From NCBI RefSeq assembly GCF_003815675.1, contig NZ_CP033918.1, forward strand, positions 2,356,001 to 2,420,000: DNA of 64,000 nt. Direction: 5' to 3'. The translations under genes were made by a program, and so were the position numbers. The stretch is from Chryseobacterium sp. G0186 (GTDB lineage Bacteria > Bacteroidota > Bacteroidia > Flavobacteriales > Weeksellaceae). Shown here one piece after another: positions 1-64,000 of this stretch. The notes under the pieces are model-generated. The model did not search any database and was not told where the DNA came from. It saw only the letters and a list, made by a program, of their open reading frames with translations. The number at the start of each line of letters is the position of its first letter. Position 1 is the stretch's first letter.

Positions 1-2
1 TT

Positions 3-617
3 ATGGGATTCAGTGGTTTTCTGTGGAAGTTTATCGGTAGCCTGGGAGTTGCAGGGGTTATTGCCGGGGTTGCCCTAAAAGACCTTGTTTCAAGTATCTT
101 TTCAGGAATGCTGATCGGAATAGATAAGGCATTTAAAGTTGGAGATTATATTACCATTGGTGCTCATTCCGGAACCGTACAGGAAATTGGTTTTCTGACT
201 ACAAAAATACTTACGGATGATGGAAAGAAAGCCTATATCCCTAATCAGGTGGTCTTCAATGCTCCGTTTTATAATATTACGGCATCACCACAACGTAGAA
301 TTATTCTCAACTTTGAAATTCCTGCAGATGAAGACATCAGCAAGGCCCAAAAAAGTATTCTGGAGGTCATAAAAGGCCTTGATAATGTGGATAAGCTGGA
401 TACCGCAGAGGTTATCTTTACTGATTTAAAACAGGGTTCATTTAACCTTCAGGTAAAATTCTGGATAAAAGTTGGTGCTAATCTGGCCCAAGTGAAAAGT
501 ATGGCCTATCTAGGCATTAAAGAACGATTTGATACAGATAATATTCAGCTGGTAACCCCTACGAGTATCAGTATCACGAACGGAGAAAATAATTTATATG
601 AAAGTCAGGACAAGTAA
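3..617 (+). CDS. MscS-type mechanosensitive ion channel, 5' truncated by the window edge
   Basis: The protein is the C-terminal part of a small-conductance mechanosensitive channel of the inner membrane, which opens under membrane tension to release solutes. The first visible residues form the pore-lining helix (GSLGVAGVIAGVALKDLVSS), rich in Gly and Ala as is typical for TM3 of MscS. The beta domain follows (FKVGDYITIG, then the PNQVVFNAPFYN stretch) and then an alpha/beta C-terminal domain. The reading frame is open back to base 1, so the Met at position 3 is probably internal and at least two membrane helices are missing. Its original terminator seems to have been separated from it by the insertion sequence just downstream. 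Confidence 0.85.
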   Translation: MGFSGFLWKFIGSLGVAGVIAGVALKDLVSSIFSGMLIGIDKAFKVGDYITIGAHSGTVQEIGFLTTKILTDDGKKAYIPNQVVFNAPFYNITASPQRRIILNFEIPADEDISKAQKSILEVIKGLDNVDKLDTAEVIFTDLKQGSFNLQVKFWIKVGANLAQVKSMAYLGIKERFDTDNIQLVTPTSISITNGENNLYESQDK

Positions 618-750
618 TTTAAAAAAACAAAGGATTTTGTCTCCCTTAGATTCTTGCGAAGTTTGTGGATAAGTCGGCTAACTTTCTCAGAATTGCAAGA
701 AATGACTAGTCCTGAAAATCTGATACAGATTATAGGACAAAAATAAATAA

Positions 751-1620
751 TTAAACCAGAGCAAATTTTCTTTTGCTTTGGTTTTTATTTTTATAAGTTC
801 TCATTTTAATTTTTGTCTGTTTATGCATTTGATTTGGGGTTAGATAATAATTTGAAAAATGAGGACGTAGATTATTATAGGTTTCAATGGATTCATCCAC
901 TAATTTTCTTCTTAACGCATTGTTTATATGATGTCTATCAATATTAAATTCATGCTTTAAAATACCATTTATCCTCTCTGCTATTGCATTTTCATAAGGA
1001 TCTGAGTTTTGTGTCATGCTGCATTTTAATTGATGTTTTTGCAAGACTTTCTGATATTCATTCGAGCAGTATTGTAAGCCACGATCAGAATGATGAATTA
1101 ATGGGCCTACCATACCTTTGTGTTTCTTTAAAGCTCTTTTCAATGCGATAAGACTACTTTCTGTATTTAAATTATCTGCTACAAAATGTCCCACTATTTT
1201 CTTGGAATAAGCATCCGTTATTAAGCTTAAATAGCTTGGGCTTTTTCTGTCCCCTATGTAAGTAATATCAGCAACCCAAACCTGGTTGGGTTTTGTGATC
1301 TGATAGTCCAGAATCAAATTTTTATGCTTTCTGAAGCGATGATGGGAGTTGGTCGTAACATGGTAATTTTTCCTGGGGACAATCAATAAATGATTCGCTC
1401 TTAGGATGTCAAAGAATTTATCTCTTCCTACTTTGATAGAACCTAGGGATTCTTTTAAAATAAAATATAGTTTTCTGCCTCCTAATCGGGGCATTTTAAT
1501 ACGAACACACTCTACCAGTTCTACAACCTCTGAAGCCCTATTCCTACAAACTTCTGTACGCTTGATACTTCTATAATAGATTTGTCTATTTAACCCTAAC
1601 AATCCACAAGTAAAAATCAA
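751..1620 (-). CDS. IS3-family transposase OrfB (DDE catalytic subunit)
   Basis: This is the catalytic part of an IS3-type transposase with a retroviral-integrase (rve) core. The DDE triad is visible: the first Asp in VWVADITYIG, the second in HHSDRGLQYCS, and Glu in NAIAERINGILKHEF. An N-terminal HTH_21-like region (MPRLGGRKLYFIL) precedes the core. Its start is TTG and overlaps the orfA stop as TTGA. In this family OrfB is normally made as an OrfAB fusion by -1 frameshifting; an A-rich run (GGAAAAAG) lies just before the overlap but is not a perfect slippery heptamer, so reinitiation is also possible. The frame is intact, so the element may be active. Confidence 0.9.
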   Translation of the reverse strand: MIFTCGLLGLNRQIYYRSIKRTEVCRNRASEVVELVECVRIKMPRLGGRKLYFILKESLGSIKVGRDKFFDILRANHLLIVPRKNYHVTTNSHHRFRKHKNLILDYQITKPNQVWVADITYIGDRKSPSYLSLITDAYSKKIVGHFVADNLNTESSLIALKRALKKHKGMVGPLIHHSDRGLQYCSNEYQKVLQKHQLKCSMTQNSDPYENAIAERINGILKHEFNIDRHHINNALRRKLVDESIETYNNLRPHFSNYYLTPNQMHKQTKIKMRTYKNKNQSKRKFALV

Positions 1621-2051
1621 AGTTTCTTTTTCCTTACTGCGGAAGTCATCGATTGTTCGGGTGGTGAGTTTTTTCGAATATCAATGCGATATTCTTTCTC
1701 TGCAAGATCAATCATCATATCAAAAAATATAGCTTTTTTATCAGCAATATAAGCCTGTTTTTCCAAGAAGGCTTTCTGTTTTTCAAGAAGCTTAACTTCA
1801 GCTTCCAATTCCATAATACGTTGTTCAGGTGTCTTTTCCATGGCATAAGGTCTTTGGTTTTCCCAATCAAAGTTACCATATTTTCTGAGCCAATTTAAAA
1901 TAGTCCCGTGGGATTGTATACCATATTTCTTGCGACAAGTACTAATGGTCGATTCACCAGATTCAACTTCTTTTACTATTTGAAGTTTTAAACTTAAACT
2001 GTAATCTTTCTGTGTACGCTTGATGTACACTGACCTTAATTGTTCTTCCAT
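1617..2051 (-). CDS. IS3-family transposase OrfA (DNA-binding subunit)
   Basis: This 144-residue protein has an N-terminal helix-turn-helix (SLKLQIVKEVESGESTIS, then YGIQSHGTILNWLRKYG) and a leucine-zipper-like coiled coil (about residues 72-100, MELEAEVKLLEKQKAFLEKQ). This is the standard OrfA layout, in which the HTH binds the terminal repeats and the coiled coil joins it to OrfB. It is the first gene of the element, and its stop overlaps the orfB start by four bases. Confidence 0.9.
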   Translation of the reverse strand: MEEQLRSVYIKRTQKDYSLSLKLQIVKEVESGESTISTCRKKYGIQSHGTILNWLRKYGNFDWENQRPYAMEKTPEQRIMELEAEVKLLEKQKAFLEKQAYIADKKAIFFDMMIDLAEKEYRIDIRKNSPPEQSMTSAVRKKKL

Positions 2052-2101
2052 AACGTTTTGTTTTTGTGTATCGCTATTTCAGGACTAGACAAATCTATAA
2101 T

Positions 2102-2137
2102 AAAAAAGCTGCTTCAGTCTGTGAAGTAGCCTTTTTT
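2102..2137 (+). terminator. Rho-independent terminator, probably originally of the MscS gene
   Basis: GCTGCTTCA and TGAAGTAGC form a hairpin flanked by A6 and T6, so it could work in both directions. It lies immediately outside the right end of the IS. No other plus-strand gene ends nearby, so it most likely served the MscS gene before the insertion. Confidence 0.6.
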
Positions 2138-2157
2138 AGTATTGAATGGGTTGGAAA

Positions 2158-2312
2158 GCGCAAAGACGCAAGATTTCCCTCCTAAAACATGGTATAAGGC
2201 GCTAGGATTTTATCTTCGATAAAATTTGATGCTGTGGAAATTCGTACTGTTAGAAATCTTAAGTTTTCTTGTGTCTAAATACACTATGCAAAAAAATCTT
2301 TGAATCTTTGCG
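2158..2312. repeat. Dispersed intergenic repeat, copy A
   Basis: The unit begins GCGCAAAGACGCAAG and ends CTTTGCG, giving short inverted ends. It contains a palindromic core, AGGATTTTATCTTCGATAAAATT, here at about 2203-2225. The same core occurs at about 27559 and 29940. No open frame is visible. It looks like a small non-coding repeat family, possibly of MITE type. Confidence 0.65.
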
Positions 2313-2332
2313 ATTACCAACACTATTGAGAC

Positions 2333-2827
2333 TTATTTTCTATGGTGGTTTTTAGAAATTCCGAGGCTATCTTTTTTAGGGATTTTGGCAATAGTATCAT
2401 TTTCAATCATTACAGCTTCTCCCATTGTGTTATTATTATTGGTCATCACAATGTCCTCTTCTAATACCACTACTCCTGTTGTACTACAGACTTCTTCTTT
2501 TGGTTTTGAACACCCTACTAAAAATAGAAGTAAAGAAAATACACTGAGAGCAATTTTATTATTTTGAAGCTCAACAGGAATAAATTTAAAGAAATTTGTC
2601 TTTAAATTTTCAAATGAACCAGATCTGTTTATTAGTTGATGATTATAAAATCTACCACAAATAGGTTCTTCTTTCTTTTCTTCAATAATCTGCTGGATTT
2701 CCTGAGGTTCTTTTTGGGTAAAGTCAATTACACATTTATTGCAGACAGAGCAAAATTTGCCTTTTTCCTGTGGGGACATAGATTCCCAATTTTCAAGGCA
2801 TGGTTCCGGAATATATAAGTTTTTCAT
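2333..2827 (-). CDS. Small cysteine-motif protein of the FCxxCxKxVxDFT family
   Basis: The N-terminus (PEPCLENWESMSPQEKGKFC, then CNKCVIDFTQ) matches a leader domain common in Flavobacteriia, where it often precedes a carboxypeptidase-like regulatory or TonB-linked region. Cys residues in the CxxC motif and in PICGRFY could bind a metal. A hydrophobic segment follows (ALSVFSLLLFLVGCS), then an Asn-rich, charged tail. At 164 residues it is shorter than the multidomain forms, so it may be a stand-alone version. The function is unknown to me. It lies downstream of sucC but behind a terminator, so it is probably transcribed separately. Confidence 0.7.
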   Translation of the reverse strand: MKNLYIPEPCLENWESMSPQEKGKFCSVCNKCVIDFTQKEPQEIQQIIEEKKEEPICGRFYNHQLINRSGSFENLKTNFFKFIPVELQNNKIALSVFSLLLFLVGCSKPKEEVCSTTGVVVLEEDIVMTNNNNTMGEAVMIENDTIAKIPKKDSLGISKNHHRK

Positions 2828-2850
2828 AGAAAAAGTTTCTTATATGCATT

Positions 2851-2885
2851 AAAAAACCGTTCCAAAAAATTGAAACGGTTTTTAA
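2851..2885 (-). terminator. Terminator after sucC
   Basis: An inverted repeat (AACCGTT...AACGGTT with one bulge on each arm) is flanked by A6 and T5. It lies 20 bp past the sucC stop and serves the minus strand. Confidence 0.75.
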
Positions 2886-2905
2886 TTTATTTAAAAATTT
2901 TAATC

Positions 2906-4096
2906 TTACGATAAAACTTCTTTTACTTTGTTTGCAGCTTCTTCTAAAGTAATTGCAGAGTGTACCGGAAGACCAGACTCGTCAATTAATTTTTTAGCTT
3001 CTACAGCGTTAGTTCCTTGTAATCTTACGATCAATGGAACCGGAAGGCTACCCATAGCTTTATAAGCATCTACAACTCCTTGAGCAACTCTGTCACATCT
3101 TACGATACCTCCGAAGATGTTGATTAGGATCGCTTTTACGTTTGGATCTCTTAAGATGATTCCGAAAGCAGTTTGTACTCTCTGAGCATCTGCAGTACCA
3201 CCTACGTCAAGGAAGTTAGCAGGGTTACCACCAGATAATTTGATGATATCCATAGTTGCCATTGCAAGACCAGCACCGTTTACCATACAAGCAACGTTAC
3301 CATCCAATTTCACGAAGTTAAGACCAGCTTCACCAGCTTCAACATCCATTGGATCTTCTTCTCTTGTATCTCTAAGCTCAGCAAGGTCTTTGTGACGGAA
3401 CAATGAGTTGTCATCTAAAGTTACCTTAGCATCTACAGCGATAATTTTGTTATCAGAAGTCTTTAATACAGGGTTGATCTCAAAAAGAGAAGCATCAATC
3501 CCAGTATAAGCATTGTATAGAGAAGTAATGAATTTTGTGAATTCCTTGAAAGCATTCCCTTCAAGACCTAGGTTGAAAGCAATTTTTCTAGCCTGGAAAC
3601 CTTGAAGACCAATAGCTGGGTCAATAAGTTCGTTGTGAATTAAATGAGGAGTTACTTCTGCTACGTGCTCAATATCCATACCTCCTTCAGTAGAATATAC
3701 AATTGTATTTTTCCCTTCAGCTCTGTCTAAAAGAATAGAAACATAAAATTCCTTAGTTTCAGATTCTCCAGGATAATAAACATCTTCTGCAATCAAAACA
3801 GAGTGTACTTTTTTACCTTCAGCAGAAGTTTGAGGAGTGATCAACTGCATTCCAAGGATATTCTGAGCATTTTCCTTAAGTTTATCCATGTTTGGAGAAA
3901 ACTTAACACCTCCACCTTTACCACGACCACCTGCGTGAATCTGTGCTTTTACAACCCAAGCCTGTGCTCCAGTTTCAGCAGTCAGTTTTTCAGCAGCTGC
4001 TACAGCTTCGTCTACGTTGTTTGCAACGAAACCACGTTGGATAGCTACTCCATACTTTGATAAAATCTCTTTTGATTGATACTCGTGAAGATTCAT
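2906..4096 (-). CDS. sucC: Succinate--CoA ligase (ADP-forming) subunit beta
   Basis: This is the TCA-cycle enzyme subunit that works with SucD to convert succinyl-CoA plus ADP to succinate plus ATP. It has the expected length (396 residues). The start MNLHEYQSKEILSKYGV is the canonical N-terminus, followed by an ATP-grasp domain (VVKAQIHAGGRGKGGGVK) and the C-terminal CoA-ligase domain (NGAGLAMATMD, then DVGGTAD and NIFGGIVRCD). sucD is not adjacent, a common arrangement in Flavobacteriia. A terminator follows. Confidence 0.97.
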   Translation of the reverse strand: MNLHEYQSKEILSKYGVAIQRGFVANNVDEAVAAAEKLTAETGAQAWVVKAQIHAGGRGKGGGVKFSPNMDKLKENAQNILGMQLITPQTSAEGKKVHSVLIAEDVYYPGESETKEFYVSILLDRAEGKNTIVYSTEGGMDIEHVAEVTPHLIHNELIDPAIGLQGFQARKIAFNLGLEGNAFKEFTKFITSLYNAYTGIDASLFEINPVLKTSDNKIIAVDAKVTLDDNSLFRHKDLAELRDTREEDPMDVEAGEAGLNFVKLDGNVACMVNGAGLAMATMDIIKLSGGNPANFLDVGGTADAQRVQTAFGIILRDPNVKAILINIFGGIVRCDRVAQGVVDAYKAMGSLPVPLIVRLQGTNAVEAKKLIDESGLPVHSAITLEEAANKVKEVLS

Positions 4097-4227
4097 ATTA
4101 TTTTTATTATTTTATTTAAATATTTAAAGGTTGACAAATTTACTAAAAAGACATGGAAGTTCAAGTTTATTGACTTAAAAATTAAAGTCTATTTGACTTG
4201 ATTTTTAACATATCTATCAAAATAGCC

Positions 4228-5505
4228 CTATTCTTCCGCTAATTTCTCAGACTGTGAACCGATGAACGGAATCTTAGGAGCAAGGAAATATCCTGTAAGG
4301 CTTGCAAACAATATCGGTACGAAATAAGTAAACCCTGTAAGTGTTCCTAAAATAATAGTAGTACTCATCGGAGTTCTTGTAACACAGGCATTGATGGCAG
4401 CCATACAACTTACAATGGCCAGGGTGGTATCCACCGTTGGAAATAAATTATGGATAATTAATCCCAATGTTGTTCCTACAAAGAAAAGCGGTATGATAAA
4501 ACCGCCTCTCCACCCGGAAGTTACCGTAATGGCAATGGCTATTATTTTAAAGACAAGTACTAAAATCAAGAAATTTAATCCGAAGTTTCCTCCTATTAAT
4601 TGATTGATCTCGTTGTGTCCAAAGTATCTTGTAATTGGGAAATTATAGGCAATAACTCCTAAAATAATTCCTCCTACCAATGTTTTGATATAGATGGGAA
4701 AATTTCTGTATTCAAAAATCTTTTTGAAGAATTTCACCACGAAAATAAAGATCCATCCAAACAAAGTTCCTATAATTCCGAACAATGTTGCATATAGAAA
4801 GTCGTATACTCCTGTGTAATGGTAAGCTTTCAGATCCCAGGTGGCACCAATTCCCAAATGGATAATTAATGCAAACATCAGATAGCTGAAACAGCTTGCT
4901 ACCAATGCAGGGATGATGGCTTTGTAATATTCCACAGCGTGCTTATGATGAAGAATTTCCAACGAAAAAAGACTTCCTCCGAGTGGTGCTCCAAATAATG
5001 CTGTAAAACCAGAGGCCATTCCGGCAATACTTAGAGAACGTAATTCTTCACCTTTCAATCTGAAAATTTTTCCCAGCCAGGTTCCTGTGGATCCGGTAAC
5101 CTGTACCAATGGTGCTTCGGGACCTAGGCTTCCTCCTGATGCAACACAGAAAAGGGATGAAAGAATCATGGAGGGATTATTTTTCGGCTCCAGTTTTCCC
5201 TTGTTAAATCTGATGTTGTTGACAATCAAATGAATTTCTCCGGGATCACCGATAAAGTGGATTACCAAACCTGCCAGCAAACCACAGACTGCCATGGTAG
5301 GAATCACCTGCCAGCCTTGAAAATGTGCCAAAAATTCGGTAAAATGCTCCAGTACAATCCAATATCCGCCGGCAATACTACCGCCTACAAGACCTGTAAT
5401 GGCCCACATAAAAAAAGTACGGCTGAATACAAACGGATTAAACCTGATTGGTTGATCCAAAAGGTTGAATGTTCTTATAAGCCGTCTTCTTCTGTGAATC
5501 TTCAT
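4228..5505 (-). CDS. ClC-type voltage-gated chloride channel/transporter
   Basis: This is a membrane protein of the ClC family that moves Cl- (or exchanges Cl- for H+) across the inner membrane. Family signatures are visible: GGSLGPEAPLVQ, containing the gating Glu of GxxGPE, and GWRGGFIIPLFF, corresponding to the GxFxP motif. About ten hydrophobic segments span the 425 residues. There is no C-terminal CBS domain. It lies 2 nt after the DUF423 gene and is probably co-transcribed with it. Whether it is a channel or an antiporter cannot be told from sequence. Confidence 0.92.
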   Translation of the reverse strand: MKIHRRRRLIRTFNLLDQPIRFNPFVFSRTFFMWAITGLVGGSIAGGYWIVLEHFTEFLAHFQGWQVIPTMAVCGLLAGLVIHFIGDPGEIHLIVNNIRFNKGKLEPKNNPSMILSSLFCVASGGSLGPEAPLVQVTGSTGTWLGKIFRLKGEELRSLSIAGMASGFTALFGAPLGGSLFSLEILHHKHAVEYYKAIIPALVASCFSYLMFALIIHLGIGATWDLKAYHYTGVYDFLYATLFGIIGTLFGWIFIFVVKFFKKIFEYRNFPIYIKTLVGGIILGVIAYNFPITRYFGHNEINQLIGGNFGLNFLILVLVFKIIAIAITVTSGWRGGFIIPLFFVGTTLGLIIHNLFPTVDTTLAIVSCMAAINACVTRTPMSTTIILGTLTGFTYFVPILFASLTGYFLAPKIPFIGSQSEKLAEE

Positions 5506-5507
5506 TT

Positions 5508-5894
5508 TTATATTTTATTTTTAGCAAAATAAAGAATAAGCATTCCCCAGCTTAGAATCATCAATAGTCCTCCAAGTGGCGTAATAGGACCAAGGAATTT
5601 AAGATTAGCCCCCAAATAGTCCTGTAGGCTCAAGAAATAGATACTTACTGAGAATAAAAGGGTTCCTGCAATCATTAAAATGGAAGTCCATTTTTCTGTA
5701 GAGGTTTCAAATTTTAAAATATATCCGATGATCAGCAGGAAAAATGCTGCGTACATCTGGTATCTTACTCCGGTTTCAAAACTTTCGAGTCTTTCTACCG
5801 ATAATATTTTCTTTAAGGCATGTGCTCCAAATGCTCCAAGGATCACAGAAAGCATTCCATAGACTGCTCCAAAAATCAGGGTAATTGTTTTCAT
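5508..5894 (-). CDS. DUF423 family membrane protein
   Basis: This is a 128-residue protein with four hydrophobic segments. The N-terminus GAVYGMLSVILGAFGAHALKK is diagnostic for the DUF423 (YgdD/TMEM256-like) family, and PLGGLLMILSWGMLIL at the C-terminus also fits. The molecular function is unknown. It sits directly upstream of the ClC gene and one base after the secreted protein gene, so 4228-6984 reads as one operon. Confidence 0.9.
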   Translation of the reverse strand: MKTITLIFGAVYGMLSVILGAFGAHALKKILSVERLESFETGVRYQMYAAFFLLIIGYILKFETSTEKWTSILMIAGTLLFSVSIYFLSLQDYLGANLKFLGPITPLGGLLMILSWGMLILYFAKNKI

Positions 5895-5895
5895 T

Positions 5896-6984
5896 TTATA
5901 ACGCTTCTAATTCTAAGGTTAAATATTTTTTTGTTTTATAGTCCTGCCAGGTTCCAATCATCTTGTCTCCTTTCATTTCAGCTTCTATCAGGGCTCTTGG
6001 AATCCATTGACTTGATTCTTCACTGTAATGGTCATTTTCTATGATGGAAATATGGTTTCCTTTCATTGTTCCATCCCATTGAATCAGTTTTTTGTTTTTA
6101 TCGTACCAATATTCAGCATTAAAAGAACTAATGCCTGACCGGTCATTATTTGGATAAAGACGCTTGATGAGAACCGTAATGGGATATTTCCCATCAATTT
6201 TTCCTTTGTACAGTTTATTCCGGAAGCTTGTTTGATCTGTTTTTTCGGAACCTGAAAGTAAATTTTTGATATAGGGACTCCAGTATTTATCCAGCTCTTT
6301 ATAAGAAAATTCTATTTCGTGGCTGTCAAGATCATCTAAGGCCCTCATGGCATGATTGGAACATCTTCCTGCAACAAACGTTAGTTTATCTTTTCCAAAA
6401 TAATATCTTATATCATCCAAATACGCCTCGGTAGAACAGCCTTCATAAAGGGCAATCTGATCTTCGGTATCTTCTGCTTTATTTTTTTCAGATTTTAATT
6501 CCTTAAGAAAATCATTAACTCTTTTCTTTATCCTTTGTCCAATTAAATTTTCTACCGTTTTCACAGCATTTGTCTGAAATAAATCCTGGGCATTAATTAG
6601 ATTCCCTGTTCTCAGATCAAAGTTTTTCCAGTCTGAAAAACTTTCGGGATAAGCTCCGGAAGCTTCTCCATCCAAACCAATGGTCAAAATATTTTTAGGA
6701 GTTTCCAGTTTTTTCCAATCATAGAAATAAACATAATTGGAGTAAGAGGTTGTTCCCGTAGAAACCAGTTTAAAAGGATTAGTTCCTGAGTTGGGAACAT
6801 ATTCCAATTGATCAACCTGCAGAAATGTATTGATTTTGCTCTCCACCAATGGATTTTCGGCATAGGAAATAACAGGAAAAGTGGAGTCTTCCGTTTTTGG
6901 CGGCAGATTGCTGATCTTTACATTTTTCTGTTGTGAGAAGCCTAAACCGGAAATCAACAGAAAGAACAAAATCTTTTTCTTCAT
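5896..6984 (-). CDS. Exported protein with a DUF3298-like C-terminal region
   Basis: The protein has an N-terminal signal peptide (MKKKILFFLLISGLGFSQQ). Residues 85-230 (EASGAYPESFSDWKNFDLRT, then LINAQDLF, and KDKLTFVAGRCSNHAMRALD) resemble the DUF3298 domain of RsiV-type and related exported proteins, with the pattern TG..l...dlF. The C-terminal third (WYDKNKKLIQWDGTMKGN, then GTWQDYKTKKYLTLELEAL) looks like an additional beta-rich part. Its function is unknown and it probably acts in the periplasm. Its ATG overlaps the stop of the small membrane gene upstream (ATGA). Confidence 0.7.
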   Translation of the reverse strand: MKKKILFFLLISGLGFSQQKNVKISNLPPKTEDSTFPVISYAENPLVESKINTFLQVDQLEYVPNSGTNPFKLVSTGTTSYSNYVYFYDWKKLETPKNILTIGLDGEASGAYPESFSDWKNFDLRTGNLINAQDLFQTNAVKTVENLIGQRIKKRVNDFLKELKSEKNKAEDTEDQIALYEGCSTEAYLDDIRYYFGKDKLTFVAGRCSNHAMRALDDLDSHEIEFSYKELDKYWSPYIKNLLSGSEKTDQTSFRNKLYKGKIDGKYPITVLIKRLYPNNDRSGISSFNAEYWYDKNKKLIQWDGTMKGNHISIIENDHYSEESSQWIPRALIEAEMKGDKMIGTWQDYKTKKYLTLELEAL

Positions 6985-7151
6985 GATCTTGATTTCAGAT
7001 ACATTAAAATAAACTTGGCAACTAAAGTAGAAATACCGAGTATGATAAACATATTGGCAAATCTTTTGGAACTTTTAAAACCCTCTAATGTGGTCTTTTT
7101 TAAAAAGAATCCAAAGAAAAGAAATACGATAGGCAGGATAATCTGTAACAT
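6981..7151 (-). CDS. Small two-helix membrane protein (56 aa)
   Basis: I translated this frame by hand. It has an ATG start and 56 residues, beginning MLQIILPIVFLFFGFFLKKT and ending FILMYLKSRS. It has two hydrophobic segments (about residues 2-17 and 34-52) separated by a basic loop (KKTTLEGFKSSKR). Both ends overlap its neighbours: its ATG overlaps the mvaA stop as TAATG, and its TGA overlaps the next ATG as ATGA. Such tight coupling at both ends argues strongly for a real gene. The function is unknown. Confidence 0.75.
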   Translation of the reverse strand: MLQIILPIVFLFFGFFLKKTTLEGFKSSKRFANMFIILGISTLVAKFILMYLKSRS

Positions 7152-8479
7152 TAGTTTCCTCTCATTCTGTTAAACTCATTGATCACCTCGTGGTGGCTCA
7201 CTGTCTTATCTTTAAAATAGGTCACAAAGTGTTGTTTCTCTTCTTCTGTAGCTCCTAATTGATTAAGAATATTCAATAAGTGCATTTTCATATGACCTTT
7301 CTGAATTCCCGTGGTTACCAATGAACGTAAAGCTCCAAAGTTTTGTGCCAATCCGGAAACAGCCAGAATACTCATTAATTCCTGAGCTGAAGGTTTTCCA
7401 AGTAAGGCCAGAGAGAATTTTACCAATGGGTGAAGATTGGTTAACCCTCCTACTACTCCTACAGAAATCGGAAGATCAATCCAGAATCTGAAAATTCCGT
7501 TGTCTGTTGTACAATGAGTCAGTGATCTGTATTGTCCGTCTCTTGCAGCATAGGCATGAGCACAGGCTTCTGTTGCTCTGAAGTCATTTCCGGTTGCTAT
7601 TACTACGGCATCTACCCCATTCATTACTCCTTTATTGTGTGTAGTAGCACGGTAAGGTTCAATTTCAGCGATGGTAACAGCCTGCTTAAACTTGGAAGCA
7701 AATTCTTCAGGAGAAATACCGCTGTCGTCTTTTAAGTCTTCCATTTTACAGGAAACCTCAGCTCTTACAATACAGTCTGGAGTAAAATTAGAAAGAATAT
7801 TCATCACAATCTGTAATGAGTTCTTTTCTTCCTGAGTAAAATCTTCGCTTGTAGCCACTTCCTGTCTTAATGTTTTTCCAAACTGCTCAAGACATGAATT
7901 GATAAAGTTGGCTCCCATTGAATCTACGGTATCAAAGCTTGCTTTCAACTGGAAATAATTCGGCATTTCTGCAGTCTTATCCACAAGATTTATATTCAGA
8001 ATTCCACCGCCACGTTTTCTCATGTTGGCCGTAATTTCCTCTGTAGATTCAAGAAGTTTTTTCTTTAAACTGAAATTAAAGAAATGCAATAGTTTATGGG
8101 ATTCCACATTAAATATAAAATGCGTGTGTCCCAATTTTTCTGTATTGATAATGGTCGTTTTAAATCCTCCTTTATCGATCCAGAATTTTGCGGCCTTGGA
8201 AGCTGCTGCTACTACTGAACTTTCTTCAACAGCCATTGGAAGGGCCAATAGCTTTCCGTCAATTAAAAAGTTCGGAGCAATTCCGTAGGGCATATAGAAA
8301 TTGGAAATCGTATTTTCAGAAAACTCATCATGAAGTTTCTGAATACCTGCATCTTCATTCCAATATTGCTTTAATATATTTTGATATTCCTGATTTCCCT
8401 CAAGATATTCGTTTACGAGCCAGTCGATTTTCCCCTGCTTTGGAAGCTTAGAAAAACCTTCGATTGGTTTATGATTCAT
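7151..8479 (-). CDS. mvaA: Hydroxymethylglutaryl-CoA reductase, class II
   Basis: This enzyme interconverts HMG-CoA and mevalonate. Some Flavobacteriia make isoprenoids through mevalonate, so a biosynthetic role is plausible despite the 'degradative' family label. The class II signature is clear: DAVVIATGNDFRATEACAHA with the nucleotide-binding region, then ARDGQYRSLTH. The C-terminal helical part contains the expected QKGHMKMHL with the catalytic His. I chose the ATG at 8479 (MNHKPIEGFSKLPKQGKIDW), which gives 441 residues and the family N-terminus; an upstream ATG at 8560 would add 27 atypical residues. It is the first gene of a coupled operon down to the ClC gene. Confidence 0.93.
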   Translation of the reverse strand: MNHKPIEGFSKLPKQGKIDWLVNEYLEGNQEYQNILKQYWNEDAGIQKLHDEFSENTISNFYMPYGIAPNFLIDGKLLALPMAVEESSVVAAASKAAKFWIDKGGFKTTIINTEKLGHTHFIFNVESHKLLHFFNFSLKKKLLESTEEITANMRKRGGGILNINLVDKTAEMPNYFQLKASFDTVDSMGANFINSCLEQFGKTLRQEVATSEDFTQEEKNSLQIVMNILSNFTPDCIVRAEVSCKMEDLKDDSGISPEEFASKFKQAVTIAEIEPYRATTHNKGVMNGVDAVVIATGNDFRATEACAHAYAARDGQYRSLTHCTTDNGIFRFWIDLPISVGVVGGLTNLHPLVKFSLALLGKPSAQELMSILAVSGLAQNFGALRSLVTTGIQKGHMKMHLLNILNQLGATEEEKQHFVTYFKDKTVSHHEVINEFNRMRGN

Positions 8480-8636
8480 GATATAAACTTTAATGAGCCG
8501 TAAATATAATGATTTTGAGGTTCTTTTTTGTTGATAACTTCTATGAAAAAAGATTGACATTTATCAATTTTGGAACTAAATTTGAACAAAATTTAAATAT
8601 TTTTTTGATACAAATAGTAACATTGTTTTTACTACT

Positions 8637-9896
8637 ATGAATTTTGACCGCCTTAAAGAAAAGCTTGAGATCCTTGCTGATGCTGCGAAATATGATGTTT
8701 CCTGCTCATCAAGCGGAGGAACACGAAAGAATAAAAAAGGGGCTTTAGGAGACAGCTCCGTAAGCGGAATTTGTCATACCTATACGGAAGACGGAAGATG
8801 TGTTTCTTTGCTGAAGATTTTATTGACCAACCATTGTATTTATGATTGTGCCTACTGTGTCTCCAGAAGTTCAAATGATATTAAAAGAGCGGCATTTACC
8901 GTAGAGGAAGTGGTGGATGTAACGATTAACTTTTACCGTAGAAACTATATTGAAGGGCTATTCTTAAGCTCCGGTATTTTTAAGAATGCTGACACTACTA
9001 TGGAACGGCTTGTAAGAGTGGCTAAAAAACTACGTCTGGAAGAAAACTTCAATGGGTATATTCACCTGAAATCTATTCCGGGAGCCAGTGATGAACTGAT
9101 GCAGGAAGCCGCATTATATGCAGACAGACTTTCCGTAAACCTTGAAATTCCTACAGAAAGCGGATTAAAGCTATTGGCACCGGAAAAAAACAGGCAGGAT
9201 ATGATCAGTCCGATGCGATATATCCAAAAAGGGATCGATCAATACAAAGATGAAAAAAAACTTTTCAGAACAGTTCCTAAGTTTGCTCCGGCAGGCCAAT
9301 CTACTCAAATGATTGTAGGGGCAACCCAGGAAAATGACCTGCAAATCATCAAGGTTGCCGATCATTTTTACAAAAATTTTAACCTTAAAAGAGTGTATTA
9401 TTCCGGCTATGTTCCGGTTTTAGAGGATAAAAGACTCCCCTCTTTGACCACTGAGGTACCGATGCTCCGTGAAAACAGATTGTATCAGTCTGACTGGTTG
9501 ATGAGATTTTACGGATTTAAAGCTGACGAAATTTTGGATCCAAGTCTTCCGTTCCTTGATTTGGAGATAGACCCAAAGCTAAGCTGGGCTCTTCGACATC
9601 TGGATCAATTTCCTGTCAATATCCAAACTGCAGATTATCAGATGATCTTAAGGATTCCCGGCATTGGAGTAAAATCGGCCCAGAAAATAGTGAGTGCCAG
9701 ACGTTTTCAAATGTTGAACATGGAGCACCTCAAGAAATTAGGAGCAGCAGTAAACAGGGCCAAGTATTTTATTGATTTCAACACAGGAAATGCCTATTTA
9801 AGATACTTAACGGATAAAAATTTCAGAAAACTATTGATTGGAGGAAGTGCTTCTAAGTTTCACAATCAGTTTTCACAGCAACTAAGTTTGTTTTAA
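8637..9896 (+). CDS. Putative DNA modification/repair radical SAM protein (TIGR03916-like)
   Basis: This 419-residue radical SAM enzyme has the 4Fe-4S motif CIYDCAYC (Cx3Cx2C) at about residues 63-70. A TIM-barrel core follows, and the C-terminus has a helix-hairpin-helix DNA-binding segment (RIPGIGVKSAQKIVSARR). This combination is typical of the TIGR03916 family, distantly related to spore photoproduct lyase. Members are encoded beside a TIGR03915-type partner, exactly as here (next gene, 98 bp on). The substrate is unknown; an action on damaged or modified bases is the usual suggestion. It is divergent from mvaA. Confidence 0.92.
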   Translation: MNFDRLKEKLEILADAAKYDVSCSSSGGTRKNKKGALGDSSVSGICHTYTEDGRCVSLLKILLTNHCIYDCAYCVSRSSNDIKRAAFTVEEVVDVTINFYRRNYIEGLFLSSGIFKNADTTMERLVRVAKKLRLEENFNGYIHLKSIPGASDELMQEAALYADRLSVNLEIPTESGLKLLAPEKNRQDMISPMRYIQKGIDQYKDEKKLFRTVPKFAPAGQSTQMIVGATQENDLQIIKVADHFYKNFNLKRVYYSGYVPVLEDKRLPSLTTEVPMLRENRLYQSDWLMRFYGFKADEILDPSLPFLDLEIDPKLSWALRHLDQFPVNIQTADYQMILRIPGIGVKSAQKIVSARRFQMLNMEHLKKLGAAVNRAKYFIDFNTGNAYLRYLTDKNFRKLLIGGSASKFHNQFSQQLSLF

Positions 9897-9994
9897 TTTA
9901 AGCACAGACAGAGCTATTTTTTATAAATAAATATAACCTTTCAAGAAAAGAATTACCCCGACAATAATTATTTATTACATTTTCAGATTAAACT

Positions 9995-10753
9995 ATGACA
10001 ACTTTACTCTACGACGGAAGTTTTGATGGCCTCTTCACTGCGATATTTGAAGTTTTTGAATACCGTTATCAGGATGTTGAAATCGTAAACAGGGAAAGAT
10101 TTCATCAGGAAAATATTTTTGCAGAGATTCATGAGGTGATTACCCAAGCTGATAAATCTGAAAGGGTTTTAAGTAAATTAGAGCAAAATCTTGGCAAGAA
10201 AGGCATCTACCAACTGTTGAAGGTTTTTTTATCGGAAAGTCCCGAATTGGAACAGCTCATTCTATCTGCAGTGAGGCAATCCATAAAGTATCCCGAAGGA
10301 AATATTCTGGAAAACTTTGCTGATGCCGATATCATGAAAATTTCAAAGATTTGTAAGTCTGTGGGCAGAGAAAGCCATCGAATGACTGCTTTTGTCCGGT
10401 TTGAAAAAATGCAGGATGATGTTTTTTTCTCAAAAATAGATCCCGACTTTAATGTTCTTCCACTTATCAGAAAACATTTTAAAGACCGGTACCAGGATCA
10501 AAAATGGATGATCTATGATCTGAAAAGAAACTATGGAATTCTTTATGATCTGGAAAACTGTGAGTTTTTTTATCCTGATGAAAAATTAGATATCAACAAG
10601 TACCAGGATAAATTCCATCATGATGAGAAAAACTATCAAACTCTTTGGCAACGGTATTTTACAAAAACAAATATTGTTGAACGGAAGAATTTGAAGCTTC
10701 ATATTCAGCATGTTCCAAAGAGATACTGGAAATATTTGACTGAAAAATGGTAA
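9995..10753 (+). CDS. TIGR03915 family (DUF4130) putative DNA repair protein
   Basis: This 252-residue protein starts MTTLLYDGSFDGLFTAIFEVFEYR, the characteristic N-terminus of the TIGR03915/DUF4130 family. The C-terminal part (RNYGILYDLENCEFFYPDEK, then VERKNLKLHIQHVPKRYWKYL) also fits. The family has a distant relation to uracil-DNA-glycosylase-like folds and always seems to accompany the radical SAM gene found immediately upstream. It probably works with that gene in a DNA repair or modification reaction that is still undefined. Confidence 0.92.
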   Translation: MTTLLYDGSFDGLFTAIFEVFEYRYQDVEIVNRERFHQENIFAEIHEVITQADKSERVLSKLEQNLGKKGIYQLLKVFLSESPELEQLILSAVRQSIKYPEGNILENFADADIMKISKICKSVGRESHRMTAFVRFEKMQDDVFFSKIDPDFNVLPLIRKHFKDRYQDQKWMIYDLKRNYGILYDLENCEFFYPDEKLDINKYQDKFHHDEKNYQTLWQRYFTKTNIVERKNLKLHIQHVPKRYWKYLTEKW

Positions 10754-10877
10754 GTGAAAATTAAGGTATAGAATCCTCTGTTTATTAAAATAGCAATCAC
10801 ATTTTCCATAAGATTTTAGTATTTAGTAGTACACAAAAAACATTTGTTACCATTATAAAAATAACAGATATCTGTCA

Positions 10878-10909
10878 TTGATTTTTATAATCTCGCCAAC
10901 ATATCTTTG
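10878..10909 (+). promoter_or_regulatory. Bacteroidota-type sigma-A promoter of the first QVGINT gene
   Basis: TTG at 10878-10880, a 21-nt spacer and TATCTTTG at 10902-10909 match the Bacteroidota consensus TTG / TAnnTTTG. The ATG at 10969 would have a leader of roughly 50 nt. Confidence 0.55.
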
Positions 10910-10968
10910 TCCCCAATAAAACACACATTCAAAATACCCCCAATTCATTAACTAAAAGCACAAACAGA

Positions 10969-11985
10969 ATGATTAAGCATTGTATTCTTTTAACTTTGTT
11001 ATTTAATATCAAATTAATTGCCCAAGTGGGTATTAACACCAGTGACCCTAAGGCAACTCTAGACATAAAAGCTAAAATTCCTTCCGGTACAGATACTACT
11101 CCTGAAGGGATTTTAATTCCTAGAATTGATCGGATCAGGGCTCAGTCAATGTTAAATATAGATCTTTCAACCCTTATCTTTGTTGACAATATTTCAACAG
11201 GGACATTGGCAGGTAATGCTGTAAACATAGACAGTCCTGGCTATTACTACTTTGATGGCACTGTATGGAGAAAACAGGATTCCTCACTTTACAATACGAA
11301 CGGAACTCTTATCGGAAACCGTATTGTGGCACAGAATAATAACACATTAGCATTCACCGGGACTGTAAAAAATGCTTTTTCTGTAGATGGCACTACTTTA
11401 TCAGTAGATGCTGCGGGGCATAGGGTGGGAATAGGTACTATTTCTCCCACACAGACATTGGATATTGAAGGAACAGCCAGATTAAGCCAGAAAATTACCT
11501 CCAATACTCCGAATGTGTTGTCTAATGTACAACCGCTTTATATCAGTAACAGCAATGGAGCCATAACGTATGCCCCTAAAGGATTTACTACCTTATCGGG
11601 AGGATTCAGGCCTTCCGAAAATAGCAGTTCTTTTTTATTGGCTTCTTTGCCTAGAACAAACACAATTGTCAATGTACGTTTCGTGTGTTATGTAGATGAA
11701 AGTACTGATGCTAATAATGATAATCCGTTAGCTTATACCTATGGAGATTTTACAATAATAGGAACGGCAAATGCAAACCCTGCTAAAATTGTGGGCAACA
11801 GCATCAATATCAAGGGATCAGATGGAAATTCCAAAACCAGCACCAATACCGACACTTCAATAACCTGGAATAATACCCCAACAACGACCATATCCATTAC
11901 TCTGGATCAGACCACCGGAGAGCTTAAATTAACTGGTGACATCAATGAAAACAGCTATATGTTTGAATTTCTTGGTGGGATATAA
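10969..11985 (+). CDS. Secreted QVGINT-type protein, first tandem copy
   Basis: The protein has a signal peptide (IKHCILLTLLFNIKLIAQ) followed by VGINTSDPKATLDIKAK, the standard start of a large family of secreted flavobacterial proteins with tail-fibre or head-domain-like beta repeats. Internal motifs GIGTISPTQTLDIEGTARLS and PLYISNSNGAITYAPKGFTT repeat the theme. It ends SYMFEFLGGI. The exact role is unknown; surface or extracellular location is likely. The neighbouring gene at 12091 is a clear paralogue with the same length and layout, so this is a tandem duplication. Confidence 0.8.
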   Translation: MIKHCILLTLLFNIKLIAQVGINTSDPKATLDIKAKIPSGTDTTPEGILIPRIDRIRAQSMLNIDLSTLIFVDNISTGTLAGNAVNIDSPGYYYFDGTVWRKQDSSLYNTNGTLIGNRIVAQNNNTLAFTGTVKNAFSVDGTTLSVDAAGHRVGIGTISPTQTLDIEGTARLSQKITSNTPNVLSNVQPLYISNSNGAITYAPKGFTTLSGGFRPSENSSSFLLASLPRTNTIVNVRFVCYVDESTDANNDNPLAYTYGDFTIIGTANANPAKIVGNSINIKGSDGNSKTSTNTDTSITWNNTPTTTISITLDQTTGELKLTGDINENSYMFEFLGGI

Positions 11986-12090
11986 TACCTTATCAATCGA
12001 TTTAAACTAGAAAATGGCTAAGGCCTTCATAAGAATTTATTTCAATTAGCAGAAATAAATTTAATTATTGATAATTAAAAAACACATAAA

Positions 12091-13104
12091 ATGATTAAAA
12101 ATCAATTGAGAGGTTATGTTTTTTTGAGTTTGCTGTTAAGTAGTAAGATGACAGCTCAAATTGGCATTAATACAGTCTCTCCAAAAACTACCTTGGATAT
12201 AAAGGCAAAAACATATTCCGGAAACATTACCACACCTGAAGGCTTTTTAGTTCCCCGGATTGATAGGCTCAGAGCTCAGTCTATGATATCTATTCCCCCT
12301 TCAACACTTATATATGTAAATAATATCTCAACTGGTACACTGGCTGGCAATGCAATCAATATAGATGATACAGGTTACTACTACTTTGACAGTTCCAAAT
12401 GGAGAAAATTAGATACCTCACTTTATAATGAAAACGGAAACCTTAGCGAAAACCGCATTGTAACACAAGGTTCAAAAACATTAGCATTCACAGGTACTGC
12501 AAAAAATTCCTTCTCTGTGGATGGCAATACTTTATCAGTAGATGCAGCAGACAACAAGGTTGGAATAGGAAATATTTCGCCAGTAACGACATTAGATATC
12601 GAGGGAACCGCCCGACTAAGCCCTAACATTGCCGCAAACACACCTCCTAAATTATTTAATGCCCGTCCTTTATATATTAATAACAATAATGGTGAGATAT
12701 CTTATGCCCCAAAAGGATTTACTACCGTATCAGGAGGATATAGGCCCGGCAGCAACGTTTTGGCAACATTCCCTGTTAAAAACACTCTTGTCCGGGTACG
12801 ATTTGTATGTTTTGTGGATGCAAGTAGTGATAGTAATAATAACATAAATGAGGCTTATACGTATGGAAGTTTTACAATAATAGGAAGAGGCACCTCCAAT
12901 CCTGTTAAAATGATTGACGTCAATGTAAAGAACGTTGACGGAACTCCTAAATCTCTAACTAACAACGATGGAACATCTATAGAATGGGACAACTATGCAT
13001 TAAATCATATAACTATTTCCTTGAATCAGTCTACGGGACAACTAAGATTTTCTAATTCAAATACTGTTTTCAGCTATATGTTTGAATTCTTAGGAGGAAC
13101 GTAA
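12091..13104 (+). CDS. Secreted QVGINT-type protein, second tandem copy
   Basis: This is a 337-residue paralogue of the preceding gene: signal peptide, then QIGINTVSPKTTLDIKAK, the same central ISTGTLAGNA-IN-D-GYYYFD segment, the same GIGNISPVTTLDIEGTARLS motif and the same ending SYMFEFLGGT. Similarity runs along the whole length, with most divergence in the C-terminal third, so the duplication is not very recent. Function is unknown; export to the surface or medium is likely. Only 105 bp separate the copies. Confidence 0.8.
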   Translation: MIKNQLRGYVFLSLLLSSKMTAQIGINTVSPKTTLDIKAKTYSGNITTPEGFLVPRIDRLRAQSMISIPPSTLIYVNNISTGTLAGNAINIDDTGYYYFDSSKWRKLDTSLYNENGNLSENRIVTQGSKTLAFTGTAKNSFSVDGNTLSVDAADNKVGIGNISPVTTLDIEGTARLSPNIAANTPPKLFNARPLYINNNNGEISYAPKGFTTVSGGYRPGSNVLATFPVKNTLVRVRFVCFVDASSDSNNNINEAYTYGSFTIIGRGTSNPVKMIDVNVKNVDGTPKSLTNNDGTSIEWDNYALNHITISLNQSTGQLRFSNSNTVFSYMFEFLGGT

Positions 13105-13255
13105 ACTATTAATAGGTTTTCATATTTGCTTAAAAAATGAGATTGCCCTTTTCGGTAACCTCATTTTTTGCTTTTACCATTACCATCTTTGCAAAATATA
13201 AACAAATCAAACTATTTTATCATATAACATTTTTTTAATTTCATCAGGATCATTT

Positions 13256-13698
13256 TTGATTTTTATCTATTTCCATATTGTAGATCACTTTTTATTTAAC
13301 AAAGAGATTGTAATTAAAAACCTGAATATGTTTCTCTCGCTGATTGAGCGGATAACGCAGATTTTGATATCTATTTTAAAATTGGCTGTTGAGGGAGATG
13401 ATTTTAATTCATACTTCCATATTGTGGATAACTTTTTCTCATGATGAATTAGACTAAATTGTCTGAAAGCCTTTTCTGAGCTGTCTTTTTAATTCATTAA
13501 TTCACAAATACATAGAATAGAAAATAATCAGCAATCCCATATTGTGGATAACTTTTTTATTTAAAATCAGATGATAACTGACGACTTAAATACATTTCTT
13601 TCGCCGATTGAGCGGATGATGCAGATTTTGATATCTATTTTAAAATTGGGGTGCTGAGGGAGATGATTTTAATTCATATTTCCATATTGTGGATAACT
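13256..13698. repeat. Intergenic duplication with three perfect DnaA-box sequences
   Basis: Two copies of a roughly 165-bp unit lie at about 13271-13440 and 13535-13698. Each contains TGATTGAGCGGAT or its variant, then GCAGATTTTGATATCTATTT and GAGGGAGATGATTTTAATTC. Each unit is bordered by CATATTGTGGATAACTTT. The 9-mer TGTGGATAA (reverse complement TTATCCACA, the consensus DnaA box) occurs at 13423-13431, 13543-13551 and 13688-13696, with a degenerate copy at 13279-13287. I see no gene in 13105-13699. Confidence 0.75.
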
Positions 13699-13699
13699 T

Positions 13700-14500
13700 T
13701 TACTTCTGAATTGTCCGTAAGGCTTTTTTGACAATACATCTTGTTTCTTTTGTATTGCTTTCCCGAAGCCATTCATCGCAGATTTCCACAACAAATTCCG
13801 GTTGCGATTTGCTTGCATCATTCAGCCAGTTTCCAACACTGTCCTGTACATATTTTGATGAATCTGATTTCAGAGGTTCTAAAATTTCCAGACCCAATCC
13901 CGGATTTTCTTTTAATTCCTGAATATGTTCACACCACACTCCTCGCGGTCTTGTGGATTCACTTGCGAAGCGTCTTATATTTTCATCCGTATGGGTTGTC
14001 CATTCAGATAATATAGAAATGCTTTCTGCAAGATTATTTGAAATATCCGGACGCACCGTCATCCAACAGATTTCCCTTACTCCAAAATGATGATCTGAAG
14101 CAAAATGCTGTATCTTTTTAAGTTTTTCATTAAGCGTTAAAGAAGTATTTCCTCCAATCGTGTAAGCTGCCCAGCACCGTACCAAATCCGCTTGGTGAGT
14201 TGAAATTTTTAATAGAAATTCTTTGTCATTATTAATCAAAACCAAATCAAGAATCCCAAGCCCAATGGCTTCATTTATTGTATTTACAGTCTGCTTCTTT
14301 AGCTGATCTACCTTTTCAAGAATCGGATTCAGATATTCCCCCCAGCCATTCTGGTGCAATAAATTTTGAAGCAAAATCCGCTGATCTACTGCCAACCATT
14401 CTGTAAGATTAGCAGTTTCTATTTCTCCTCTATTGAGCTGCATTAAAATATCACTGGGAATATCCTTGATGGAGCGTGCCCCTTTTCTTTTTTCTGTCAT
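13700..14500 (-). CDS. HEAT-repeat protein resembling AlkC/AlkD-type DNA alkylation repair enzymes
   Basis: This 266-residue protein is almost all alpha helix, with paired-helix repeats. The phrase RRFASESTRPRGVWCEHI closely resembles the conserved SEGTRPR-type segment of AlkC-like DNA glycosylases, which remove alkylated bases within a HEAT-repeat fold. The flanking HHFGVREICWMTVRPDI and KYVQDSVGNWLNDASK also fit. It starts within the stop of the peroxiredoxin gene (ATGA), so the two are translationally coupled. That suggests a joint response to reactive or alkylating chemicals. Glycosylase activity is inferred from similarity only. Confidence 0.7.
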   Translation of the reverse strand: MTEKRKGARSIKDIPSDILMQLNRGEIETANLTEWLAVDQRILLQNLLHQNGWGEYLNPILEKVDQLKKQTVNTINEAIGLGILDLVLINNDKEFLLKISTHQADLVRCWAAYTIGGNTSLTLNEKLKKIQHFASDHHFGVREICWMTVRPDISNNLAESISILSEWTTHTDENIRRFASESTRPRGVWCEHIQELKENPGLGLEILEPLKSDSSKYVQDSVGNWLNDASKSQPEFVVEICDEWLRESNTKETRCIVKKALRTIQK

Positions 14501-15138
14501 AACGCTTTTATTAATTCTTCCACATCGACTCTGTTCATGTAATTTACGTCTAAAAATTTATATGTAATCACTCTATTTTCATCCGTTACGAAAACAGCTG
14601 GAACCGGAAGTGTATTGTCATTATTTTTATTGAAGTCCGAAAGATTAATCCCAAGACCTTCGTAATGAGGAAGGACAAAATCCTGTAGCTGAAAGGCTAT
14701 CCCAAGTTTTTCTGCAAATTCATTATTGTGATCTGTCAACACTTCAAATTCCAGATTATTTTTCTCACTCATGCTAAGGGAATGATCCTGGCTTTGTGGA
14801 GAAATGGCTATTAAAACAGCATTTTTATCTTTTATTCGGGAAAGATGATCCTGTAAAAATTTTAATTCCAGATTACAGTAAGGACACCAACTTCCTCTGT
14901 AAAAAGCCAACACCATTTTTTTATTCTTAAAAGCTTCACTGGAATCTATAGTTTCACCTAATGCATTCGGTAAAGAAAATTCAGGGATTTTTTCGCCAAC
15001 CTGAATGCTGTCTTCTTCGATTTTTTTTGTTTTTACATCCTCTATAGATTGGTTAAACGCATCCCATATCTCGTATGGAAGTTGTGAAGATAATTCTCTA
15101 TTCAATTGTTCTATCTGTGCTGTAAGAGTAACTGCCAT
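14497..15138 (-). CDS. Peroxiredoxin-like (AhpC/TSA superfamily) protein
   Basis: This cytoplasmic thioredoxin-fold protein of 213 residues has GEKIPEFSLPNALGETIDSS at the start of the fold and the active-site segment YRGSWCPYCNLELKF. The CPYC form with two cysteines resembles thiol-disulfide peroxiredoxin-like proteins annotated near redox regulators. It probably reduces peroxides or disulfides. The gene is divergent from an HxlR-type regulator 95 bp away, a common arrangement for redox-responsive control, and overlaps the AlkC-like gene downstream. Confidence 0.85.
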   Translation of the reverse strand: MAVTLTAQIEQLNRELSSQLPYEIWDAFNQSIEDVKTKKIEEDSIQVGEKIPEFSLPNALGETIDSSEAFKNKKMVLAFYRGSWCPYCNLELKFLQDHLSRIKDKNAVLIAISPQSQDHSLSMSEKNNLEFEVLTDHNNEFAEKLGIAFQLQDFVLPHYEGLGINLSDFNKNNDNTLPVPAVFVTDENRVITYKFLDVNYMNRVDVEELIKAL

Positions 15139-15161
15139 TATTTTAAATTTATTATTTTTAC

Positions 15162-15179
15162 AAAGGTCTAAAAGCCTTT
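15162..15179. promoter_or_regulatory. Possible operator between the peroxiredoxin and HxlR genes
   Basis: AAAGG-tctaaaag-CCTTT is a short interrupted palindrome in the 95-bp divergent intergenic region. It is a plausible binding site for the HxlR regulator, but this is inference from position and symmetry only. Confidence 0.25.
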
Positions 15180-15233
15180 ATGAATAGGCAATAACGCATA
15201 TTTTTCACCCATAGGGATAAAAAAGTCAATTTT

Positions 15234-15578
15234 ATGGAAACAAAGGGAAGAACGGAGGAAAATAAAATATGTCCATTGGAAGTAGCGGTCAACACCATTA
15301 GTGGAAAATGGAAAATCCCCATCGTTTGGCAGATTAATGAGGGAAAGAGACGTCCAAGTGAATTTTTGCGCGGCATTGCCAAGGTTGACAGAAGGGTACT
15401 CAATCAGCAGCTCACTGAAATGGTTGAAGATGGTATTCTGAAGAAACAGTCTTTTAATGAACTCCCTCCCCGGGTAGAGTATACCCTCACGGAACTTGGG
15501 GGAAAACTTGTAGAAATTCTTTGGCAATTGAATGACTGGGGGAAATTATTGATTCCAGAGGAAGAAGCTAGCAAATAA
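15234..15578 (+). CDS. HxlR-family winged-helix transcriptional regulator
   Basis: The 114-residue protein has the HxlR pattern: CPLEVAVNTISGKWKIPIVW at the N-terminus, with the conserved Cys that often senses electrophiles or disulfide stress. The winged HTH follows (RRPSEFLRGIAKVDRRVLNQ, then LTEMVEDGILKK) and the wing (PPRVEYTLTELGGKLVEIL). It is divergent from the peroxiredoxin/AlkC-like pair, so it most likely controls that pair and itself. Confidence 0.92.
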   Translation: METKGRTEENKICPLEVAVNTISGKWKIPIVWQINEGKRRPSEFLRGIAKVDRRVLNQQLTEMVEDGILKKQSFNELPPRVEYTLTELGGKLVEILWQLNDWGKLLIPEEEASK

Positions 15579-15682
15579 CTTCAAATTTTATCTATTGATC
15601 TGATGATCTCTATTTTATTAAAAAAGTATCTATTTGTATATCATATAAAAATCATCATATTTGTAAACGAATCAAATATGAT

Positions 15683-16555
15683 ATGAAAAAAATTATTTCG
15701 GGACTGGCTATTGCCATTGTTCTAGTCAATTGTACTAAGGATAAGGTATCATCCAGCCTATCTTCTGAGGAAACCAAGAAATTAGTCCCGGAAAATCCTG
15801 TATCGATTAACAGGGATAAAAATACCATCAGGGAAAGATTTTTACCTCCAAAAGATTATGAATGGCAGGATGAGAAACCTGATTCTTTTGGATATTTTAT
15901 TGAAAGCTTTAATTTAAAGCCTTATGGAAGCCAGATCTTGAAATATGACGGAACACCTATTTCCACCCAGCATCTTCATGAAGCCGTTTTTGATATTGAT
16001 ACAGGAAATAAAGACCTGCAACAGTGTGCTGATGCCGTAATCCGTCTGAGAGCTGAATATTTATACAAAATGAAAAGTTTTGATGAAATCAGGTTTCACT
16101 TTACCAGCGGTGATCTTTTCAGCTGGAATGAATATAAAAATGGAACAAGAGCTTTTGTGAATGGCAATTCTGTCAGTTTTAGAAAAACGGCGGGTTTTGA
16201 TGATTCTTATGAGAATTTTAGAAGTTATCTGGACCTCATCTTTAATTATGCAGGAACCATTTCGCTCAATAAAGAGGCACAACCTGTCTTAAAGAACTCC
16301 AATCTAAAAACCGGAGATATCCTGATTACGCCGGGAAGTCCGGGACATGTAGTTTTTATTGCAGGAGTCTGTAAAAATAAGGAAGGAAAAAGATTATTTT
16401 TATTGGGTGAAGGATTTACTCCTGCTCAATCTATACACGTGCTATCTAATCCGTTTCATAAAAAAACTTCGCCTTGGTATGACCTTGATGTGAATGCACC
16501 GGAAACCAAAACAGCCCGATATATTTTTAAACCGACAAACTTCAGAAGCTTTTAA
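15683..16555 (+). CDS. DUF4846 family lipoprotein
   Basis: The protein has a lipoprotein signal peptide ending in the lipobox-like LVNC (Cys at about residue 17), so it should be anchored to a membrane. The mature part (290 residues in all) matches the DUF4846 layout: IRERFLPPKDYEWQDEK, QQCADAVIRLRAEYLY, and GDILITPGSPGHVVFIAGVC near the C-terminus. The GSPGHV segment, with a His in a Gly-rich loop, recalls cysteine-peptidase-like folds, but I cannot assign a reaction. Confidence 0.85.
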   Translation: MKKIISGLAIAIVLVNCTKDKVSSSLSSEETKKLVPENPVSINRDKNTIRERFLPPKDYEWQDEKPDSFGYFIESFNLKPYGSQILKYDGTPISTQHLHEAVFDIDTGNKDLQQCADAVIRLRAEYLYKMKSFDEIRFHFTSGDLFSWNEYKNGTRAFVNGNSVSFRKTAGFDDSYENFRSYLDLIFNYAGTISLNKEAQPVLKNSNLKTGDILITPGSPGHVVFIAGVCKNKEGKRLFLLGEGFTPAQSIHVLSNPFHKKTSPWYDLDVNAPETKTARYIFKPTNFRSF

Positions 16556-16638
16556 TTATTTATATTCAAAACTATTGAAAAGTTACTACGATAATCTGAA
16601 CTTGTTTTTGTAAATTTGTGTTCGAAATTTTTTACTAG

Positions 16639-17625
16639 ATGAAAGAGAGTGCTGTAAAAAAGATAGCAGTTCTTACTTCAGGAGGAGACTCTCCGGGTAT
16701 GAATGCTGCATTAAGAGCGGTAGTAAGAACCGCCAATTATTATAACATCGAATGTTACGGGGTAAGAGAGGGCTACAATGGCCTTATCAGCAATGATTTC
16801 CTTAAAATGGGGGCTCGATCCGTAAAAAATATAATCAACCAAGGCGGAACGATTCTAAAGTCTGCCAGATCTGCTGAATTCAGAACCAAGGAAGGCCGTC
16901 AAAAAGCCTATGATAACTGCTTAAAGTTTGGTATCGATGGATTGGTATGTATTGGTGGAGACGGAACTTTTACCGGTGCCAAGATCTTCAGTGAAGAATT
17001 TGGGATCAGGGTAATTGGTATACCGGGAACAATCGACAATGATATTTTCGGAACAGACAACACTATTGGGTACGACACTGCTTTGAATACTGCCATGGAA
17101 GCAATTGACAAAATTCGTGATACGGCAACTTCCCACAACAGAGTTTTCTTTGTAGAGGTTATGGGCCGTGATGCTGGATTTATTGCTTTAAACAGTGGAT
17201 TAGCAACAGGTGCTCTGGATATTCTTATTCCTGAGAAGAAAGACAGCTTACAGGATCTTTTCTCTAACTTCAGAAAGGCAGAGAAAACAGGAAAGGCATC
17301 CAGCATCGTAGTGGTAGCTGAAGGTGAGAAACTGGGAAGCATCTATGATATTGCCAACAGTACAAAAGAAGAGTTCCCACAATATGATATTCGTATTGCT
17401 GTTTTGGGGCATATCCAAAGAGGAGGTTCTCCAAGCTGTGCAGACAGAGTATTGGCAAGCAGACTTGGGTATGGTGCAGTGGTAGGATTAATGGATGGGC
17501 AAACCAACGTAATGGCGGGAATGCGTTCTAATGACGTAGTGTATACGCCTATTGAAGAAGCAATAAAAAAACACAATGAAATCAACAAGGATTTGATGTT
17601 GATTTCAGAAATTTTAGCAATCTAA
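16639..17625 (+). CDS. pfkA: ATP-dependent 6-phosphofructokinase
   Basis: This glycolytic enzyme converts fructose 6-phosphate plus ATP to fructose 1,6-bisphosphate. The family motifs are all present: LTSGGDSPGMNAALRAVVR (ATP site), GGDGTFTGA, GIPGTIDNDIFGTDNTIGYDT with the catalytic Asp, EVMGRDAGFIAL, and VLGHIQRGGSPSCADR. The length of 328 residues is normal for the bacterial ATP form. A promoter -7 element, TAAATTTG, lies at 16611-16618. The gap gene follows after 32 bp, so the two form a glycolytic operon. Confidence 0.97.
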   Translation: MKESAVKKIAVLTSGGDSPGMNAALRAVVRTANYYNIECYGVREGYNGLISNDFLKMGARSVKNIINQGGTILKSARSAEFRTKEGRQKAYDNCLKFGIDGLVCIGGDGTFTGAKIFSEEFGIRVIGIPGTIDNDIFGTDNTIGYDTALNTAMEAIDKIRDTATSHNRVFFVEVMGRDAGFIALNSGLATGALDILIPEKKDSLQDLFSNFRKAEKTGKASSIVVVAEGEKLGSIYDIANSTKEEFPQYDIRIAVLGHIQRGGSPSCADRVLASRLGYGAVVGLMDGQTNVMAGMRSNDVVYTPIEEAIKKHNEINKDLMLISEILAI

Positions 17626-17645
17626 TTATTTTTATAATCTAATAA

Positions 17646-18662
<1,017 letters not shown>

Positions 18663-18688
18663 TAAGTAACGAACAATATGTAATATAA

Positions 18689-18715
18689 AACCTTCCCGAT
18701 GGGAAGGTTTTTTTA
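18689..18715 (+). terminator. Terminator after pfkA-gap
   Basis: A perfect hairpin, AACCTTCCC-GAT-GGGAAGGTT, is followed by a T-run. It lies 27 bp past the gap stop. Confidence 0.9.
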
Positions 18716-18724
18716 TTGAGTAAT

Positions 18725-20479
18725 TTATTTTAGTTTTAAAGTATCTTTTTGCTTTGGAGTAAGATTATATGATATTCCTACAAATCCACCAATTCTGAAA
18801 TTTTTAGTAAGTAGATCCTCATCTGCCAAAGAATTATTAAGCTGCATTCCTTCTTTATAATTAGCCTTAAGCTCATCTACTAATCTGAAAGAAGGTCCTG
18901 CTGTTAAAATTATTTTATTTCTTTTACCCATGAGAAGACTTACCCCTGGAAAGATTGAGTTAAAACTAAGACCAGTAGTAAATGAAGCTCCTAAAGAAAG
19001 TCCCCATGCAAAATCACTTGAATTTCTAAAGCTTGCATGAAAAATCCCTGCAATAGTTGGGTTATATTTATTATTATCTAATCTTTGAATTGCACTATTG
19101 GAATCAAGAGTATATTTTCTATCAATTGTACCAAAATCAAACACAGTCCCTACGCTAAAATCAAACCTAATCCCTCCCGTTATATATTCAAAATATCTAA
19201 AATTTTTATCATTATTGATATGATAAGTATTAGAAAGATTTCTTTTGCTTTTAATTACTACATCAAATTCTAAATAATCTTCTTCTCCTTGTATAGGAGC
19301 AGAAACATATTCATAAGTCTCTGATTTTCTAAGCAATCTGTCTAGAATTTCAACTTCATTAAGTTTCTTGGATAGATTTATTTTCTGTACTACATCATCA
19401 GCTACTTTAATAGATTTCTGAATTCTTTCTACATCTTTGATCAGTGAAGATTTTAAAAGATCGTTTTCACTAGAAAAATTTAAATTCCCGTAATTAAGAA
19501 AAGATATAAAATCATTAACATTCATAATTACTTCCTGATAAAGTTCCGGATAAGCGTTAAAAACGCCATAAGCATAGTTTAATTTATCTTTAGAAAGGAA
19601 AAATGTAGTTTCAACAGGCAGATTTTTATTGACCAAATCATTACACTCTTTATCGTCTTTATTTTCTTTACATTTTTTATAAAGAGTATTATTTTTTTGA
19701 TTTTCAATAATTGATTCATACATTTCATAGGTAAGTTCCGGACTTATAACTTTATCTATATAGTTATTATAATTTTGATTAAGTTTTATAAATTCTCTGG
19801 ATATATCTATAAATTTATTATAAGCTGTATTGAGCTTAACTATCTTTTTATTAATACTTTCCATTAATACATTAGTGTCCGTTGACTTACTCTCCAATTG
19901 TTTTATTTCATATTGAATTTTTAATATTTTCTGATCAACTAGGTATATATCATTATTTTTATTTACAATTTCATTCTGAAGAGAATTCTTATTTTTTTCA
20001 TAATTTATATCTCTTGCTGATTCATTCATTTTTATTCTTTCTGCTAAATCATCCTTTTCACTTTTGAACTGATTAATTTTTAATGCTAAAGAATCTAATT
20101 TGAAATATTTTTTTTGAAGATTTGATATTTCAGGATTAGTATTGGAACTCTTTCCTGATGACAATAAGGTTACATAGCTTTCCTCAAACACAAAACTTTC
20201 TTGCATTTTGTAATAATTATTTTGTTGCAGCTCATCTAACGATTTTTTTGCAGCTTCTACATCCGTATTTTGATAAGATATTTCCTTATCCTCACTTTTT
20301 ATTACAATCTCATAAAAAAATGGATTAATTCTATTTATTTTAAGACTTACAGGCACTCCTCTTCTTGGATTAATATTTTTTTTATCGAACTCCCCGCTAA
20401 AGAAATCATAAACTACAGTTTGGCTATAAAATATGGAAAAGGGAAATGGCAGAAATAGTAATAAAATTTTTGTTTTCAT
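18725..20479 (-). CDS. Exported coiled-coil protein with a beta-barrel-like C-terminus, unknown function
   Basis: A signal peptide (MKTKILLLFLPFPFSIFYSQ) is followed by a long Lys/Glu/Asn-rich helical region (about residues 130-260, for example FKSEKDDLAERIKMNESARD) likely to form a coiled coil. From about residue 430 the sequence alternates in a beta-strand manner (GGIRFDFSVGTVFDFGTIDR, GIFHASFRNSSDFAWGLSLG, NKIILTAGPSFRLVDELK), which resembles an outer-membrane barrel, although it does not end in an aromatic residue. I do not recognise a family. It is convergent with gap. Confidence 0.65.
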   Translation of the reverse strand: MKTKILLLFLPFPFSIFYSQTVVYDFFSGEFDKKNINPRRGVPVSLKINRINPFFYEIVIKSEDKEISYQNTDVEAAKKSLDELQQNNYYKMQESFVFEESYVTLLSSGKSSNTNPEISNLQKKYFKLDSLALKINQFKSEKDDLAERIKMNESARDINYEKNKNSLQNEIVNKNNDIYLVDQKILKIQYEIKQLESKSTDTNVLMESINKKIVKLNTAYNKFIDISREFIKLNQNYNNYIDKVISPELTYEMYESIIENQKNNTLYKKCKENKDDKECNDLVNKNLPVETTFFLSKDKLNYAYGVFNAYPELYQEVIMNVNDFISFLNYGNLNFSSENDLLKSSLIKDVERIQKSIKVADDVVQKINLSKKLNEVEILDRLLRKSETYEYVSAPIQGEEDYLEFDVVIKSKRNLSNTYHINNDKNFRYFEYITGGIRFDFSVGTVFDFGTIDRKYTLDSNSAIQRLDNNKYNPTIAGIFHASFRNSSDFAWGLSLGASFTTGLSFNSIFPGVSLLMGKRNKIILTAGPSFRLVDELKANYKEGMQLNNSLADEDLLTKNFRIGGFVGISYNLTPKQKDTLKLK

Positions 20480-20616
20480 GATTAATTGTTTTTCAGGTTA
20501 AAGTTTTTTGATTGAAATAAAGAATAGAAAACTACAACCGTAAAACAAGTAGTTTTAGAAATTGAGTTTCCATGGTCATTAGTTTTACCTAAAGCTACAA
20601 TAGTTTTAAGCTCAAT

Positions 20617-20640
20617 AAAATACCTCAAAAGGGGTATTTT
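20617..20640. promoter_or_regulatory. Palindrome upstream of the LuxR-type gene
   Basis: AAAATACC and GGTATTTT form a perfect 8-bp inverted repeat around TCAAAAGG, 24 bp before the ATG at 20664. It could be an operator, possibly autoregulatory. The evidence is position and symmetry only. Confidence 0.35.
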
Positions 20641-20663
20641 GTTAACATAATTTTATTAATTTT

Positions 20664-21476
20664 ATGAAAACATTAACTATGAATAAGAAATTTATCACCC
20701 AGGCCAAAAAACCGCATCCCCTCATTAAAGTGTGGAATAATTACCCTGAGCTTTTTCAGAATGAGAATACAATGTTATCCGTTCCGTCTATAGAACGCAT
20801 TATTGGAGAAGTATTTGCACCCGGAAAATTTTACTATTACGTCATTAATTTTGCGGACAGTACTCTTTACAATCACCATGAAGATATTCTGAAAATACAT
20901 GGATTGAACAAATACCCCGCTCACCTCAAGGAAATCATAGATCTCATTCATCCCGACGACCTGGAATTTGTAATGGAAGCCGAAAGAATGTGTATGGAAA
21001 AAATAAAAGAAATAAACGCAACAGACTATCTTTCAGAATTAAAATTCAGTTATTGCTTCCGGATGAAGACTTCAAAAGGAAACTACGAACTCTTTCACCA
21101 CCAATCTCTGCATACCTATCGAGATGAGTATGGAAAAGACCTGCAGGCTATTAACATTCATACCAATATTGAACATATTACCCATCAAAACTCCTATACT
21201 GTCCTGATTTCCGGCATCAACGGGCGTGAAGATTTTCATCAGATGCAATGGCTGAAACATAGCAAGACCACAGAGCCCACTCCTGTTACCTTTACCAAAC
21301 GCGAAGTTGAAATCATTACCTATATCGCAAAAGGATATTCAGCTGGAAAGGTATCTGAATGCTTAAATATCTCAAAAGAGACCGTGCGTACCCACAGGAA
21401 GAATATTTTAAGAAAAGCAAATTGTAAAAACTGTTCGGAACTCATAAAAATGGCTTTTGAATGGGGGTACTTATAA
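20664..21476 (+). CDS. LuxR-type response transcription factor with PAS-like sensor region
   Basis: The 270-residue protein has a C-terminal LuxR/GerE HTH (TFTKREVEIITYIAKGYSAG, then KVSECLNISKETVRTHRKNI, ending with the ELIKMAFEWGYL helix). The N-terminal two thirds read like a PAS fold (IHPDDLEFVMEAERM, FSYCFRMKTSKGNYELFHH). There is no receiver Asp pattern, so it is probably a one-component regulator sensing a small molecule or redox state. Start choice lies between the ATG at 20664 and the Met six codons later. A palindrome lies just upstream. Confidence 0.85.
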   Translation: MKTLTMNKKFITQAKKPHPLIKVWNNYPELFQNENTMLSVPSIERIIGEVFAPGKFYYYVINFADSTLYNHHEDILKIHGLNKYPAHLKEIIDLIHPDDLEFVMEAERMCMEKIKEINATDYLSELKFSYCFRMKTSKGNYELFHHQSLHTYRDEYGKDLQAINIHTNIEHITHQNSYTVLISGINGREDFHQMQWLKHSKTTEPTPVTFTKREVEIITYIAKGYSAGKVSECLNISKETVRTHRKNILRKANCKNCSELIKMAFEWGYL

Positions 21477-21556
21477 AATAGCAATAAGAAGACTGATAAA
21501 TCTCACCATAGAACTTCGGTGTAAAACTTGTATTTTTATCTGTAAAGGAATGAACA

Positions 21557-22741
21557 ATGATACAGCCTCGGTTTAAAGATTCTCCCCATTTCAAAGATTT
21601 CTGGGAAAACGGTAATGGAAAAAAGCTTATTGAATTTTCCGGAGCAGAAGTAAGCTTTCGGGATTTTGAAAAATATGCTCCTTTTTTTTATCATGTAGAT
21701 GAAACCGGTGATGAGGTTGTAAAGGATGTTTATCTTACGAAAAAATTTCATGAAGCTTCAAGGGAGATTGAGCATTATATCCGAAATGGAGTCTCTGAAA
21801 ATGATTCCGTTCCTGAAAGTGTAAAAAAACTCTTTACCCAAACACAAAAAAGGCCAGACTGGCTTGATTATAATCTGCTCAAAAGCGGCGCAGAACTCTG
21901 CATGAGAAGCAATCTGGATTCCCTGATCTCGTTAAGGGATTACTGCTTAATCGGGGGATATGATTATGCCTACCTCAACAAACCGCTTATCGTTACGGAA
22001 GCCTTGAAAAAAGGAGCTGTAAAACGTCTTTCCGAAACATTGGATTTTTGGGTGAATGCCACCCGTTACAATGCACTGGAAATTCATGCAAAAGGATATG
22101 AATTTGCCATAAAAACCCGTTTGATCCACTCTTACGCAAGACTTTCCATTAAAAAACATTATAAAGATTGGGATACCGAAAATTGGGGCGAACCTATCAA
22201 TTCCTGGGACATGATGGCTACCTATATTGGTTTCAGTCTTGTTTTTCTTCACAGTCTTCAGAAATTGGGCAATACGTTCTCTGTTGAAGAAGAACAGGGA
22301 ATTTTCCATCTATGGAAATATGTTGGATATTTGCTCGGAATTCCTGAACAGCTTCTGCCCAATGATAAGAAACAAGCTACAGAATTTTTTTATTTATGGA
22401 CCTCTGTGCAGCCACCTTCCGATAAAGATTCGGTTCTTTTGGCTCATTCTTTATTGAATGAATCATTGGAAAACCCTATTTTAAAATTTGAATTTCAAAG
22501 GAAAAACCTGAGGTATCTGCATATCTGCTGTACCTGGTTTCTATTGGATGAAGAGGTTTGCAAAAGACTGCAAATTCCACAAGTTTCCAATAAAAACCTT
22601 TTCCCGAAATCAAAAATACTTTTCAATAGAATTTATGATCGTCTTGTAAGCCGGGACTCCAGAATCAAAAGAGGAAATAAAGATCAAATGAAAGTATTGG
22701 AAGACTATCTGAATATCACCAAGAATTCAAATTTTCATTAA
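21557..22741 (+). CDS. DUF2236 / MpaB-like oxygenase family protein
   Basis: This 394-residue helical protein resembles the ER-bound-oxygenase MpaB/Lcp/DUF2236 superfamily, whose members use heme or iron to cleave hydrophobic substrates. It has the characteristic LIGGYDYAYLNKPLIVTEAL, an RLSETLDFWVNATRYNALEI region, and HSYARLSIKKHYKDWDTENW, where the conserved RLIHSYAR provides candidate metal-ligand His residues. NSWDMMATYIGFSLVFLHSL follows. The substrate is unknown. It follows the LuxR-type regulator in the same direction by 80 bp. Confidence 0.8.
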   Translation: MIQPRFKDSPHFKDFWENGNGKKLIEFSGAEVSFRDFEKYAPFFYHVDETGDEVVKDVYLTKKFHEASREIEHYIRNGVSENDSVPESVKKLFTQTQKRPDWLDYNLLKSGAELCMRSNLDSLISLRDYCLIGGYDYAYLNKPLIVTEALKKGAVKRLSETLDFWVNATRYNALEIHAKGYEFAIKTRLIHSYARLSIKKHYKDWDTENWGEPINSWDMMATYIGFSLVFLHSLQKLGNTFSVEEEQGIFHLWKYVGYLLGIPEQLLPNDKKQATEFFYLWTSVQPPSDKDSVLLAHSLLNESLENPILKFEFQRKNLRYLHICCTWFLLDEEVCKRLQIPQVSNKNLFPKSKILFNRIYDRLVSRDSRIKRGNKDQMKVLEDYLNITKNSNFH

Positions 22742-22921
22742 AATATTCTTTTTACTTCATAAAAAATACATTTTAAAACAGGCTGTTGCATCTGCTTCGT
22801 TATGAATGACATCAGCGATAAAAAATTATTATTTTTTAACTTTAAAAACCTATTTCAGGGATAAATAATATTAGTTTTTGATATTTAAATTATGTATTTT
22901 TGAAAAATTATTTTAATAGAG

Positions 22922-23923
22922 ATGAGTAACATTGATGATAAGAAAAAAGCACTCGCATTAGTGCTTGACAAGTTAGATAAAACATACGGTAAGGGAACAG
23001 TAATGACTTTGGGGGATGATGCCATAGACCAAACAATAGAAGTAATCCCATCCGGATCTTTAGGATTAGACATTGCATTAGGTATAGGTGGATATCCGAA
23101 AGGAAGAATCATTGAAATATATGGTCCTGAATCTTCAGGTAAAACAACATTAACTCTTCACGCTATTGCTGAAGCTCAAAAAGCAGGAGGTATTGCTGCT
23201 TTCATCGATGCTGAGCACGCTTTTGACAGAGTATATGCTTCAAAGCTGGGAATTGATTTAGAAAACCTGATCATTTCTCAACCGGACAACGGTGAGCAGG
23301 CATTAGAAATTGCTGATAACCTGATTCGTTCCGGTGCTATTGATATCGTAGTGATTGACTCTGTAGCGGCTCTTACTCCAAAAGCGGAGATTGAAGGAGA
23401 AATGGGAGATTCAAAAATGGGTCTTCATGCAAGATTAATGTCTCAGGCATTAAGAAAATTAACTGCTACTATTTCAAGAACGAAGTGTACAGTAATCTTC
23501 ATTAACCAGTTAAGAGAAAAAATTGGGGTAATGTTCGGAAACCCTGAAACAACTACCGGTGGTAATGCCCTTAAATTCTATGCTTCTGTAAGAATAGACA
23601 TCAGAAAGGCCAGTGCACCCATCAAACAAGGTGATGAAGCTATCGGAAGCCGTGTGAAGGTGAAGATTGTGAAAAACAAAGTAGCTCCACCTTTCAAACA
23701 GGCTGAATTTGATATCATGTATGGTGAAGGAGTATCTAAAGTAGGAGAAATTCTTGATACTGCTGTAGATATGGGAATTGTAAAGAAAAGCGGTTCTTGG
23801 TTCAGCTACGAAGAAAGCAAACTGGGACAAGGGCGTGATGCTGTAAAAGATGTTTTAAAAGATAACCCTGAACTTTCTGAGGAATTGGAAAACAAAATCA
23901 AGGAAGAATTGAAAAACAAATAA
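22922..23923 (+). CDS. recA: Recombinase RecA
   Basis: This is the DNA strand-exchange and SOS coprotease protein (333 residues). Walker [21 protein letters not shown], Walker B region [14 protein letters not shown], the L2 loop with [19 protein letters not shown] and the usual helical N-terminus ([20 protein letters not shown]) are all present. A -7-like element TATTTTTG lies at 22895-22902. I do not see an obvious LexA palindrome upstream. A perfect palindromic terminator follows the stop. Confidence 0.98.
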
Positions 23924-23930
23924 TTCATAA

Positions 23931-23960
23931 AAAAACGGTCTGAATATTCAGACCGTTTTT
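23931..23960. terminator. Bidirectional terminator between recA and the convergent gene
   Basis: This is a perfect 30-bp palindrome with arms AAAAACGGTCTGAAT / ATTCAGACCGTTTTT. A- and T-runs at each end let it serve both recA and the minus-strand gene at 23978. Confidence 0.92.
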
Positions 23961-23977
23961 CTTTTCTATGCTTTTTA

Positions 23978-25420
23978 TTATTCTGCAATTTTACCTTGTA
24001 GTTGTAGAACTCCCGCAACCTTCATCCCTTTTGTCAGGGTATCAAATCTCATATTTTCTTTACTTACAAAGACATCAATGGTGAAGAAATCCTCCATTTC
24101 TTCGTGTGTGATTAATTTCAATTTCAGGATATATCCTTTAACTCTTCCATCCTCAAATATTTCCGTCTCTTTAAAATCGATAATTTTACCGATAAAATCA
24201 AAACATGCATAATGAGGAAGATCCTTGCTAGGCATATATGTTGTAAACTCTTCACTCATTTTGGTCCCGTCAGGTAAATCAAAATCTACATGGGCATCCA
24301 GAACAAAGGCAATTCCACTAAGATTAATCTTTAAATGAGGCTGTGCCAGATACTGTTCTCTCTTTTCAGCATAATCCGTAGCAAAAAACCAAACGCCAAA
24401 AGTATCTCTTGCAGGACCTGCCACAATAGCTTCCTGGTTAGCAGCATTCTCCAGTTCACTGATTACCTTGGTTTCAAAGTCCAGCAAAAAGTCAGTTTTA
24501 ATTTCAGGATATATGGTACCGAACTCTTCATTGAAAAGAGTTTTGAATTTTACATCTGCAAATTCCAATTTACTGGCTTTATCCTTTTCAAATTCTGGTT
24601 CATTTGCCTTACATTCCTTTAAAAGGTTAATCAGATCATCAGAATGGCTCCTATTATTCTGGAAACTGTCATGTCCAAAAATACCGCTCCAGGTGTTAAC
24701 AAGGCTAGGGACATTGGATTTTCTTACTTTAATACCTGCTTCGTTAATGATTTCAGGAGCCTTAATGGGTTCCATGTTGGTAAAGTAATTTTTACCCTCC
24801 ACCAACTGAGTATTCATAATCTCATTATTTTCTTCCTGAGAAAACTCTGTAAATCCTTTGTAAGTAAGGTTATCATTCTCAAAAATATAAGGTAATGCTA
24901 TCTTGTCCTGCTCCTCACCATTAAAATGATAAGCCAATGTAATAGCCTTAAATTCGCCCTCCCTTGCTGCCAAAGTGTGGTTACCGTCATTATCAAACTG
25001 TGAATGGTATAAAATCATATAAGACTTTATCTTTCCTGCATTAAGTTCGTTTTCAAACTTAGTTTCCATTCTCTCAATCACTTCCTCTGCTGAAAGAGTA
25101 TAAGCTTCCTCGGTTACCATAAATGCAAACCCTTCTACTTCACCATTTTGGTTTTCAAATGCAGAAATAGGAGCCAAATCTCCTCTTAGCTGAAGCGCAA
25201 TGGAGTACATGATATAATCATTGTAAATCCTGATCTTTTCATACTGCTCACTTACTTTTTTCTCTTCTTCAGGCTGCGATGGAACTTCCGGTATTGTATC
25301 TACTGCTTGCTCAACTACCTCTTCAACTACTTTTTCCTCTGGCATTTCATAATGCTGAACCGGAGTACTGACATTTTCCTGTCTGTTGTTCTTTTTCTTA
25401 AAAAAATCAAAGATTCCCAT
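23978..25420 (-). CDS. Cytoplasmic acidic protein of unknown function (480 aa)
   Basis: The start MGIFDFFKKKNNRQ at 25420 is preferred over an ATG 18 codons upstream, because short amphipathic starts of the form MGxFDFFKKK are common and the extra residues are atypical. A low-complexity acidic linker follows (VVEEVVEQAVD... PEEEKK). Two globular parts come after it: one with YNDYIMYSIALQLRGDLAPI and GFAFMVTEEAYTLS, the other with FVLDAHVDFDLPDGTKMSEE and FDFIGKIIDFKETEIFEDGR. It may belong to a DUF4026-type group, but I am unsure. It is convergent with recA. Confidence 0.6.
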   Translation of the reverse strand: MGIFDFFKKKNNRQENVSTPVQHYEMPEEKVVEEVVEQAVDTIPEVPSQPEEEKKVSEQYEKIRIYNDYIMYSIALQLRGDLAPISAFENQNGEVEGFAFMVTEEAYTLSAEEVIERMETKFENELNAGKIKSYMILYHSQFDNDGNHTLAAREGEFKAITLAYHFNGEEQDKIALPYIFENDNLTYKGFTEFSQEENNEIMNTQLVEGKNYFTNMEPIKAPEIINEAGIKVRKSNVPSLVNTWSGIFGHDSFQNNRSHSDDLINLLKECKANEPEFEKDKASKLEFADVKFKTLFNEEFGTIYPEIKTDFLLDFETKVISELENAANQEAIVAGPARDTFGVWFFATDYAEKREQYLAQPHLKINLSGIAFVLDAHVDFDLPDGTKMSEEFTTYMPSKDLPHYACFDFIGKIIDFKETEIFEDGRVKGYILKLKLITHEEMEDFFTIDVFVSKENMRFDTLTKGMKVAGVLQLQGKIAE

Positions 25421-25555
25421 ATTGTTATTATAATTGGCGGTAAATATAATAAAAGGGATGAATAGGCCCATCATAAAAAAAATGCCATTCTGTCAGTTTC
25501 TCAGGTGTGGTATTTTTTTTGAGAAATATTTGAAAATTAAAAAATCTAAAATATT

Positions 25556-27448
25556 ATGACTAAAGGAAATATTAATGTATCTGTGGAAAATATTTTCCCA
25601 CTTATTAAAAAATTTCTTTACAGTGACCACGAAATATTCTTAAGAGAATTAATCTCCAACGCCACTGATGCTACTTTAAAATTAAAGCATTTAGCAAGCA
25701 TCGGGGAAGCAAAGGTTGAATACGGAAATCCGAAACTTGAAGTTAAAATTGATAAAGAACAGAAAACTTTACGCATCATTGATCAAGGTATCGGGATGAC
25801 TGCTGAAGAAGTAGAAAAATACATCAATCAGGTCGCTTTTTCCGGGGCTGAGGAGTTTTTGGAAAAGTATAAGGATACCGCAAAGGATTCAGGAATCATC
25901 GGACACTTCGGACTTGGGTTCTACTCTGCATTTATGGTGGCTGAAAAAGTGGAAATCCTTACTAAATCCTATAAAGATGAACCTGCTGTAAGATGGATCT
26001 GTGACGGAAGCCCGGAGTTTACTCTTGAAGAAACTACTGAGAAAACAGAAAGAGGAACGGAAATCATCCTTCACATTGCAGAGGATTCTGTAGAGTTTTT
26101 AGAAGAAGCTAAAATCCGTGAATTATTATTAAAGTATAACAAATTCATGCCTGTTCCTATTAAATTCGGAACAAAAACACATACCCTTCCTTTACCGGAA
26201 GACGCTCCGGAAGATGCTGTTGCTGAAACTGAAGAAGTGGACAACATCATCAACAATCCCGTACCTGCCTGGACGATTGCTCCAAGTGAACTGACGAATG
26301 AGGATTACATGAAGTTCTACCACGAACTCTATCCTATGCAGTTTGAAGAGCCTTTATTCAACATTCACCTGAATGTAGACTATCCTTTCAATCTTACCGG
26401 AGTTTTATTCTTCCCTAAACTAAGCAACAACCTAAATATTGATAAGGATAAAATCCAGTTATATCAAAATCAGGTATTTGTAACGGATGAAGTAAAGGGT
26501 ATCGTTCCTGATTTCCTAATGCTTCTGAGAGGAGTCATTGATTCTCCGGATATTCCATTGAATGTATCTCGTTCTTATCTTCAGGCAGACGGTGCCGTAA
26601 AGAAAATTTCTTCTTATATCACTAAAAAAGTAGCGGATAAAATGGTTTCTCTAATCAACGAAAACCGTGAAGATTATGAGCAAAAATGGAATGACATTAA
26701 GGTAGTTATCGAATACGGAATCATCACTGAGGAGAAATTTGCTGAAAAAGCAGATAAATTCACCCTATATCCTACAACGGATGGTAAGTACTTCCTTTGG
26801 AATGAATTGGTTGAAAAAATTACCCCATCACAAACTGATAAAGACAACAAGCTGGTTATTTTATATGCAACCAATGCAGATGAACAACACAGCTACATCC
26901 AATCTGCAAAGGATAAAGGTTATGAGGTTCTTCTATTAGATTCTCCTGTCGTGTCGCACGTTATTCAGAAATTGGAAACGTCAAAAGGCAACATTTCATT
27001 TGCAAGAGTAGATGCTGATCATATCAACAACCTGATTAAAAAAGATGAACCTATCATTTCAAAATTAAACGAAACTGAAAAGGAATCTTTAAAGAAAAAT
27101 GTAGAAGAAGCTGTTAAGGATTCTAAATTTACAGTACAGCTTGAAGATCTTGACAGCAATGATGCTCCGTTTACCATTACACAACCTGAATTCATGAGAA
27201 GAATGAAGGAAATGCAGGCAACAGGCGGTGGCGGTATGTTTGGAATGGGTGGTTTCCCGGAAATGTATAATCTGGTAGTGAACTCTAACAGCGAGCTTTC
27301 TAACCAAATCTTAAAAACAGAGAATACTGAGGAAAAGGAAAACCTGATTAAATATGCTCTGGATCTTGCTAAATTATCTCAAAATCTACTGAAAGGAAAA
27401 GACCTGACAGATTTTATACAGAGAAGTTATAAGCAACTTGAAAAATAA
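25556..27448 (+). CDS. htpG: Molecular chaperone HtpG (Hsp90)
   Basis: This is bacterial Hsp90, an ATP-dependent chaperone, at 630 residues. The GHKL ATPase domain has the expected motifs: FLRELISNATDATLKLKHLA with the catalytic Glu and Asn, IIDQGIGMTAEEV, and GHFGLGFYSAFMVAEKVEI. The middle domain has LNVSRSYLQADGAVKKISSY. The C-terminal dimer domain includes a short Gly/Met-rich stretch (ATGGGGMFGMGGF). It is divergent from the acidic protein and followed by its own terminator. Confidence 0.97.
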   Translation: MTKGNINVSVENIFPLIKKFLYSDHEIFLRELISNATDATLKLKHLASIGEAKVEYGNPKLEVKIDKEQKTLRIIDQGIGMTAEEVEKYINQVAFSGAEEFLEKYKDTAKDSGIIGHFGLGFYSAFMVAEKVEILTKSYKDEPAVRWICDGSPEFTLEETTEKTERGTEIILHIAEDSVEFLEEAKIRELLLKYNKFMPVPIKFGTKTHTLPLPEDAPEDAVAETEEVDNIINNPVPAWTIAPSELTNEDYMKFYHELYPMQFEEPLFNIHLNVDYPFNLTGVLFFPKLSNNLNIDKDKIQLYQNQVFVTDEVKGIVPDFLMLLRGVIDSPDIPLNVSRSYLQADGAVKKISSYITKKVADKMVSLINENREDYEQKWNDIKVVIEYGIITEEKFAEKADKFTLYPTTDGKYFLWNELVEKITPSQTDKDNKLVILYATNADEQHSYIQSAKDKGYEVLLLDSPVVSHVIQKLETSKGNISFARVDADHINNLIKKDEPIISKLNETEKESLKKNVEEAVKDSKFTVQLEDLDSNDAPFTITQPEFMRRMKEMQATGGGGMFGMGGFPEMYNLVVNSNSELSNQILKTENTEEKENLIKYALDLAKLSQNLLKGKDLTDFIQRSYKQLEK

Positions 27449-27455
27449 TATACTG

Positions 27456-27487
27456 AAGACTGTTTCAAAAGAAGCAGTCTTTTTTTA
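27456..27487 (+). terminator. Terminator after htpG
   Basis: AAGACTG and CAGTCTT form a stem around a 12-nt loop, followed by a run of T, 8 bp past the htpG stop. Confidence 0.8.
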
Positions 27488-27509
27488 TTTTATGGGGATG
27501 TTGGAAAAA

Positions 27510-27769
27510 CGCAAAGGCGCAAAATTTCCTTACAAACACTATGTTTAAGGCGCAAGGATTTTATCTCCGATAAAATTTTATGTTGCATCTTCAAGTGATT
27601 ATTTAGCTTCACGCAGATCATACAGATTTCGCAGATGTTGTAGTTGAAATAAAAATTTTGGACAATCTGTTAAGTCTATAAGAATATACTATATGATCAT
27701 TAGTGTTGCTGAAAATCTTTGATCTTCTTGCGTCTTAAAATATACGCAATGTAACTATAGACCTTTGCG
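27510..27769. repeat. Dispersed intergenic repeat, copy B
   Basis: The unit begins CGCAAAGGCGCAAAATTTCC and ends CCTTTGCG. It contains the palindromic AAGGATTTTATCTCCGATAAAATTT core (about 27557-27581) seen at 2203 and 29940. It is longer than copy A because of an inner segment with CACGCAGAT and TTTCGCAGAT motifs. An ATG frame that crosses its right end (27769) is not a credible gene start. Confidence 0.65.
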
Positions 27770-27921
27770 TGCATCCAACAAATAAAATCATTAAGCATCT
27801 ATATGAATACCATTTATATTATAAACCTTTTTGTTCTTTCTTATTAACCGCAGCTGGTTTACTGCATATTTTTTCTGTTTTCTATTGTATACATTGTGCT
27901 TTTTTGCCATTTTTGTATAAA

Positions 27922-28323
27922 ATGTCAGTCATGCAAAAAGAAAAATTACGTGCTATCAGAAAGCAAAAAGGCTATACACAGCAGCAGGTAGCTGACTTTA
28001 TCGCAACAGATGTATCCAACTACAGCAGAAAAGAAAGTGGTGATGTAAAGATTATCTCTGATGAATGGGACAAAATTGCCCGTTTTTTACAAGTTCCGTT
28101 AGAGGAAATTTATGAAGATGAGACAGCTGCAGTAGTTGTTAATTATGACCATCCTGTATTTAATGATAAATCTATTTCTGCAGGAGCAATTACTAACCAG
28201 AATAATTATGATAATATCCCAGGATCTGTTATTGAAAACTTACAGGGATACATTACTTTACTAAAGGAAGAAAACGATAGATTAAAGGAGGAATTAAAAG
28301 GCCTTCCAAGAGGTAAAAAATAA
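27922..28323 (+). CDS. XRE-type helix-turn-helix regulator with C-terminal coiled coil
   Basis: The HTH is near the N-terminus (KLRAIRKQKGYTQQQVADFI, then VSNYSRKESGDVKI), and the C-terminus is a short coiled coil (ITLLKEENDRLKEELKG) likely to dimerise. I place the start at the ATG at 27922 (MSVMQKEK) or the next ATG at 27931. The reading frame extends upstream to 27769, but that extension is hydrophobic and overlaps the intergenic repeat. It gives about 133 residues. The target is unknown. Confidence 0.8.
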   Translation: MSVMQKEKLRAIRKQKGYTQQQVADFIATDVSNYSRKESGDVKIISDEWDKIARFLQVPLEEIYEDETAAVVVNYDHPVFNDKSISAGAITNQNNYDNIPGSVIENLQGYITLLKEENDRLKEELKGLPRGKK

Positions 28324-28348
28324 ATACCTATATCTCAAAAATATAGAA

Positions 28349-28391
28349 ATACAAAGATTCCAGCGGCTTCGCCGCTGGAATCTTTGTATTA
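28349..28391. terminator. Strong bidirectional terminator
   Basis: A perfect stem of about 20 bp (AATACAAAGATTCCAGCGGC, loop TTC, reverse complement) lies between the convergent HTH gene and the hydrolase gene. It is one of the strongest hairpins in the window. Confidence 0.85.
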
Positions 28392-28400
28392 TGTTATAAT

Positions 28401-29195
28401 TTATAATCTATCAATTGCTTTTAGAATTTCTTCTTTGTTATTAATCATTCCTTCCAGATGATCTCCTTTTGACTCTATAAAGAATTTAGTACCTGTAGCA
28501 TTATCGAAAACCAATTTTCCCTGCTCATAAGGCACTGTTTTATCATCCTTAGCCTGAACTACCAACAATGGAAGCTTTCCTAAAGATTTCACATCCTCTT
28601 TGGCCGCATAGGGAGAAACCATAGATTGTAGGATAAAGTCTCGGTACTGAGGGGCAAAATGAGCTGCAATATCTGTGAAAGAAGCCATTGGACAATCCAG
28701 AATCAATCCTGACAGCTTAGAGGCATTGTCTTTAGCAAGATGTGCTGAGACCTGAGTTCCCAGGGAAGCACCGTAGATATATACTTTAGTATTTTTTATA
28801 TCCGGTCTTTTCATCAGTTCATCAAAGAATTTTTGTCCGTCTTCTGCTACATTTCTGTGGGTAGGTTTTCCTGTAGACAATCCGTACCCTCTTAAATCAA
28901 TCATTACAACCTGATATCCCGCATCTACTAAAGGTTTTGTCATAAACTGATAGGTAGTGACATTTCCTGCAGCACCGTGGAAATAGAAGATTGTTTTCTT
29001 ATTGTCTTTTTCTTTCGGTTTTGCAATGAAAGCAGTAACTATATTTTCTTCCACCGGAAATTTAACGGAATCTGAAATTTTCATTTCAAAGGGCTTCATC
29101 GTTTTATTGGGCTGATAAAATCTATCATCAGACTGTGCTTTTGAAAATAGGGCAACAAAAAGGAATAGTAATGTAAAAATTGAGCTTGGTTTCAT
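28401..29195 (-). CDS. Exported alpha/beta hydrolase
   Basis: A signal peptide (MKPSSIFTLLFLFVALFSKAQ) supports the start at 29195 rather than the Met seven codons earlier. The alpha/beta-hydrolase core is clear: IFYFHGAAGNVTTYQF (oxyanion His-Gly), the nucleophile elbow IYGASLGTQVSAHLAK with Ser in GxSxG, the acid in LLVVQAKDDKTVPYEQG, and the catalytic His in IESKGDHLEGM. It resembles the BAAT/dienelactone-like group acting on esters or peptides. The substrate is unknown and it probably acts in the periplasm. Confidence 0.88.
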   Translation of the reverse strand: MKPSSIFTLLFLFVALFSKAQSDDRFYQPNKTMKPFEMKISDSVKFPVEENIVTAFIAKPKEKDNKKTIFYFHGAAGNVTTYQFMTKPLVDAGYQVVMIDLRGYGLSTGKPTHRNVAEDGQKFFDELMKRPDIKNTKVYIYGASLGTQVSAHLAKDNASKLSGLILDCPMASFTDIAAHFAPQYRDFILQSMVSPYAAKEDVKSLGKLPLLVVQAKDDKTVPYEQGKLVFDNATGTKFFIESKGDHLEGMINNKEEILKAIDRL

Positions 29196-29297
29196 AGTAT
29201 TTGTTTTATGAGCCAAAGATATTACAGTCCTTAATCATTTGAAAAAATAGATGACTGGATGGTAGTTTTTCTTACCTGAATGGTAAAATAGTCAGAT

Positions 29298-29594
29298 TTA
29301 AATTTCCTCCAGGGGATCCCAAAACAGTTTTTTAAAATTTTTAATTCTAAGATTATCCACAACAATACCCTCAGATTCCAGTTTAGACTGAAACTCTGGA
29401 ACAGATAATACTCCCGAACTTGAAATCACTCTATGGGCAGGAACATCTTCAGGGCAACCTCCCATAGCTTTTCCTACATGGCGGGAATGATTTGGATATC
29501 CCACAGCTTTTGCAATCGCTCCATAGGTAGAAACTCTTCCTTTGGGAATAAGCTTTGCCACTTCATACACCTGTTGTTTGAAAATTTCATTCAT
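29298..29594 (-). CDS. Alkyltransferase-like protein (ATL), MGMT superfamily
   Basis: The 98-residue protein is the DNA-binding domain of O6-alkylguanine-DNA alkyltransferases (KLIPKGRVSTYGAIAKAVGY, then SRHVGKAMGGCP). The active-site PCHR motif reads PAHRV here, so the acceptor Cys is replaced by Ala. Such ATL proteins cannot transfer the alkyl group; they bind O6-alkylguanine and hand it to nucleotide excision repair. The gene stands alone between the hydrolase and a small plus-strand gene. Confidence 0.92.
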   Translation of the reverse strand: MNEIFKQQVYEVAKLIPKGRVSTYGAIAKAVGYPNHSRHVGKAMGGCPEDVPAHRVISSSGVLSVPEFQSKLESEGIVVDNLRIKNFKKLFWDPLEEI

Positions 29595-29692
29595 AAAATT
29601 GCTTTTTATAGGGATAAAACCTGGAAACTATTTTTTTTGCATCATTTTTGAACTCTTACAAATTCAATGATGTTTCATTAAAAGATAAAGAT

Positions 29693-29839
29693 ATGAAAAA
29701 ATCATTTTTCCGATTACTGAATGTGATCAATAAAAAGGTTCTTCCGAAGCTGAGTAATAAGGATCCTAATCACCTGACAAAAGTTGAAAAAGGTATTCTG
29801 GCGTATCGCTATTTTGTTTTGGTTAATTCTCTGGATTAG
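29693..29839 (+). CDS. Small conserved basic protein (48 aa)
   Basis: I start it at the ATG at 29693 (MKKSFFRLLNVINKKVLPKL), which gives 48 residues. The frame extends 15 codons upstream, but that part looks like leader. Similar short proteins with a KxxPxxSKKDPxxLxxxEKxxLxYRYFVxxNSLD pattern are, as I remember, frequent in this genus. Function is unknown. Confidence 0.5.
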   Translation: MKKSFFRLLNVINKKVLPKLSNKDPNHLTKVEKGILAYRYFVLVNSLD

Positions 29840-29891
29840 TTTTTATTTTCCACATAGATTAGCACGGATCTAAGTCTTAGTTTGTTGGGAA

Positions 29892-29975
29892 TCGCCAAGG
29901 CGCAAAGAATCTTAAATAGGCAAGGTTGCTTTAAGGCGCAAGGATTTTATCTTCGATAAAATTGAATCCTGCAGA
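29892..29975. repeat. Dispersed intergenic repeat, copy C
   Basis: This stretch contains CCAAGGCGCAAAGAATCTTA and then AAGGCGCAAGGATTTTATCT (29933-29952), continuing into TCGATAAAATTGAATCC. It matches the core of copies A and B. The right end is not well defined here. Confidence 0.6.
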
Positions 29976-30063
29976 ATGATAACCATTTACTCTTTTCTTA
30001 CTGGAAATATTGAATTTTCCAGCCTTATTTTTAAATACATACCCTAAAATTTAACCCATAAAA

Positions 30064-30091
30064 AAGCGCTTCAAAATATATTGAAGCGCTG
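30064..30091 (-). terminator. Terminator after the deoxyhypusine-synthase-like gene
   Basis: AGCGCTTCAA and TTGAAGCGCT pair around AATATA. On the minus strand the hairpin is followed by T6. Confidence 0.8.
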
Positions 30092-30123
30092 TTATGTGAT
30101 CTCTTTTGAGAATTTTTTATTTC

Positions 30124-31098
30124 TTAAGCATTTTCAAGAATGTAAGAGAACATCAATGGTGCACAGATGGTTGCATCACTTTCAACGATAAACTTCGGTG
30201 TAGTGATATCCAATTTACCCCAAGTAATTTTCTCATTTGGAACTGCTCCGGAATAAGAACCGTAAGATGTTGTAGAATCAGAAATCTGACAGAAGTAAGA
30301 CCAGAAAGGAATGTCATGCATTTCCATATCCTGATACAACATTGGCACTACGCAGATAGGGAAATCTCCGGCGATACCTCCACCAATCTGGAAGAATCCA
30401 ACTCCTTTTCCAGCTGAGTTTTTAGTATACCAGTCAGCAAGGTAAGTCATATATTCAATACCTGACTTCATTGTAGTAGCTGTAAGCTCTCCTTTGATAC
30501 AGTAAGAAGCGAAGATGTTACCCATTGTAGAATCTTCCCATCCTGGTACTACGATTGGTAAGTTGGCTTCTGCAGCAGCAATCATCCAAGAGTTTTCTCT
30601 AGGAATTTCATAATACTGCTCCAATACCCCTGAAAGGATCATTTTGTACATGAATTCGTGAGGGAAATATCTTTCTCCTTTAGCTTCAGCATCTTTCCAG
30701 ATCTCTACGATATGTTTTTGTAATCTTCTGAAAGCTTCTTCTTCAGGAATACAAGTATCTGTAACTCTGTTCAAACCTCTTTCTAAAAGATCCCATTCAT
30801 CCTGAGCAGTCAAATCTCTGTAATGAGGAACTCTTTCATAGTGAGAGTGTGCTACAAGGTTCATTAAATCTTCTTCAAGATTGGCACCTGTACAAGAGAT
30901 AAAATCTACTTTTCCCTGACGGATCATTTCAGCAAGAATCTTTCCTAGTTCAGCAGTAGACATTGCTCCTGCCAAAGTAATCATCATTTTCCCACCATCT
31001 TTAAGATGTGCAACATATCCTTTAGAAGCATCCACCAATGCAGCTGCGTTGAAGTGCAGGTAATACTTTTCTATGAATTCAGTTATCGGTTTGCTCAT
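30124..31098 (-). CDS. Deoxyhypusine synthase family protein
   Basis: The 324-residue protein shares the fold and key segments of deoxyhypusine synthase: the NAD region (KMMITLAGAMSTAELGKILA, SCTGANLEEDL), VVPGWEDSTMGN, FFQIGGGIAGDFP and the catalytic-lysine segment KITWGKLD. In eukaryotes the enzyme modifies eIF5A with spermidine; bacteria lack that target and members here may make homospermidine or another polyamine. I use the ATG at 31098 (MSKPITEFIEKYYLHFNAAA). The upstream extension in frame is not family-like. The true substrate is not known. Confidence 0.9.
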   Translation of the reverse strand: MSKPITEFIEKYYLHFNAAALVDASKGYVAHLKDGGKMMITLAGAMSTAELGKILAEMIRQGKVDFISCTGANLEEDLMNLVAHSHYERVPHYRDLTAQDEWDLLERGLNRVTDTCIPEEEAFRRLQKHIVEIWKDAEAKGERYFPHEFMYKMILSGVLEQYYEIPRENSWMIAAAEANLPIVVPGWEDSTMGNIFASYCIKGELTATTMKSGIEYMTYLADWYTKNSAGKGVGFFQIGGGIAGDFPICVVPMLYQDMEMHDIPFWSYFCQISDSTTSYGSYSGAVPNEKITWGKLDITTPKFIVESDATICAPLMFSYILENA

Positions 31099-31290
31099 TT
31101 TTTTAATTTTTGCAAAGATAAAACTTAAAAACGGAATGCAGCCAACGCACCTGAAGAAAGTCTCATAGAGGGCTCTTTTTTTATCATTTGTTAAATTTGA
31201 AAGTAAAAATTGATAAGACTTAAATGATTTCTGGGTTGTTTCAAACTCTTTGTACACTTACGTTATTTCAACATTTACACCTAAAAAAAA

Positions 31291-31322
31291 CAGAAAGCGC
31301 AACCCAAAAATGAGCAACGCTT
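31291..31322 (-). terminator. Terminator after the GreA/GreB-like gene
   Basis: GAAAGCG and CGCTTTC pair across an 18-nt loop. Read on the minus strand, the hairpin is followed by a long T-run. Confidence 0.65.
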
Positions 31323-31359
31323 TCTTCGTATCAACCTATATATTATTTAGCAAAAAGTT

Positions 31360-31740
31360 TTAGCCCTCCCAGGCTTCTACATTTAGAATTTCAATTTTTC
31401 TATCTCCATCCCTGAAAGGCCAGTCTATTATATCTCCTACTTTATATCCAACTACTGCAAGGGCTATATCGGAAAGAATTGAGTGTTTATTTTTTTTCAG
31501 CTTTGCTTTGGTAGACGGCACAAAAATATACTCATGTTCAAAATCAAGTGTATGATCTTTCAAGGTTACTTTTCTTTCCACTGTTACCACATCTGTCGGC
31601 AGGTCTCTTCTCAGAACCTGCTTGGCCTTTCTAAGTTCCTCTGCTAATCTTTTCTCTTCTTTGATGCTTACTTTTTTTCTTCTCAGGGTATCTTTTATGG
31701 CATCATAAATCCCGGTAGTTACAATAATATGATTAGACAT
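31360..31740 (-). CDS. GreA/GreB-family transcription factor-like protein
   Basis: The protein has about 126 residues with the ATG at 31740 (MSNHIIVTTGIYDAIKDTLR). An N-terminal helical hairpin rich in Lys and Glu (KKVSIKEEKRLAEELRKAKQ) precedes a GreA/GreB C-terminal domain (EYIFVPSTKAKLKKNKHSIL, then ALAVVGYKVGDIIDWPF). The hairpin is shorter than in true GreA. Such proteins bind near the RNA polymerase secondary channel and modulate elongation or initiation. Confidence 0.82.
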   Translation of the reverse strand: MSNHIIVTTGIYDAIKDTLRRKKVSIKEEKRLAEELRKAKQVLRRDLPTDVVTVERKVTLKDHTLDFEHEYIFVPSTKAKLKKNKHSILSDIALAVVGYKVGDIIDWPFRDGDRKIEILNVEAWEG

Positions 31741-32089
31741 TTTTTCAATTTTAAGATTAAAATGCAGGTATTCCGATGATCCAATGCAAAAACCAGGTAT
31801 TGACACCTATTTCCATGGAAAACCGCAAAAAATAAATAAAAATCTGAATAATCCCCTGTCTTGGATCCTGACAGGGCTTAATTGATAAAGTCTTTGGAAC
31901 TTTTTAGAAAAGAATCTGTGTGTAGATAAAGTAAAGACAGCAACAATCCTCCCTGTCTGCGCTCTGCCGATAAAAAGATTGTTGATGCCATTATATAATT
32001 TTCTTTGATTCTTACAAAGATAGCACTTAAAAACGACATAGGGCCGCTGTACTGAAGCAAACTCTTATTTTTCTTGGAAAATGACAGGT
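31741..32089. other. Gene-poor stretch
   Basis: About 350 bp lie between the GreA/GreB-like gene and arfB. A 37-codon minus frame (MASTIFLSAERRQGG... at 31991) is present but I cannot support it as a gene. I see no strong hairpin or repeat. Confidence 0.5.
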
Positions 32090-32482
32090 CTAAAATTTAA
32101 AACGTCTGCTTTCTTTTTTATCTGAAAGTTTCTTCTTGGTATCCAAGCGTTTTTGCTTTTGTCCTCTTGATGGTTTTGTAGCTGTTCTTTTCTTGGGGAG
32201 AATTAAAGATTTATTGACAATCTCAGTAATTTTTTCAATAGCTTTATTTTTATTCATCAACTGGGTTCTGCTTTCTGAAACCGTTAGAAATAAAAACCCA
32301 TCTGCATTGATTCTGTTTTTTAGCTTATCTAAAATCAATGTTTTTTCATCATCATTAAAAAAATCAGATGCTGCAACTTTCCAAAGAACAGTAACAGCAG
32401 TCTCCACTTTATTGACATTCTGCCCTCCTGCCCCGCTGCTTCGGGAAGTTTTGAAGTTGAGTTCCTTTGAAAAGTCTTTCAT
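32090..32482 (-). CDS. arfB: Alternative ribosome-rescue factor / peptidyl-tRNA hydrolase ArfB
   Basis: This 130-residue class I release-factor-like protein without a stop-codon-recognition domain has the catalytic GGQ in SRSSGAGGQNVNKVET. It has the long basic C-terminal tail (TKPSRGQKQKRLDTKKKLSD) that enters the empty mRNA channel in ArfB (YaeJ). It releases ribosomes stalled on truncated messages. It is probably transcribed with menE, 25 bp upstream. Confidence 0.93.
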   Translation of the reverse strand: MKDFSKELNFKTSRSSGAGGQNVNKVETAVTVLWKVAASDFFNDDEKTLILDKLKNRINADGFLFLTVSESRTQLMNKNKAIEKITEIVNKSLILPKKRTATKPSRGQKQKRLDTKKKLSDKKESRRFKF

Positions 32483-32507
32483 TGTTTTAAATTTAAGAGT
32501 CTAGATA

Positions 32508-33539
32508 TTACTGCATATTTTGACTGACTATTTTATGCAGCTCTATTCTGTTTACCTTTCCGTTAGGGGTTCTCGGGATTTCATTAATGAAAATAATTTC
32601 TTTTGGTTTATGAAAGTTTTTCTCAAATGATATTGCTGATATCTTACTTCTCATCTCCTCAGATTCATTTCCCTCTATGATTAATACCAGCCTTTGCCCT
32701 AATCTTTCATCTGACAGTCCCATGAATATGGCTTCATTGGGTATTTCTTTTTTAACCAAAGCTTCCAGTTCTTCAGGAAAAATTTTTGCGCCCCCGGAAT
32801 TGATTACATTGTCTATTCTTCCAAGGAATCTAAACTTTTTATCGTCTTTAATTTCAACTAAATCATTAGTTTTCAACACTTCTGCATTTACATTGGGAGC
32901 AAAAATGGTAAGACAATCTCTTTCATCCAGGGAAATGGAAACGTTCTCAAAAACGGTGAAATAATCTTCCTGTTCAGGCATCAATTGTTTCAACCCAATA
33001 TGAGAAAGCGTCTCAGACATTCCGTAAGTTTCAAAGATACGGTTTGAGCGATTCAAATTCATCTGTAGAATTTTATTTTTCAGGCTTTCTGAAACGGCCG
33101 CTCCGCCGATGATCAGGTTTTTAATCAGATGAAGTTTATCCAATGAGTTTTCTACCTGAAGGGGAGTCATTGCACAAAATTCTATTTCTTCCTCTACATT
33201 TTCCACAGGATGTAAAGAGGGTTCTGCCACCATTAACCTCAGCTTTCTTTCTACAGAGCGCACTACCATCATTTTCCCTGAAATATATTCTACAGGAAGA
33301 CATAACAAGGCAGTATCCCCTTCTTTTAATCCTAAAAAATTACAGGTCATCACTGCAGAATTGATCATCTTCTGTTTTTCAATTTCAAAAATCTTTGGAA
33401 CCCCTGTAGATCCTGAAGTTTGAACTTTTACCATTTTTCCATCAGAAAACCATTCTTGTATAAAGTTTTCAACTTTTTTTTCAAATTCGGTAGTAAAGGA
33501 TAATTGATTAATATTGAGATTATTGAAGTCTATCAGCAT
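32508..33539 (-). CDS. menE: AMP-binding acyl-CoA ligase, probably o-succinylbenzoate--CoA ligase
   Basis: This adenylate-forming enzyme of 343 residues is shorter than most of the family, as is typical of flavobacterial MenE in menaquinone synthesis. The P-loop is VQTSGSTGVPKIFEI, the A5 motif is FETYGMSETLSHIG, the A7 motif is FLGRIDNVINSGGAKIFPEE, and the catalytic Lys is in PRTPNGKVNRIEL. I use the ATG at 33539 (MLIDFNNLNINQLS). No other men genes are adjacent, so the assignment to menaquinone rests on length and similarity. Confidence 0.8.
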   Translation of the reverse strand: MLIDFNNLNINQLSFTTEFEKKVENFIQEWFSDGKMVKVQTSGSTGVPKIFEIEKQKMINSAVMTCNFLGLKEGDTALLCLPVEYISGKMMVVRSVERKLRLMVAEPSLHPVENVEEEIEFCAMTPLQVENSLDKLHLIKNLIIGGAAVSESLKNKILQMNLNRSNRIFETYGMSETLSHIGLKQLMPEQEDYFTVFENVSISLDERDCLTIFAPNVNAEVLKTNDLVEIKDDKKFRFLGRIDNVINSGGAKIFPEELEALVKKEIPNEAIFMGLSDERLGQRLVLIIEGNESEEMRSKISAISFEKNFHKPKEIIFINEIPRTPNGKVNRIELHKIVSQNMQ

Positions 33540-33591
33540 GTTTTCTGTAAATATAAAGTACCGTAAATTTAAAAAAAAAATCAAAAAGTAC

Positions 33592-33621
33592 TTGTATGTA
33601 AAGAAAAAAGCTGTAAATTTG
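33592..33621 (+). promoter_or_regulatory. Promoter of tRNA-Gln
   Basis: TTG at 33592-33594, a 19-nt spacer and TAAATTTG at 33614-33621 match the Bacteroidota sigma-A consensus very well. The mature tRNA starts 18 bp further on. Confidence 0.75.
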
Positions 33622-33623
33622 CA

Positions 33624-35243
33624 TCACCAAAATAAAACAGACCTATAGTGTAACGGTAGCACTCCGGTTTTTGGTACCGTCAGTCGGGGTTCGAATCCCT
33701 GTGGGTCTACATAGCAGGAGAAATGATTATTATTATCATTCCTCCTGTTTTTATTTTGTGATAATCCATTGTTAATCTGAAAAACATAGTGAGCTACAGC
33801 ATTAATTCTCGTGGTTCGATAATGATTTTTATCAAATTCAAGCTTTTCAGGAAAAATCGAACCAATAATTTGTCGCTTGACCGCAATATCCCCTTCTGTA
33901 TAGACTTTCCAGATATTTGTAAGCGTTCCTAATGCTTTTTCCAGTAGCTTTGGTATATCTACGTTATTTTCTATTGGCTTGTCATTTAATTGGGTTTCCA
34001 GTTTTTCAACATGGTCTTTATATTCTTTTTTTATTTCAAGATATTCTTCATCAGTAATTACTTCAGAAAGCAATTTATTTCTTGCCAGAGAAATCCTTGA
34101 ATTCAACCTATCTATCTCATCGGATATCTTTTTTCTTTCATCCTGTGGCGCTTTTATAAACTTCTGATAGTTATCCAGAAATACTTTTTCTATAAGCTTT
34201 TTTGCAGGCTCAGTCATTTCCAATTGCTTTAATCCTTCTTCAAAAACTGAATTGATCAATTCTGCTCTAAGGCGGAATCCACAAGTTGCATTGCAATGAT
34301 AATAGTAGTATCTTTTATTTCTCCCTTTTGAAGCGCTTGCAGTAATATTTTTTCCACATTTAGGACATATCAAAAAACCCCGTAATGGAAAATGCTCACC
34401 GGAAAGAATTTTAGTATTAGGTCGCTGAAGTCTCCTTTTACCATCTAGTATTTCTTGCACTCTGTTAAATAGATCTTCACTAATTAAAGCTTCATGCTGA
34501 CCATTTACAAAATGCGCTTCTTCATCTTTGTGTTTTTCTAAAAATACTTTCCCATAGTATATAGGATTTCTTATTGCCACATGAAAAGATGTTCTGCTCA
34601 CCTTTTTAATTGTTAATTCATTGACCCTTTTTCTGATTTGGTTAGAGGCCAATACCCCTTTTGCAATCTCATTAAAAGCCCAGTTCATTGCTGATGCTTC
34701 AGGTTCTTGCAGTACAATATACTTTTCACCATTTTCCCTACTTTTATTAACATAGCCAAATGGTGCCTTTCCCATAACCCTTCCTTCTTTTTTTGCCCTA
34801 CGCATTCCATAAAAAACGTTAAGCGCCCTTCTATCATTTTCGACTTCAGGCGCTGCCAAATAAATTGCAAGCATCATTTTATTTTCAGGAATAGAAAGGT
34901 CTAAAGGCTGGTCAACAGCCTGTGGTTCTATTCCCAATTTTGCAAGTGTACCTATCATTTGATATGCATCCCCAGCATTACGGCTGAAACGGTCCCATTT
35001 AGTAAATAGAATAAGGTTTGTCTTACAACTTTTCTTTTTAAGTGTAGTTAAAAGTCTCATCCAGCCGGGGCGGTTAAATGATTTTGCGGAATGGTCTTCG
35101 TAGATTATTTGTCCAACAGAGATATTGTTAGATGAACAATATTTTTTTAACCGATCCTCCTGATCTCTTTGTGAATATCCTTTGTCTGCCTGTTCATCAG
35201 TAGAAACACGGATGTATAAATCTGCTACCTTCATAATTTTCAT
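33624..35243 (-). CDS. Large serine site-specific recombinase (integrase)
   Basis: The N-terminal resolvase domain (ADLYIRVSTDEQADKGYSQR with the catalytic Ser, then FTKWDRFSRNAGDAYQMIG) is followed by a recombinase domain (KKEGRVMGKAPFGYVNKSRE) and a zinc ribbon (CPKCGKNITA ... YYYHCNATCGFR). A coiled coil (SDEIDRLNSRISLARNKLLS) comes next. The last 40 or so residues (CYVDPQGFEPRLTVPKTG...) are read antisense through the tRNA-Gln gene and its terminator, so they are probably host-derived tail. The enzyme should integrate and excise the island. The native C-terminus is probably near NNGLSQNKN. Confidence 0.92.
   Translation of the reverse strand: MKIMKVADLYIRVSTDEQADKGYSQRDQEDRLKKYCSSNNISVGQIIYEDHSAKSFNRPGWMRLLTTLKKKSCKTNLILFTKWDRFSRNAGDAYQMIGTLAKLGIEPQAVDQPLDLSIPENKMMLAIYLAAPEVENDRRALNVFYGMRRAKKEGRVMGKAPFGYVNKSRENGEKYIVLQEPEASAMNWAFNEIAKGVLASNQIRKRVNELTIKKVSRTSFHVAIRNPIYYGKVFLEKHKDEEAHFVNGQHEALISEDLFNRVQEILDGKRRLQRPNTKILSGEHFPLRGFLICPKCGKNITASASKGRNKRYYYYHCNATCGFRLRAELINSVFEEGLKQLEMTEPAKKLIEKVFLDNYQKFIKAPQDERKKISDEIDRLNSRISLARNKLLSEVITDEEYLEIKKEYKDHVEKLETQLNDKPIENNVDIPKLLEKALGTLTNIWKVYTEGDIAVKRQIIGSIFPEKLEFDKNHYRTTRINAVAHYVFQINNGLSQNKNRRNDNNNHFSCYVDPQGFEPRLTVPKTGVLPLHYRSVLFW
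33639..33709 (+). tRNA. tRNA-Gln (anticodon TTG)
   Basis: The 71-nt cloverleaf has an acceptor stem AGACCTA/TGGGTCT with one G-T pair, a D arm with GTGTAACGGTAGC, an anticodon arm CCGGT-TTTTGGT-ACCGT with anticodon TTG and one mismatch at its base, and a T arm with GGGGTTCGAATCCC. It is followed by A at the discriminator position. CCA is not encoded. The island starts beside it. Confidence 0.95.
33714..33757 (+). terminator. Terminator of tRNA-Gln
   Basis: CAGGAG-AAATGAT pairs with ATCATT-CCTCCTG and is followed by TTTTTATTTT. It lies inside the antisense recombinase frame. Confidence 0.8.
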
Positions 35244-35279
35244 GTTTAGTAAATATTAGAGGATAGCTTTAGAAATACA

Positions 35280-35441
35280 TTATTCAGAACCGAAGTACTG
35301 TCTAATAACAGCCGAGGTAAGAGTGTACAGAAACTCCATGATCAATTCTGTCTCCTCCTCAGTTATTTCCACGCCTTCGTTTTGAAAGAATTCTATCACC
35401 TCCTCAATAGGTATTTTTTTTATTTTCTTATCCTCCAGCAC
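35280..35441 (-). CDS. Short protein typical of Bacteroidota mobile elements
   Basis: I translated this frame by hand. With a GTG start at 35441 it gives 53 residues, containing KIKKIPIEEVIEFFQNEGVE and TELIMEFLYTLTSAVIRQYF and ending GSE. This resembles small acidic proteins (EEAxxILEFLY pattern) found next to XRE-type regulators in mobile elements. A stop codon sits shortly upstream, so it may be 5' truncated. The function is unknown. It lies between the recombinase and the XRE relic. Confidence 0.5.
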   Translation of the reverse strand: MLEDKKIKKIPIEEVIEFFQNEGVEITEEETELIMEFLYTLTSAVIRQYFGSE

Positions 35442-35449
35442 TCCGTATA

Positions 35450-35772
35450 AATTTCAAATAAAATTATTAGCGAAATTGAATAATAATTTTATTCGGCTTT
35501 GAAGGAATATCTATGTCTTTTAATGGCTTTATTTAAAAACTAGTATTTTCCATCCACAAAAGAATCGAAGGTTCCACCTTAAAAACATTTAAATTGGATT
35601 ATTATCCATCTACAGCCATGAAGAAATTTTAATTAATCTCTTCCTTTATTCAGAGAAAGTAAATTTCTCCTGATTACATTTATCATCTAATCAATGGCTA
35701 ACCCTCTTGCTTTATTCCTAACATTTCTCTAAAGCGTTTTTATGTTTCTTCTCTGATGTATTTTCTTTCCAT
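35450..35772 (-). pseudogene. Decayed XRE-type regulator of a mobile element
   Basis: Frames on the minus strand together spell a recognisable start (ATG at 35772): KIHQRRNIKTL, then after a shift REMLGIKQEGLAID, followed by shorter fragments. This resembles the XRE-type proteins with MLGIKQE that accompany the small protein just downstream. Several frameshifts and stops interrupt it. It should be non-functional. Confidence 0.55.
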
Positions 35773-35879
35773 ATCATACATACAAAAAAAGAGCCCACGC
35801 CGTTGTATATACAGTAAGTATTTAGTGAGTGTTTTTAAGACCTCACCCTGCGGGTGTACAAGCACCCTCTTATTTTTTT
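35773..35879 (-). ncRNA. Candidate guide RNA gene downstream of the Cas12f-like gene
   Basis: This 107-bp gap starts at the stop codon of the Cas12f-like gene. On the minus strand it can fold as GGGTG-CTTGTA-CACCC, then GTGAG...CTCAC, then the palindrome TGTATATACA, followed by AC. After that comes a GC-rich 11-mer (GGCGTGGGCTC) and T7. In TnpB- and Cas12f-type loci the guide RNA often lies just 3' of the protein gene on the same strand with the guide at its 3' end; here the guide would begin near GGCGTGGG. On the plus strand the same hairpin plus T-run looks like an ordinary terminator, so the call is uncertain. Confidence 0.35.
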
Positions 35880-36974
35880 CTATCCAATGATCAATTCAAT
35901 TCCGGCTTTTTCAGCTTTGTATTTTATTTTGGTCTGCAATTCATAATAACTCCAATTACGAAGTATGAATTCGTTATCTTTTGCAATCCCGATCTTGTCT
36001 TCCTGATTTTTAATAACGAGTGTGCCCGCTTGTTGCCGGATGCAGAAATTTATAAGCTGCCGACTGTACACATGAAGACGATTGCTTACGTATCTACTTT
36101 CCAGATTCTTTGTTTTATACAATGCCTTTTGTTTCCGTTTTACTCCATTTCCTGAACGGGCATAGACTACACCGTCTTGAATTCTTTTTTGACTTGCCTG
36201 AATTGCGAGCCTGCGATACAAAAACTCTTCTTTTGAGCCAATATTGATTCGCACATTGCCAGCTTTTGCAACTATTGGATGTTCCAGAGACAAGGATGCT
36301 TCAGCAATAATTTCGGGTTTTAAAAGATGTTCTTCTTTTTCAAATTCAAATACTGCGAGCCAATAGATTTTCCTGTCATTAAGTTGTATCTGTGATGTAC
36401 AAAGCTTTATTTCCTCCCTTAAAAGGCGCTCTATTATAAGACGCTTATCGGAGAAGTCTCTGCCTAAATACGTTTTAACCGGAATAGCAAACATGTTGAA
36501 GCAAAATGCTTTTTTTTCAGGATCATATCTCATTTTACTGATGCATTTAATCGGAAGTGGGATTGGAATGTCTCTTTTATAATTTCTAAGTGATTTTGTT
36601 CCCTGCCAATAATCGGCTTTGTTTTTAGAGAAAGTTGATTGAATTGTATTGTTAAGGCTTCCCAGAATATCTGTCGGGATTTCCCCTTTGAATCGGTCAA
36701 AAACCATTCTTGCTGTGCTGTTTGTTTTCGAACGGTCAAACATTCCCATCTGATCTTTTTTTTCATCAGCTAACTTGTATTGTATTTCTTCGGTGAGGTA
36801 AAAGAAATCTTTGATCATTTCCTGAACATACAAATGGGAAGCTATTAAGTTTGCCGCTCGGAAACAGCGGTTCTGATACCGATAAAGTTTTTCCCACATT
36901 TCTTTTTTTTGATCGGATGGAACATCGATCAATAACTGAATTTTTCGGGTCAGTGTTGTTGTGGATTTTTCCAT
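35880..36974 (-). CDS. Nuclease-dead Cas12f/TnpB-like protein (dCas12f-like)
   Basis: This 364-residue protein shows Cas12f/TnpB architecture: a helical N-terminal half, a beta/wedge-like middle (FCFNMFAIPVKTYLGRDFSD), then the RuvC region. Diagnostic segments are GNGVKRKQKALYKTKN, SNRLHVYSRQLINFCIRQQA and LRNWSYYELQTKIKYKAEKA. Where active members have Asp in RuvC-I (GIDLG), this one has N244 (VRINIG). Where RuvC-II has Glu, it has K322 (LVIKNQ). It ends at residue 364, before the zinc-finger and RuvC-III Asp. It should bind RNA and DNA but not cut. It is 1 nt downstream of a sigma-factor gene, which points to a role in transcription. Family assignment is by eye. Confidence 0.85.
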   Translation of the reverse strand: MEKSTTTLTRKIQLLIDVPSDQKKEMWEKLYRYQNRCFRAANLIASHLYVQEMIKDFFYLTEEIQYKLADEKKDQMGMFDRSKTNSTARMVFDRFKGEIPTDILGSLNNTIQSTFSKNKADYWQGTKSLRNYKRDIPIPLPIKCISKMRYDPEKKAFCFNMFAIPVKTYLGRDFSDKRLIIERLLREEIKLCTSQIQLNDRKIYWLAVFEFEKEEHLLKPEIIAEASLSLEHPIVAKAGNVRINIGSKEEFLYRRLAIQASQKRIQDGVVYARSGNGVKRKQKALYKTKNLESRYVSNRLHVYSRQLINFCIRQQAGTLVIKNQEDKIGIAKDNEFILRNWSYYELQTKIKYKAEKAGIELIIG

Positions 36975-36975
36975 A

Positions 36976-37791
36976 TCAAGTAATTATTTCAGAGTTGTTT
37001 CGATTCTGTAAATATTGATAAGCATAAAGAAACTCCTGGTGAACTTCTTTTTCAGAAAGTTTCAGTTCTAGTGCAATGAGAGCAAAAGAAGATTTCTGTT
37101 CAAATCTTCTATTTATAATGTCGAGTTGCTGACTACTGAGTTTTTCAGTTTGCTCTTTGTTACCGAAAGCTTTTTCCGGTGGATGTTCTAAAGAACTTCT
37201 ATTAAGAATTTTCCGAAGATCATTTATAGCTCTGCTCACCTCATTGCTGATGCCTGTCACACTACTTCCCATTGCTTCTGCGATCGGTTTGTATTGAAAA
37301 CCATATTCAAGACAAAGTTCAATAAGGTGTTTTCTTTTGGGATCGAGTATGTTTACAACCTTTTTAACTTCATTAAATTTCTTTTGTTCAGATTCCTGAT
37401 TCAGAAGATTCTCTTTATCATTCTGGGGATCAAAACCTATAAGATAATCCTGATAGTTCTCAAAACTTTCAAGTGATGCCGTTAAGCGTTCGAATTTATT
37501 TTTCGGAGCAGTAAAATACGACATACAGTCTCTTTTCAAAACAAACCGTAAAAAGCCAAGAATATGATTCGGAGTTTCAATGGAATCACGATGTAGCCAA
37601 AGTTTGAGAAAAGTATCCTGAACAAGCGTTTCTACTACAAAATCATCATCAAGCATTTGTTTTCCGAGCCAGAAAAGAAGTCTTTTGTATCGTAAATAAA
37701 TATGTTCCAAAGAGATCGGATTACCTTTTTTCAGCAACTCATATAGCTGGTTATCATTCAACATACGAGGCAAAGAGTGTGTTCTTTTCAT
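36976..37791 (-). CDS. ECF-like RNA polymerase sigma factor with C-terminal extension
   Basis: This is a sigma-70 family protein of 271 residues. Region 2 lies at about residues 24-90 (IYLRYKRLLFWLGKQMLDDD, then LVQDTFLKLWLHRDSI), and region 4 at about 145-195 (ILDPKRKHLIELCLEYG, YKPIAEAMGSSVTGISNEVS). ECF factors are usually about 170-200 residues; here roughly 75 extra residues follow (SSQQLDIINRRFEQKSSFAL, then LKLSEKEVHQEFLYAYQYLQ), possibly a second helical DNA- or protein-binding unit. No anti-sigma gene is adjacent. The dCas12f-like gene follows after 1 nt, so the products probably act together. Confidence 0.88.
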   Translation of the reverse strand: MKRTHSLPRMLNDNQLYELLKKGNPISLEHIYLRYKRLLFWLGKQMLDDDFVVETLVQDTFLKLWLHRDSIETPNHILGFLRFVLKRDCMSYFTAPKNKFERLTASLESFENYQDYLIGFDPQNDKENLLNQESEQKKFNEVKKVVNILDPKRKHLIELCLEYGFQYKPIAEAMGSSVTGISNEVSRAINDLRKILNRSSLEHPPEKAFGNKEQTEKLSSQQLDIINRRFEQKSSFALIALELKLSEKEVHQEFLYAYQYLQNRNNSEIIT

Positions 37792-37862
37792 AGCAGTATA
37801 TTTTAGCTAAATTATTGCTGGAAGAATTTCAATCTGATTCCAAATTTTCTATTGTGATATAC

Positions 37863-37893
37863 CGAACTTAGAGATTTTATGTACTATTGGCAA
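37863..37893 (-). promoter_or_regulatory. Candidate promoter of the sigma/dCas12f operon
   Basis: Read on the minus strand, TTG, a 20-nt spacer and TAAGTTCG resemble the Bacteroidota consensus with one mismatch in the -7 element. The leader would be about 65 nt. Confidence 0.4.
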
Positions 37894-38317
37894 AAATTTG
37901 TCTGGTTTTAAGTTTTTAATCTCATAACTAGTTGCTTTCTCTACCCATTAGGGGGAGTAATTTCTTTCTTAGGCTTGGACATCTTGATTGATATCAGTAA
38001 TATTTTTTTCGCCTAAAAAAATCTATAAACTCCTATTCTTTTACCTTTAAAGCATCAAAATTTGGTAGTTGTAGCGCAAAATACTACTTTTAAGGTGAGA
38101 GTTTAAAAGATAACCGACTTTAAGAGCTGGGGTATTTTGTAAATCCATGTTGAAACATACCTCACTTTAATGTTAGGTATGGAGCTAATGGTCTTTTTAT
38201 TGCAAATGGTGGATTAACCTGCCGGTGGTTCTTTAATTGGAATGTTGGATAATTTCGTTCTCATATTAACTATTTTAAATGTTGGTATAGAACGATATTT
38301 TCTGTATGAAAAATTTC

Positions 38318-38426
38318 CTTGTAAAAAAGCAAGGAGCGGTCACACGTTTTGGGCTCATGGGCGACCAACCCAACTTTAAACCGTAAGATTTAAAAGTTCC
38401 AACCACAAATTAACGTGAGAACCGCC
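38318..38426 (-). ncRNA. Structured region, candidate non-coding RNA
   Basis: A long outer stem (GCGGTTCTCACGTT near 38412-38425, minus strand, with AACGTGTGACCGC near 38337-38349) encloses two further hairpins: AACTTTTAAA/TTTAAAGTT and TTGGG/CCCAA. On the minus strand it is followed by CTCCTTGCTTTTTT, which could end transcription. This multi-branched fold lies about 530 bp upstream of the sigma gene and about 190 bp from the divergent HTH gene. It could be a guide/tracr-like RNA, a regulatory RNA or a DNA structure for transfer. Confidence 0.4.
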
Positions 38427-38529
38427 CTCATGCCGTATGCAAAGTTAGTCAACTTTTAGACATGGAGCGATATCACGGTCATCTCAGTTGGAAATTGGTC
38501 GTTTTGAGCTGAGAAAACATCGTCAATTA

Positions 38530-38543
38530 ATGCCAATTGGCAT
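38530..38543. promoter_or_regulatory. Perfect 14-bp palindrome, candidate operator 1
   Basis: ATGCCAATTGGCAT is fully self-complementary and lies 75 bp before the HTH gene. It may be a binding site for that HTH protein. Confidence 0.4.
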
Positions 38544-38586
38544 AATTATCAAATCGCTAAAGCAAATATAAGATTAATATTTAAAT

Positions 38587-38602
38587 ATCCAACATGTTGG
38601 AT
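38587..38602. promoter_or_regulatory. Perfect 16-bp palindrome, candidate operator 2
   Basis: ATCCAACATGTTGGAT is fully self-complementary and ends 16 bp before the ATG at 38619. Single half-sites (ATGTTGGAT or ATGTTGGTA) also occur at about 38242 and 38279. A repressor bound here would block translation-proximal transcription. Confidence 0.5.
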
Positions 38603-38618
38603 GATAAAAAAATAATAA

Positions 38619-38963
38619 ATGGAGAAAATTATTCAATTTGAAACGACTCAATTTGATTTGGATCTAATAGAGCATATCAAAACTTTGAGAAAATTAAAAA
38701 ATATCACCAAAGAAAAGCTAAGTTTATTAATGGGAGTTTCAAAAACATTTGTTGGAAATGTTGAATCTTATACTCAACGACATAAATATTCCACTAGACA
38801 TATTACATTGTTGGCAAACGCTTTCGATTTTGATAATATTTCTCAATTATTAGACTTCCCAACTCCCAAGTATGATAAAATAAAAGTTACCATTAAGCAA
38901 ACTCTGAATGAGAGTGGCACCAAGGTGGTTCATAATGAAGTCATGAAAATAGAAGCGCTCTAA
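38619..38963 (+). CDS. Helix-turn-helix protein of the island
   Basis: The 114-residue protein has an XRE-like HTH in its first 70 residues (IKTLRKLKNITKEKLSLLMG, then VSKTFVGNVESYTQRHKYST) and a short beta-like C-terminus (IKVTIKQTLNESGTKVVHNE). Two perfect palindromes lie directly upstream, so it probably represses itself and perhaps the divergent sigma/dCas12f operon region. It is not a recognised phage repressor. Confidence 0.75.
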   Translation: MEKIIQFETTQFDLDLIEHIKTLRKLKNITKEKLSLLMGVSKTFVGNVESYTQRHKYSTRHITLLANAFDFDNISQLLDFPTPKYDKIKVTIKQTLNESGTKVVHNEVMKIEAL

Positions 38964-39103
38964 TATTAATTCGTCACAAATTGCATATTTTGTAATCTCT
39001 TAGAAATTTTTCTAAAGGGCTTTTTGGGTTCTGATGTATTAGGAAATAAAATTTATATAATTCTCAAGGAAAATAGTCCTTAGATGTGCCTTCTCCATAG
39101 AAT

Positions 39104-39292
39104 TTGAAGCTACTACCCCTAATTCCGCGACGACCAATTATATTTTTCAAAAGAAAAAGGAAAAAAAGAAAGCCCAAATTCATTAAGGAAGATTTTAAAA
39201 AGCAAGTTTATGATGAAAAATACGACCTGCAAGGTGGAGATTTTTTAGCATATCCTTTGGACGGGAACTTGTCTTTTAAAAATCTTAAATAA
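39104..39292 (+). CDS. Doubtful small basic protein
   Basis: This is a 62-codon frame with a TTG start. The N-terminal half is very basic (FFKRKRKKRKPKFIKEDFKK) and the C-terminal part is neutral (YDLQGGDFLAYPLDGNLSF). The change from charged to structured sequence is gene-like, but there is no good start codon and no family I recognise. It may be a relic or a real small protein of the mobile element. Confidence 0.25.
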   Translation: MKLLPLIPRRPIIFFKRKRKKRKPKFIKEDFKKQVYDEKYDLQGGDFLAYPLDGNLSFKNLK

Positions 39293-39326
39293 TACCTTTG
39301 TTTTCTTTTATGAATTTTTACCAGTT

Positions 39327-40493
39327 CTACTGGGACCTTTTTATCTTTTTCCTTTTTTGTTGAACCGGAACATCTTCGGTATTATAATGTATCCCACGAT
39401 TATCAATGCTCAGCAATGAAAAGATTTCTAAGCTACTGTCAGGATTTTTAAAAATCTCCTCCAGTGACGAAAAAGGAATATTATTTTTTTCAGAAACTTG
39501 TTTACAAATACTGTCAAGTATTGCTATAATTTTTTCTTTGGTTGTATCGAATAATTTTGGCTGTTTAAATTTTTCAAACTGTATGACTTTTATAATCGTA
39601 TCCTTTACTGAATTGAAATAAATCTCCTTTTCCTTGCTATATGTTGTAATGTTAGACAGAATACAAGAAAGCTTGTTTTTTAATAGTGAAACTTCTTTGT
39701 TTAAGTCTATATTCTTTTGTTGAAGTTCAGTAATTATTTTAGTTTTGGATTGAAGAATTTCTTTATTTTTAAGTAGTTCTGCATTATATGATTTAAAAAC
39801 TCTCTCGTAATTTTCAATCGTTTTATCTGTTTTGATCTTTCTAAAGCCTAAGAAGTCATTTTCCTTTACAATAAGATCTTCAAACTTTTTAGAATCAAGC
39901 TGTGCCTTCATTTCAGTTATTCTATTGTTTAGCAACAAAAGCTCTTCTTCTTTTTTTTGAATTTTAAATTCTATGGCTTCAAGCCGCCCTCTAGAGCCCG
40001 AAATTCCTCTATCCATTTCGAGACATTCTGCGGTAATATCCTGCATTTTGGAATAGTGAAAGGATTGATGCTTCAATGTTTTTCCAGTTTCTAAATCCTG
40101 CCAGTCGGCTACCAAATGAGCATGATAATTAGGTCTCCACTCTTTAGAGTCTTTATCGTAATGTCCTTCATCCTTATGAATTGCAATTTGAAAAATTCTT
40201 ATTTTCAGTTCTTCTTCAAGCCTTTTAGAAAGCTTATGCAAATCCTGCATCGTTGTATTTTCTTTAATTACAACTACAGCTTCACGAATTGGCAATGCAT
40301 TTTTTTGTAATTTTCTTCCAGACTTTTCCTTGCAATACGCTTCTATTGACCTAAATCTATCTGAAACTTTATCTCCTACCCAATACTCATTTTTTCCGGT
40401 AAGATCCGTTTTAATATAATCGAAGTTTTTTTTTCTGAAATTGTGCGCTTCAGAACCTGTTTTGACTGCCTTAAAATTGATAGATGTTTTCAC
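39327..40493 (-). CDS. MobV/Pre-type relaxase (plasmid or element mobilisation)
   Basis: The 388-residue protein has an N-terminal HUH-endonuclease domain. The metal-binding segment is WRPNYHAHLVADWQD (HxH), with upstream AVVVIKENTTMQDLHKLSKR and IFQIAIHKDEGHY. From residue 170 on it is a long coiled coil (EAIEFKIQKKEEELLLLNNR ...). This matches relaxases of the MobV/Mob_Pre type, which nick oriT and start transfer by a helper conjugation system. It suggests that the island, or part of it, is mobilisable. No coupling protein or type IV secretion genes are in the window. Confidence 0.85.
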   Translation of the reverse strand: MKTSINFKAVKTGSEAHNFRKKNFDYIKTDLTGKNEYWVGDKVSDRFRSIEAYCKEKSGRKLQKNALPIREAVVVIKENTTMQDLHKLSKRLEEELKIRIFQIAIHKDEGHYDKDSKEWRPNYHAHLVADWQDLETGKTLKHQSFHYSKMQDITAECLEMDRGISGSRGRLEAIEFKIQKKEEELLLLNNRITEMKAQLDSKKFEDLIVKENDFLGFRKIKTDKTIENYERVFKSYNAELLKNKEILQSKTKIITELQQKNIDLNKEVSLLKNKLSCILSNITTYSKEKEIYFNSVKDTIIKVIQFEKFKQPKLFDTTKEKIIAILDSICKQVSEKNNIPFSSLEEIFKNPDSSLEIFSLLSIDNRGIHYNTEDVPVQQKRKKIKRSQ

Positions 40494-41290
40494 AGCAATA
40501 AATTAGTTCACATTATCACTATCTTTAGATAATAAAACTTATTGGGCTTCGATTTTCACTCATTGGCTTAATAAAATAATTAGCATCGGTTAGATACAGA
40601 TTTATATAATTTGTAAAAAAATTAACTTGAAAACAGAGCATTGAATAAAAGACTCAAAAAAGGATGCTTTTTACTTTCTTATTGAGAATAATTCAGATAC
40701 AATTTCAACTTGCAGAACATAAAAACCTTGCATGTCATGCATAAAAAATACAGCAAATCAAATCTCACGGTAATAAAATAAAGTTAGTTTAGCAATAAAT
40801 GCTTTTCTAAAAAATAAATATTCTAAATAAATAGTGATTGCTTATTCAAAATCACTAATCTTCCTAAATAAAAAGTCTCACAGAGCGAAGCAGCAACTTT
40901 GTTAGGACGTAAGGACTTTCAAAGTTGCGAATGAGCTCCTAACTTTTCCGCATAGTTGTAAAATCGCACACATTTTTAATAGACAATAGATCCATTATTT
41001 AAAACAAAATTTCACGTAAATTACTTTTTACAAAGCTCCCTTAGTTTTGATTAAGGGTTAAAAAAATACGAACCGATTTTAAGGTTTGCAACTAAAAGGT
41101 GAATTTCTAAAAATAGGTATATATTTATGTAGCAAACAACAGATTTTTTTTAAAACTCAATCATTAATATCCCCATCAATGAAAGGCTGATAATTTAGAT
41201 TTCCATTAATTATCAAAGCCAAATAGTTTCTTACAACGCCATTGTAAAGGCATACCTCATTTGCAGATTTAATTTTCTAAAAAATGAAAT
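40494..41290. other. Non-coding stretch upstream of the relaxase, candidate oriT region
   Basis: I find no gene in this 797-bp gap. It holds a short perfect hairpin (TGCATG-T-CATGCA, 40729-40741) and an interleaved pair of inverted repeats at 40893-40943 (separate entry). oriT usually lies upstream of the relaxase gene, so the nick site is probably here. Confidence 0.45.
40893..40943. repeat. Interleaved inverted repeats (pseudoknot-like), possible oriT
   Basis: GCAACTTTG (40893-40901) pairs with CAAAGTTGC (40920-40928). GTTAGGA (40901-40907), inside the first loop, pairs with TCCTAAC (40937-40943) outside it. This topology gives either an H-type pseudoknot in RNA or two alternative cruciforms in DNA. 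Its place about 400 bp upstream of the relaxase supports a role in transfer. Confidence 0.45.
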
Positions 41291-41974
41291 ATGCTATATA
41301 AAGAAACTGTCACTAAGGACATGTGGGAACTTCTACAGCGACTGATGAAAGATAAAATGCTAAAAGATTTTATTTTGGTAGGCGGTACCGCTTTAGCCTT
41401 AAAATTAGGGCATAGATTATCTGTAGATATTGATTTGTTTACTACAAGGGATTTTGACTCAAGCGCCTTAATACACCACTTACAAAAAGAATACGAAGCG
41501 ACTAACGAAATTGTTTTTGAGAATACCATAATGACTTATATTAATGATATAAAAGTTGATCTTTTAGCTCATAAATATCCTGTCATAGCAATGGATAAAA
41601 TCTCAGAAAATATAAGAATGATTTCTAATGACGACATTGGTGCTATGAAACTTCATGCAATATTTCAAAGTGGAGAAAGGTTAAAGGATTTTGTAGACAT
41701 GTATTTTCTTCTCGAAGAAAAACCCTTGCAGTCATATTTAAATAGCTACCAGATAAAATACAACGGAAATCCATATTTATCCGCACGTTCATTGATCTAC
41801 TTTGATGGAATAAGAAAAGAATATGATGTTTCAATGGTTCACGGAAAAGAGAACAAATGGAAAAGAATGCAGGAAAGACTTAAGAAAGCTGTACTAAATC
41901 CTAATCTGAAATTTGGAAATTCAGCTGAAAAAAAAGTTGTTCTAAAAAACAAAGGAAAGGGAGTTAGAAGATAA
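41291..41974 (+). CDS. AbiEii-like nucleotidyltransferase toxin
   Basis: This 227-residue protein of the nucleotidyltransferase AbiEii/AbiGii family has the NTase signature FILVGGTALALKLGHRLSVDIDLFT (Gly-Gly-Thr plus DxD), then VDLLAHKYPV with a third acidic residue, and IGAMKLHAIFQSGERLKDFVD. Family toxins transfer nucleotides to tRNA and cause growth arrest or phage-induced abortive infection. The downstream gene is its likely antitoxin. Confidence 0.88.
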   Translation: MLYKETVTKDMWELLQRLMKDKMLKDFILVGGTALALKLGHRLSVDIDLFTTRDFDSSALIHHLQKEYEATNEIVFENTIMTYINDIKVDLLAHKYPVIAMDKISENIRMISNDDIGAMKLHAIFQSGERLKDFVDMYFLLEEKPLQSYLNSYQIKYNGNPYLSARSLIYFDGIRKEYDVSMVHGKENKWKRMQERLKKAVLNPNLKFGNSAEKKVVLKNKGKGVRR

Positions 41975-42014
41975 TTTTGTTGTCATAACGAGATAAAATC
42001 ACTATATTTAAGGT

Positions 42015-42326
42015 ATGGGATTAAAGAGAAAAGTCTTGCCAAAAATACATCCAAAATTCTTTTGGGATACCAACTTTAGGAAACTTGATTGGGAGAAAGC
42101 ATATATCCCTATTATTTCTCGAATTCTTGAGAGGGGTGGGCAAAATGAGATCGATGAAATTATAAAATACTACGGTCGAGAAAAAATTGTTGAGACAATC
42201 CTGAAAGAAATTCATTTTTTACCTAATTACGCCATTGACCGAGCAATGGATTTTTTTCCGGAACTTAAGAAAGAGGATATGCACTGCTATATTAACCGTA
42301 AGGATAAACCATATCATTGGATATAG
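42015..42326 (+). CDS. DUF6922-type protein, probable antitoxin of the AbiEii-like toxin
   Basis: The 103-residue protein (HPKFFWDTNFRKLDWEKAYI, ISRILERGGQNEIDEIIKYY, then a short helical C-terminus) matches the DUF6922 group often paired with AbiEii-type genes in Bacteroidota. It lies 40 bp after the toxin in the same direction. In most pairs I recall, the antitoxin gene comes first, so the order here is reversed. Function as antitoxin is inference. Confidence 0.75.
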   Translation: MGLKRKVLPKIHPKFFWDTNFRKLDWEKAYIPIISRILERGGQNEIDEIIKYYGREKIVETILKEIHFLPNYAIDRAMDFFPELKKEDMHCYINRKDKPYHWI

Positions 42327-42582
42327 CTTAGAAACTATTTATTTCAGCTATAACTCAAAACAAATTATATTTTGAGAAAAACAATTTCTCGTATTAAAAA
42401 TTGAAACGTGCTACATTGGGTGAGGCAATGCTTGGTAAAAATTAGCTTGTTTTTCCTTTTGATAAAAAATGTTATTAATCCGTTTTTTAGCGGTCTTCTT
42501 GCATTTTAAATAATCGTATTGGAGATTGAAATGGAAACATGGTAGTTAATTATAATTATAGAAAAGCCTCACAGAGCGGATT

Positions 42583-43165
42583 TTAAAATTTGTTAGAAGG
42601 TGGATAATTAAAAAATTTTATTCCCAAATCAGTTTGAATATGGTTTATAGGAAAATAGAATGTATCCAAGATTGCATTTAAAAATTGTATAATACTTTCT
42701 GCATTTTTATTAAAGTAGATTCTAATAACTTTTATTCTTGTACAGTCATCAATAGCTGTAAATAGAGTAGGCTTTATTCCTGATTTTGGTAACATCCAGC
42801 AGAACTCTATCCCTTGGAGCTTCTTAGCTGTATCTTTTGTAATCAGATTTTTTACCCCTTTTGACTACAAAATTAATTTTGTGTTTAAATAGTCTCAGCC
42901 AAACAGTCATTACATAAAGTATGATTACTTTTCGAAGTAGATGAATTGAGATACTTGTAGCTCCCCATCTTTTTTCTCTCTTAAATCAAGGTTAATAGAT
43001 TCAGTTTCTTTTGTAACCTTAGTATTGGTAAGGGTTTTAGGATGTCTCAACTTATCTGACAGTCCTTGTTCCCCTTCTTCTTTGATCTTGCAATTCCATA
43101 GCGTAAAGCCGTTTTTGTTACAGACCCGCTTCTAAATAGATTTTAAGCTAATCTTTGTGAGCTTT
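42583..43165 (-). pseudogene. Decayed IS481-type transposase
   Basis: Pieces of an integrase-core transposase are readable in different frames on the minus strand. An N-terminal HTH-like piece (SGSVTKTALRYGIARS) lies near 43080-43140, WGATSISIHLLRK near 42950, and the catalytic part (FTAIDDCTRIKVIRIYFNKN, then FYFPINHIQTDLGIKFF) in the 70-codon frame at 42583-42795. The second catalytic Asp is visible in QTD, but the frame ends before the Glu. Multiple frameshifts make it inactive. Confidence 0.75.
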
Positions 43166-43606
43166 GGCTTGCTTTTGCTGTTTTTCATGGATAAAGGTTT
43201 TAAACTTTACACCATAATTTTAAATAGTTTTTCTAGTCGATTATTAATACTTCATTTTTTCAACAACCTCGTTAATGCCTATTTTTCAATTCATTACAAG
43301 ATTCTATTTTTCTACACTACCATCCCTTTTATTTTTGAATCCCCACAGTAGCACTAATTCAATGATAAGATCTAAAATAAAATCAATAACTTCCCCTATA
43401 TAAATATTTTTCCGAAGAAATGGAAAATATCTTTAAAAAGTCTTTTCAGCAACTAAATAGTGCAAAAATAAGAACCTAAAAAACAGATATAATTGTCGGA
43501 ATATCCCGACAATTATATCATAAATATTTGAATTGTATCTTATTAATTTGTAACGATTATTTAGGGTTAGTAATCATTTAGGGTTAGTAATCATTAAGGC
43601 TAAAAA
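43166..43606. other. Stretch without supported genes
   Basis: This is AT-rich sequence between the IS481 relic and a QVGINT gene. A hairpin, TTGTCGGGATA/TATCCCGACAA (about 43493-43515), lies at its right end and probably terminates the gene at 43607 on the minus strand. TTTAGGGTTAGTAATCATT is present as a short direct repeat at 43560-43595. Confidence 0.5.
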
Positions 43607-44905
43607 TTACTGTAATGACTTGAGATAACTTGTAACAGTCATTGAACCTCTACCCCAATTAAAATTTGCTCCCGTCCCGGAATTAGTCCACATTCCAAAA
43701 TAGACAGTAGTTATATTATCTTCAACATAACCTAAAGGCTTATAAACAATGGTGATAGGAGAGCTGGTATTATTCGTGATATGATCTACAGCTTTACCAA
43801 CTATAGGAAATCCTTGAGCTGGCGCAGAATTATCAGAATAGCTTGGTGTAGTATATTTTCTGGAACCTTGTTCCAGTTCTACATCAGCTCCGCCGTTAGT
43901 AGATTTTTTCAAAGTAATTCCCATATATGCCACATATCCACCCTTCTTTAAAATTGGGATATTGTAATCAATTACAATTAAAGCCTCCGTGTTGGCAGGA
44001 ACAACGATAGTATTTGATAAATTTAAAGGAACATTTCCGTTAGTTATAGTGGTAGATATCTGATTACTCATCGCATTCTCATATATATTATCCAATCCAT
44101 ATGTTGATTTGGATATATTAGGTTCGTATCCCAGGACCCCGTTCGCATCAGACATTACTCTCCTAGTAAATCTTGGTATTTGGTTCGTTCCTTCAATATC
44201 TACTAGAGTCCTGATTCGTGCATTTCCTTCCACATCTAATTTTTCGGAAGGCGTCTCTGTACCTATTCCAACATTATTATTAGCGGCTAATACTACATTA
44301 TTGTTAATATTTCCGTTAACAGTTAATTTCATGGAACTGTTACTATTAGTTCCATCACCCTGATAATATGTTCTGATTCCTGACAAAATTTTATTTGTAT
44401 TTCCAACATAACCACTTGTATAAAGATTCGCTACATTCTGACCACTCTGTAAATTACCAGTACCGGATCTTTCAAAATACAAACTGGCTTCAACACCATT
44501 TCTGAATATCAAAGAGTTATTACCTAACCCCATGACTCTGTTGCTTGTTAAAACGCCATCAGTATTGTAAATATTAGTATCTGTACTGAGCTTTGTCCAC
44601 TTGTTTGTGGATCCATCAAAATAATAGAAACCCACTGCATCAATATTGGATGCCTGTCCTGTAGCACTACCAGTGGTAATACTGTTGACGTAGATAAGGG
44701 TGGAGGGTTGAACAGATACCATATTTATGGCTCTTTCTCTATCAACTCGGGGTATTAATAATCCATCTGCCAGGGTTGATGATCCACTAGAATTTTTGGC
44801 TACAATATCCATCGTTGACTTTGGATTGGAAGTATTCATTCCCACTTGCGCATATACTATGCTGTTTAAAAATAAAACAGTAATAGGTAAAAATGTTTTT
44901 TTCAT
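43607..44905 (-). CDS. Secreted QVGINT-type protein, long form
   Basis: This 432-residue protein has a signal peptide (MKKTFLPITVLFLNSIVYAQ) and then VGMNTSNPKSTMDIVAKNSS. Internal motifs GFYYFDGSTNKWTKLSTDTN and GIGTETPSEKLDVEGNARIR repeat the pattern of the pair at 10969-13104. It is longer because of an insert at about residues 150-190. The last part (GKAVDHITNNTSSPITIVYK, FGMWTNSGTGANFNWGRGSM) is unlike those copies. It is probably surface-exposed or secreted. Downstream relics of the same family suggest repeated duplication and loss. Confidence 0.78.
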   Translation of the reverse strand: MKKTFLPITVLFLNSIVYAQVGMNTSNPKSTMDIVAKNSSGSSTLADGLLIPRVDRERAINMVSVQPSTLIYVNSITTGSATGQASNIDAVGFYYFDGSTNKWTKLSTDTNIYNTDGVLTSNRVMGLGNNSLIFRNGVEASLYFERSGTGNLQSGQNVANLYTSGYVGNTNKILSGIRTYYQGDGTNSNSSMKLTVNGNINNNVVLAANNNVGIGTETPSEKLDVEGNARIRTLVDIEGTNQIPRFTRRVMSDANGVLGYEPNISKSTYGLDNIYENAMSNQISTTITNGNVPLNLSNTIVVPANTEALIVIDYNIPILKKGGYVAYMGITLKKSTNGGADVELEQGSRKYTTPSYSDNSAPAQGFPIVGKAVDHITNNTSSPITIVYKPLGYVEDNITTVYFGMWTNSGTGANFNWGRGSMTVTSYLKSLQ

Positions 44906-45087
44906 TTTAGTTTTTGTTAGTAATGTAAATGATATAAAATTAAAATCAATAATGTTTATTGGGATTATATTTCTTATTATTATAAATAATGAGTTTTATG
45001 AAATTATTCGACCATTCTAGATATCTCTAAATGCAGAAAAAAAGTTTTTCTAAGTTTAATATTCCTTTAATTTTATGTCAACCTATT

Positions 45088-45808
45088 TCAGGACGACTTA
45101 CCTTTTATTTTTTTCATTTGAATCTGATCCCCAGATACTAAATCTACTATTACACTCCAAGTATTGGAAACTGTTTCATTTGCATAATTTGTTCCAGCCC
45201 CTTTAGGCACTGCGTTTGTGGAACGATTACCTATCTGAGTTCCGTTCTTAGCAGAATAAGCCATGAAAGAATAAGTAGTGGGAACATTACCATTTATTAA
45301 AAGCCCTGCTGTATATGAAATTATATATCCTCCCCCTTGATTAGCAGGAACAGTAAATGTGGTATTATTATTCAAGACTACCGTTTCCTTGACTTATATC
45401 AAATGTATTATTACTATTGTCAGCAGTCCATGCAACAGTATTACCATATACTAGTGCACTATATCCTACTACAGTACCACAGGAAGTTGGGGTAGCAAGA
45501 GATTTCCATACAGCTCCATCAAAATAGTAATATCCTATATCTGTTACATTGATAGTTTTTACCGAAGGTGAATTTGTTGCTGCGGTAACATAAACAATAG
45601 AACCTGTTTGATTAGCTGAATAAACGTTATCTTTTGCTTTTAATTGATCTCCTGTTAATCTGGGAGATTTAAAACCATCTATTATGGTTGAGTTTGTGTC
45701 TTGTCCTTCCACATCTAATGTAGCATTAGGTATTGAAGTATTGATACCAACTTGTGATTTTTAAAAAACAGAAAGCAATATTATACAGAATAAAAAAAGA
45801 TTTTTCAT
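45088..45808 (-). pseudogene. Broken QVGINT-type gene (in-frame stop and frameshift)
   Basis: An ATG at 45808 starts MKNLFLFCIILLSVF, then an in-frame TAA, then KSQVGINTSIPNATLDVEGQ in the same frame. The frame continues (GYYYFDGAVWKSLATPTSCG ...) to a frameshift near 45370, after which NNNTTFTVPANQGGGYIISY runs to the end at 45088. The signal peptide is thus cut off from the body, and the body is in two frames. Confidence 0.8.
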
Positions 45809-45991
45809 GTGTTTAAATAAATTTTATGTGTTTTTAGAATCAGAATTATACATTTTAAAGAGTAAACTATTTTTTTAATTACATATAGTAATTAAAGATT
45901 AAATTTCTTTCTCGATCAAATACTAAATTACTAGAGGTTCTTTCAAGAATATTGTTTATAATTTTCATATTACGAATCAGATAAGAGTGTA

Positions 45992-46356
45992 TCAATTAAC
46001 TGCAATTTTTCTAACCTCGTAACATTCATCTACATCCTTCATCATACTCATAATCAACCTCTTATATTTAGCCATAGTATTCCTGCTTAAATTAAATTAT
46101 TTTGCAAGCTGTGAATTAGTAATTTTTTTGATATTCTAAAATCATTAGTATGGAAGATTTATCGTAAGATCGATGACTTTGATTAAACGCTTCCCTTATC
46201 TGATCTGATAAACCAAAAATTCGACTGTTAAACTCAATTACATCTAATATAGATAAGCTTTCTTTATTAAAAATTTACATTCCTACTTTCTAGATGGCAT
46301 TTTTTGTTGATTATGTCATTACAGATCTGATTATAATCTGGAGTTGATTTTTGCAT
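45992..46356 (-). pseudogene. Decayed small HTH protein (transposase-like helper)
   Basis: In three minus-strand frames I read MQKSTPDYNQICNDIINKKC, then LSILDVIEFNSRIFGLSDQI with REAFNQSHRSYDKSSILMIL, then NSQLAK and NLSRNTMAKYKR. Together these form a roughly 115-residue HTH protein of a type often seen in this genus beside the protein at 46398. Stops and shifts break it. Confidence 0.6.
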
Positions 46357-46397
46357 ATTGTGTTTAATAATATTATTTTATATTTAGTTTTAACTTA

Positions 46398-46857
46398 TTA
46401 ATGTGAGTTTCTACCTTTTTTTCCTTTAGCATATTTTTTTATCCAATTATATAAAGTTGTTTTATGAATCTTATATTTATTCACTTATGATCTGTTCCTC
46501 TATTTTTTTGTTTTCAATGGATTCAAAAATGAAATCGATTACTTCTTTAGTGTAAATGCTTTTTCTAAACTTCGGAAGCTGAGATTCTTTTTCTTTTATA
46601 ACAGTACCGTAATTATGTCTTGCCGGTGGAGAATATAATAATAGATGTTGAAAATAGACTCTGAAAAAATCATATTCAAGTAATTTGCACCATTTTAATA
46701 AAGCAGCAATATCTGTTTGTTTCTGTAAAAACATTTGATCTATTCGCTTAATAGTGCATTTGAAAAACCTGCAAATACGTTCTGTTTCAATTCCAGTTTC
46801 CAAAACCTTTTGTTTGATCAGTGATCCAATATTAATATTTTTTAAATCTATGTTCAT
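46398..46857 (-). pseudogene. Frameshifted HTH protein
   Basis: An intact frame (46477-46857) encodes MNIDLKNINIGSLIKQKVLE, RICRFFKCTIKRIDQMFLQK, EYDFFRVYFQHLLLYSPP and FRKSIYTKEVIDFIFESIEN. It then stops prematurely at IISE. One frame over, the sequence continues as NKYKIHKTTLYNWIKKYAKG, the expected C-terminal HTH, and ends at 46398. A single-base indel therefore removes the DNA-binding end. Confidence 0.7.
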
Positions 46858-47039
46858 CTTAGTATTAAAGCTAATTAATAAATTCTGTGTGTTTGTATAT
46901 TAATTTTTAAAAGCTGGAAATTGCTTTTTACAGCAATTTTCAAAATAATTATTGCGTAGATAATTGCTGTAAAGAAAAGTTTCGACTTTCCGACAAAGAG
47001 CCAGGGGTTGTAATATAAGCATCTATGCTAAGCTTATTT

Positions 47040-47367
47040 TAGTGCCCCCCAGTTCATTTTTAAATAGACTTTATACCCAGCATTGAGATGCCCCATGCAA
47101 TTAACACTTATAGGTGTATTTTCGGAAGCAGAATAATCAAATCCGGTACTGCACAAATACCATCATCATAAAGCCGGCCATAATTGCTAAAAAAGGAAAA
47201 CAGCCTATGCCATCTAAATAATAAAAAAGCATCTCCATTCCCCGTTGGGGCCGAACTATTTGTCGGCTCTATATGAAGGCTCGCATTAGGAGAAATTGTC
47301 CTTACCTACTTGAGCTAAAGAAAACACTGGAACTAATGCAGCTCCATAAATAAATTTTTTTTTGCAT
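47040..47367 (-). pseudogene. Remnant of another QVGINT-type gene
   Basis: Starting at an ATG at 47367, in shifting frames, the minus strand reads KKFIYGAALVPVFSLAQVG, then NASLHIEPTNSSAPTGNGDA with FLLF, and then breaks up. This is the signal peptide and first motif of the same secreted family. No intact frame remains. Confidence 0.65.
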
Positions 47368-47629
47368 TGTACATGTTTTTAGAATTGTGTTTTACCATTA
47401 GATATATTCTGCTATAATTGGAATGGCAAAAGCGAGAATATAATTATAATTTTTTATCTTAATTTATATTAGTAGTAAACCTGGATAATTACAGTGTTAC
47501 TTATTACAAATCACCTAAAATTACTCTATGTAACCAAAAAACTTAGGTACCAACAAAGTACTCAATATTTCAAAATACTGATAATCAATAAAAAAACTAT
47601 TCTTCAAGTTTTTTTAACCATAAGGTTTA

Positions 47630-48051
47630 TCATATTGAAAAGGAATATTAAGCCTTTTTCTTAAATTACTTTTATTGTTTTTGATATGTTCTGTGCTATA
47701 AAAGTGTACATAGCTATATTCTTAGTTGTAAAATCTAAAAAGATATATGTCCAGAAGATAAGTTTAGAAATTTTAAGGTTAGCATTAATTTCCATTTTTT
47801 TTCCGAAAGTCAGTATACTGTTTCTGAAAATGCGTCCAAAATCGGGCACTGTTATTCTTTGTCAGTTGAATAATTTCATCAAATATATTGTGCTTGTTTT
47901 TATCAATCAATAGATCTGCTTTTTCCGTGTTCCTGTCATTTGAAGAAAATAAAAAATAATACATTAATGAACCCGCTGCAGTAACACCTCGAATAGCTAT
48001 ATAATAAATCTTATTTTTTTTTATAATTTTTTTGTTTTGTTTCGAACTCAT
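47630..48051 (-). pseudogene. Truncated, frameshifted copy of the TPR-type regulator
   Basis: The start MSSKQNKKIIKKNKIYYIAI is followed by a membrane segment, then FDEIIQLTKNNSARFWTHFQ with KQYTDFRKK. A frameshift follows, then NANLKISKLIFWTYIFLDFT with TKNIAMYTF and KKRLNIPFQYDKP. This tracks the C-terminal part of the gene at 48418 (EIIQLAKESPPEFWGRFQEV ...). The TPR half is missing. Confidence 0.75.
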
Positions 48052-48297
48052 CCCAATAGAAAGATTTAATTAGTATTCTTAAAAACAATGATAATTATGA
48101 TATATTATAAAGATCACGAATACAATCTTTGTATAATATTTCTAAGGCTTTATATACATGTTCAATCATGAATTTTTTAAGATCAAAGTATCAATTATTT
48201 TTCATTAATGTTTTTTTACGTGGGGAGGAAATTTAGAGTTTCAGTTTCAAAACTTTGAAGAAACAAAGCAAAACAAGCCATCGATTAAATAAAAAAA

Positions 48298-48320
48298 TAA
48301 GGTACCAACAAAGCACCTTA
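48298..48320 (-). terminator. Terminator of the TPR-type regulator
   Basis: TAAGGT and ACCTTA pair around ACCAACAAAGC and, on the minus strand, are followed by T7. A near copy (TAGGTACCAACAAAGTACT) lies after the truncated paralogue at about 47542. Confidence 0.6.
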
Positions 48321-48417
48321 CCAAAATTATTGTGGAAAACATATCACTCAGAACATACTTTTTAACCCTGGAGCTATATTCTATTTTCAGAAATATTTTA
48401 AATCCATCCTAAATTCT

Positions 48418-49929
48418 TTACCCTGTCTGATTTCTTATCCAAACTACTATATCTTCCTGTGCAGGGATATCTAACCTTTTCCTTAAGTTGTATTTATTAT
48501 TTTTTATAGTCTGGACGGCCTTAAAGGTATAATTAGCAATATCTTTTGTATTGAATCCTAAGTAAATATAGGCAGCTAATACAAGTTCGGAAACTTTTAA
48601 AGTAGGATTAATACTGAGAATTTTACTGCGAAAATCGGGATAAACCTCTTGAAAACGTCCCCAGAACTCAGGAGGGCTTTCTTTTGCTAATTGTATTATT
48701 TCATTAAAAGTTTCATTTACTTTTTGCTCTAATACTTTCACCCGTAAATCTTTTTGCAAAATAGTTGTTGTATTTTCTTTCAATAATAGATCTTTTTCCT
48801 GTACTTTCTTGTAATAGGTAGTATACAGTAAAACTATTAGAATTGTTATCCCTAAAAATAATCCTGCAATAATGTAATACCATTTCTTATTTGACTCGTG
48901 GATCTGTTTCTTTTCATCGTCAATGATTTTTCTTCCAGAGGTTTGCAAAGCGATCAAATTACCTTTTTCAAAGCTATCCCGAATTTTTGTATATTTTTGC
49001 AGATATTCATTAGCTTTATAAACATTGTTCTGAAGATTATAAATTTCAGCTATTTCTTTATAATTCTTCATCATATTTTTAGACCTATTCATCTTAATTG
49101 ATAAAGTGAGAGATTTTTCGTAGAACTCCAAAGCCTTATTATAGTTTTTTATATTTTCATAATACTGGCCAGACATATAATTAAAGACCAAATAGTCGAA
49201 TGTTTCCTTAGAGTTTTTAAGTAAAACTTCAGCCTCATGAAGATAAAATTTTGCAGAGTCCAGATTTTTCTTATTTTCAAGAAAATAACTCGTAAGATTA
49301 GTTGCTTCCACCACTCTGGGTAAAATTTGGTAAGCTTTGTGTACATAATAGTGCATGGAATCATTATATCCAATCAGTCCGAAGTTTATAGCCTTACTTC
49401 CATAAATATAATGCAAACGATTCCTTTTTCGCGGTTCATCTTTTATTTTTAAAGCTTCCTTTAGTGCTTTATCAAAGCTTTCATTAGATTTTCCTATCAA
49501 TCCTAATTCTTGATAATTTTTTGCATATGCGGCAAAAAATGCTGTTAACAATGCAGGATCGTCATCAAATGTATAATAAAGAGCTTCCGCCTTTTGCAGG
49601 TATACTTGTTCTTCATTGTATTTCCCCAAAGAATGGAAAAAATCTGCCATATGAATATATCCTCTTGCCCGACCTTTGGTATAATTTATTTCCTCTGATA
49701 ATCGTATTGTTTTTTTAGTTTGTTCAATCCCATCATGAATCCTGCCGCCTTGTAGGTATTGGGTTCCTATTTTGTTTTGTAAACGATCTATTTTTTCAGG
49801 AGACCATTTCTGAGTATAGTATACACAAGATAAAAATAAAAAAAAGAGTAAGAATATCCTGTTTACTGCCAGGAATAATTTACCTACATTATTTTCCTGA
49901 ACATTACTATTTTGTGAGGGTATAGCCAT
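48418..49929 (-). CDS. TPR-repeat membrane regulator with LuxR-like C-terminal HTH
   Basis: This 503-residue protein has an N-terminal membrane segment or signal anchor (FLAVNRIFLLFFLFLSCVYY), then about six TPR-like helical pairs (LSEEINYTKGRARGYIHMAD, ALEFYEKSLTLSIKMNRSKN, and so on), a transmembrane helix (WYYIIAGLFLGITILIVLLY), a short coiled coil and a C-terminal HTH of LuxR type (LVLAAYIYLGFNTKDIANYT, VQTIKNNKYNLRKRL). Such proteins are frequent in Flavobacteriia and link periplasmic or outer signals to transcription. The target is unknown. Confidence 0.8.
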   Translation of the reverse strand: MAIPSQNSNVQENNVGKLFLAVNRIFLLFFLFLSCVYYTQKWSPEKIDRLQNKIGTQYLQGGRIHDGIEQTKKTIRLSEEINYTKGRARGYIHMADFFHSLGKYNEEQVYLQKAEALYYTFDDDPALLTAFFAAYAKNYQELGLIGKSNESFDKALKEALKIKDEPRKRNRLHYIYGSKAINFGLIGYNDSMHYYVHKAYQILPRVVEATNLTSYFLENKKNLDSAKFYLHEAEVLLKNSKETFDYLVFNYMSGQYYENIKNYNKALEFYEKSLTLSIKMNRSKNMMKNYKEIAEIYNLQNNVYKANEYLQKYTKIRDSFEKGNLIALQTSGRKIIDDEKKQIHESNKKWYYIIAGLFLGITILIVLLYTTYYKKVQEKDLLLKENTTTILQKDLRVKVLEQKVNETFNEIIQLAKESPPEFWGRFQEVYPDFRSKILSINPTLKVSELVLAAYIYLGFNTKDIANYTFKAVQTIKNNKYNLRKRLDIPAQEDIVVWIRNQTG

Positions 49930-50703
49930 TGAAAAACATTTTTAATTATACCTAATACTATTCTGTTATATAATTTTAAAAGAGGAGAGAAAAAATAAAG
50001 TTATCTTTTGCATAGAATTAATTAAAATTCACGACAGTTTGTTGATAACTTAGGAAGGATCATTCCACTTAGCTGTGCAATTAGAAGAGCTTCAATCTCA
50101 ATTCATTGAAGGTAAAACACCTTTTTTCTAAAAGACTGCTGGCAAAGTGTATAAATTTTACTACAACAGCTGAAAAATTTTAATGAACCATACAAAAGAA
50201 AAAATTACAGTTTTTATTAGTACTTTCATAGTTATTATTTATTATAAACAGGACCTAACAACCCCACTAAATATATTAGAAATATTATTAAAATTTAGAC
50301 AAAGTCAACAAAAAAAAAATCATCCAAAAATAACAAATAATTCAAAAAATACAATTAAATAAATATAAAATAATAAATATGATTTAAAAAATCGACAATA
50401 TAAAAATTTATAACACAAAATTAAATAATCGTATAAATTAACAAAATCATCAAATTATTATTGTTTCATTATAAAAAAATAATCATCTCTAAATTATTTA
50501 GGCGATCTATTTATGATATCGAAATAATAATACTCGATCAATTATTTGATAAAGCTAATGCAATTGGCGATTTAAGTTCTTAAAATTAAATTGTAAGAAT
50601 TTCTTCGTCTTTATTATTATCCAGAATTTTAGCATATGAATAAATGCTACTTCGTTAATCCTAATAAGTATTGTAAATATCTTCTGGACATTTAGTAGGA
50701 TAT
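49930..50703. other. Very AT-rich non-coding stretch
   Basis: No gene is supported here. 50201-50500 is almost entirely A and T, with long A-runs (A10 near 50310). An inverted pair AAGTTATC / GATAACTT lies at 49998-50005 and 50043-50050. It may be the decayed edge of the island. Confidence 0.5.
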
Positions 50704-50889
50704 TTATAAATAGAACGCACTAATAATAGTTTGAAAATTCTTTCCACCTAGGTTTTTTGATCCGAATCTCAATTTATCCCTTACTCTAACAGACCGCAAT
50801 CCACCATCTGTTTCTAGTCTTATTAACTCGCTTTTATATTGAGCTAAAAAAGCAATCGTATTTAAAAATTGTATAATATCGATAATCAA
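50704..50889 (-). CDS. Doubtful 61-codon frame
   Basis: MIIDIIQFLNTIAFLAQYKS, then LIRLETDGGLRSVRVRDKLR and NLGGKNFQTIISAFYL, reads like the C-terminal end of a real protein, with a natural-looking ending. I recognise no family and the upstream sequence gives no continuation. It may be a fragment. Confidence 0.2.
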   Translation of the reverse strand: MIIDIIQFLNTIAFLAQYKSELIRLETDGGLRSVRVRDKLRFGSKNLGGKNFQTIISAFYL

Positions 50890-50990
50890 GAAAGTAGCGT
50901 TATCATTTTCTATTAAAACTCACAACTTAAACTTTGAAACATCATCAAATCATTGACCATTCGGTTCGATATTTGTTCGTTATAGACTAC

Positions 50991-51016
50991 AAACCATCCT
51001 TTTTCAGGATGGTTTT
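50991..51016 (+). terminator. Orphan terminator
   Basis: AAACCATCCT and AGGATGGTTT pair around TTTTC, followed by TTGTTTTTT on the plus strand. No plus-strand gene is visible upstream, so it may be left from a gene lost at the island boundary. Confidence 0.6.
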
Positions 51017-51114
51017 TGTTTTTTATACCAACCAACAATTCTACGCCTTTATAATTTCTTTATTTTGCTTTATTAAGGTAAAAATTTTTATTGACTCATC
51101 TTTTCATCAAATAA

Positions 51115-51141
51115 AAAAAGACCTCTAAACAGAGATCTTTT
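51115..51141 (-). terminator. Terminator after the HdeD-like gene
   Basis: AAAAGACCTCT and AGAGATCTTTT pair around AAAC, 14 bp beyond the gene's stop. Confidence 0.7.
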
Positions 51142-51155
51142 ATATTATATATTAA

Positions 51156-51788
51156 TTATTTTTTCAATTCATCAATCTCATCCTGTATGGATTTAATTTT
51201 ATCTCTAAGTTCCTGACTTACTTTTCCAGGGATCTTTTTAACCTTTCTCAGATCTAACGCTAACATAATGGAAGCGATTCCCATAAATATAAAGGAAACA
51301 CCCGTTAATGTAACCAGTGAAATTCCCGTAAACACAGGATTAAATATTAAAAGTAAAGAAAAGATAATTCCTCCTACACTGGCAAGGGCTACGTTTCCCC
51401 AACTCATGATCTTCATACTTTTCAGATCAAATGCAAATCCCAATAACTGAAAAGAGCGGAAGAGTAAAGTAAATCCTATAACGAATGGAAGTACCGTCAT
51501 TGAAATTTGTGGGTTGGCAATAAGATACACTCCTATTGCTGTTGTCAGTAATCCGCTTACAAGAAACCAGCCCCATCCCTGTAAGGATTTGCTGTTCTGC
51601 AAGGAAAAAAATATTTCTGTGATTCCTGAAAACAGAAATGAAACACTGAAAAAGATAGAAAGGGTTACATAGGTTGCCAGCGGTACACTAAAAACATAAA
51701 AACCACATATCAGGAAAAGGATTCCAAAGATCAACGGAATATACCAGTGTTTTACAGTGTTAGTAAGGGTTTGAAATAAATTAGCCAT
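51156..51788 (-). CDS. HdeD family (DUF308) membrane protein
   Basis: The protein has about 210 residues, starting at the ATG at 51788 (MANLFQTLTNTVKHWYIPLI). Six hydrophobic segments with internal similarity (ILFLICGFYVFSVPLATYVT, FFSVSFLFSGITEIFF, LLTTAIGVYLIANPQISM, IGFTLLFRSFQLLGFAFD, ...) match the HdeD/DUF308 acid-resistance family. A short charged coiled coil ends it (ELRDKIKSIQDEIDELKK). It is likely a stress-related inner-membrane protein. It marks the resumption of core genes. Confidence 0.88.
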   Translation of the reverse strand: MANLFQTLTNTVKHWYIPLIFGILFLICGFYVFSVPLATYVTLSIFFSVSFLFSGITEIFFSLQNSKSLQGWGWFLVSGLLTTAIGVYLIANPQISMTVLPFVIGFTLLFRSFQLLGFAFDLKSMKIMSWGNVALASVGGIIFSLLLIFNPVFTGISLVTLTGVSFIFMGIASIMLALDLRKVKKIPGKVSQELRDKIKSIQDEIDELKK

Positions 51789-51962
51789 AGCGTCTTTTTT
51801 AGTTCTGCCTACTTTGTTTTGCGGTGTTCGGCTTGTCCGCCGGAATATCAAAAACAGGTTATAATTTCACCTGATATTGAATAATAACTCCTTACTAATT
51901 TACAAAAAATATGGATTAATTAACCCATTTTTTCGCTAATAATAGAGGTATAAATAAAAAAC

Positions 51963-51990
51963 ATCACCGTAATATAATTATTACCGTGAT
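51963..51990 (-). terminator. Terminator after the deiminase gene
   Basis: ATCACCGTAATA and its near-complement TTATTACCGTGAT pair, and the minus strand continues with a T-run. Confidence 0.7.
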
Positions 51991-52017
51991 CCCTTTTAAA
52001 AATTTAATATTGCTATT

Positions 52018-53121
52018 TTACTTCATTAAATTTCCCGCCGGCTGCTGCTGGGTAACGCAATGTACCATTCCTCCATTTTCATAAAGATTCCTTACATCTA
52101 TTCCTATTATCTTTCTACCCGGATATTGCTCCTGAATAATCTTGTTGGCTATCGGATCATTCGGATCTCCATAATTAGGAACCAAAACCACAGTATTGGC
52201 TACATAATAATTAACATAGGAACCTTTTTCATCCAACTGCTTTCCATAAGCGGTTTTCACTTTATTTTTGGTAGCAGGCAGGTACACTTTTTTATACTCC
52301 TTACCATCAACATTGGAAGCGGTATACAGTGTGTTGATATCTTTATCTGAAAGTCCCAGGTCCAAAAGATCATCCTCGTTCATTGTGATCATTGTATTAT
52401 GGTTTACAAACTTCATAAAACCGTCAATATGCATATCTGTAACATCCAGTCCGGTAACACCGTCCAGCCATATCACTTTGGATACTCCATAATATGTTTC
52501 AAACATTTCTTCAGCTTCCTGCTGTGTAATTCCTTTATTTCTTGTGGCATCTTTTTTCTGGCTTATTACCGAGCTTTTACATGCCATCAGAACACCGTTT
52601 CCATCTGTTTCTACGGATCCGCCTTCATTTACCATTTCTTCATTAAGGTTAATAACTTTTATTCCTAAATCTTCCCCGATACGTTGTGGAATTTCATCAC
52701 AGTTTTCAAAGTCAAATTTCTCACCCCAACCATTGAATCCCCAATCTTCAATTAATACATTTCCTTTATTATCCTTTACGAAAATAGGACCGTTATCTCT
52801 TACCCACACATCATCTGTAGGATAAATTTTGAAATCAACATTCTTCATGGGAACTTTATTCCCCTCTAAAAGTGAGATAATTCTCTTTTTTTCATCCTCA
52901 TTATAGGCTATAATGTGAACTTTTTCTCCGGATTGCAGAGCTTTCGTCATATCAATCCAGGTTTGCTCTACTCTTTGACGGTAAGTGGTACCGTGCTGAT
53001 AGTGGTGAGGCCATTGCAGCCAGGTTCCCTCATGACGTGAAGATTCTTCGGGAAAACGATAGGTTTGTGCCATAGTACATATAAAACTCAATACGAAAGT
53101 GAGTGTAAATAATTTATTCAT
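52018..53121 (-). CDS. Exported agmatine deiminase / PPAD-type family protein
   Basis: The mature part is an agmatine-deiminase-fold enzyme, which converts agmatine to N-carbamoylputrescine, or a protein-arginine-deiminase relative. A signal peptide (MNKLFTLTFVLSFICTMAQ) with start at 53121 sets it apart from the usual cytoplasmic form. Catalytic residues are recognisable: the Asp pair in PTDDVWVRDNGPIFV, the His in VTDMHIDGFMKF, and the Cys in NGGMVHCVTQQQPAG. The 367-residue length fits. It follows a beta-barrel-like gene by 4 bp and probably acts in the periplasm or outside. Confidence 0.88.
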   Translation of the reverse strand: MNKLFTLTFVLSFICTMAQTYRFPEESSRHEGTWLQWPHHYQHGTTYRQRVEQTWIDMTKALQSGEKVHIIAYNEDEKKRIISLLEGNKVPMKNVDFKIYPTDDVWVRDNGPIFVKDNKGNVLIEDWGFNGWGEKFDFENCDEIPQRIGEDLGIKVINLNEEMVNEGGSVETDGNGVLMACKSSVISQKKDATRNKGITQQEAEEMFETYYGVSKVIWLDGVTGLDVTDMHIDGFMKFVNHNTMITMNEDDLLDLGLSDKDINTLYTASNVDGKEYKKVYLPATKNKVKTAYGKQLDEKGSYVNYYVANTVVLVPNYGDPNDPIANKIIQEQYPGRKIIGIDVRNLYENGGMVHCVTQQQPAGNLMK

Positions 53122-53125
53122 ATCA

Positions 53126-53740
53126 TTAAAATTTTTTTCCAATAAATAATCCAAAGTTAATATAAGTATCAAAGCCGCTTCCTGTCTGAGTAATATTGCT
53201 ACCTATTCCCCATTGCATTTTTCTCCTGTTTTCTACTCCCAAACGGATGATCTGGCTGCTAGCCTGATGTTCTTTAAAACTGAAATCAGATTCTACAATC
53301 AACATGCTGTAAAAATTAAGCTTCTCATTGATTTTTGGAGTGTATTCCAACAAGGTGTATAACCCAAGCCCGAATTGTTTTGCATCTGTAGAATAAGTAA
53401 GTGCGGGAAATAAGCTGATTCCAAAAACATCATTTTGCTTTCCATACGCCAATCCCACAGACGGCATTATATCTTCTTTTGAAATATGGACTCCCGCCGA
53501 GACTCCCCAGTTTTTTCCAATGCCATAATTGATATTCTGATAGATTTCCGGGTTTACTTTTTTTGTATCATAATCATAAGCTATAGTTCCTGAGGCAAAA
53601 TAGTTCCATTTATGGTTCAAATCCTTGTTATAGATTCCAAGTAATTCAGCCTCTTTATTTCCTGCATAAGCCTGAACAGAAATCTGAGATTTTCCATAAA
53701 AAGGAAGCAGCAGGGCTAAGAGAAATATATTTTTTTTCAT
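53126..53740 (-). CDS. Small outer-membrane beta-barrel-like protein
   Basis: It has a signal peptide (MKKNIFLLALLLPFYGKSQ) and then alternating amphipathic strands throughout (WNYFASGTIAYDYDTKKVNP, WGVSAGVHISKEDIMPSVGL, FGLGLYTLLEYTP), and ends GLFIGKKF with a terminal Phe, as outer-membrane barrels do. It has 204 residues. No family is recognised. It is immediately upstream of the deiminase gene (4 bp), so the two may work together, for example in uptake or export of the substrate. Confidence 0.7.
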   Translation of the reverse strand: MKKNIFLLALLLPFYGKSQISVQAYAGNKEAELLGIYNKDLNHKWNYFASGTIAYDYDTKKVNPEIYQNINYGIGKNWGVSAGVHISKEDIMPSVGLAYGKQNDVFGISLFPALTYSTDAKQFGLGLYTLLEYTPKINEKLNFYSMLIVESDFSFKEHQASSQIIRLGVENRRKMQWGIGSNITQTGSGFDTYINFGLFIGKKF

Positions 53741-53845
53741 TGTTCTTTGTCTTTTTTAAGTTTTACGTTATAAAATCTCTTTATGATCATTTACTGGTGC
53801 AAAATTAGATTCTAAAAAAAACAATACTTGTCCTAAAAGGACATT

Positions 53846-54634
53846 CTACTCATACAGCGGAAAATAAATATGAGTGACTTCTGATTCCTCATATTCCTCA
53901 ATGACATCCGAATTATCAAGCAAAAACTTATGATCAGAAAGCCAATAGCGATAAAATGAACGATAGGTTTCCAAAATATTTTCATAGGATCCGTAATGGG
54001 TAAATTTTACATACCTGCCACCAAAAATATCTCTTCTAAAAAATCCGTTTACATCATCTTCGGAGGTTATTGCAGCTCCGTACCTGCAGTGTGAATAACT
54101 TGTAATTAAAGGCTGGTCAAGAATGATTCCATAGGCTACATTAAATAATTCATCTTCCGGTTCTATTTCTTCCCACAATGCATCAATTTCCTGATTGTTG
54201 TAATCTTGGGCTTTAATAAATTTACAGTAAACAGACACCGGATCTTTATATTTGATCTCAAATTTTAAATCTGTTTTATTATTTTCTATAAATTCCTTGA
54301 ACACTTCATGCTTTTGTTTTCTTGCTTCAACCGGAGAAATGGAATATTGCTGTTTAAATGCCTTTGAAAAAGACTGAATATTGAAATATCCCACATGCCA
54401 AGCAATCTCAGAAATACCATCTTCTGTATAGATCAGCTTTTTATATGAATTTTCAAGACGCAGCCGTTTTTGAAAGCCTGAAATAGTTTCATTAAAAATC
54501 TTAAAAAAGATCCGTTGAAAGTTCCGATAAGAATAATGGGAAATCGACTCAATTTCATGAGCCGTAATTTCTCTATCGAAGTTGGCTTCAATATGATTAA
54601 CTATCTTCTGGATCTCATTAAAGTTGGTCTGCAT
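53846..54634 (-). CDS. AraC-family regulator with GyrI-like effector domain
   Basis: The start is taken at 54634 (MQTNFNEIQKIVNHIEANFD). The N-terminal AraC HTH pair (FDREITAHEIESISHYSYRN, then DGISEIAWHVGYFNIQSFSK with AFKQQYSISPVEARKQ) is followed by a C-terminal GyrI/Rob-like ligand-binding domain (GRYVKFTHYGSYENILETYR, YRYWLSDHKFLLDNSDVIEE). This layout is typical of Rob/SoxS-like regulators with small-molecule sensors. Targets are unknown; the neighbouring barrel/deiminase pair is a candidate. Confidence 0.92.
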   Translation of the reverse strand: MQTNFNEIQKIVNHIEANFDREITAHEIESISHYSYRNFQRIFFKIFNETISGFQKRLRLENSYKKLIYTEDGISEIAWHVGYFNIQSFSKAFKQQYSISPVEARKQKHEVFKEFIENNKTDLKFEIKYKDPVSVYCKFIKAQDYNNQEIDALWEEIEPEDELFNVAYGIILDQPLITSYSHCRYGAAITSEDDVNGFFRRDIFGGRYVKFTHYGSYENILETYRSFYRYWLSDHKFLLDNSDVIEEYEESEVTHIYFPLYE

Positions 54635-54762
54635 TTCATATATTATTAAAAAATCCACTCCTTAAGAAGAATCTATTTTGAGACCCTTCACAAGGACTCA
54701 AAATAACATTCACAGAATTTTAAATATATTCTACTACCAATTTACGGAAAAACAACAATAAA

Positions 54763-54794
54763 AAAGGTGAAAATCATTTGTCGATTTCACCTTT
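54763..54794. terminator. Terminator between permease and AraC gene
   Basis: AAAGGTGAAA and TTTCACCTTT form a perfect 10-bp stem with a 12-nt loop, flanked by A- and T-runs. It follows the permease stop on the minus strand. Confidence 0.75.
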
Positions 54795-54824
54795 CAAAAC
54801 ATATAAAAGAATGTTTATTATATC

Positions 54825-56243
54825 TTACTTTGGTTTATACAGCTTATACATTACAAATAAAAATCCTATCCAAACCGGAATCAGAATCACCTGAATTTCC
54901 ATTCCTGTAATGCTCATCAGGCCTAAGATCAGAACTAGAAAGACTATACAGATATAGTTAGATATGGGATAAAATATAGAAGGAAACTTCGATGTAATCC
55001 CTGAGCTGTTTATTGATTTTTTAAACTTTAAATGGGTGTAGCAGATCATCAGCCAGTTGATGATTAATGTGGATACCACAAGGGCCATTAGGTATTCAAA
55101 TGCTTTTTCCGGCACCAATTTATTAATGATAATACAGATTCCTGCAAAGCAAGAAGAAATAAGAATCGCATTAATCGGAACGGAGTTTTTATTTAGTTTT
55201 TTCAAAAACTTTGGTGCATTTCCCTGCTGTGCCAATCCGAAAAGCATTCTACTGTTACTGTAAACACTACTGTTATAAACAGATAAAGCAGCTGTTAATA
55301 CAATAAGGTTAAGAACATTTGCAATCAAAGAGTTGAATTGAATTACTTTACCGAAGAGACTGAACTCCAGTCCGTTCAGATTTTGAAACACCATTACAAA
55401 CGGGCTTGATCCTTCTGTAATTTCTCTCCAAGGGCTTAATGAGAATAAGATAACCAAAGCTCCTACGTAGAAAATCAAAATTCTGTAAATCACCTGATTG
55501 GTTGCCTGTGGAATTGTTTTTTCCGGATTTTTGGCTTCAGCTGCAGTAATTCCAATCAGTTCCAATCCCCCAAAGGAGAACATAATCATTGCCATTGCTG
55601 CAAATAACCCTGAAAATCCTGTTTCTGTTTTATTGAATAATCCTTTCGGGAAAAATCCACCGTCATTCCATAAGTTAGAAACTGTAGCTTTTTCTCCTCC
55701 GGTCCCACTAATTAAAAGATAAATACCGAAAATGATCATTGCAATAATCGCTATAACCTTGATAATTGAAAACCAGAACTCTGTTTCTCCATATACTTTT
55801 ACAGAAGCAAGGTTAAGCGCAGTAATTACCACAAAAAAGAATAAACTGGAAACCCAAAGAGGGATTTCCGGCCACCAGAAATGAATGTAATGGCCAATTG
55901 CCGTAAGTTCGGCCATACTTACGAGGATATAGAGAATCCAGTAGTTCCACCCTGATGCAAAACCAGGAAAATTTCCCCAATATTTATAGGCAAAGTGGCT
56001 AAAACTTCCCGATACCGGTTCCTGAACAACCATTTCACCAAGTTGGCGCATGATAAAAAAGGCAATGATCCCTGCCAGGGCATACCCTAAAATTACGGAT
56101 GGACCAGCCAACACTGCTGCAGGTCCGATTCCCAGGAATAATCCGGTTCCTATGGCACCGCCGAGGGCTATTAATTGGATATGTCGGTTTGTTAATCCTC
56201 TAACTAAAGTTTCATTTTGTTCTGTTTTCTTCTCGTTGTTCAT
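54825..56243 (-). CDS. Amino-acid permease (APC superfamily)
   Basis: This inner-membrane transporter has 12 hydrophobic segments over about 472 residues. The family signature follows the N-terminus: RGLTNRHIQLIALGGAIGTG and LFLGIGPAAVLAGPS. Further on are EMVVQEPVSGSFSHFAYKYW and GLELIGITAAEAKNPEKTIP. The start is taken at 56243 (MNNEKKTEQNETLVRGL). It resembles the AAT group (AnsP/ProY/CycA-like), which imports neutral or aromatic amino acids with protons. The exact substrate cannot be told. Confidence 0.93.
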   Translation of the reverse strand: MNNEKKTEQNETLVRGLTNRHIQLIALGGAIGTGLFLGIGPAAVLAGPSVILGYALAGIIAFFIMRQLGEMVVQEPVSGSFSHFAYKYWGNFPGFASGWNYWILYILVSMAELTAIGHYIHFWWPEIPLWVSSLFFFVVITALNLASVKVYGETEFWFSIIKVIAIIAMIIFGIYLLISGTGGEKATVSNLWNDGGFFPKGLFNKTETGFSGLFAAMAMIMFSFGGLELIGITAAEAKNPEKTIPQATNQVIYRILIFYVGALVILFSLSPWREITEGSSPFVMVFQNLNGLEFSLFGKVIQFNSLIANVLNLIVLTAALSVYNSSVYSNSRMLFGLAQQGNAPKFLKKLNKNSVPINAILISSCFAGICIIINKLVPEKAFEYLMALVVSTLIINWLMICYTHLKFKKSINSSGITSKFPSIFYPISNYICIVFLVLILGLMSITGMEIQVILIPVWIGFLFVMYKLYKPK

Positions 56244-56393
56244 AGAATGAATTATTCGGTCGCTAAATATATAAAAACTTTTCACAGAAATTCTCATTCC
56301 ATGGGGTAAATTGACAAATCAAGAACATAAAAACAGGAAAATTAATATCCCCACCACATGGTTTTTAGGGGTGATAAAGAAATAATTATAAAA

Positions 56394-56425
56394 AACCAGC
56401 CTTAACTCGCTGGTCAAGGCTGGTT
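56394..56425. terminator. Terminator hairpin after the XRE gene
   Basis: AACCAGCCTT and AAGGCTGGTT pair around a 12-nt loop. On the minus strand it continues with T6. Confidence 0.75.
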
Positions 56426-56475
56426 TGATTGATTTGTTATTTAAATCTCCTAAAGTATTTCAGGAATTTTCTGAT

Positions 56476-56784
56476 TTATTTTTTATCCTCTAAATGTTCC
56501 TTGGGAATCGAGATATTATTCTTTTTCATATACTCAAGAAGGCTCTGATATTTGTCTTCATACCCGTCATCTGTACCACACTTGTGCGAAATACTACAAA
56601 TATCTGAAGGTTTAATGTCTAAAATATTGGAAATTTTAGTCAGTATCTCCAGGTTGATCTTCACCTTGGAGTTTTCAATATCTGAATAAGCCTTTTGAGA
56701 AATGCCCATTTCAAAAGCCATGTATTCCTGCGTAAGATCTCTGCTCCTACGGATTTTCCTGATATTTTGTCCACATACTTTCAT
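56476..56784 (-). CDS. XRE-type helix-turn-helix regulator
   Basis: The 102-residue protein has an N-terminal XRE HTH (IRKIRRSRDLTQEYMAFEMG, then ISQKAYSDIENSKVKINLEI) and a short charged C-terminus. Two cysteines (DICSISHKCG) might respond to redox or metal. It is divergent from the cbb3 oxidase operon 183 bp away and may regulate it, but this is only inferred from position. Confidence 0.85.
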   Translation of the reverse strand: MKVCGQNIRKIRRSRDLTQEYMAFEMGISQKAYSDIENSKVKINLEILTKISNILDIKPSDICSISHKCGTDDGYEDKYQSLLEYMKKNNISIPKEHLEDKK

Positions 56785-56967
56785 CGTTTTTGTTTTAGAA
56801 GTTTTCGGTATAGTTTAGAAGTTTATCTATTAGCCTCCAACAAAGTTAATAAATACCTTTGGCAAAACATTATACACGTTACATGATATTTACTTTTAAC
56901 ATAGAAAACGGCGAAAAATAAACCATTTTCAGAGCAAATATCACTTCGGTAAACACTATTGGAATTT

Positions 56968-59247
56968 ATGGAGACGCAAAAATTTAATTATGACAATAAT
57001 ATTGTCAGGGCATTCCTCTATGCTACTATCGCATTCGGACTCGTCGGATTTCTGTTGGGGCTCACTGCCGCATTGATGCTTTTTTATCCTGAATTACCTG
57101 AATTTTTATTTGGTACGGATGATACCACCATTAAAAGTTTAGCTTCGGGGAACATTCAGGGATTGATCAATACGCAGGGAGCGATGGGATTCGGAAGGAT
57201 CAGAATGCTTCACACAAGTGCCGTAATTTTTGCCTTCGTCTGTAATTCCTTTTTCTGCGGAGCTTATTATAGCATGCAGAGACTGCTTAAAACAAGAATG
57301 TACAGTGATACATTATCCTGGATCCATTTCTGGTCTTGGCAGTTTATGATTGTTAGCGTTGTTATTACATTCCTAATGGGAATCAATACTTCCAAGGAAT
57401 ATGCTGAACATGAGTGGCCAATTGATATCTTAATTACCATCTCGTGGGTTATCTTCGGAATTAATATGTTTGGAACCATTGCCAAGAGAAGAGTAAGGCA
57501 TTTGTATGTAGCCATCTGGTTCTATATGGCCACATGGATCGCTGTAGCAATGCTTCACATCTTCAATAATCTGGAAGTTCCATTATCTTTCACAAGCTGG
57601 AAATCTTATTCTGTATATGCAGGTGTAAAAGATGCATTAGTACAATGGTGGTATGGGCACAATGCGGTAGCATTCGTATTAACCACCCCTGTATTAGGTC
57701 TGATGTATTACTTTATGCCAAAAGCAGCTCAACGACCGGTATTCTCATACAAATTATCCATTATTCACTTCTGGTCGTTGATCTTTGTATACCTTTGGGC
57801 CGGGCCTCACCACCTGCAATATACAGCATTACCGGCATGGGCTCAGGCTGTGGGAACAGGATTCTCCATCATGCTTATTGCACCGTCTTGGGGAGGAATG
57901 CTGAATGGTCTCCTTACCTTAAGAGGAGCCTGGGATAAAGTAAGAGAAAACCCGATCCTTAAATTCTTCGTGGTAGCAGTTACCTGCTATGGTATGGCCA
58001 CTTTCGAGGGACCTTTATTGGCAACAAAATCTTTAAATAAAATAGGACACTATACTGACTGGGTTATTGGTCACGTACACTTAGGAGCTCTTGGATGGAA
58101 TGGTTTCATGGCATTCGGAGTGGTATATTATCTGGTACCCATCATGTGGAAAACACCACTTTGGTCTAAAAAATTAGCCAACTGGCACTTCTGGCTGGGA
58201 ACATTAGGAATTATTTTCTACGCTGTACCTATGTATATTTCAGGATTCACACAGGGATTGATGTGGAAACAGTTTAACCCTGACGGAACTTTATTGTGGA
58301 AAAACTGGTTAGATACTGTGACAGCCATTATTCCTTACTTTAAAATGAGATTCTTAGGAGGTATCCTTTATCTTTCAGGAGCTATTTTAATGGTAATTAA
58401 TGTTATCAAAACTGTTAAAGCCGGTTCATTCCAGAAAAATGTTCCTGCAGAGGCTCCGGCACTGGCCAACATCGGCAGTACGAGAAAAGAAGGAGAAGGA
58501 GTACACCTTTGGTTAGAAAGAACGCCTACCCTGCTTGCCATATTAGCTTTTATTACCATAGCAATTGGTGGTCTGGTGGAAATTGTTCCAACCTTATCCC
58601 TTAAGCAAAGCGTTCCTACTATTACTGCTGTTAAACCTTATACTCCACTGGAACTGGAAGGAAGAGATTTATATGTCCGTGAGGGATGTAACTCATGTCA
58701 CTCTCAGATGATCAGACCTTTCCGTGATGAGGTTTTAAGATTTGAAGGAAAAAATGGACAATATTCCAAAGCCGGAGAGTTTATCTATGACAGACCATTC
58801 CTATGGGGATCTAAGAGAACAGGGCCGGATCTTCACAGAGAAGGAGGCAGAAACCCGGATTCATGGCACTTTAAGCACATGTATAACCCAAGAATTACGT
58901 CTGCAGGTTCCATCATGCCACGTTTCCCATGGTTAATTACCAATAAATTGGATCGTACCCAAATGGTTGATAAGATGAAGCTGATGAAAAACTCATTTGA
59001 TGTTCCTTATACAAAGGCTCAGATCGATTCTGCGAATCAGTGGGCAGACAACCAGTCCAAAGCCATCGTACAGAGAATTTATGCAGAAGCTACTGATGTA
59101 AAGGATCAGATGAACAAAGAAAAAGGTATAAAAGGATCAGCGTATGTACCGCTTGAACAAAGAGAAATCGTAGCAATGATCGCTTATCTGCAAAGATTAG
59201 GTACAGACATTAAAACGACTCAGATCCAAACAGCAAGCGTAGAGTAA
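56968..59247 (+). CDS. ccoNO: cbb3-type cytochrome c oxidase, fused subunits I and II
   Basis: One polypeptide carries both CcoN and CcoO. The N-terminal ~480 residues are the 12-helix heme-copper subunit: LHTSAVIFAFVCN, WWYGHNAVAFVLTTPVLGLM, VYLWAGPHHLQYTALPAWAQ with the CuB His pair, and VIGHVHLGALGWNGFMAFGV. After a further helix, the C-terminal part is the monoheme c subunit with CNSCHSQMIRPFRDEV and IMPRFPWL. The ATG at 56968 (METQKFNYDN) is preferred over the TTG at 56959. CcoNO fusion is usual in Bacteroidota. The enzyme is the high-affinity terminal oxidase of the inner membrane. Confidence 0.95.
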   Translation: METQKFNYDNNIVRAFLYATIAFGLVGFLLGLTAALMLFYPELPEFLFGTDDTTIKSLASGNIQGLINTQGAMGFGRIRMLHTSAVIFAFVCNSFFCGAYYSMQRLLKTRMYSDTLSWIHFWSWQFMIVSVVITFLMGINTSKEYAEHEWPIDILITISWVIFGINMFGTIAKRRVRHLYVAIWFYMATWIAVAMLHIFNNLEVPLSFTSWKSYSVYAGVKDALVQWWYGHNAVAFVLTTPVLGLMYYFMPKAAQRPVFSYKLSIIHFWSLIFVYLWAGPHHLQYTALPAWAQAVGTGFSIMLIAPSWGGMLNGLLTLRGAWDKVRENPILKFFVVAVTCYGMATFEGPLLATKSLNKIGHYTDWVIGHVHLGALGWNGFMAFGVVYYLVPIMWKTPLWSKKLANWHFWLGTLGIIFYAVPMYISGFTQGLMWKQFNPDGTLLWKNWLDTVTAIIPYFKMRFLGGILYLSGAILMVINVIKTVKAGSFQKNVPAEAPALANIGSTRKEGEGVHLWLERTPTLLAILAFITIAIGGLVEIVPTLSLKQSVPTITAVKPYTPLELEGRDLYVREGCNSCHSQMIRPFRDEVLRFEGKNGQYSKAGEFIYDRPFLWGSKRTGPDLHREGGRNPDSWHFKHMYNPRITSAGSIMPRFPWLITNKLDRTQMVDKMKLMKNSFDVPYTKAQIDSANQWADNQSKAIVQRIYAEATDVKDQMNKEKGIKGSAYVPLEQREIVAMIAYLQRLGTDIKTTQIQTASVE

Positions 59248-59265
59248 TCATTAAAAATTGATGTA

Positions 59266-60153
59266 ATGAAAACGAGAACCCCCATTTCAATATATATTGC
59301 AACAACAATTGGTTTAACAATCATGGCCTTTGAAATGTTTGCCAGTGATTCAGGATATTTCTCCTCTCCATTTTTCTGGGCGTTGATATTGATTGCCATT
59401 ATACTTCTGATGATCATGAATTCTATTGGAGACATGATTGAAAACGAAAGTTTCAGCAGATTGACGGAGGAAGAAAAAAAACAGTATCTGGCAGAAAAAA
59501 GTGTTCCTTATTATCAGAAACTTTGGAACTCTGCATTCAAGAAACAATCGGTAACTGAGGAAAAAGATATTCTCATCGACCACGGTTTTGATGGAATTAC
59601 AGAGCTTGACAACTCTCTTCCAAAATGGTGGATAGGTTTGTTCTGGTTCGGATGTATCTTCTGCGTAGTCTACCTGTTAGCCTTTTCTTTCACAGATTAT
59701 GCCCATCCGGATGCCGAATACACCAAAGAGGCCAAAACCATGTTGGCATCCATTGAAGAATATGAAAAAAGTGCTCCGCAGATCAATCTGGAAACTGCAA
59801 AATACAGTGCAGATAATATAGCAGAGGGTCAGGAACTTTTCAAAACCAACTGTGTCACCTGCCACGGAGATGCCGGAAAAGGAGGTATTGGTCCTAACCT
59901 TACCGACACTCACTGGATCAACATCAAGGAAAAAAGCTTATTTAAAAATGTTTTCTGGATGCTTGAAAACGGTTCTCCAAATAATCCTACTATGAGACCT
60001 TTCATCAAGGATGGAACCATTACAGGGAGAGATGCTGAAAAAATTGCAGCTTATATTTATCACATTAATCAGGAAACAGCCCCTATTACTCCGGCACAAG
60101 GTGGTGCCACTCCACAGGGAGAGGAAGTAAAATGGGAAAACGGAAACAACTAA
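59266..60153 (+). CDS. ccoP: cbb3-type oxidase subunit III, monoheme form
   Basis: This 295-residue protein has an N-terminal hydrophobic hairpin (ISIYIATTIGLTIMAFEMFA, FFWALILIAIILLMIMNSIG), which may stand in for CcoQ. A second membrane helix (WWIGLFWFGCIFCVVYLLAF) follows, then one cytochrome c domain with CVTCHGDAGKGGIGPNL and a distal MRPF Met. Proteobacterial CcoP has two hemes; only one CxxCH is seen here. It follows ccoNO by 19 bp and delivers electrons to it. Confidence 0.92.
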   Translation: MKTRTPISIYIATTIGLTIMAFEMFASDSGYFSSPFFWALILIAIILLMIMNSIGDMIENESFSRLTEEEKKQYLAEKSVPYYQKLWNSAFKKQSVTEEKDILIDHGFDGITELDNSLPKWWIGLFWFGCIFCVVYLLAFSFTDYAHPDAEYTKEAKTMLASIEEYEKSAPQINLETAKYSADNIAEGQELFKTNCVTCHGDAGKGGIGPNLTDTHWINIKEKSLFKNVFWMLENGSPNNPTMRPFIKDGTITGRDAEKIAAYIYHINQETAPITPAQGGATPQGEEVKWENGNN

Positions 60154-60183
60154 AATTTATTATCTTCTCATATAAACCATGCC

Positions 60184-60273
60184 AAGCCCCCTTTAGAACT
60201 ACACTAACATTTGAATTTTCATTTTTGCTAACTACCTTTTCAACATTAAAAAATGATATAAAGGGGGCTTTTT
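60184..60273 (+). terminator. Terminator after ccoP, with a long loop
   Basis: AAGCCCCCTTT (60184-60194) and AAAGGGGGCTT (60260-60270) form a perfect 11-bp stem with a loop of about 65 nt and then T's. The long loop is unusual; it might hold a further RNA element. Confidence 0.65.
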
Positions 60274-60444
60274 AAAAAACAAAATCCGCACCTTGGCTCG
60301 TCTTACTCAACTATTCACTTGACAACTACAAACTAAAAATTCCATAATAAGGCAGCCAAGGCAGGATTTTTGCATTTGCAAAGGATACCACAACAAAGAC
60401 CGTATCAAATAGTATTACTATCTTTGTTAGAAATCACAAAGCAT

Positions 60445-63400
60445 TTGAAACTCAAAATCAACACTACAAAACTTTTAAGGCGTATTGTAATAACCTTTAT
60501 TTCGATATTGGTTCTTCTTACCCTGTTGATATTAAGCCTAAGACTTCCTGTTGTTCAAAATTTCATCAAAGACAAGCTTATTGTTTACCTTGAGAAAAAA
60601 ATCAAGACCAAGGTAAGCCTGGAAAGAGTCTACATAGGATTCCCCAACAGCCTTGTGATGGAAAACCTCTATCTTAAAGGACAGGATGTTGATACTCTTT
60701 TAGCCGTCAAAAAACTGGATGTAGGTTTACATATGCTAAAGCTCATCAACTCTACGGCAGACATCACTTCTATAGAAATGGAGGGAACCCGCGCTAATGT
60801 CGTAAGAAAACCGGATGGCAAATTCAACTTCGATTATATCATGGATGCCTTTGCAACCAGTGATAAGGAAGAAAGTTCATCCAAACCATTTATTATTTCT
60901 CTTGATAAAATTACATTAAAGGATATTGGTGTTACATTCAACGACCAGCAGTCAAAGAATGACATTAAACTCTACTTCAAATCATTTGACACAAGGGTAA
61001 AAACCTTTGATCTGAGTAAAAATAATTATGCGGTCAATGATATTAACCTTGACGGATTAAAATTAAAACTGAAACAGGGAATTGTAGAGGAAGTTTCTAA
61101 AAAGGTAGAGAAAAAAGTAGATTCTCTCAATGAAAAGAAACCCATGAATATTGGATTGAGGGGAATTAAACTTACCCATTTCGATATTGATTATGGGGAT
61201 GAAAATACCAAGACATTTGCCAAGGTTTTATTTAAGGAATTAAGCACAAAGGTCAACAAACTTGATCTTGAAAAGAATTCCTACAATATTTCCAATGTAT
61301 TCCTTTCAGGAGCTGATATTAATGCCAATCTTTATCTTCCAGCACAAAACGCCAATCCGAAGAATACAAAAGAACCGGAAACTTCAAAAAACTCCGATCA
61401 GGACAAACCTATGCATCTTCTGCTGGGAAAACTGATCTTGAATGATGTAAAAGCAACCTATAACAATACTGCTATTGCTCCTACCAAACAGGGTATGGAC
61501 TTCAACCACATGAATTTTTCGAAAATGAATGTGGAAGTGAGAAGCTTCAAAATGGAGAACAATACTTTTGCAGGAACGGTAAATTCTGCTGAAGTTCAGG
61601 AAGCAAGAGGGCTGGATATTCAAAAGTTCAATACAGATTTTGTATATGCAGAAAAGGAAGCTTACCTCAAGGATCTTTATCTGCAAACTCCAAAAACAGT
61701 ACTCCGCGACGAGGTTATTTTAAACTATACCTCTATTGATCAGTTGACTTCCAACCTTGGTGCTGTAAAAATTTCAGCCAATATCAAGGATTCTAAAATT
61801 GGTTTTTCTGATATTTTAAATCTGGCTCCTACACTACGAAACACTGTTCCGTTCAATACATATCCCAATGCGATATTAAATGTCAATGCCAACGTAAAAG
61901 GAAGTGTAAATGATCTTTTAATTCAGGATCTTAAAGTTTCAGGATTGGATCAGTTGAGAGTGGCTGCATCGGGAAGAATTAAAAACGCCATGAATCCTGA
62001 TCAGTTGTATTATGATGTAAGAATTGGAGAGTTTTCGTCCAATGCTAAAACGATTTTCAATCTGGTTCCCAAAAATACAATTCCATCCAATATAGCACTT
62101 CCCTCCAACTTCAGTATAAAAGGGAATGCAAAGGGAACAACTAAAGTGGTGAACGCCGACCTTAACCTCTACTCCACTCTCGGAAATGCCGCTGTGATAG
62201 CCAATGTAGATATGCGTAGAAAAAACCATGAACTCTACGATATAAAAGCTAATCTTCAGGGAGTTCAGGTAGGAAAAATCATCAAAAATAAAGATATAGG
62301 ACCCATTACAGCCCAAATTGCCGCAAAAGGAGAAAGCTTTGATTTTAAAAATGCTAATGCAGATGTAAAGGGACACGTTGCTTCTGCTGTTTATAAAGGC
62401 TACCGTTACCAAAATATGAATTTAACAGGTAAGATCAACAAAGGAGCTTATCATGTTATCTTAAATTCAAAAGATCCGAATGCGGATTTACAGTTAACAG
62501 CTTCAGGTATTTATGATGAAAAAAATCCTACAATAAAAGTAAATGGTGAAGTCATCAAGCTTGATGTGAATAAGCTTGGATTCTATGAAAAACCAATGAT
62601 TATTGCCGGAAAAATTGATGGTGATTTTACAAGCCTTGATCCCAATAATCTGAATGGGTATGTAAACCTTAAAGACTTTGCGTTTTCCGATACCAAGGAG
62701 GTTTACCCCGTACAGGAAGTTAACCTGAAAGCTTCTTCTACCACAGATTCCACCAAGATTCTTTTCAATTCCCAGATTGCAGATGTAGAGCTGAAAGGGA
62801 AATATAAACTTACTCAGATTTTTGGAGCCTTAACGCAAACCATTAATCAATATTATCAGTTTCAGAAGCCGGATAAAACTCAGAAAATCGATCCGGGACA
62901 GCATTTTACGTTTACGGCAAAAGTGAAAAACGATGATCTGATCAGAAAATTTGTACCGGATCTGAAAAGTTTTGAAACGATTAATTTAACCGGAAATTAT
63001 GATGCTGACTCTCAAAAAATTGAGCTTAACGGACAGATTCCGCAATTGCTATATGGCGAAAATACCATTGAAAAAGGAACTTTAAAAGTAACCAATGAAA
63101 ATCAGGCACTGCAATACAGTCTTAATGTAGCGGCCTTAAAAAGTTCAAGCTTTTCAATCAACAAGATTGATATCAACGGAAATGTTGTTGATAATACCAT
63201 CAGTTACAATGCTACCACAAAGGATGATAAAGATGTTACCCGATTTCTTCTTGCAGGAAGTGCCAAATCCCTGAATGATATTACTGAAGTTTCACTGAAT
63301 CCGAATGGTTTAAAACTAAACTATACCGATTGGAATGTGGCTGAAAACAATAAAATTCAGATCAGCAGCAAAGGAATACTGGCTGATAATTTTACATTAA

Positions 63401-64000
63401 CAAACGGAGCCAGCCAAATATCCGTTCAGTCGGAAAGCAGCAGCCCAACCAGCCCTTTGAACATTGCACTCAAGGATTTTAAGATTGAAACGATTACAGA
63501 ACTCATTAAAAAAGATACGGTTCTGGCAAGAGGAACAATCAACGGAACGGCTCAGCTGAGGGATGTGACGAAAGATATGACATTCACTTCTGATTTAAAT
63601 ATTTCTGATCTGATTGTCTATGGAAGTCCTATCGGAAATCTTGCTGTGAAAGTAAACAATTCTTCACCGAAACTTTTAAATGCTGACATTGCTCTCTCAG
63701 GAAACAATAACGATGTGAAAATTCTTGGGGATTACAATACCTCTTCAAGCACTTTTGATCTGAATATGGCTATCAATAAGCTTCAGATGAAGAGTATTCA
63801 AGGTTTTTCAATGAATGCCCTTACCAATACAGAGGGATATCTTTCCGGAAATTTAAAAATTACAGGTACCACTGATAAGCCTAACATTTTAGGAAAGGTA
63901 AAGTTCAATGATGCGGGGCTGGAAATTGCCAAAACGGGAAGTGACTTTAGAAAATTGAATGATGAAATAGATTTCACCAGCCGTGGGATTGAATTCGATA
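60445..64000 (+). CDS. AsmA/TamB-like protein, 3' end outside the window
   Basis: I read this open frame directly; it remains open to base 64000 (at least 1185 codons). A single N-terminal membrane anchor (IVITFISILVLLTLLILSLR) is followed by KDKLIVYLEKKIKTKVSLER and VYIGFPNSLVMENLYLKG, the AsmA/TamB start. Long repetitive beta-sheet-like sequence then follows, with DEIDFTSRGIEF at the end of the window. Proteins of this type bridge inner and outer membranes and move phospholipids or help assemble outer-membrane proteins. The start is TTG at 60445 (or another TTG seven codons earlier); no ATG is available. Confidence 0.85.
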   Translation, partial: MKLKINTTKLLRRIVITFISILVLLTLLILSLRLPVVQNFIKDKLIVYLEKKIKTKVSLERVYIGFPNSLVMENLYLKGQDVDTLLAVKKLDVGLHMLKLINSTADITSIEMEGTRANVVRKPDGKFNFDYIMDAFATSDKEESSSKPFIISLDKITLKDIGVTFNDQQSKNDIKLYFKSFDTRVKTFDLSKNNYAVNDINLDGLKLKLKQGIVEEVSKKVEKKVDSLNEKKPMNIGLRGIKLTHFDIDYGDENTKTFAKVLFKELSTKVNKLDLEKNSYNISNVFLSGADINANLYLPAQNANPKNTKEPETSKNSDQDKPMHLLLGKLILNDVKATYNNTAIAPTKQGMDFNHMNFSKMNVEVRSFKMENNTFAGTVNSAEVQEARGLDIQKFNTDFVYAEKEAYLKDLYLQTPKTVLRDEVILNYTSIDQLTSNLGAVKISANIKDSKIGFSDILNLAPTLRNTVPFNTYPNAILNVNANVKGSVNDLLIQDLKVSGLDQLRVAASGRIKNAMNPDQLYYDVRIGEFSSNAKTIFNLVPKNTIPSNIALPSNFSIKGNAKGTTKVVNADLNLYSTLGNAAVIANVDMRRKNHELYDIKANLQGVQVGKIIKNKDIGPITAQIAAKGESFDFKNANADVKGHVASAVYKGYRYQNMNLTGKINKGAYHVILNSKDPNADLQLTASGIYDEKNPTIKVNGEVIKLDVNKLGFYEKPMIIAGKIDGDFTSLDPNNLNGYVNLKDFAFSDTKEVYPVQEVNLKASSTTDSTKILFNSQIADVELKGKYKLTQIFGALTQTINQYYQFQKPDKTQKIDPGQHFTFTAKVKNDDLIRKFVPDLKSFETINLTGNYDADSQKIELNGQIPQLLYGENTIEKGTLKVTNENQALQYSLNVAALKSSSFSINKIDINGNVVDNTISYNATTKDDKDVTRFLLAGSAKSLNDITEVSLNPNGLKLNYTDWNVAENNKIQISSKGILADNFTLTNGASQISVQSESSSPTSPLNIALKDFKIETITELIKKDTVLARGTINGTAQLRDVTKDMTFTSDLNISDLIVYGSPIGNLAVKVNNSSPKLLNADIALSGNNNDVKILGDYNTSSSTFDLNMAINKLQMKSIQGFSMNALTNTEGYLSGNLKITGTTDKPNILGKVKFNDAGLEIAKTGSDFRKLNDEIDFTSRGIEFD

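Follow-up and report, generated by a model that had tools for sequence, protein, structure and literature searches.

A probable RNA-guided transcription system in Chryseobacterium, with a guide RNA that matches a conserved family of structured leaders

Published work on nuclease-dead Cas12f (dCas12f) and a sigma factor reportedly describes RNA-guided transcription with a minimal 5'-G motif, in which RNA polymerase is recruited and the start site is set by its distance from the R-loop. We take the structures 9n9c, 9n9m, 9n9o and 9n9q in the PDB to represent this RNA-guided transcription system, the dCas12f with sigma-E of Flavobacteriia. Our search of the open PMC literature found neither a dCas12f-sigma report nor a description of the leader discussed below, and either may still be in print. 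A second point of comparison is TldR, for which we know of no sigma partner. TldRs are described as nuclease-dead RuvC-type proteins that regulate transcription with a guide RNA (PMC13418256).

Here we analyze a locus of Chryseobacterium sp. G0186 that lies in a stretch of 64,000 nucleotides, which we call the window. Like the dCas12f-sigma systems of Flavobacteriia, it has a gene pair, both of whose products are homologous to theirs over nearly their full length, and an adjacent guide RNA; the G beside the target may also fit the reported 5'-G motif, in a register that is uncertain by one base. It differs from them in the nearly invariant short guide core of its relatives, which matches a leader family, and in the tandem guide-RNA arrays of some related loci. 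With TldR the window shares a nuclease-dead RuvC protein and a guide RNA, but the protein is nearer to Cas12f than to these TnpB-derived repressors; we rejected TldR identity on the grounds that a sigma partner is present and that the best matches are dCas12f and Cas12f chains. By sequence the protein is of the same family as the active Cas12f nucleases (9nzo, 8dzj and others), but it lacks their catalytic Asp and Glu, zinc finger and RuvC-III, and the RNA beside its gene is a single guide RNA. Sequence alone shows both proteins and the guide RNA, a guide that is identical to part of three leaders in the same genome, and a guide and a leader that are each conserved throughout the family. On this basis we propose, with a probability of roughly 0.68, that the trio acts as an RNA-guided transcription activator, the guide pairing with G|GCGTGGGCTC in the leader DNA of SusC/SusD operons that are probably controlled by XRE-type regulators.

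The gene pair lies on the minus strand. It encodes an ECF-type sigma factor of 271 aa (36976..37791) and a nuclease-dead, C-terminally short Cas12f homologue of 364 aa (35880..36974), and the listing of open reading frames confirms the single spacer base (36975) reported in the initial annotation. The sigma regions 2 and 4 named there are placed by Pfam at residues 32-93 and 141-189, and an extra region-4-like stretch occupies residues 217-252 at the C-terminus. The profile sigma70-ECF scored 64.4 bits (cut-off 42.9) and Sig70_bacteroi1 92.6 bits (below its cut-off of 126.4); with regions 2 and 4 matched by sigma-70 profiles, the protein is a Bacteroidetes ECF sigma factor. By phmmer, its residues 17-263 match 9n9q_C, 'RpoE' (E 4.5e-77), and the whole of its partner, residues 1-364, matches 9n9c_A, 'Nuclease-deactivated Cas12f' (E 6e-159). 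Other Cas12f chains of known structure also match the partner, and the NCBIfam model guided_TnpB matches it at E 2.6e-15, below the model's cut-off. Because a dCas12f chain is also listed in 9n9q, the window proteins are homologues of both partners in one solved complex. We collected 59 related loci by contig search, nearly all from Chryseobacterium and its kin. In 56 of them, the upstream neighbor of dCas12f is a sigma homologue that ends no more than 60 nt away; of the other three, L052 and L059 have no upstream sequence, and L060 shows dCas12f only in part.

We take the aligned Asp and Glu of RuvC to be the catalytic residues, as is established for the family. In an alignment to active Cas12f (9nzo_B), the Asp of VGVDLG falls on S227 (AEASLS), which rules out N244, the residue to which the initial annotation had assigned the RuvC-I position. 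K322 had been placed correctly: it stands opposite the RuvC-II Glu, in QMER of 9nzo_B. The protein does stop before the zinc finger and RuvC-III, its last residue being 364. With S227 and K322 replacing RuvC residues and an end at residue 364, an active Cas12f or TnpB nuclease was rejected, and the description as nuclease-dead holds in spite of the misplaced N244.

Directly downstream of dCas12f, and outside the span originally annotated, lies the guide RNA (35784-35869). Its scaffold of 68 nt (35802..35869, minus strand) ends in ...GTATATACAAC and has three predicted stems, according to a 16-copy alignment and consensus fold in which 4 of the 16 pairs vary on both sides and the other 12 show little or no variation. 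There follow the guide GGCGTGGGCTC (35791..35801, minus strand), whose probable register puts the boundary at G|GCGTGGGCTC, with the first G at the target-adjacent position, and a T-run (35784..35790, minus strand) that is the probable 3' end of the RNA. The 59 related loci have the same kind of scaffold in the same place downstream of dCas12f, and the core GGCGTGGG stands at the scaffold end in 57; the exceptions are L005, with an interrupted scaffold, and L052 from Leeuwenhoekiella, with TGCGTGAGT. Of 60 genomes from the genus, 15 contain the scaffold; these are the very genomes that have dCas12f, and the 45 without dCas12f have no scaffold either. All but one of its 20 copies adjoin a dCas12f match. 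The remaining copy (L352 in genome G011) comes after what looks by eye like the end of a dCas12f gene, of which at least the last eight codons (AGIELIIG) are present; a script found none of three longer dCas12f motifs there. This orphan has lost one guide base (GGCGTGGCTC), as if the guide were kept only with a working dCas12f, although it is one case. L033, L044 and L312 each have three guide RNAs in an array, and the guides differ; an Rfam tmRNA match in L044 was below the family cut-off, and ARAGORN found no tmRNA there. The window thus has a dead Cas12f, an operon-linked sigma factor and a cognate guide RNA beside dCas12f, and the pair, as judged from sequence, belongs to a known kind of RNA-guided transcription system. 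The initial annotation's proposal of such a system is borne out to this extent: the proteins match both chains of 9n9q, a guide RNA adjoins them, and its matches in the genome are specific and coherent.

Exact non-self copies of GGCGTGGGCTC number three in the window's own genome, against a composition-based expectation of ~0.2 at an assumed GC of 0.36, and all three lie inside one structured leader element. The pattern GGCGTGGGYTY occurs exactly five times: in the guide RNA, in the three leaders and at one other place (C1:2492790). The leaders, which have a long element in common, stand upstream of two SusC/SusD operons and of one gene of unknown function, whose 174-aa product has no Pfam or NCBIfam match. 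Both SusC operons include SusD and S9-peptidase genes; the families were tested in one operon, and in the second the SusC is 70% identical to that of the first, the SusD was recognized by eye and the peptidase match is below cut-off. A short divergent gene lies upstream of each leader. Pfam finds a helix-turn-helix above cut-off in one of these genes, below cut-off in another and none in the last, for which tblastn nevertheless shows similarity to other XRE-like genes. Guide-leader matches are short, 10-12 nt.

The same leader is widespread in the genus. A covariance model, R1, was built from 35 leaders and run with stricter search filters, which may have cost it some weak copies; it detects 149 leaders, spread over 52 of the 60 genomes. 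Behind them are SusC-like genes in 39 cases (counted when among the first ORFs), the 174-aa family in 54 (both in 5), sigma-dCas12f in 13 and unclassified genes in 48; among the 59 related loci, the leader precedes the sigma-dCas12f operon in 44 (E <= 0.01). In the 13 leaders that precede sigma, the guide-matching site is 168-180 nt from the start codon. For SusC this distance is 415-496 nt, as measured in 26 of 39 leaders; among the other 13 are duplicates, units in which another ORF comes first and L205, with its start farther off. In 131 of 149 leaders the site is preceded by a promoter-like TAnnTTTG box, compared with 2.4% of random 60-nt stretches, at a median distance of 101 nt (97-123), implying that the site is probably inside the transcribed leader. 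A dCas12f bound there might act as a road-block in the manner of TldR repressors, stopping transcripts from the upstream promoter while the sigma factor serves another purpose, and this is indeed a position at which blocking of the CRISPR-interference type works. We nevertheless judge such a role quite improbable: a repressor would not need the sigma homologue found directly upstream of dCas12f in 56 of 59 loci, and the solved relative of this sigma factor is in complex with dCas12f.

The window's own operon does not follow this pattern. R1 finds no leader of this first type (type I) in the window, ruling out auto-regulation of the window copy through a type-I site. Instead, the operon is preceded by a second type of leader (38320..38447, minus strand), defined by sequence as a TAACTTTG box followed by CATG|AGGGCGGTTCTC; the AGGGCGGTTCTC arm is able to pair with CGTGTGACCGCTCC, next to which is a T-run. 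Leaders like it occur at L007, L014, L026 and L057. The window's guide, GGCGTGGGCTC, has no match to this second-type leader. With its operon under a different leader, the window copy is probably without self-activation. A possible leader peptide, MRTKLSNIPIKEPPAG, is encoded at 38214..38264 (minus strand), with a similar peptide upstream in L007, by eye. A divergent XRE-type helix-turn-helix gene (38619..38963, plus strand; Pfam HTH_3 22.9 bits, just below the cut-off of 23) is the probable regulator of the operon, and XRE-like genes lie upstream in 46 of the 59 related loci (tblastn with five such proteins as queries). The arrays of L033 and L044 include extra guides, one of which matches a second-type leader (L126) over 12 of 12 nt, after a G, the only exact 12-nt match of this kind. 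The corresponding pattern GRGCGGTTYTC was rejected as a marker of further second-type targets in genomes G060 and G061, where it gave 23 matches against 12 for the control: two are second-type leaders, three are guide RNAs themselves and, of the remaining 18, 16 fall within long open frames. Also rejected was a match in G060 to guide 1 of L033 (TGAGCGGTTTTC plus four T), which resembles one arm of an intrinsic terminator.

The type-I leader is a real RNA structure with strong covariation. In the covariation set, which comprises 95 of 160 leaders (90 of the 95 distinct), 98.5% of cells pair and 19 of 35 pairs vary on both sides. The covariation score is 0.332, compared with 0.102 after shuffling and at most 0.038 after sliding; further pair types are no more numerous than in shuffles (51 versus 50.4), and the alignment, having been fitted to the structure, leans towards it. 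A search of the three own-genome leaders against 4227 Rfam families gave no credible match, only hits below cut-off, and the weak matches other than tmRNA are to microRNA families, well below cut-off. The guide sequence corresponds to strand 2, the 3' arm of the leader's tip hairpin, which is better kept than the bases that precede it and is able to pair with strand 1 or with the later strand 3. Behind the end of the R1 model is a T-run in 132 of 149 leaders, as opposed to 339 of 2900 random stretches. With its covarying stems, alternative strand pairing and T-run, the target leader resembles attenuators and riboswitch leaders, but it lacks a credible Rfam match and its switching strand is copied by a guide RNA. 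A possible reading is that of an RNA switch that alternates between two pairings of strand 2, one with strand 1 and the other with strand 3. Among the 33 of 160 leaders that have an unusual strand 2, 22 have a strand 3 of their own that fits better than the canonical strand 3, 5 have one that fits equally well and 6 one that fits worse; for the own strand 1 the figures are 14, 6 and 13, which indicates no preference.

These features raise the question of whether the guide RNA acts on the leader RNA rather than on DNA, pairing in trans with strand 1 or 3, disturbing the terminator-like fold and allowing read-through. That the guide copies the one strand able to pair with both, that strand 3 tends to follow strand 2 in the unusual leaders and that T-runs are so common would all suit this explanation, but strand 1 does not follow strand 2 (better in only 14 of 33), and two of the distant systems described below fit poorly: the match of the G137 guide continues beyond strand 2 through CTTATT, a stretch with no complement in strand 3, and the G374 guides match another site, near a start codon. 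In addition, the solved relatives include a dCas12f-sigma complex. Earlier dCas12f-sigma work also reportedly shows DNA targeting, and on balance we find action on RNA unlikely.

The fit to the 5'-G motif needs a shift of the guide start by one base. If the guide begins right after ACAAC, the preceding leader base is mostly A (98 of 138 leaders that match at 9 or more positions). If it begins one base later, G stands 5' of GCGTGGG in 146 of 149 leaders, although that G was part of the query by which the sites were chosen. Distant guides, for example L313 (ACAAC|GCGTGGG), support the later register, which was adopted only after they had been seen and is uncertain by one base; the second-type site of L126 is compatible with both. 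A target of the form G+GGCGTGGGYTY, as expected from a guide right after ACAAC, was rejected: it has 15 matches in 14 of 60 genomes, versus ~42 for the reversed pattern, most of them inside long open frames. Two of these matches (L091 and L103) are leaders, and L098 is leader-like by eye but has no R1 match.

We also looked at more distant systems. Of 395 genomes of the order, 24 contain dCas12f, one of them marginally only (E 3.4e-4). Five distant systems, 59-63% identical and from another family, make up with L052 a set of six loci, each with between one and four guide RNAs and 13 in all. In nine of these guides the core, which is GCGTGRG, GCGCGAG or GCGTGAC, lies 0-2 bases past the scaffold end; the leader core is absent from guide 1 of G425 and from three guides of G374. 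R1 leaders occur in all six distant genomes, 11 in total, four of them upstream of sigma-dCas12f. A degenerate strand-2 pattern matches six times, each time inside a leader; these matches come from five genomes, G398 being the one without any, and the reversed pattern has no match. In G398, guide 2 (GCGTGACAT) matches a deviant leader, L334, in which strands 1 and 3 have changed too and which has a SusC-like ORF ~1 kb downstream. The G374 guides do not match the leader; they match a hairpin that precedes a SusC-like start codon by 79 nt. A 15-nt part of guide 3 is present at just two places in that genome, the guide RNA and this site. These SusC-like calls were made by eye. Guide 1 of G425 has no convincing match near its own leaders.

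The guide could also resemble the leader only through shared ancestry, or because the RNA ends in an invariant 3' sequence, and have its real targets elsewhere. The unchanged guide core of 57 of 59 loci in different surroundings would be in keeping with this. So would the existence of leaders without dCas12f: a guide-like strand of at least 10 of 11 nt is found in 85 of 100 leaders from genomes that lack dCas12f and in 45 of 49 from those that have it, implying that the target is not conserved on account of the dCas12f system. Most distant guides, moreover, fit their own leaders no better than others. By contiguous match, we compared own with foreign leaders for ten guides, the window's and nine of the 13 distant ones, leaving out the four guides without the leader core (guide 1 of G425 and three of G374). 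Own leaders fit better for three guides, clearly only for guide 2 of G398 (9 versus 5; guides 3 and 4 of G398, 6 versus 5), equally well for four (window 11, G425 11, guide 1 of G349 7, guide 1 of G398 3) and worse for three (G137, 10 versus 16; guide 2 of G349 and the G440 guide, 5 versus 6). Guides do change, however, as in the three-unit arrays that carry other guides; two distant guides, in G398 and G374, follow sites of their own genomes upstream of SusC-like genes; and the orphan guide RNA of G011 has lost a guide base, in one case. We consider such an incidental likeness very unlikely as the explanation.

An RNA-guided activator would work as follows. The SusC/SusD operons are probably under XRE control. 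The guide RNA would load onto dCas12f and an R-loop would form in leader DNA at G|GCGTGGGCTC; the sigma factor would bring RNA polymerase, with transcription starting downstream of the R-loop, as is reported for the published system. Transcripts begun there would be without the 5' half of the leader, that is, the promoter-proximal strands and the guide-like strand 2. With that half missing, neither control at the upstream promoter nor a terminator formed by strands 2 and 3 could act, and the complex would thereby by-pass both the promoter, ~100 bp away, and the possible RNA switch of strand 2. In most relatives, where the same leader precedes the sigma-dCas12f operon, this would give positive feedback. 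A bolder version, which we hold only tentatively and think doubtful, is that a CRISPR-derived sigma complex overrides a whole class of RNA switch: the family-wide guide would copy the switching strand, so that a single guide would find every leader-bearing operon, and starts at the R-loop would remove the promoter-proximal half of the switch, forcing on the nutrient-receptor operons and usually the regulator itself.

As far as the open PMC literature was searched, the family-wide guide, the leader family as its target and the multi-guide arrays are new, although part of this may be in print. Overall, these data reveal a structured leader RNA that covaries strongly and has no credible counterpart in Rfam, and they suggest a natural regulon for sigma-dCas12f with testable targets, namely the three leaders of its own genome and the leader family in most of the Chryseobacterium genomes examined. 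If the proposal is right, this RNA-guided activator has become fixed on a single conserved regulatory element and would control a regulon through one short guide, in contrast to CRISPR arrays with their ever-changing spacers.

The structured leader RNA that contains the sequence matched by the pair's guide is a widespread family: 149 copies were found, spread over 52 of the 60 genomes of the genus (leader loci L180-L298 and L130-L159), and 100 of these copies lie in genomes without dCas12f. Three are in the strain's own genome (C1:1271647, C1:2467833 and C1:4465352), and a search of Rfam with these three gave no credible match. The gene most commonly found behind the leader, at 54 of the 149, encodes a family of 174-aa proteins (L337:3892-4413 and 53 more leader loci) that has no match in Pfam or NCBIfam. 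In a low-scoring subgroup of leaders, L255-L298, a downstream gene often starts at a distance of about 50 nt; by eye, the genes behind these leaders encode response-regulator-like and secreted-looking proteins.

The guide RNAs also occur in tandem arrays of two to four units, with guides that differ between units (L033:7110-7584, L044:7110-7525, L312, L314, L315, L316 and L317). An orphan guide RNA, L352 (G011:C22:504409), is preceded by what looks like the last dCas12f codons, and its guide carries a one-base deletion (GGCGTGGCTC). At three related loci (L009, L017 and L042), tblastn detected XRE-like coding remnants directly 3' of the guide RNA; one is also discernible by eye in the window, at about 35700-35775 (-).

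The second type of leader (window 38214-38447; L007, L014, L026, L057, L126 and L128) has a long stem and a T-run and adjoins a divergent gene. Several copies are followed by a tiny ORF (MRTKLSNIPIKEPPAG or similar), and extra guides in L033 and L044 resemble the stem.

Elsewhere in the window, 30124-31257 is a bacterial gene for a deoxyhypusine-synthase-like protein (Pfam DS, E 7.8e-42). The sigma-dCas12f pair is flanked by genes for a serine recombinase (33624-35243), a MobA/VirD2-like relaxase (39327-40493, a match below the cut-off) and an AbiEii-type nucleotidyltransferase (41291-41974); the pair and these neighbors possibly constitute a mobile island.
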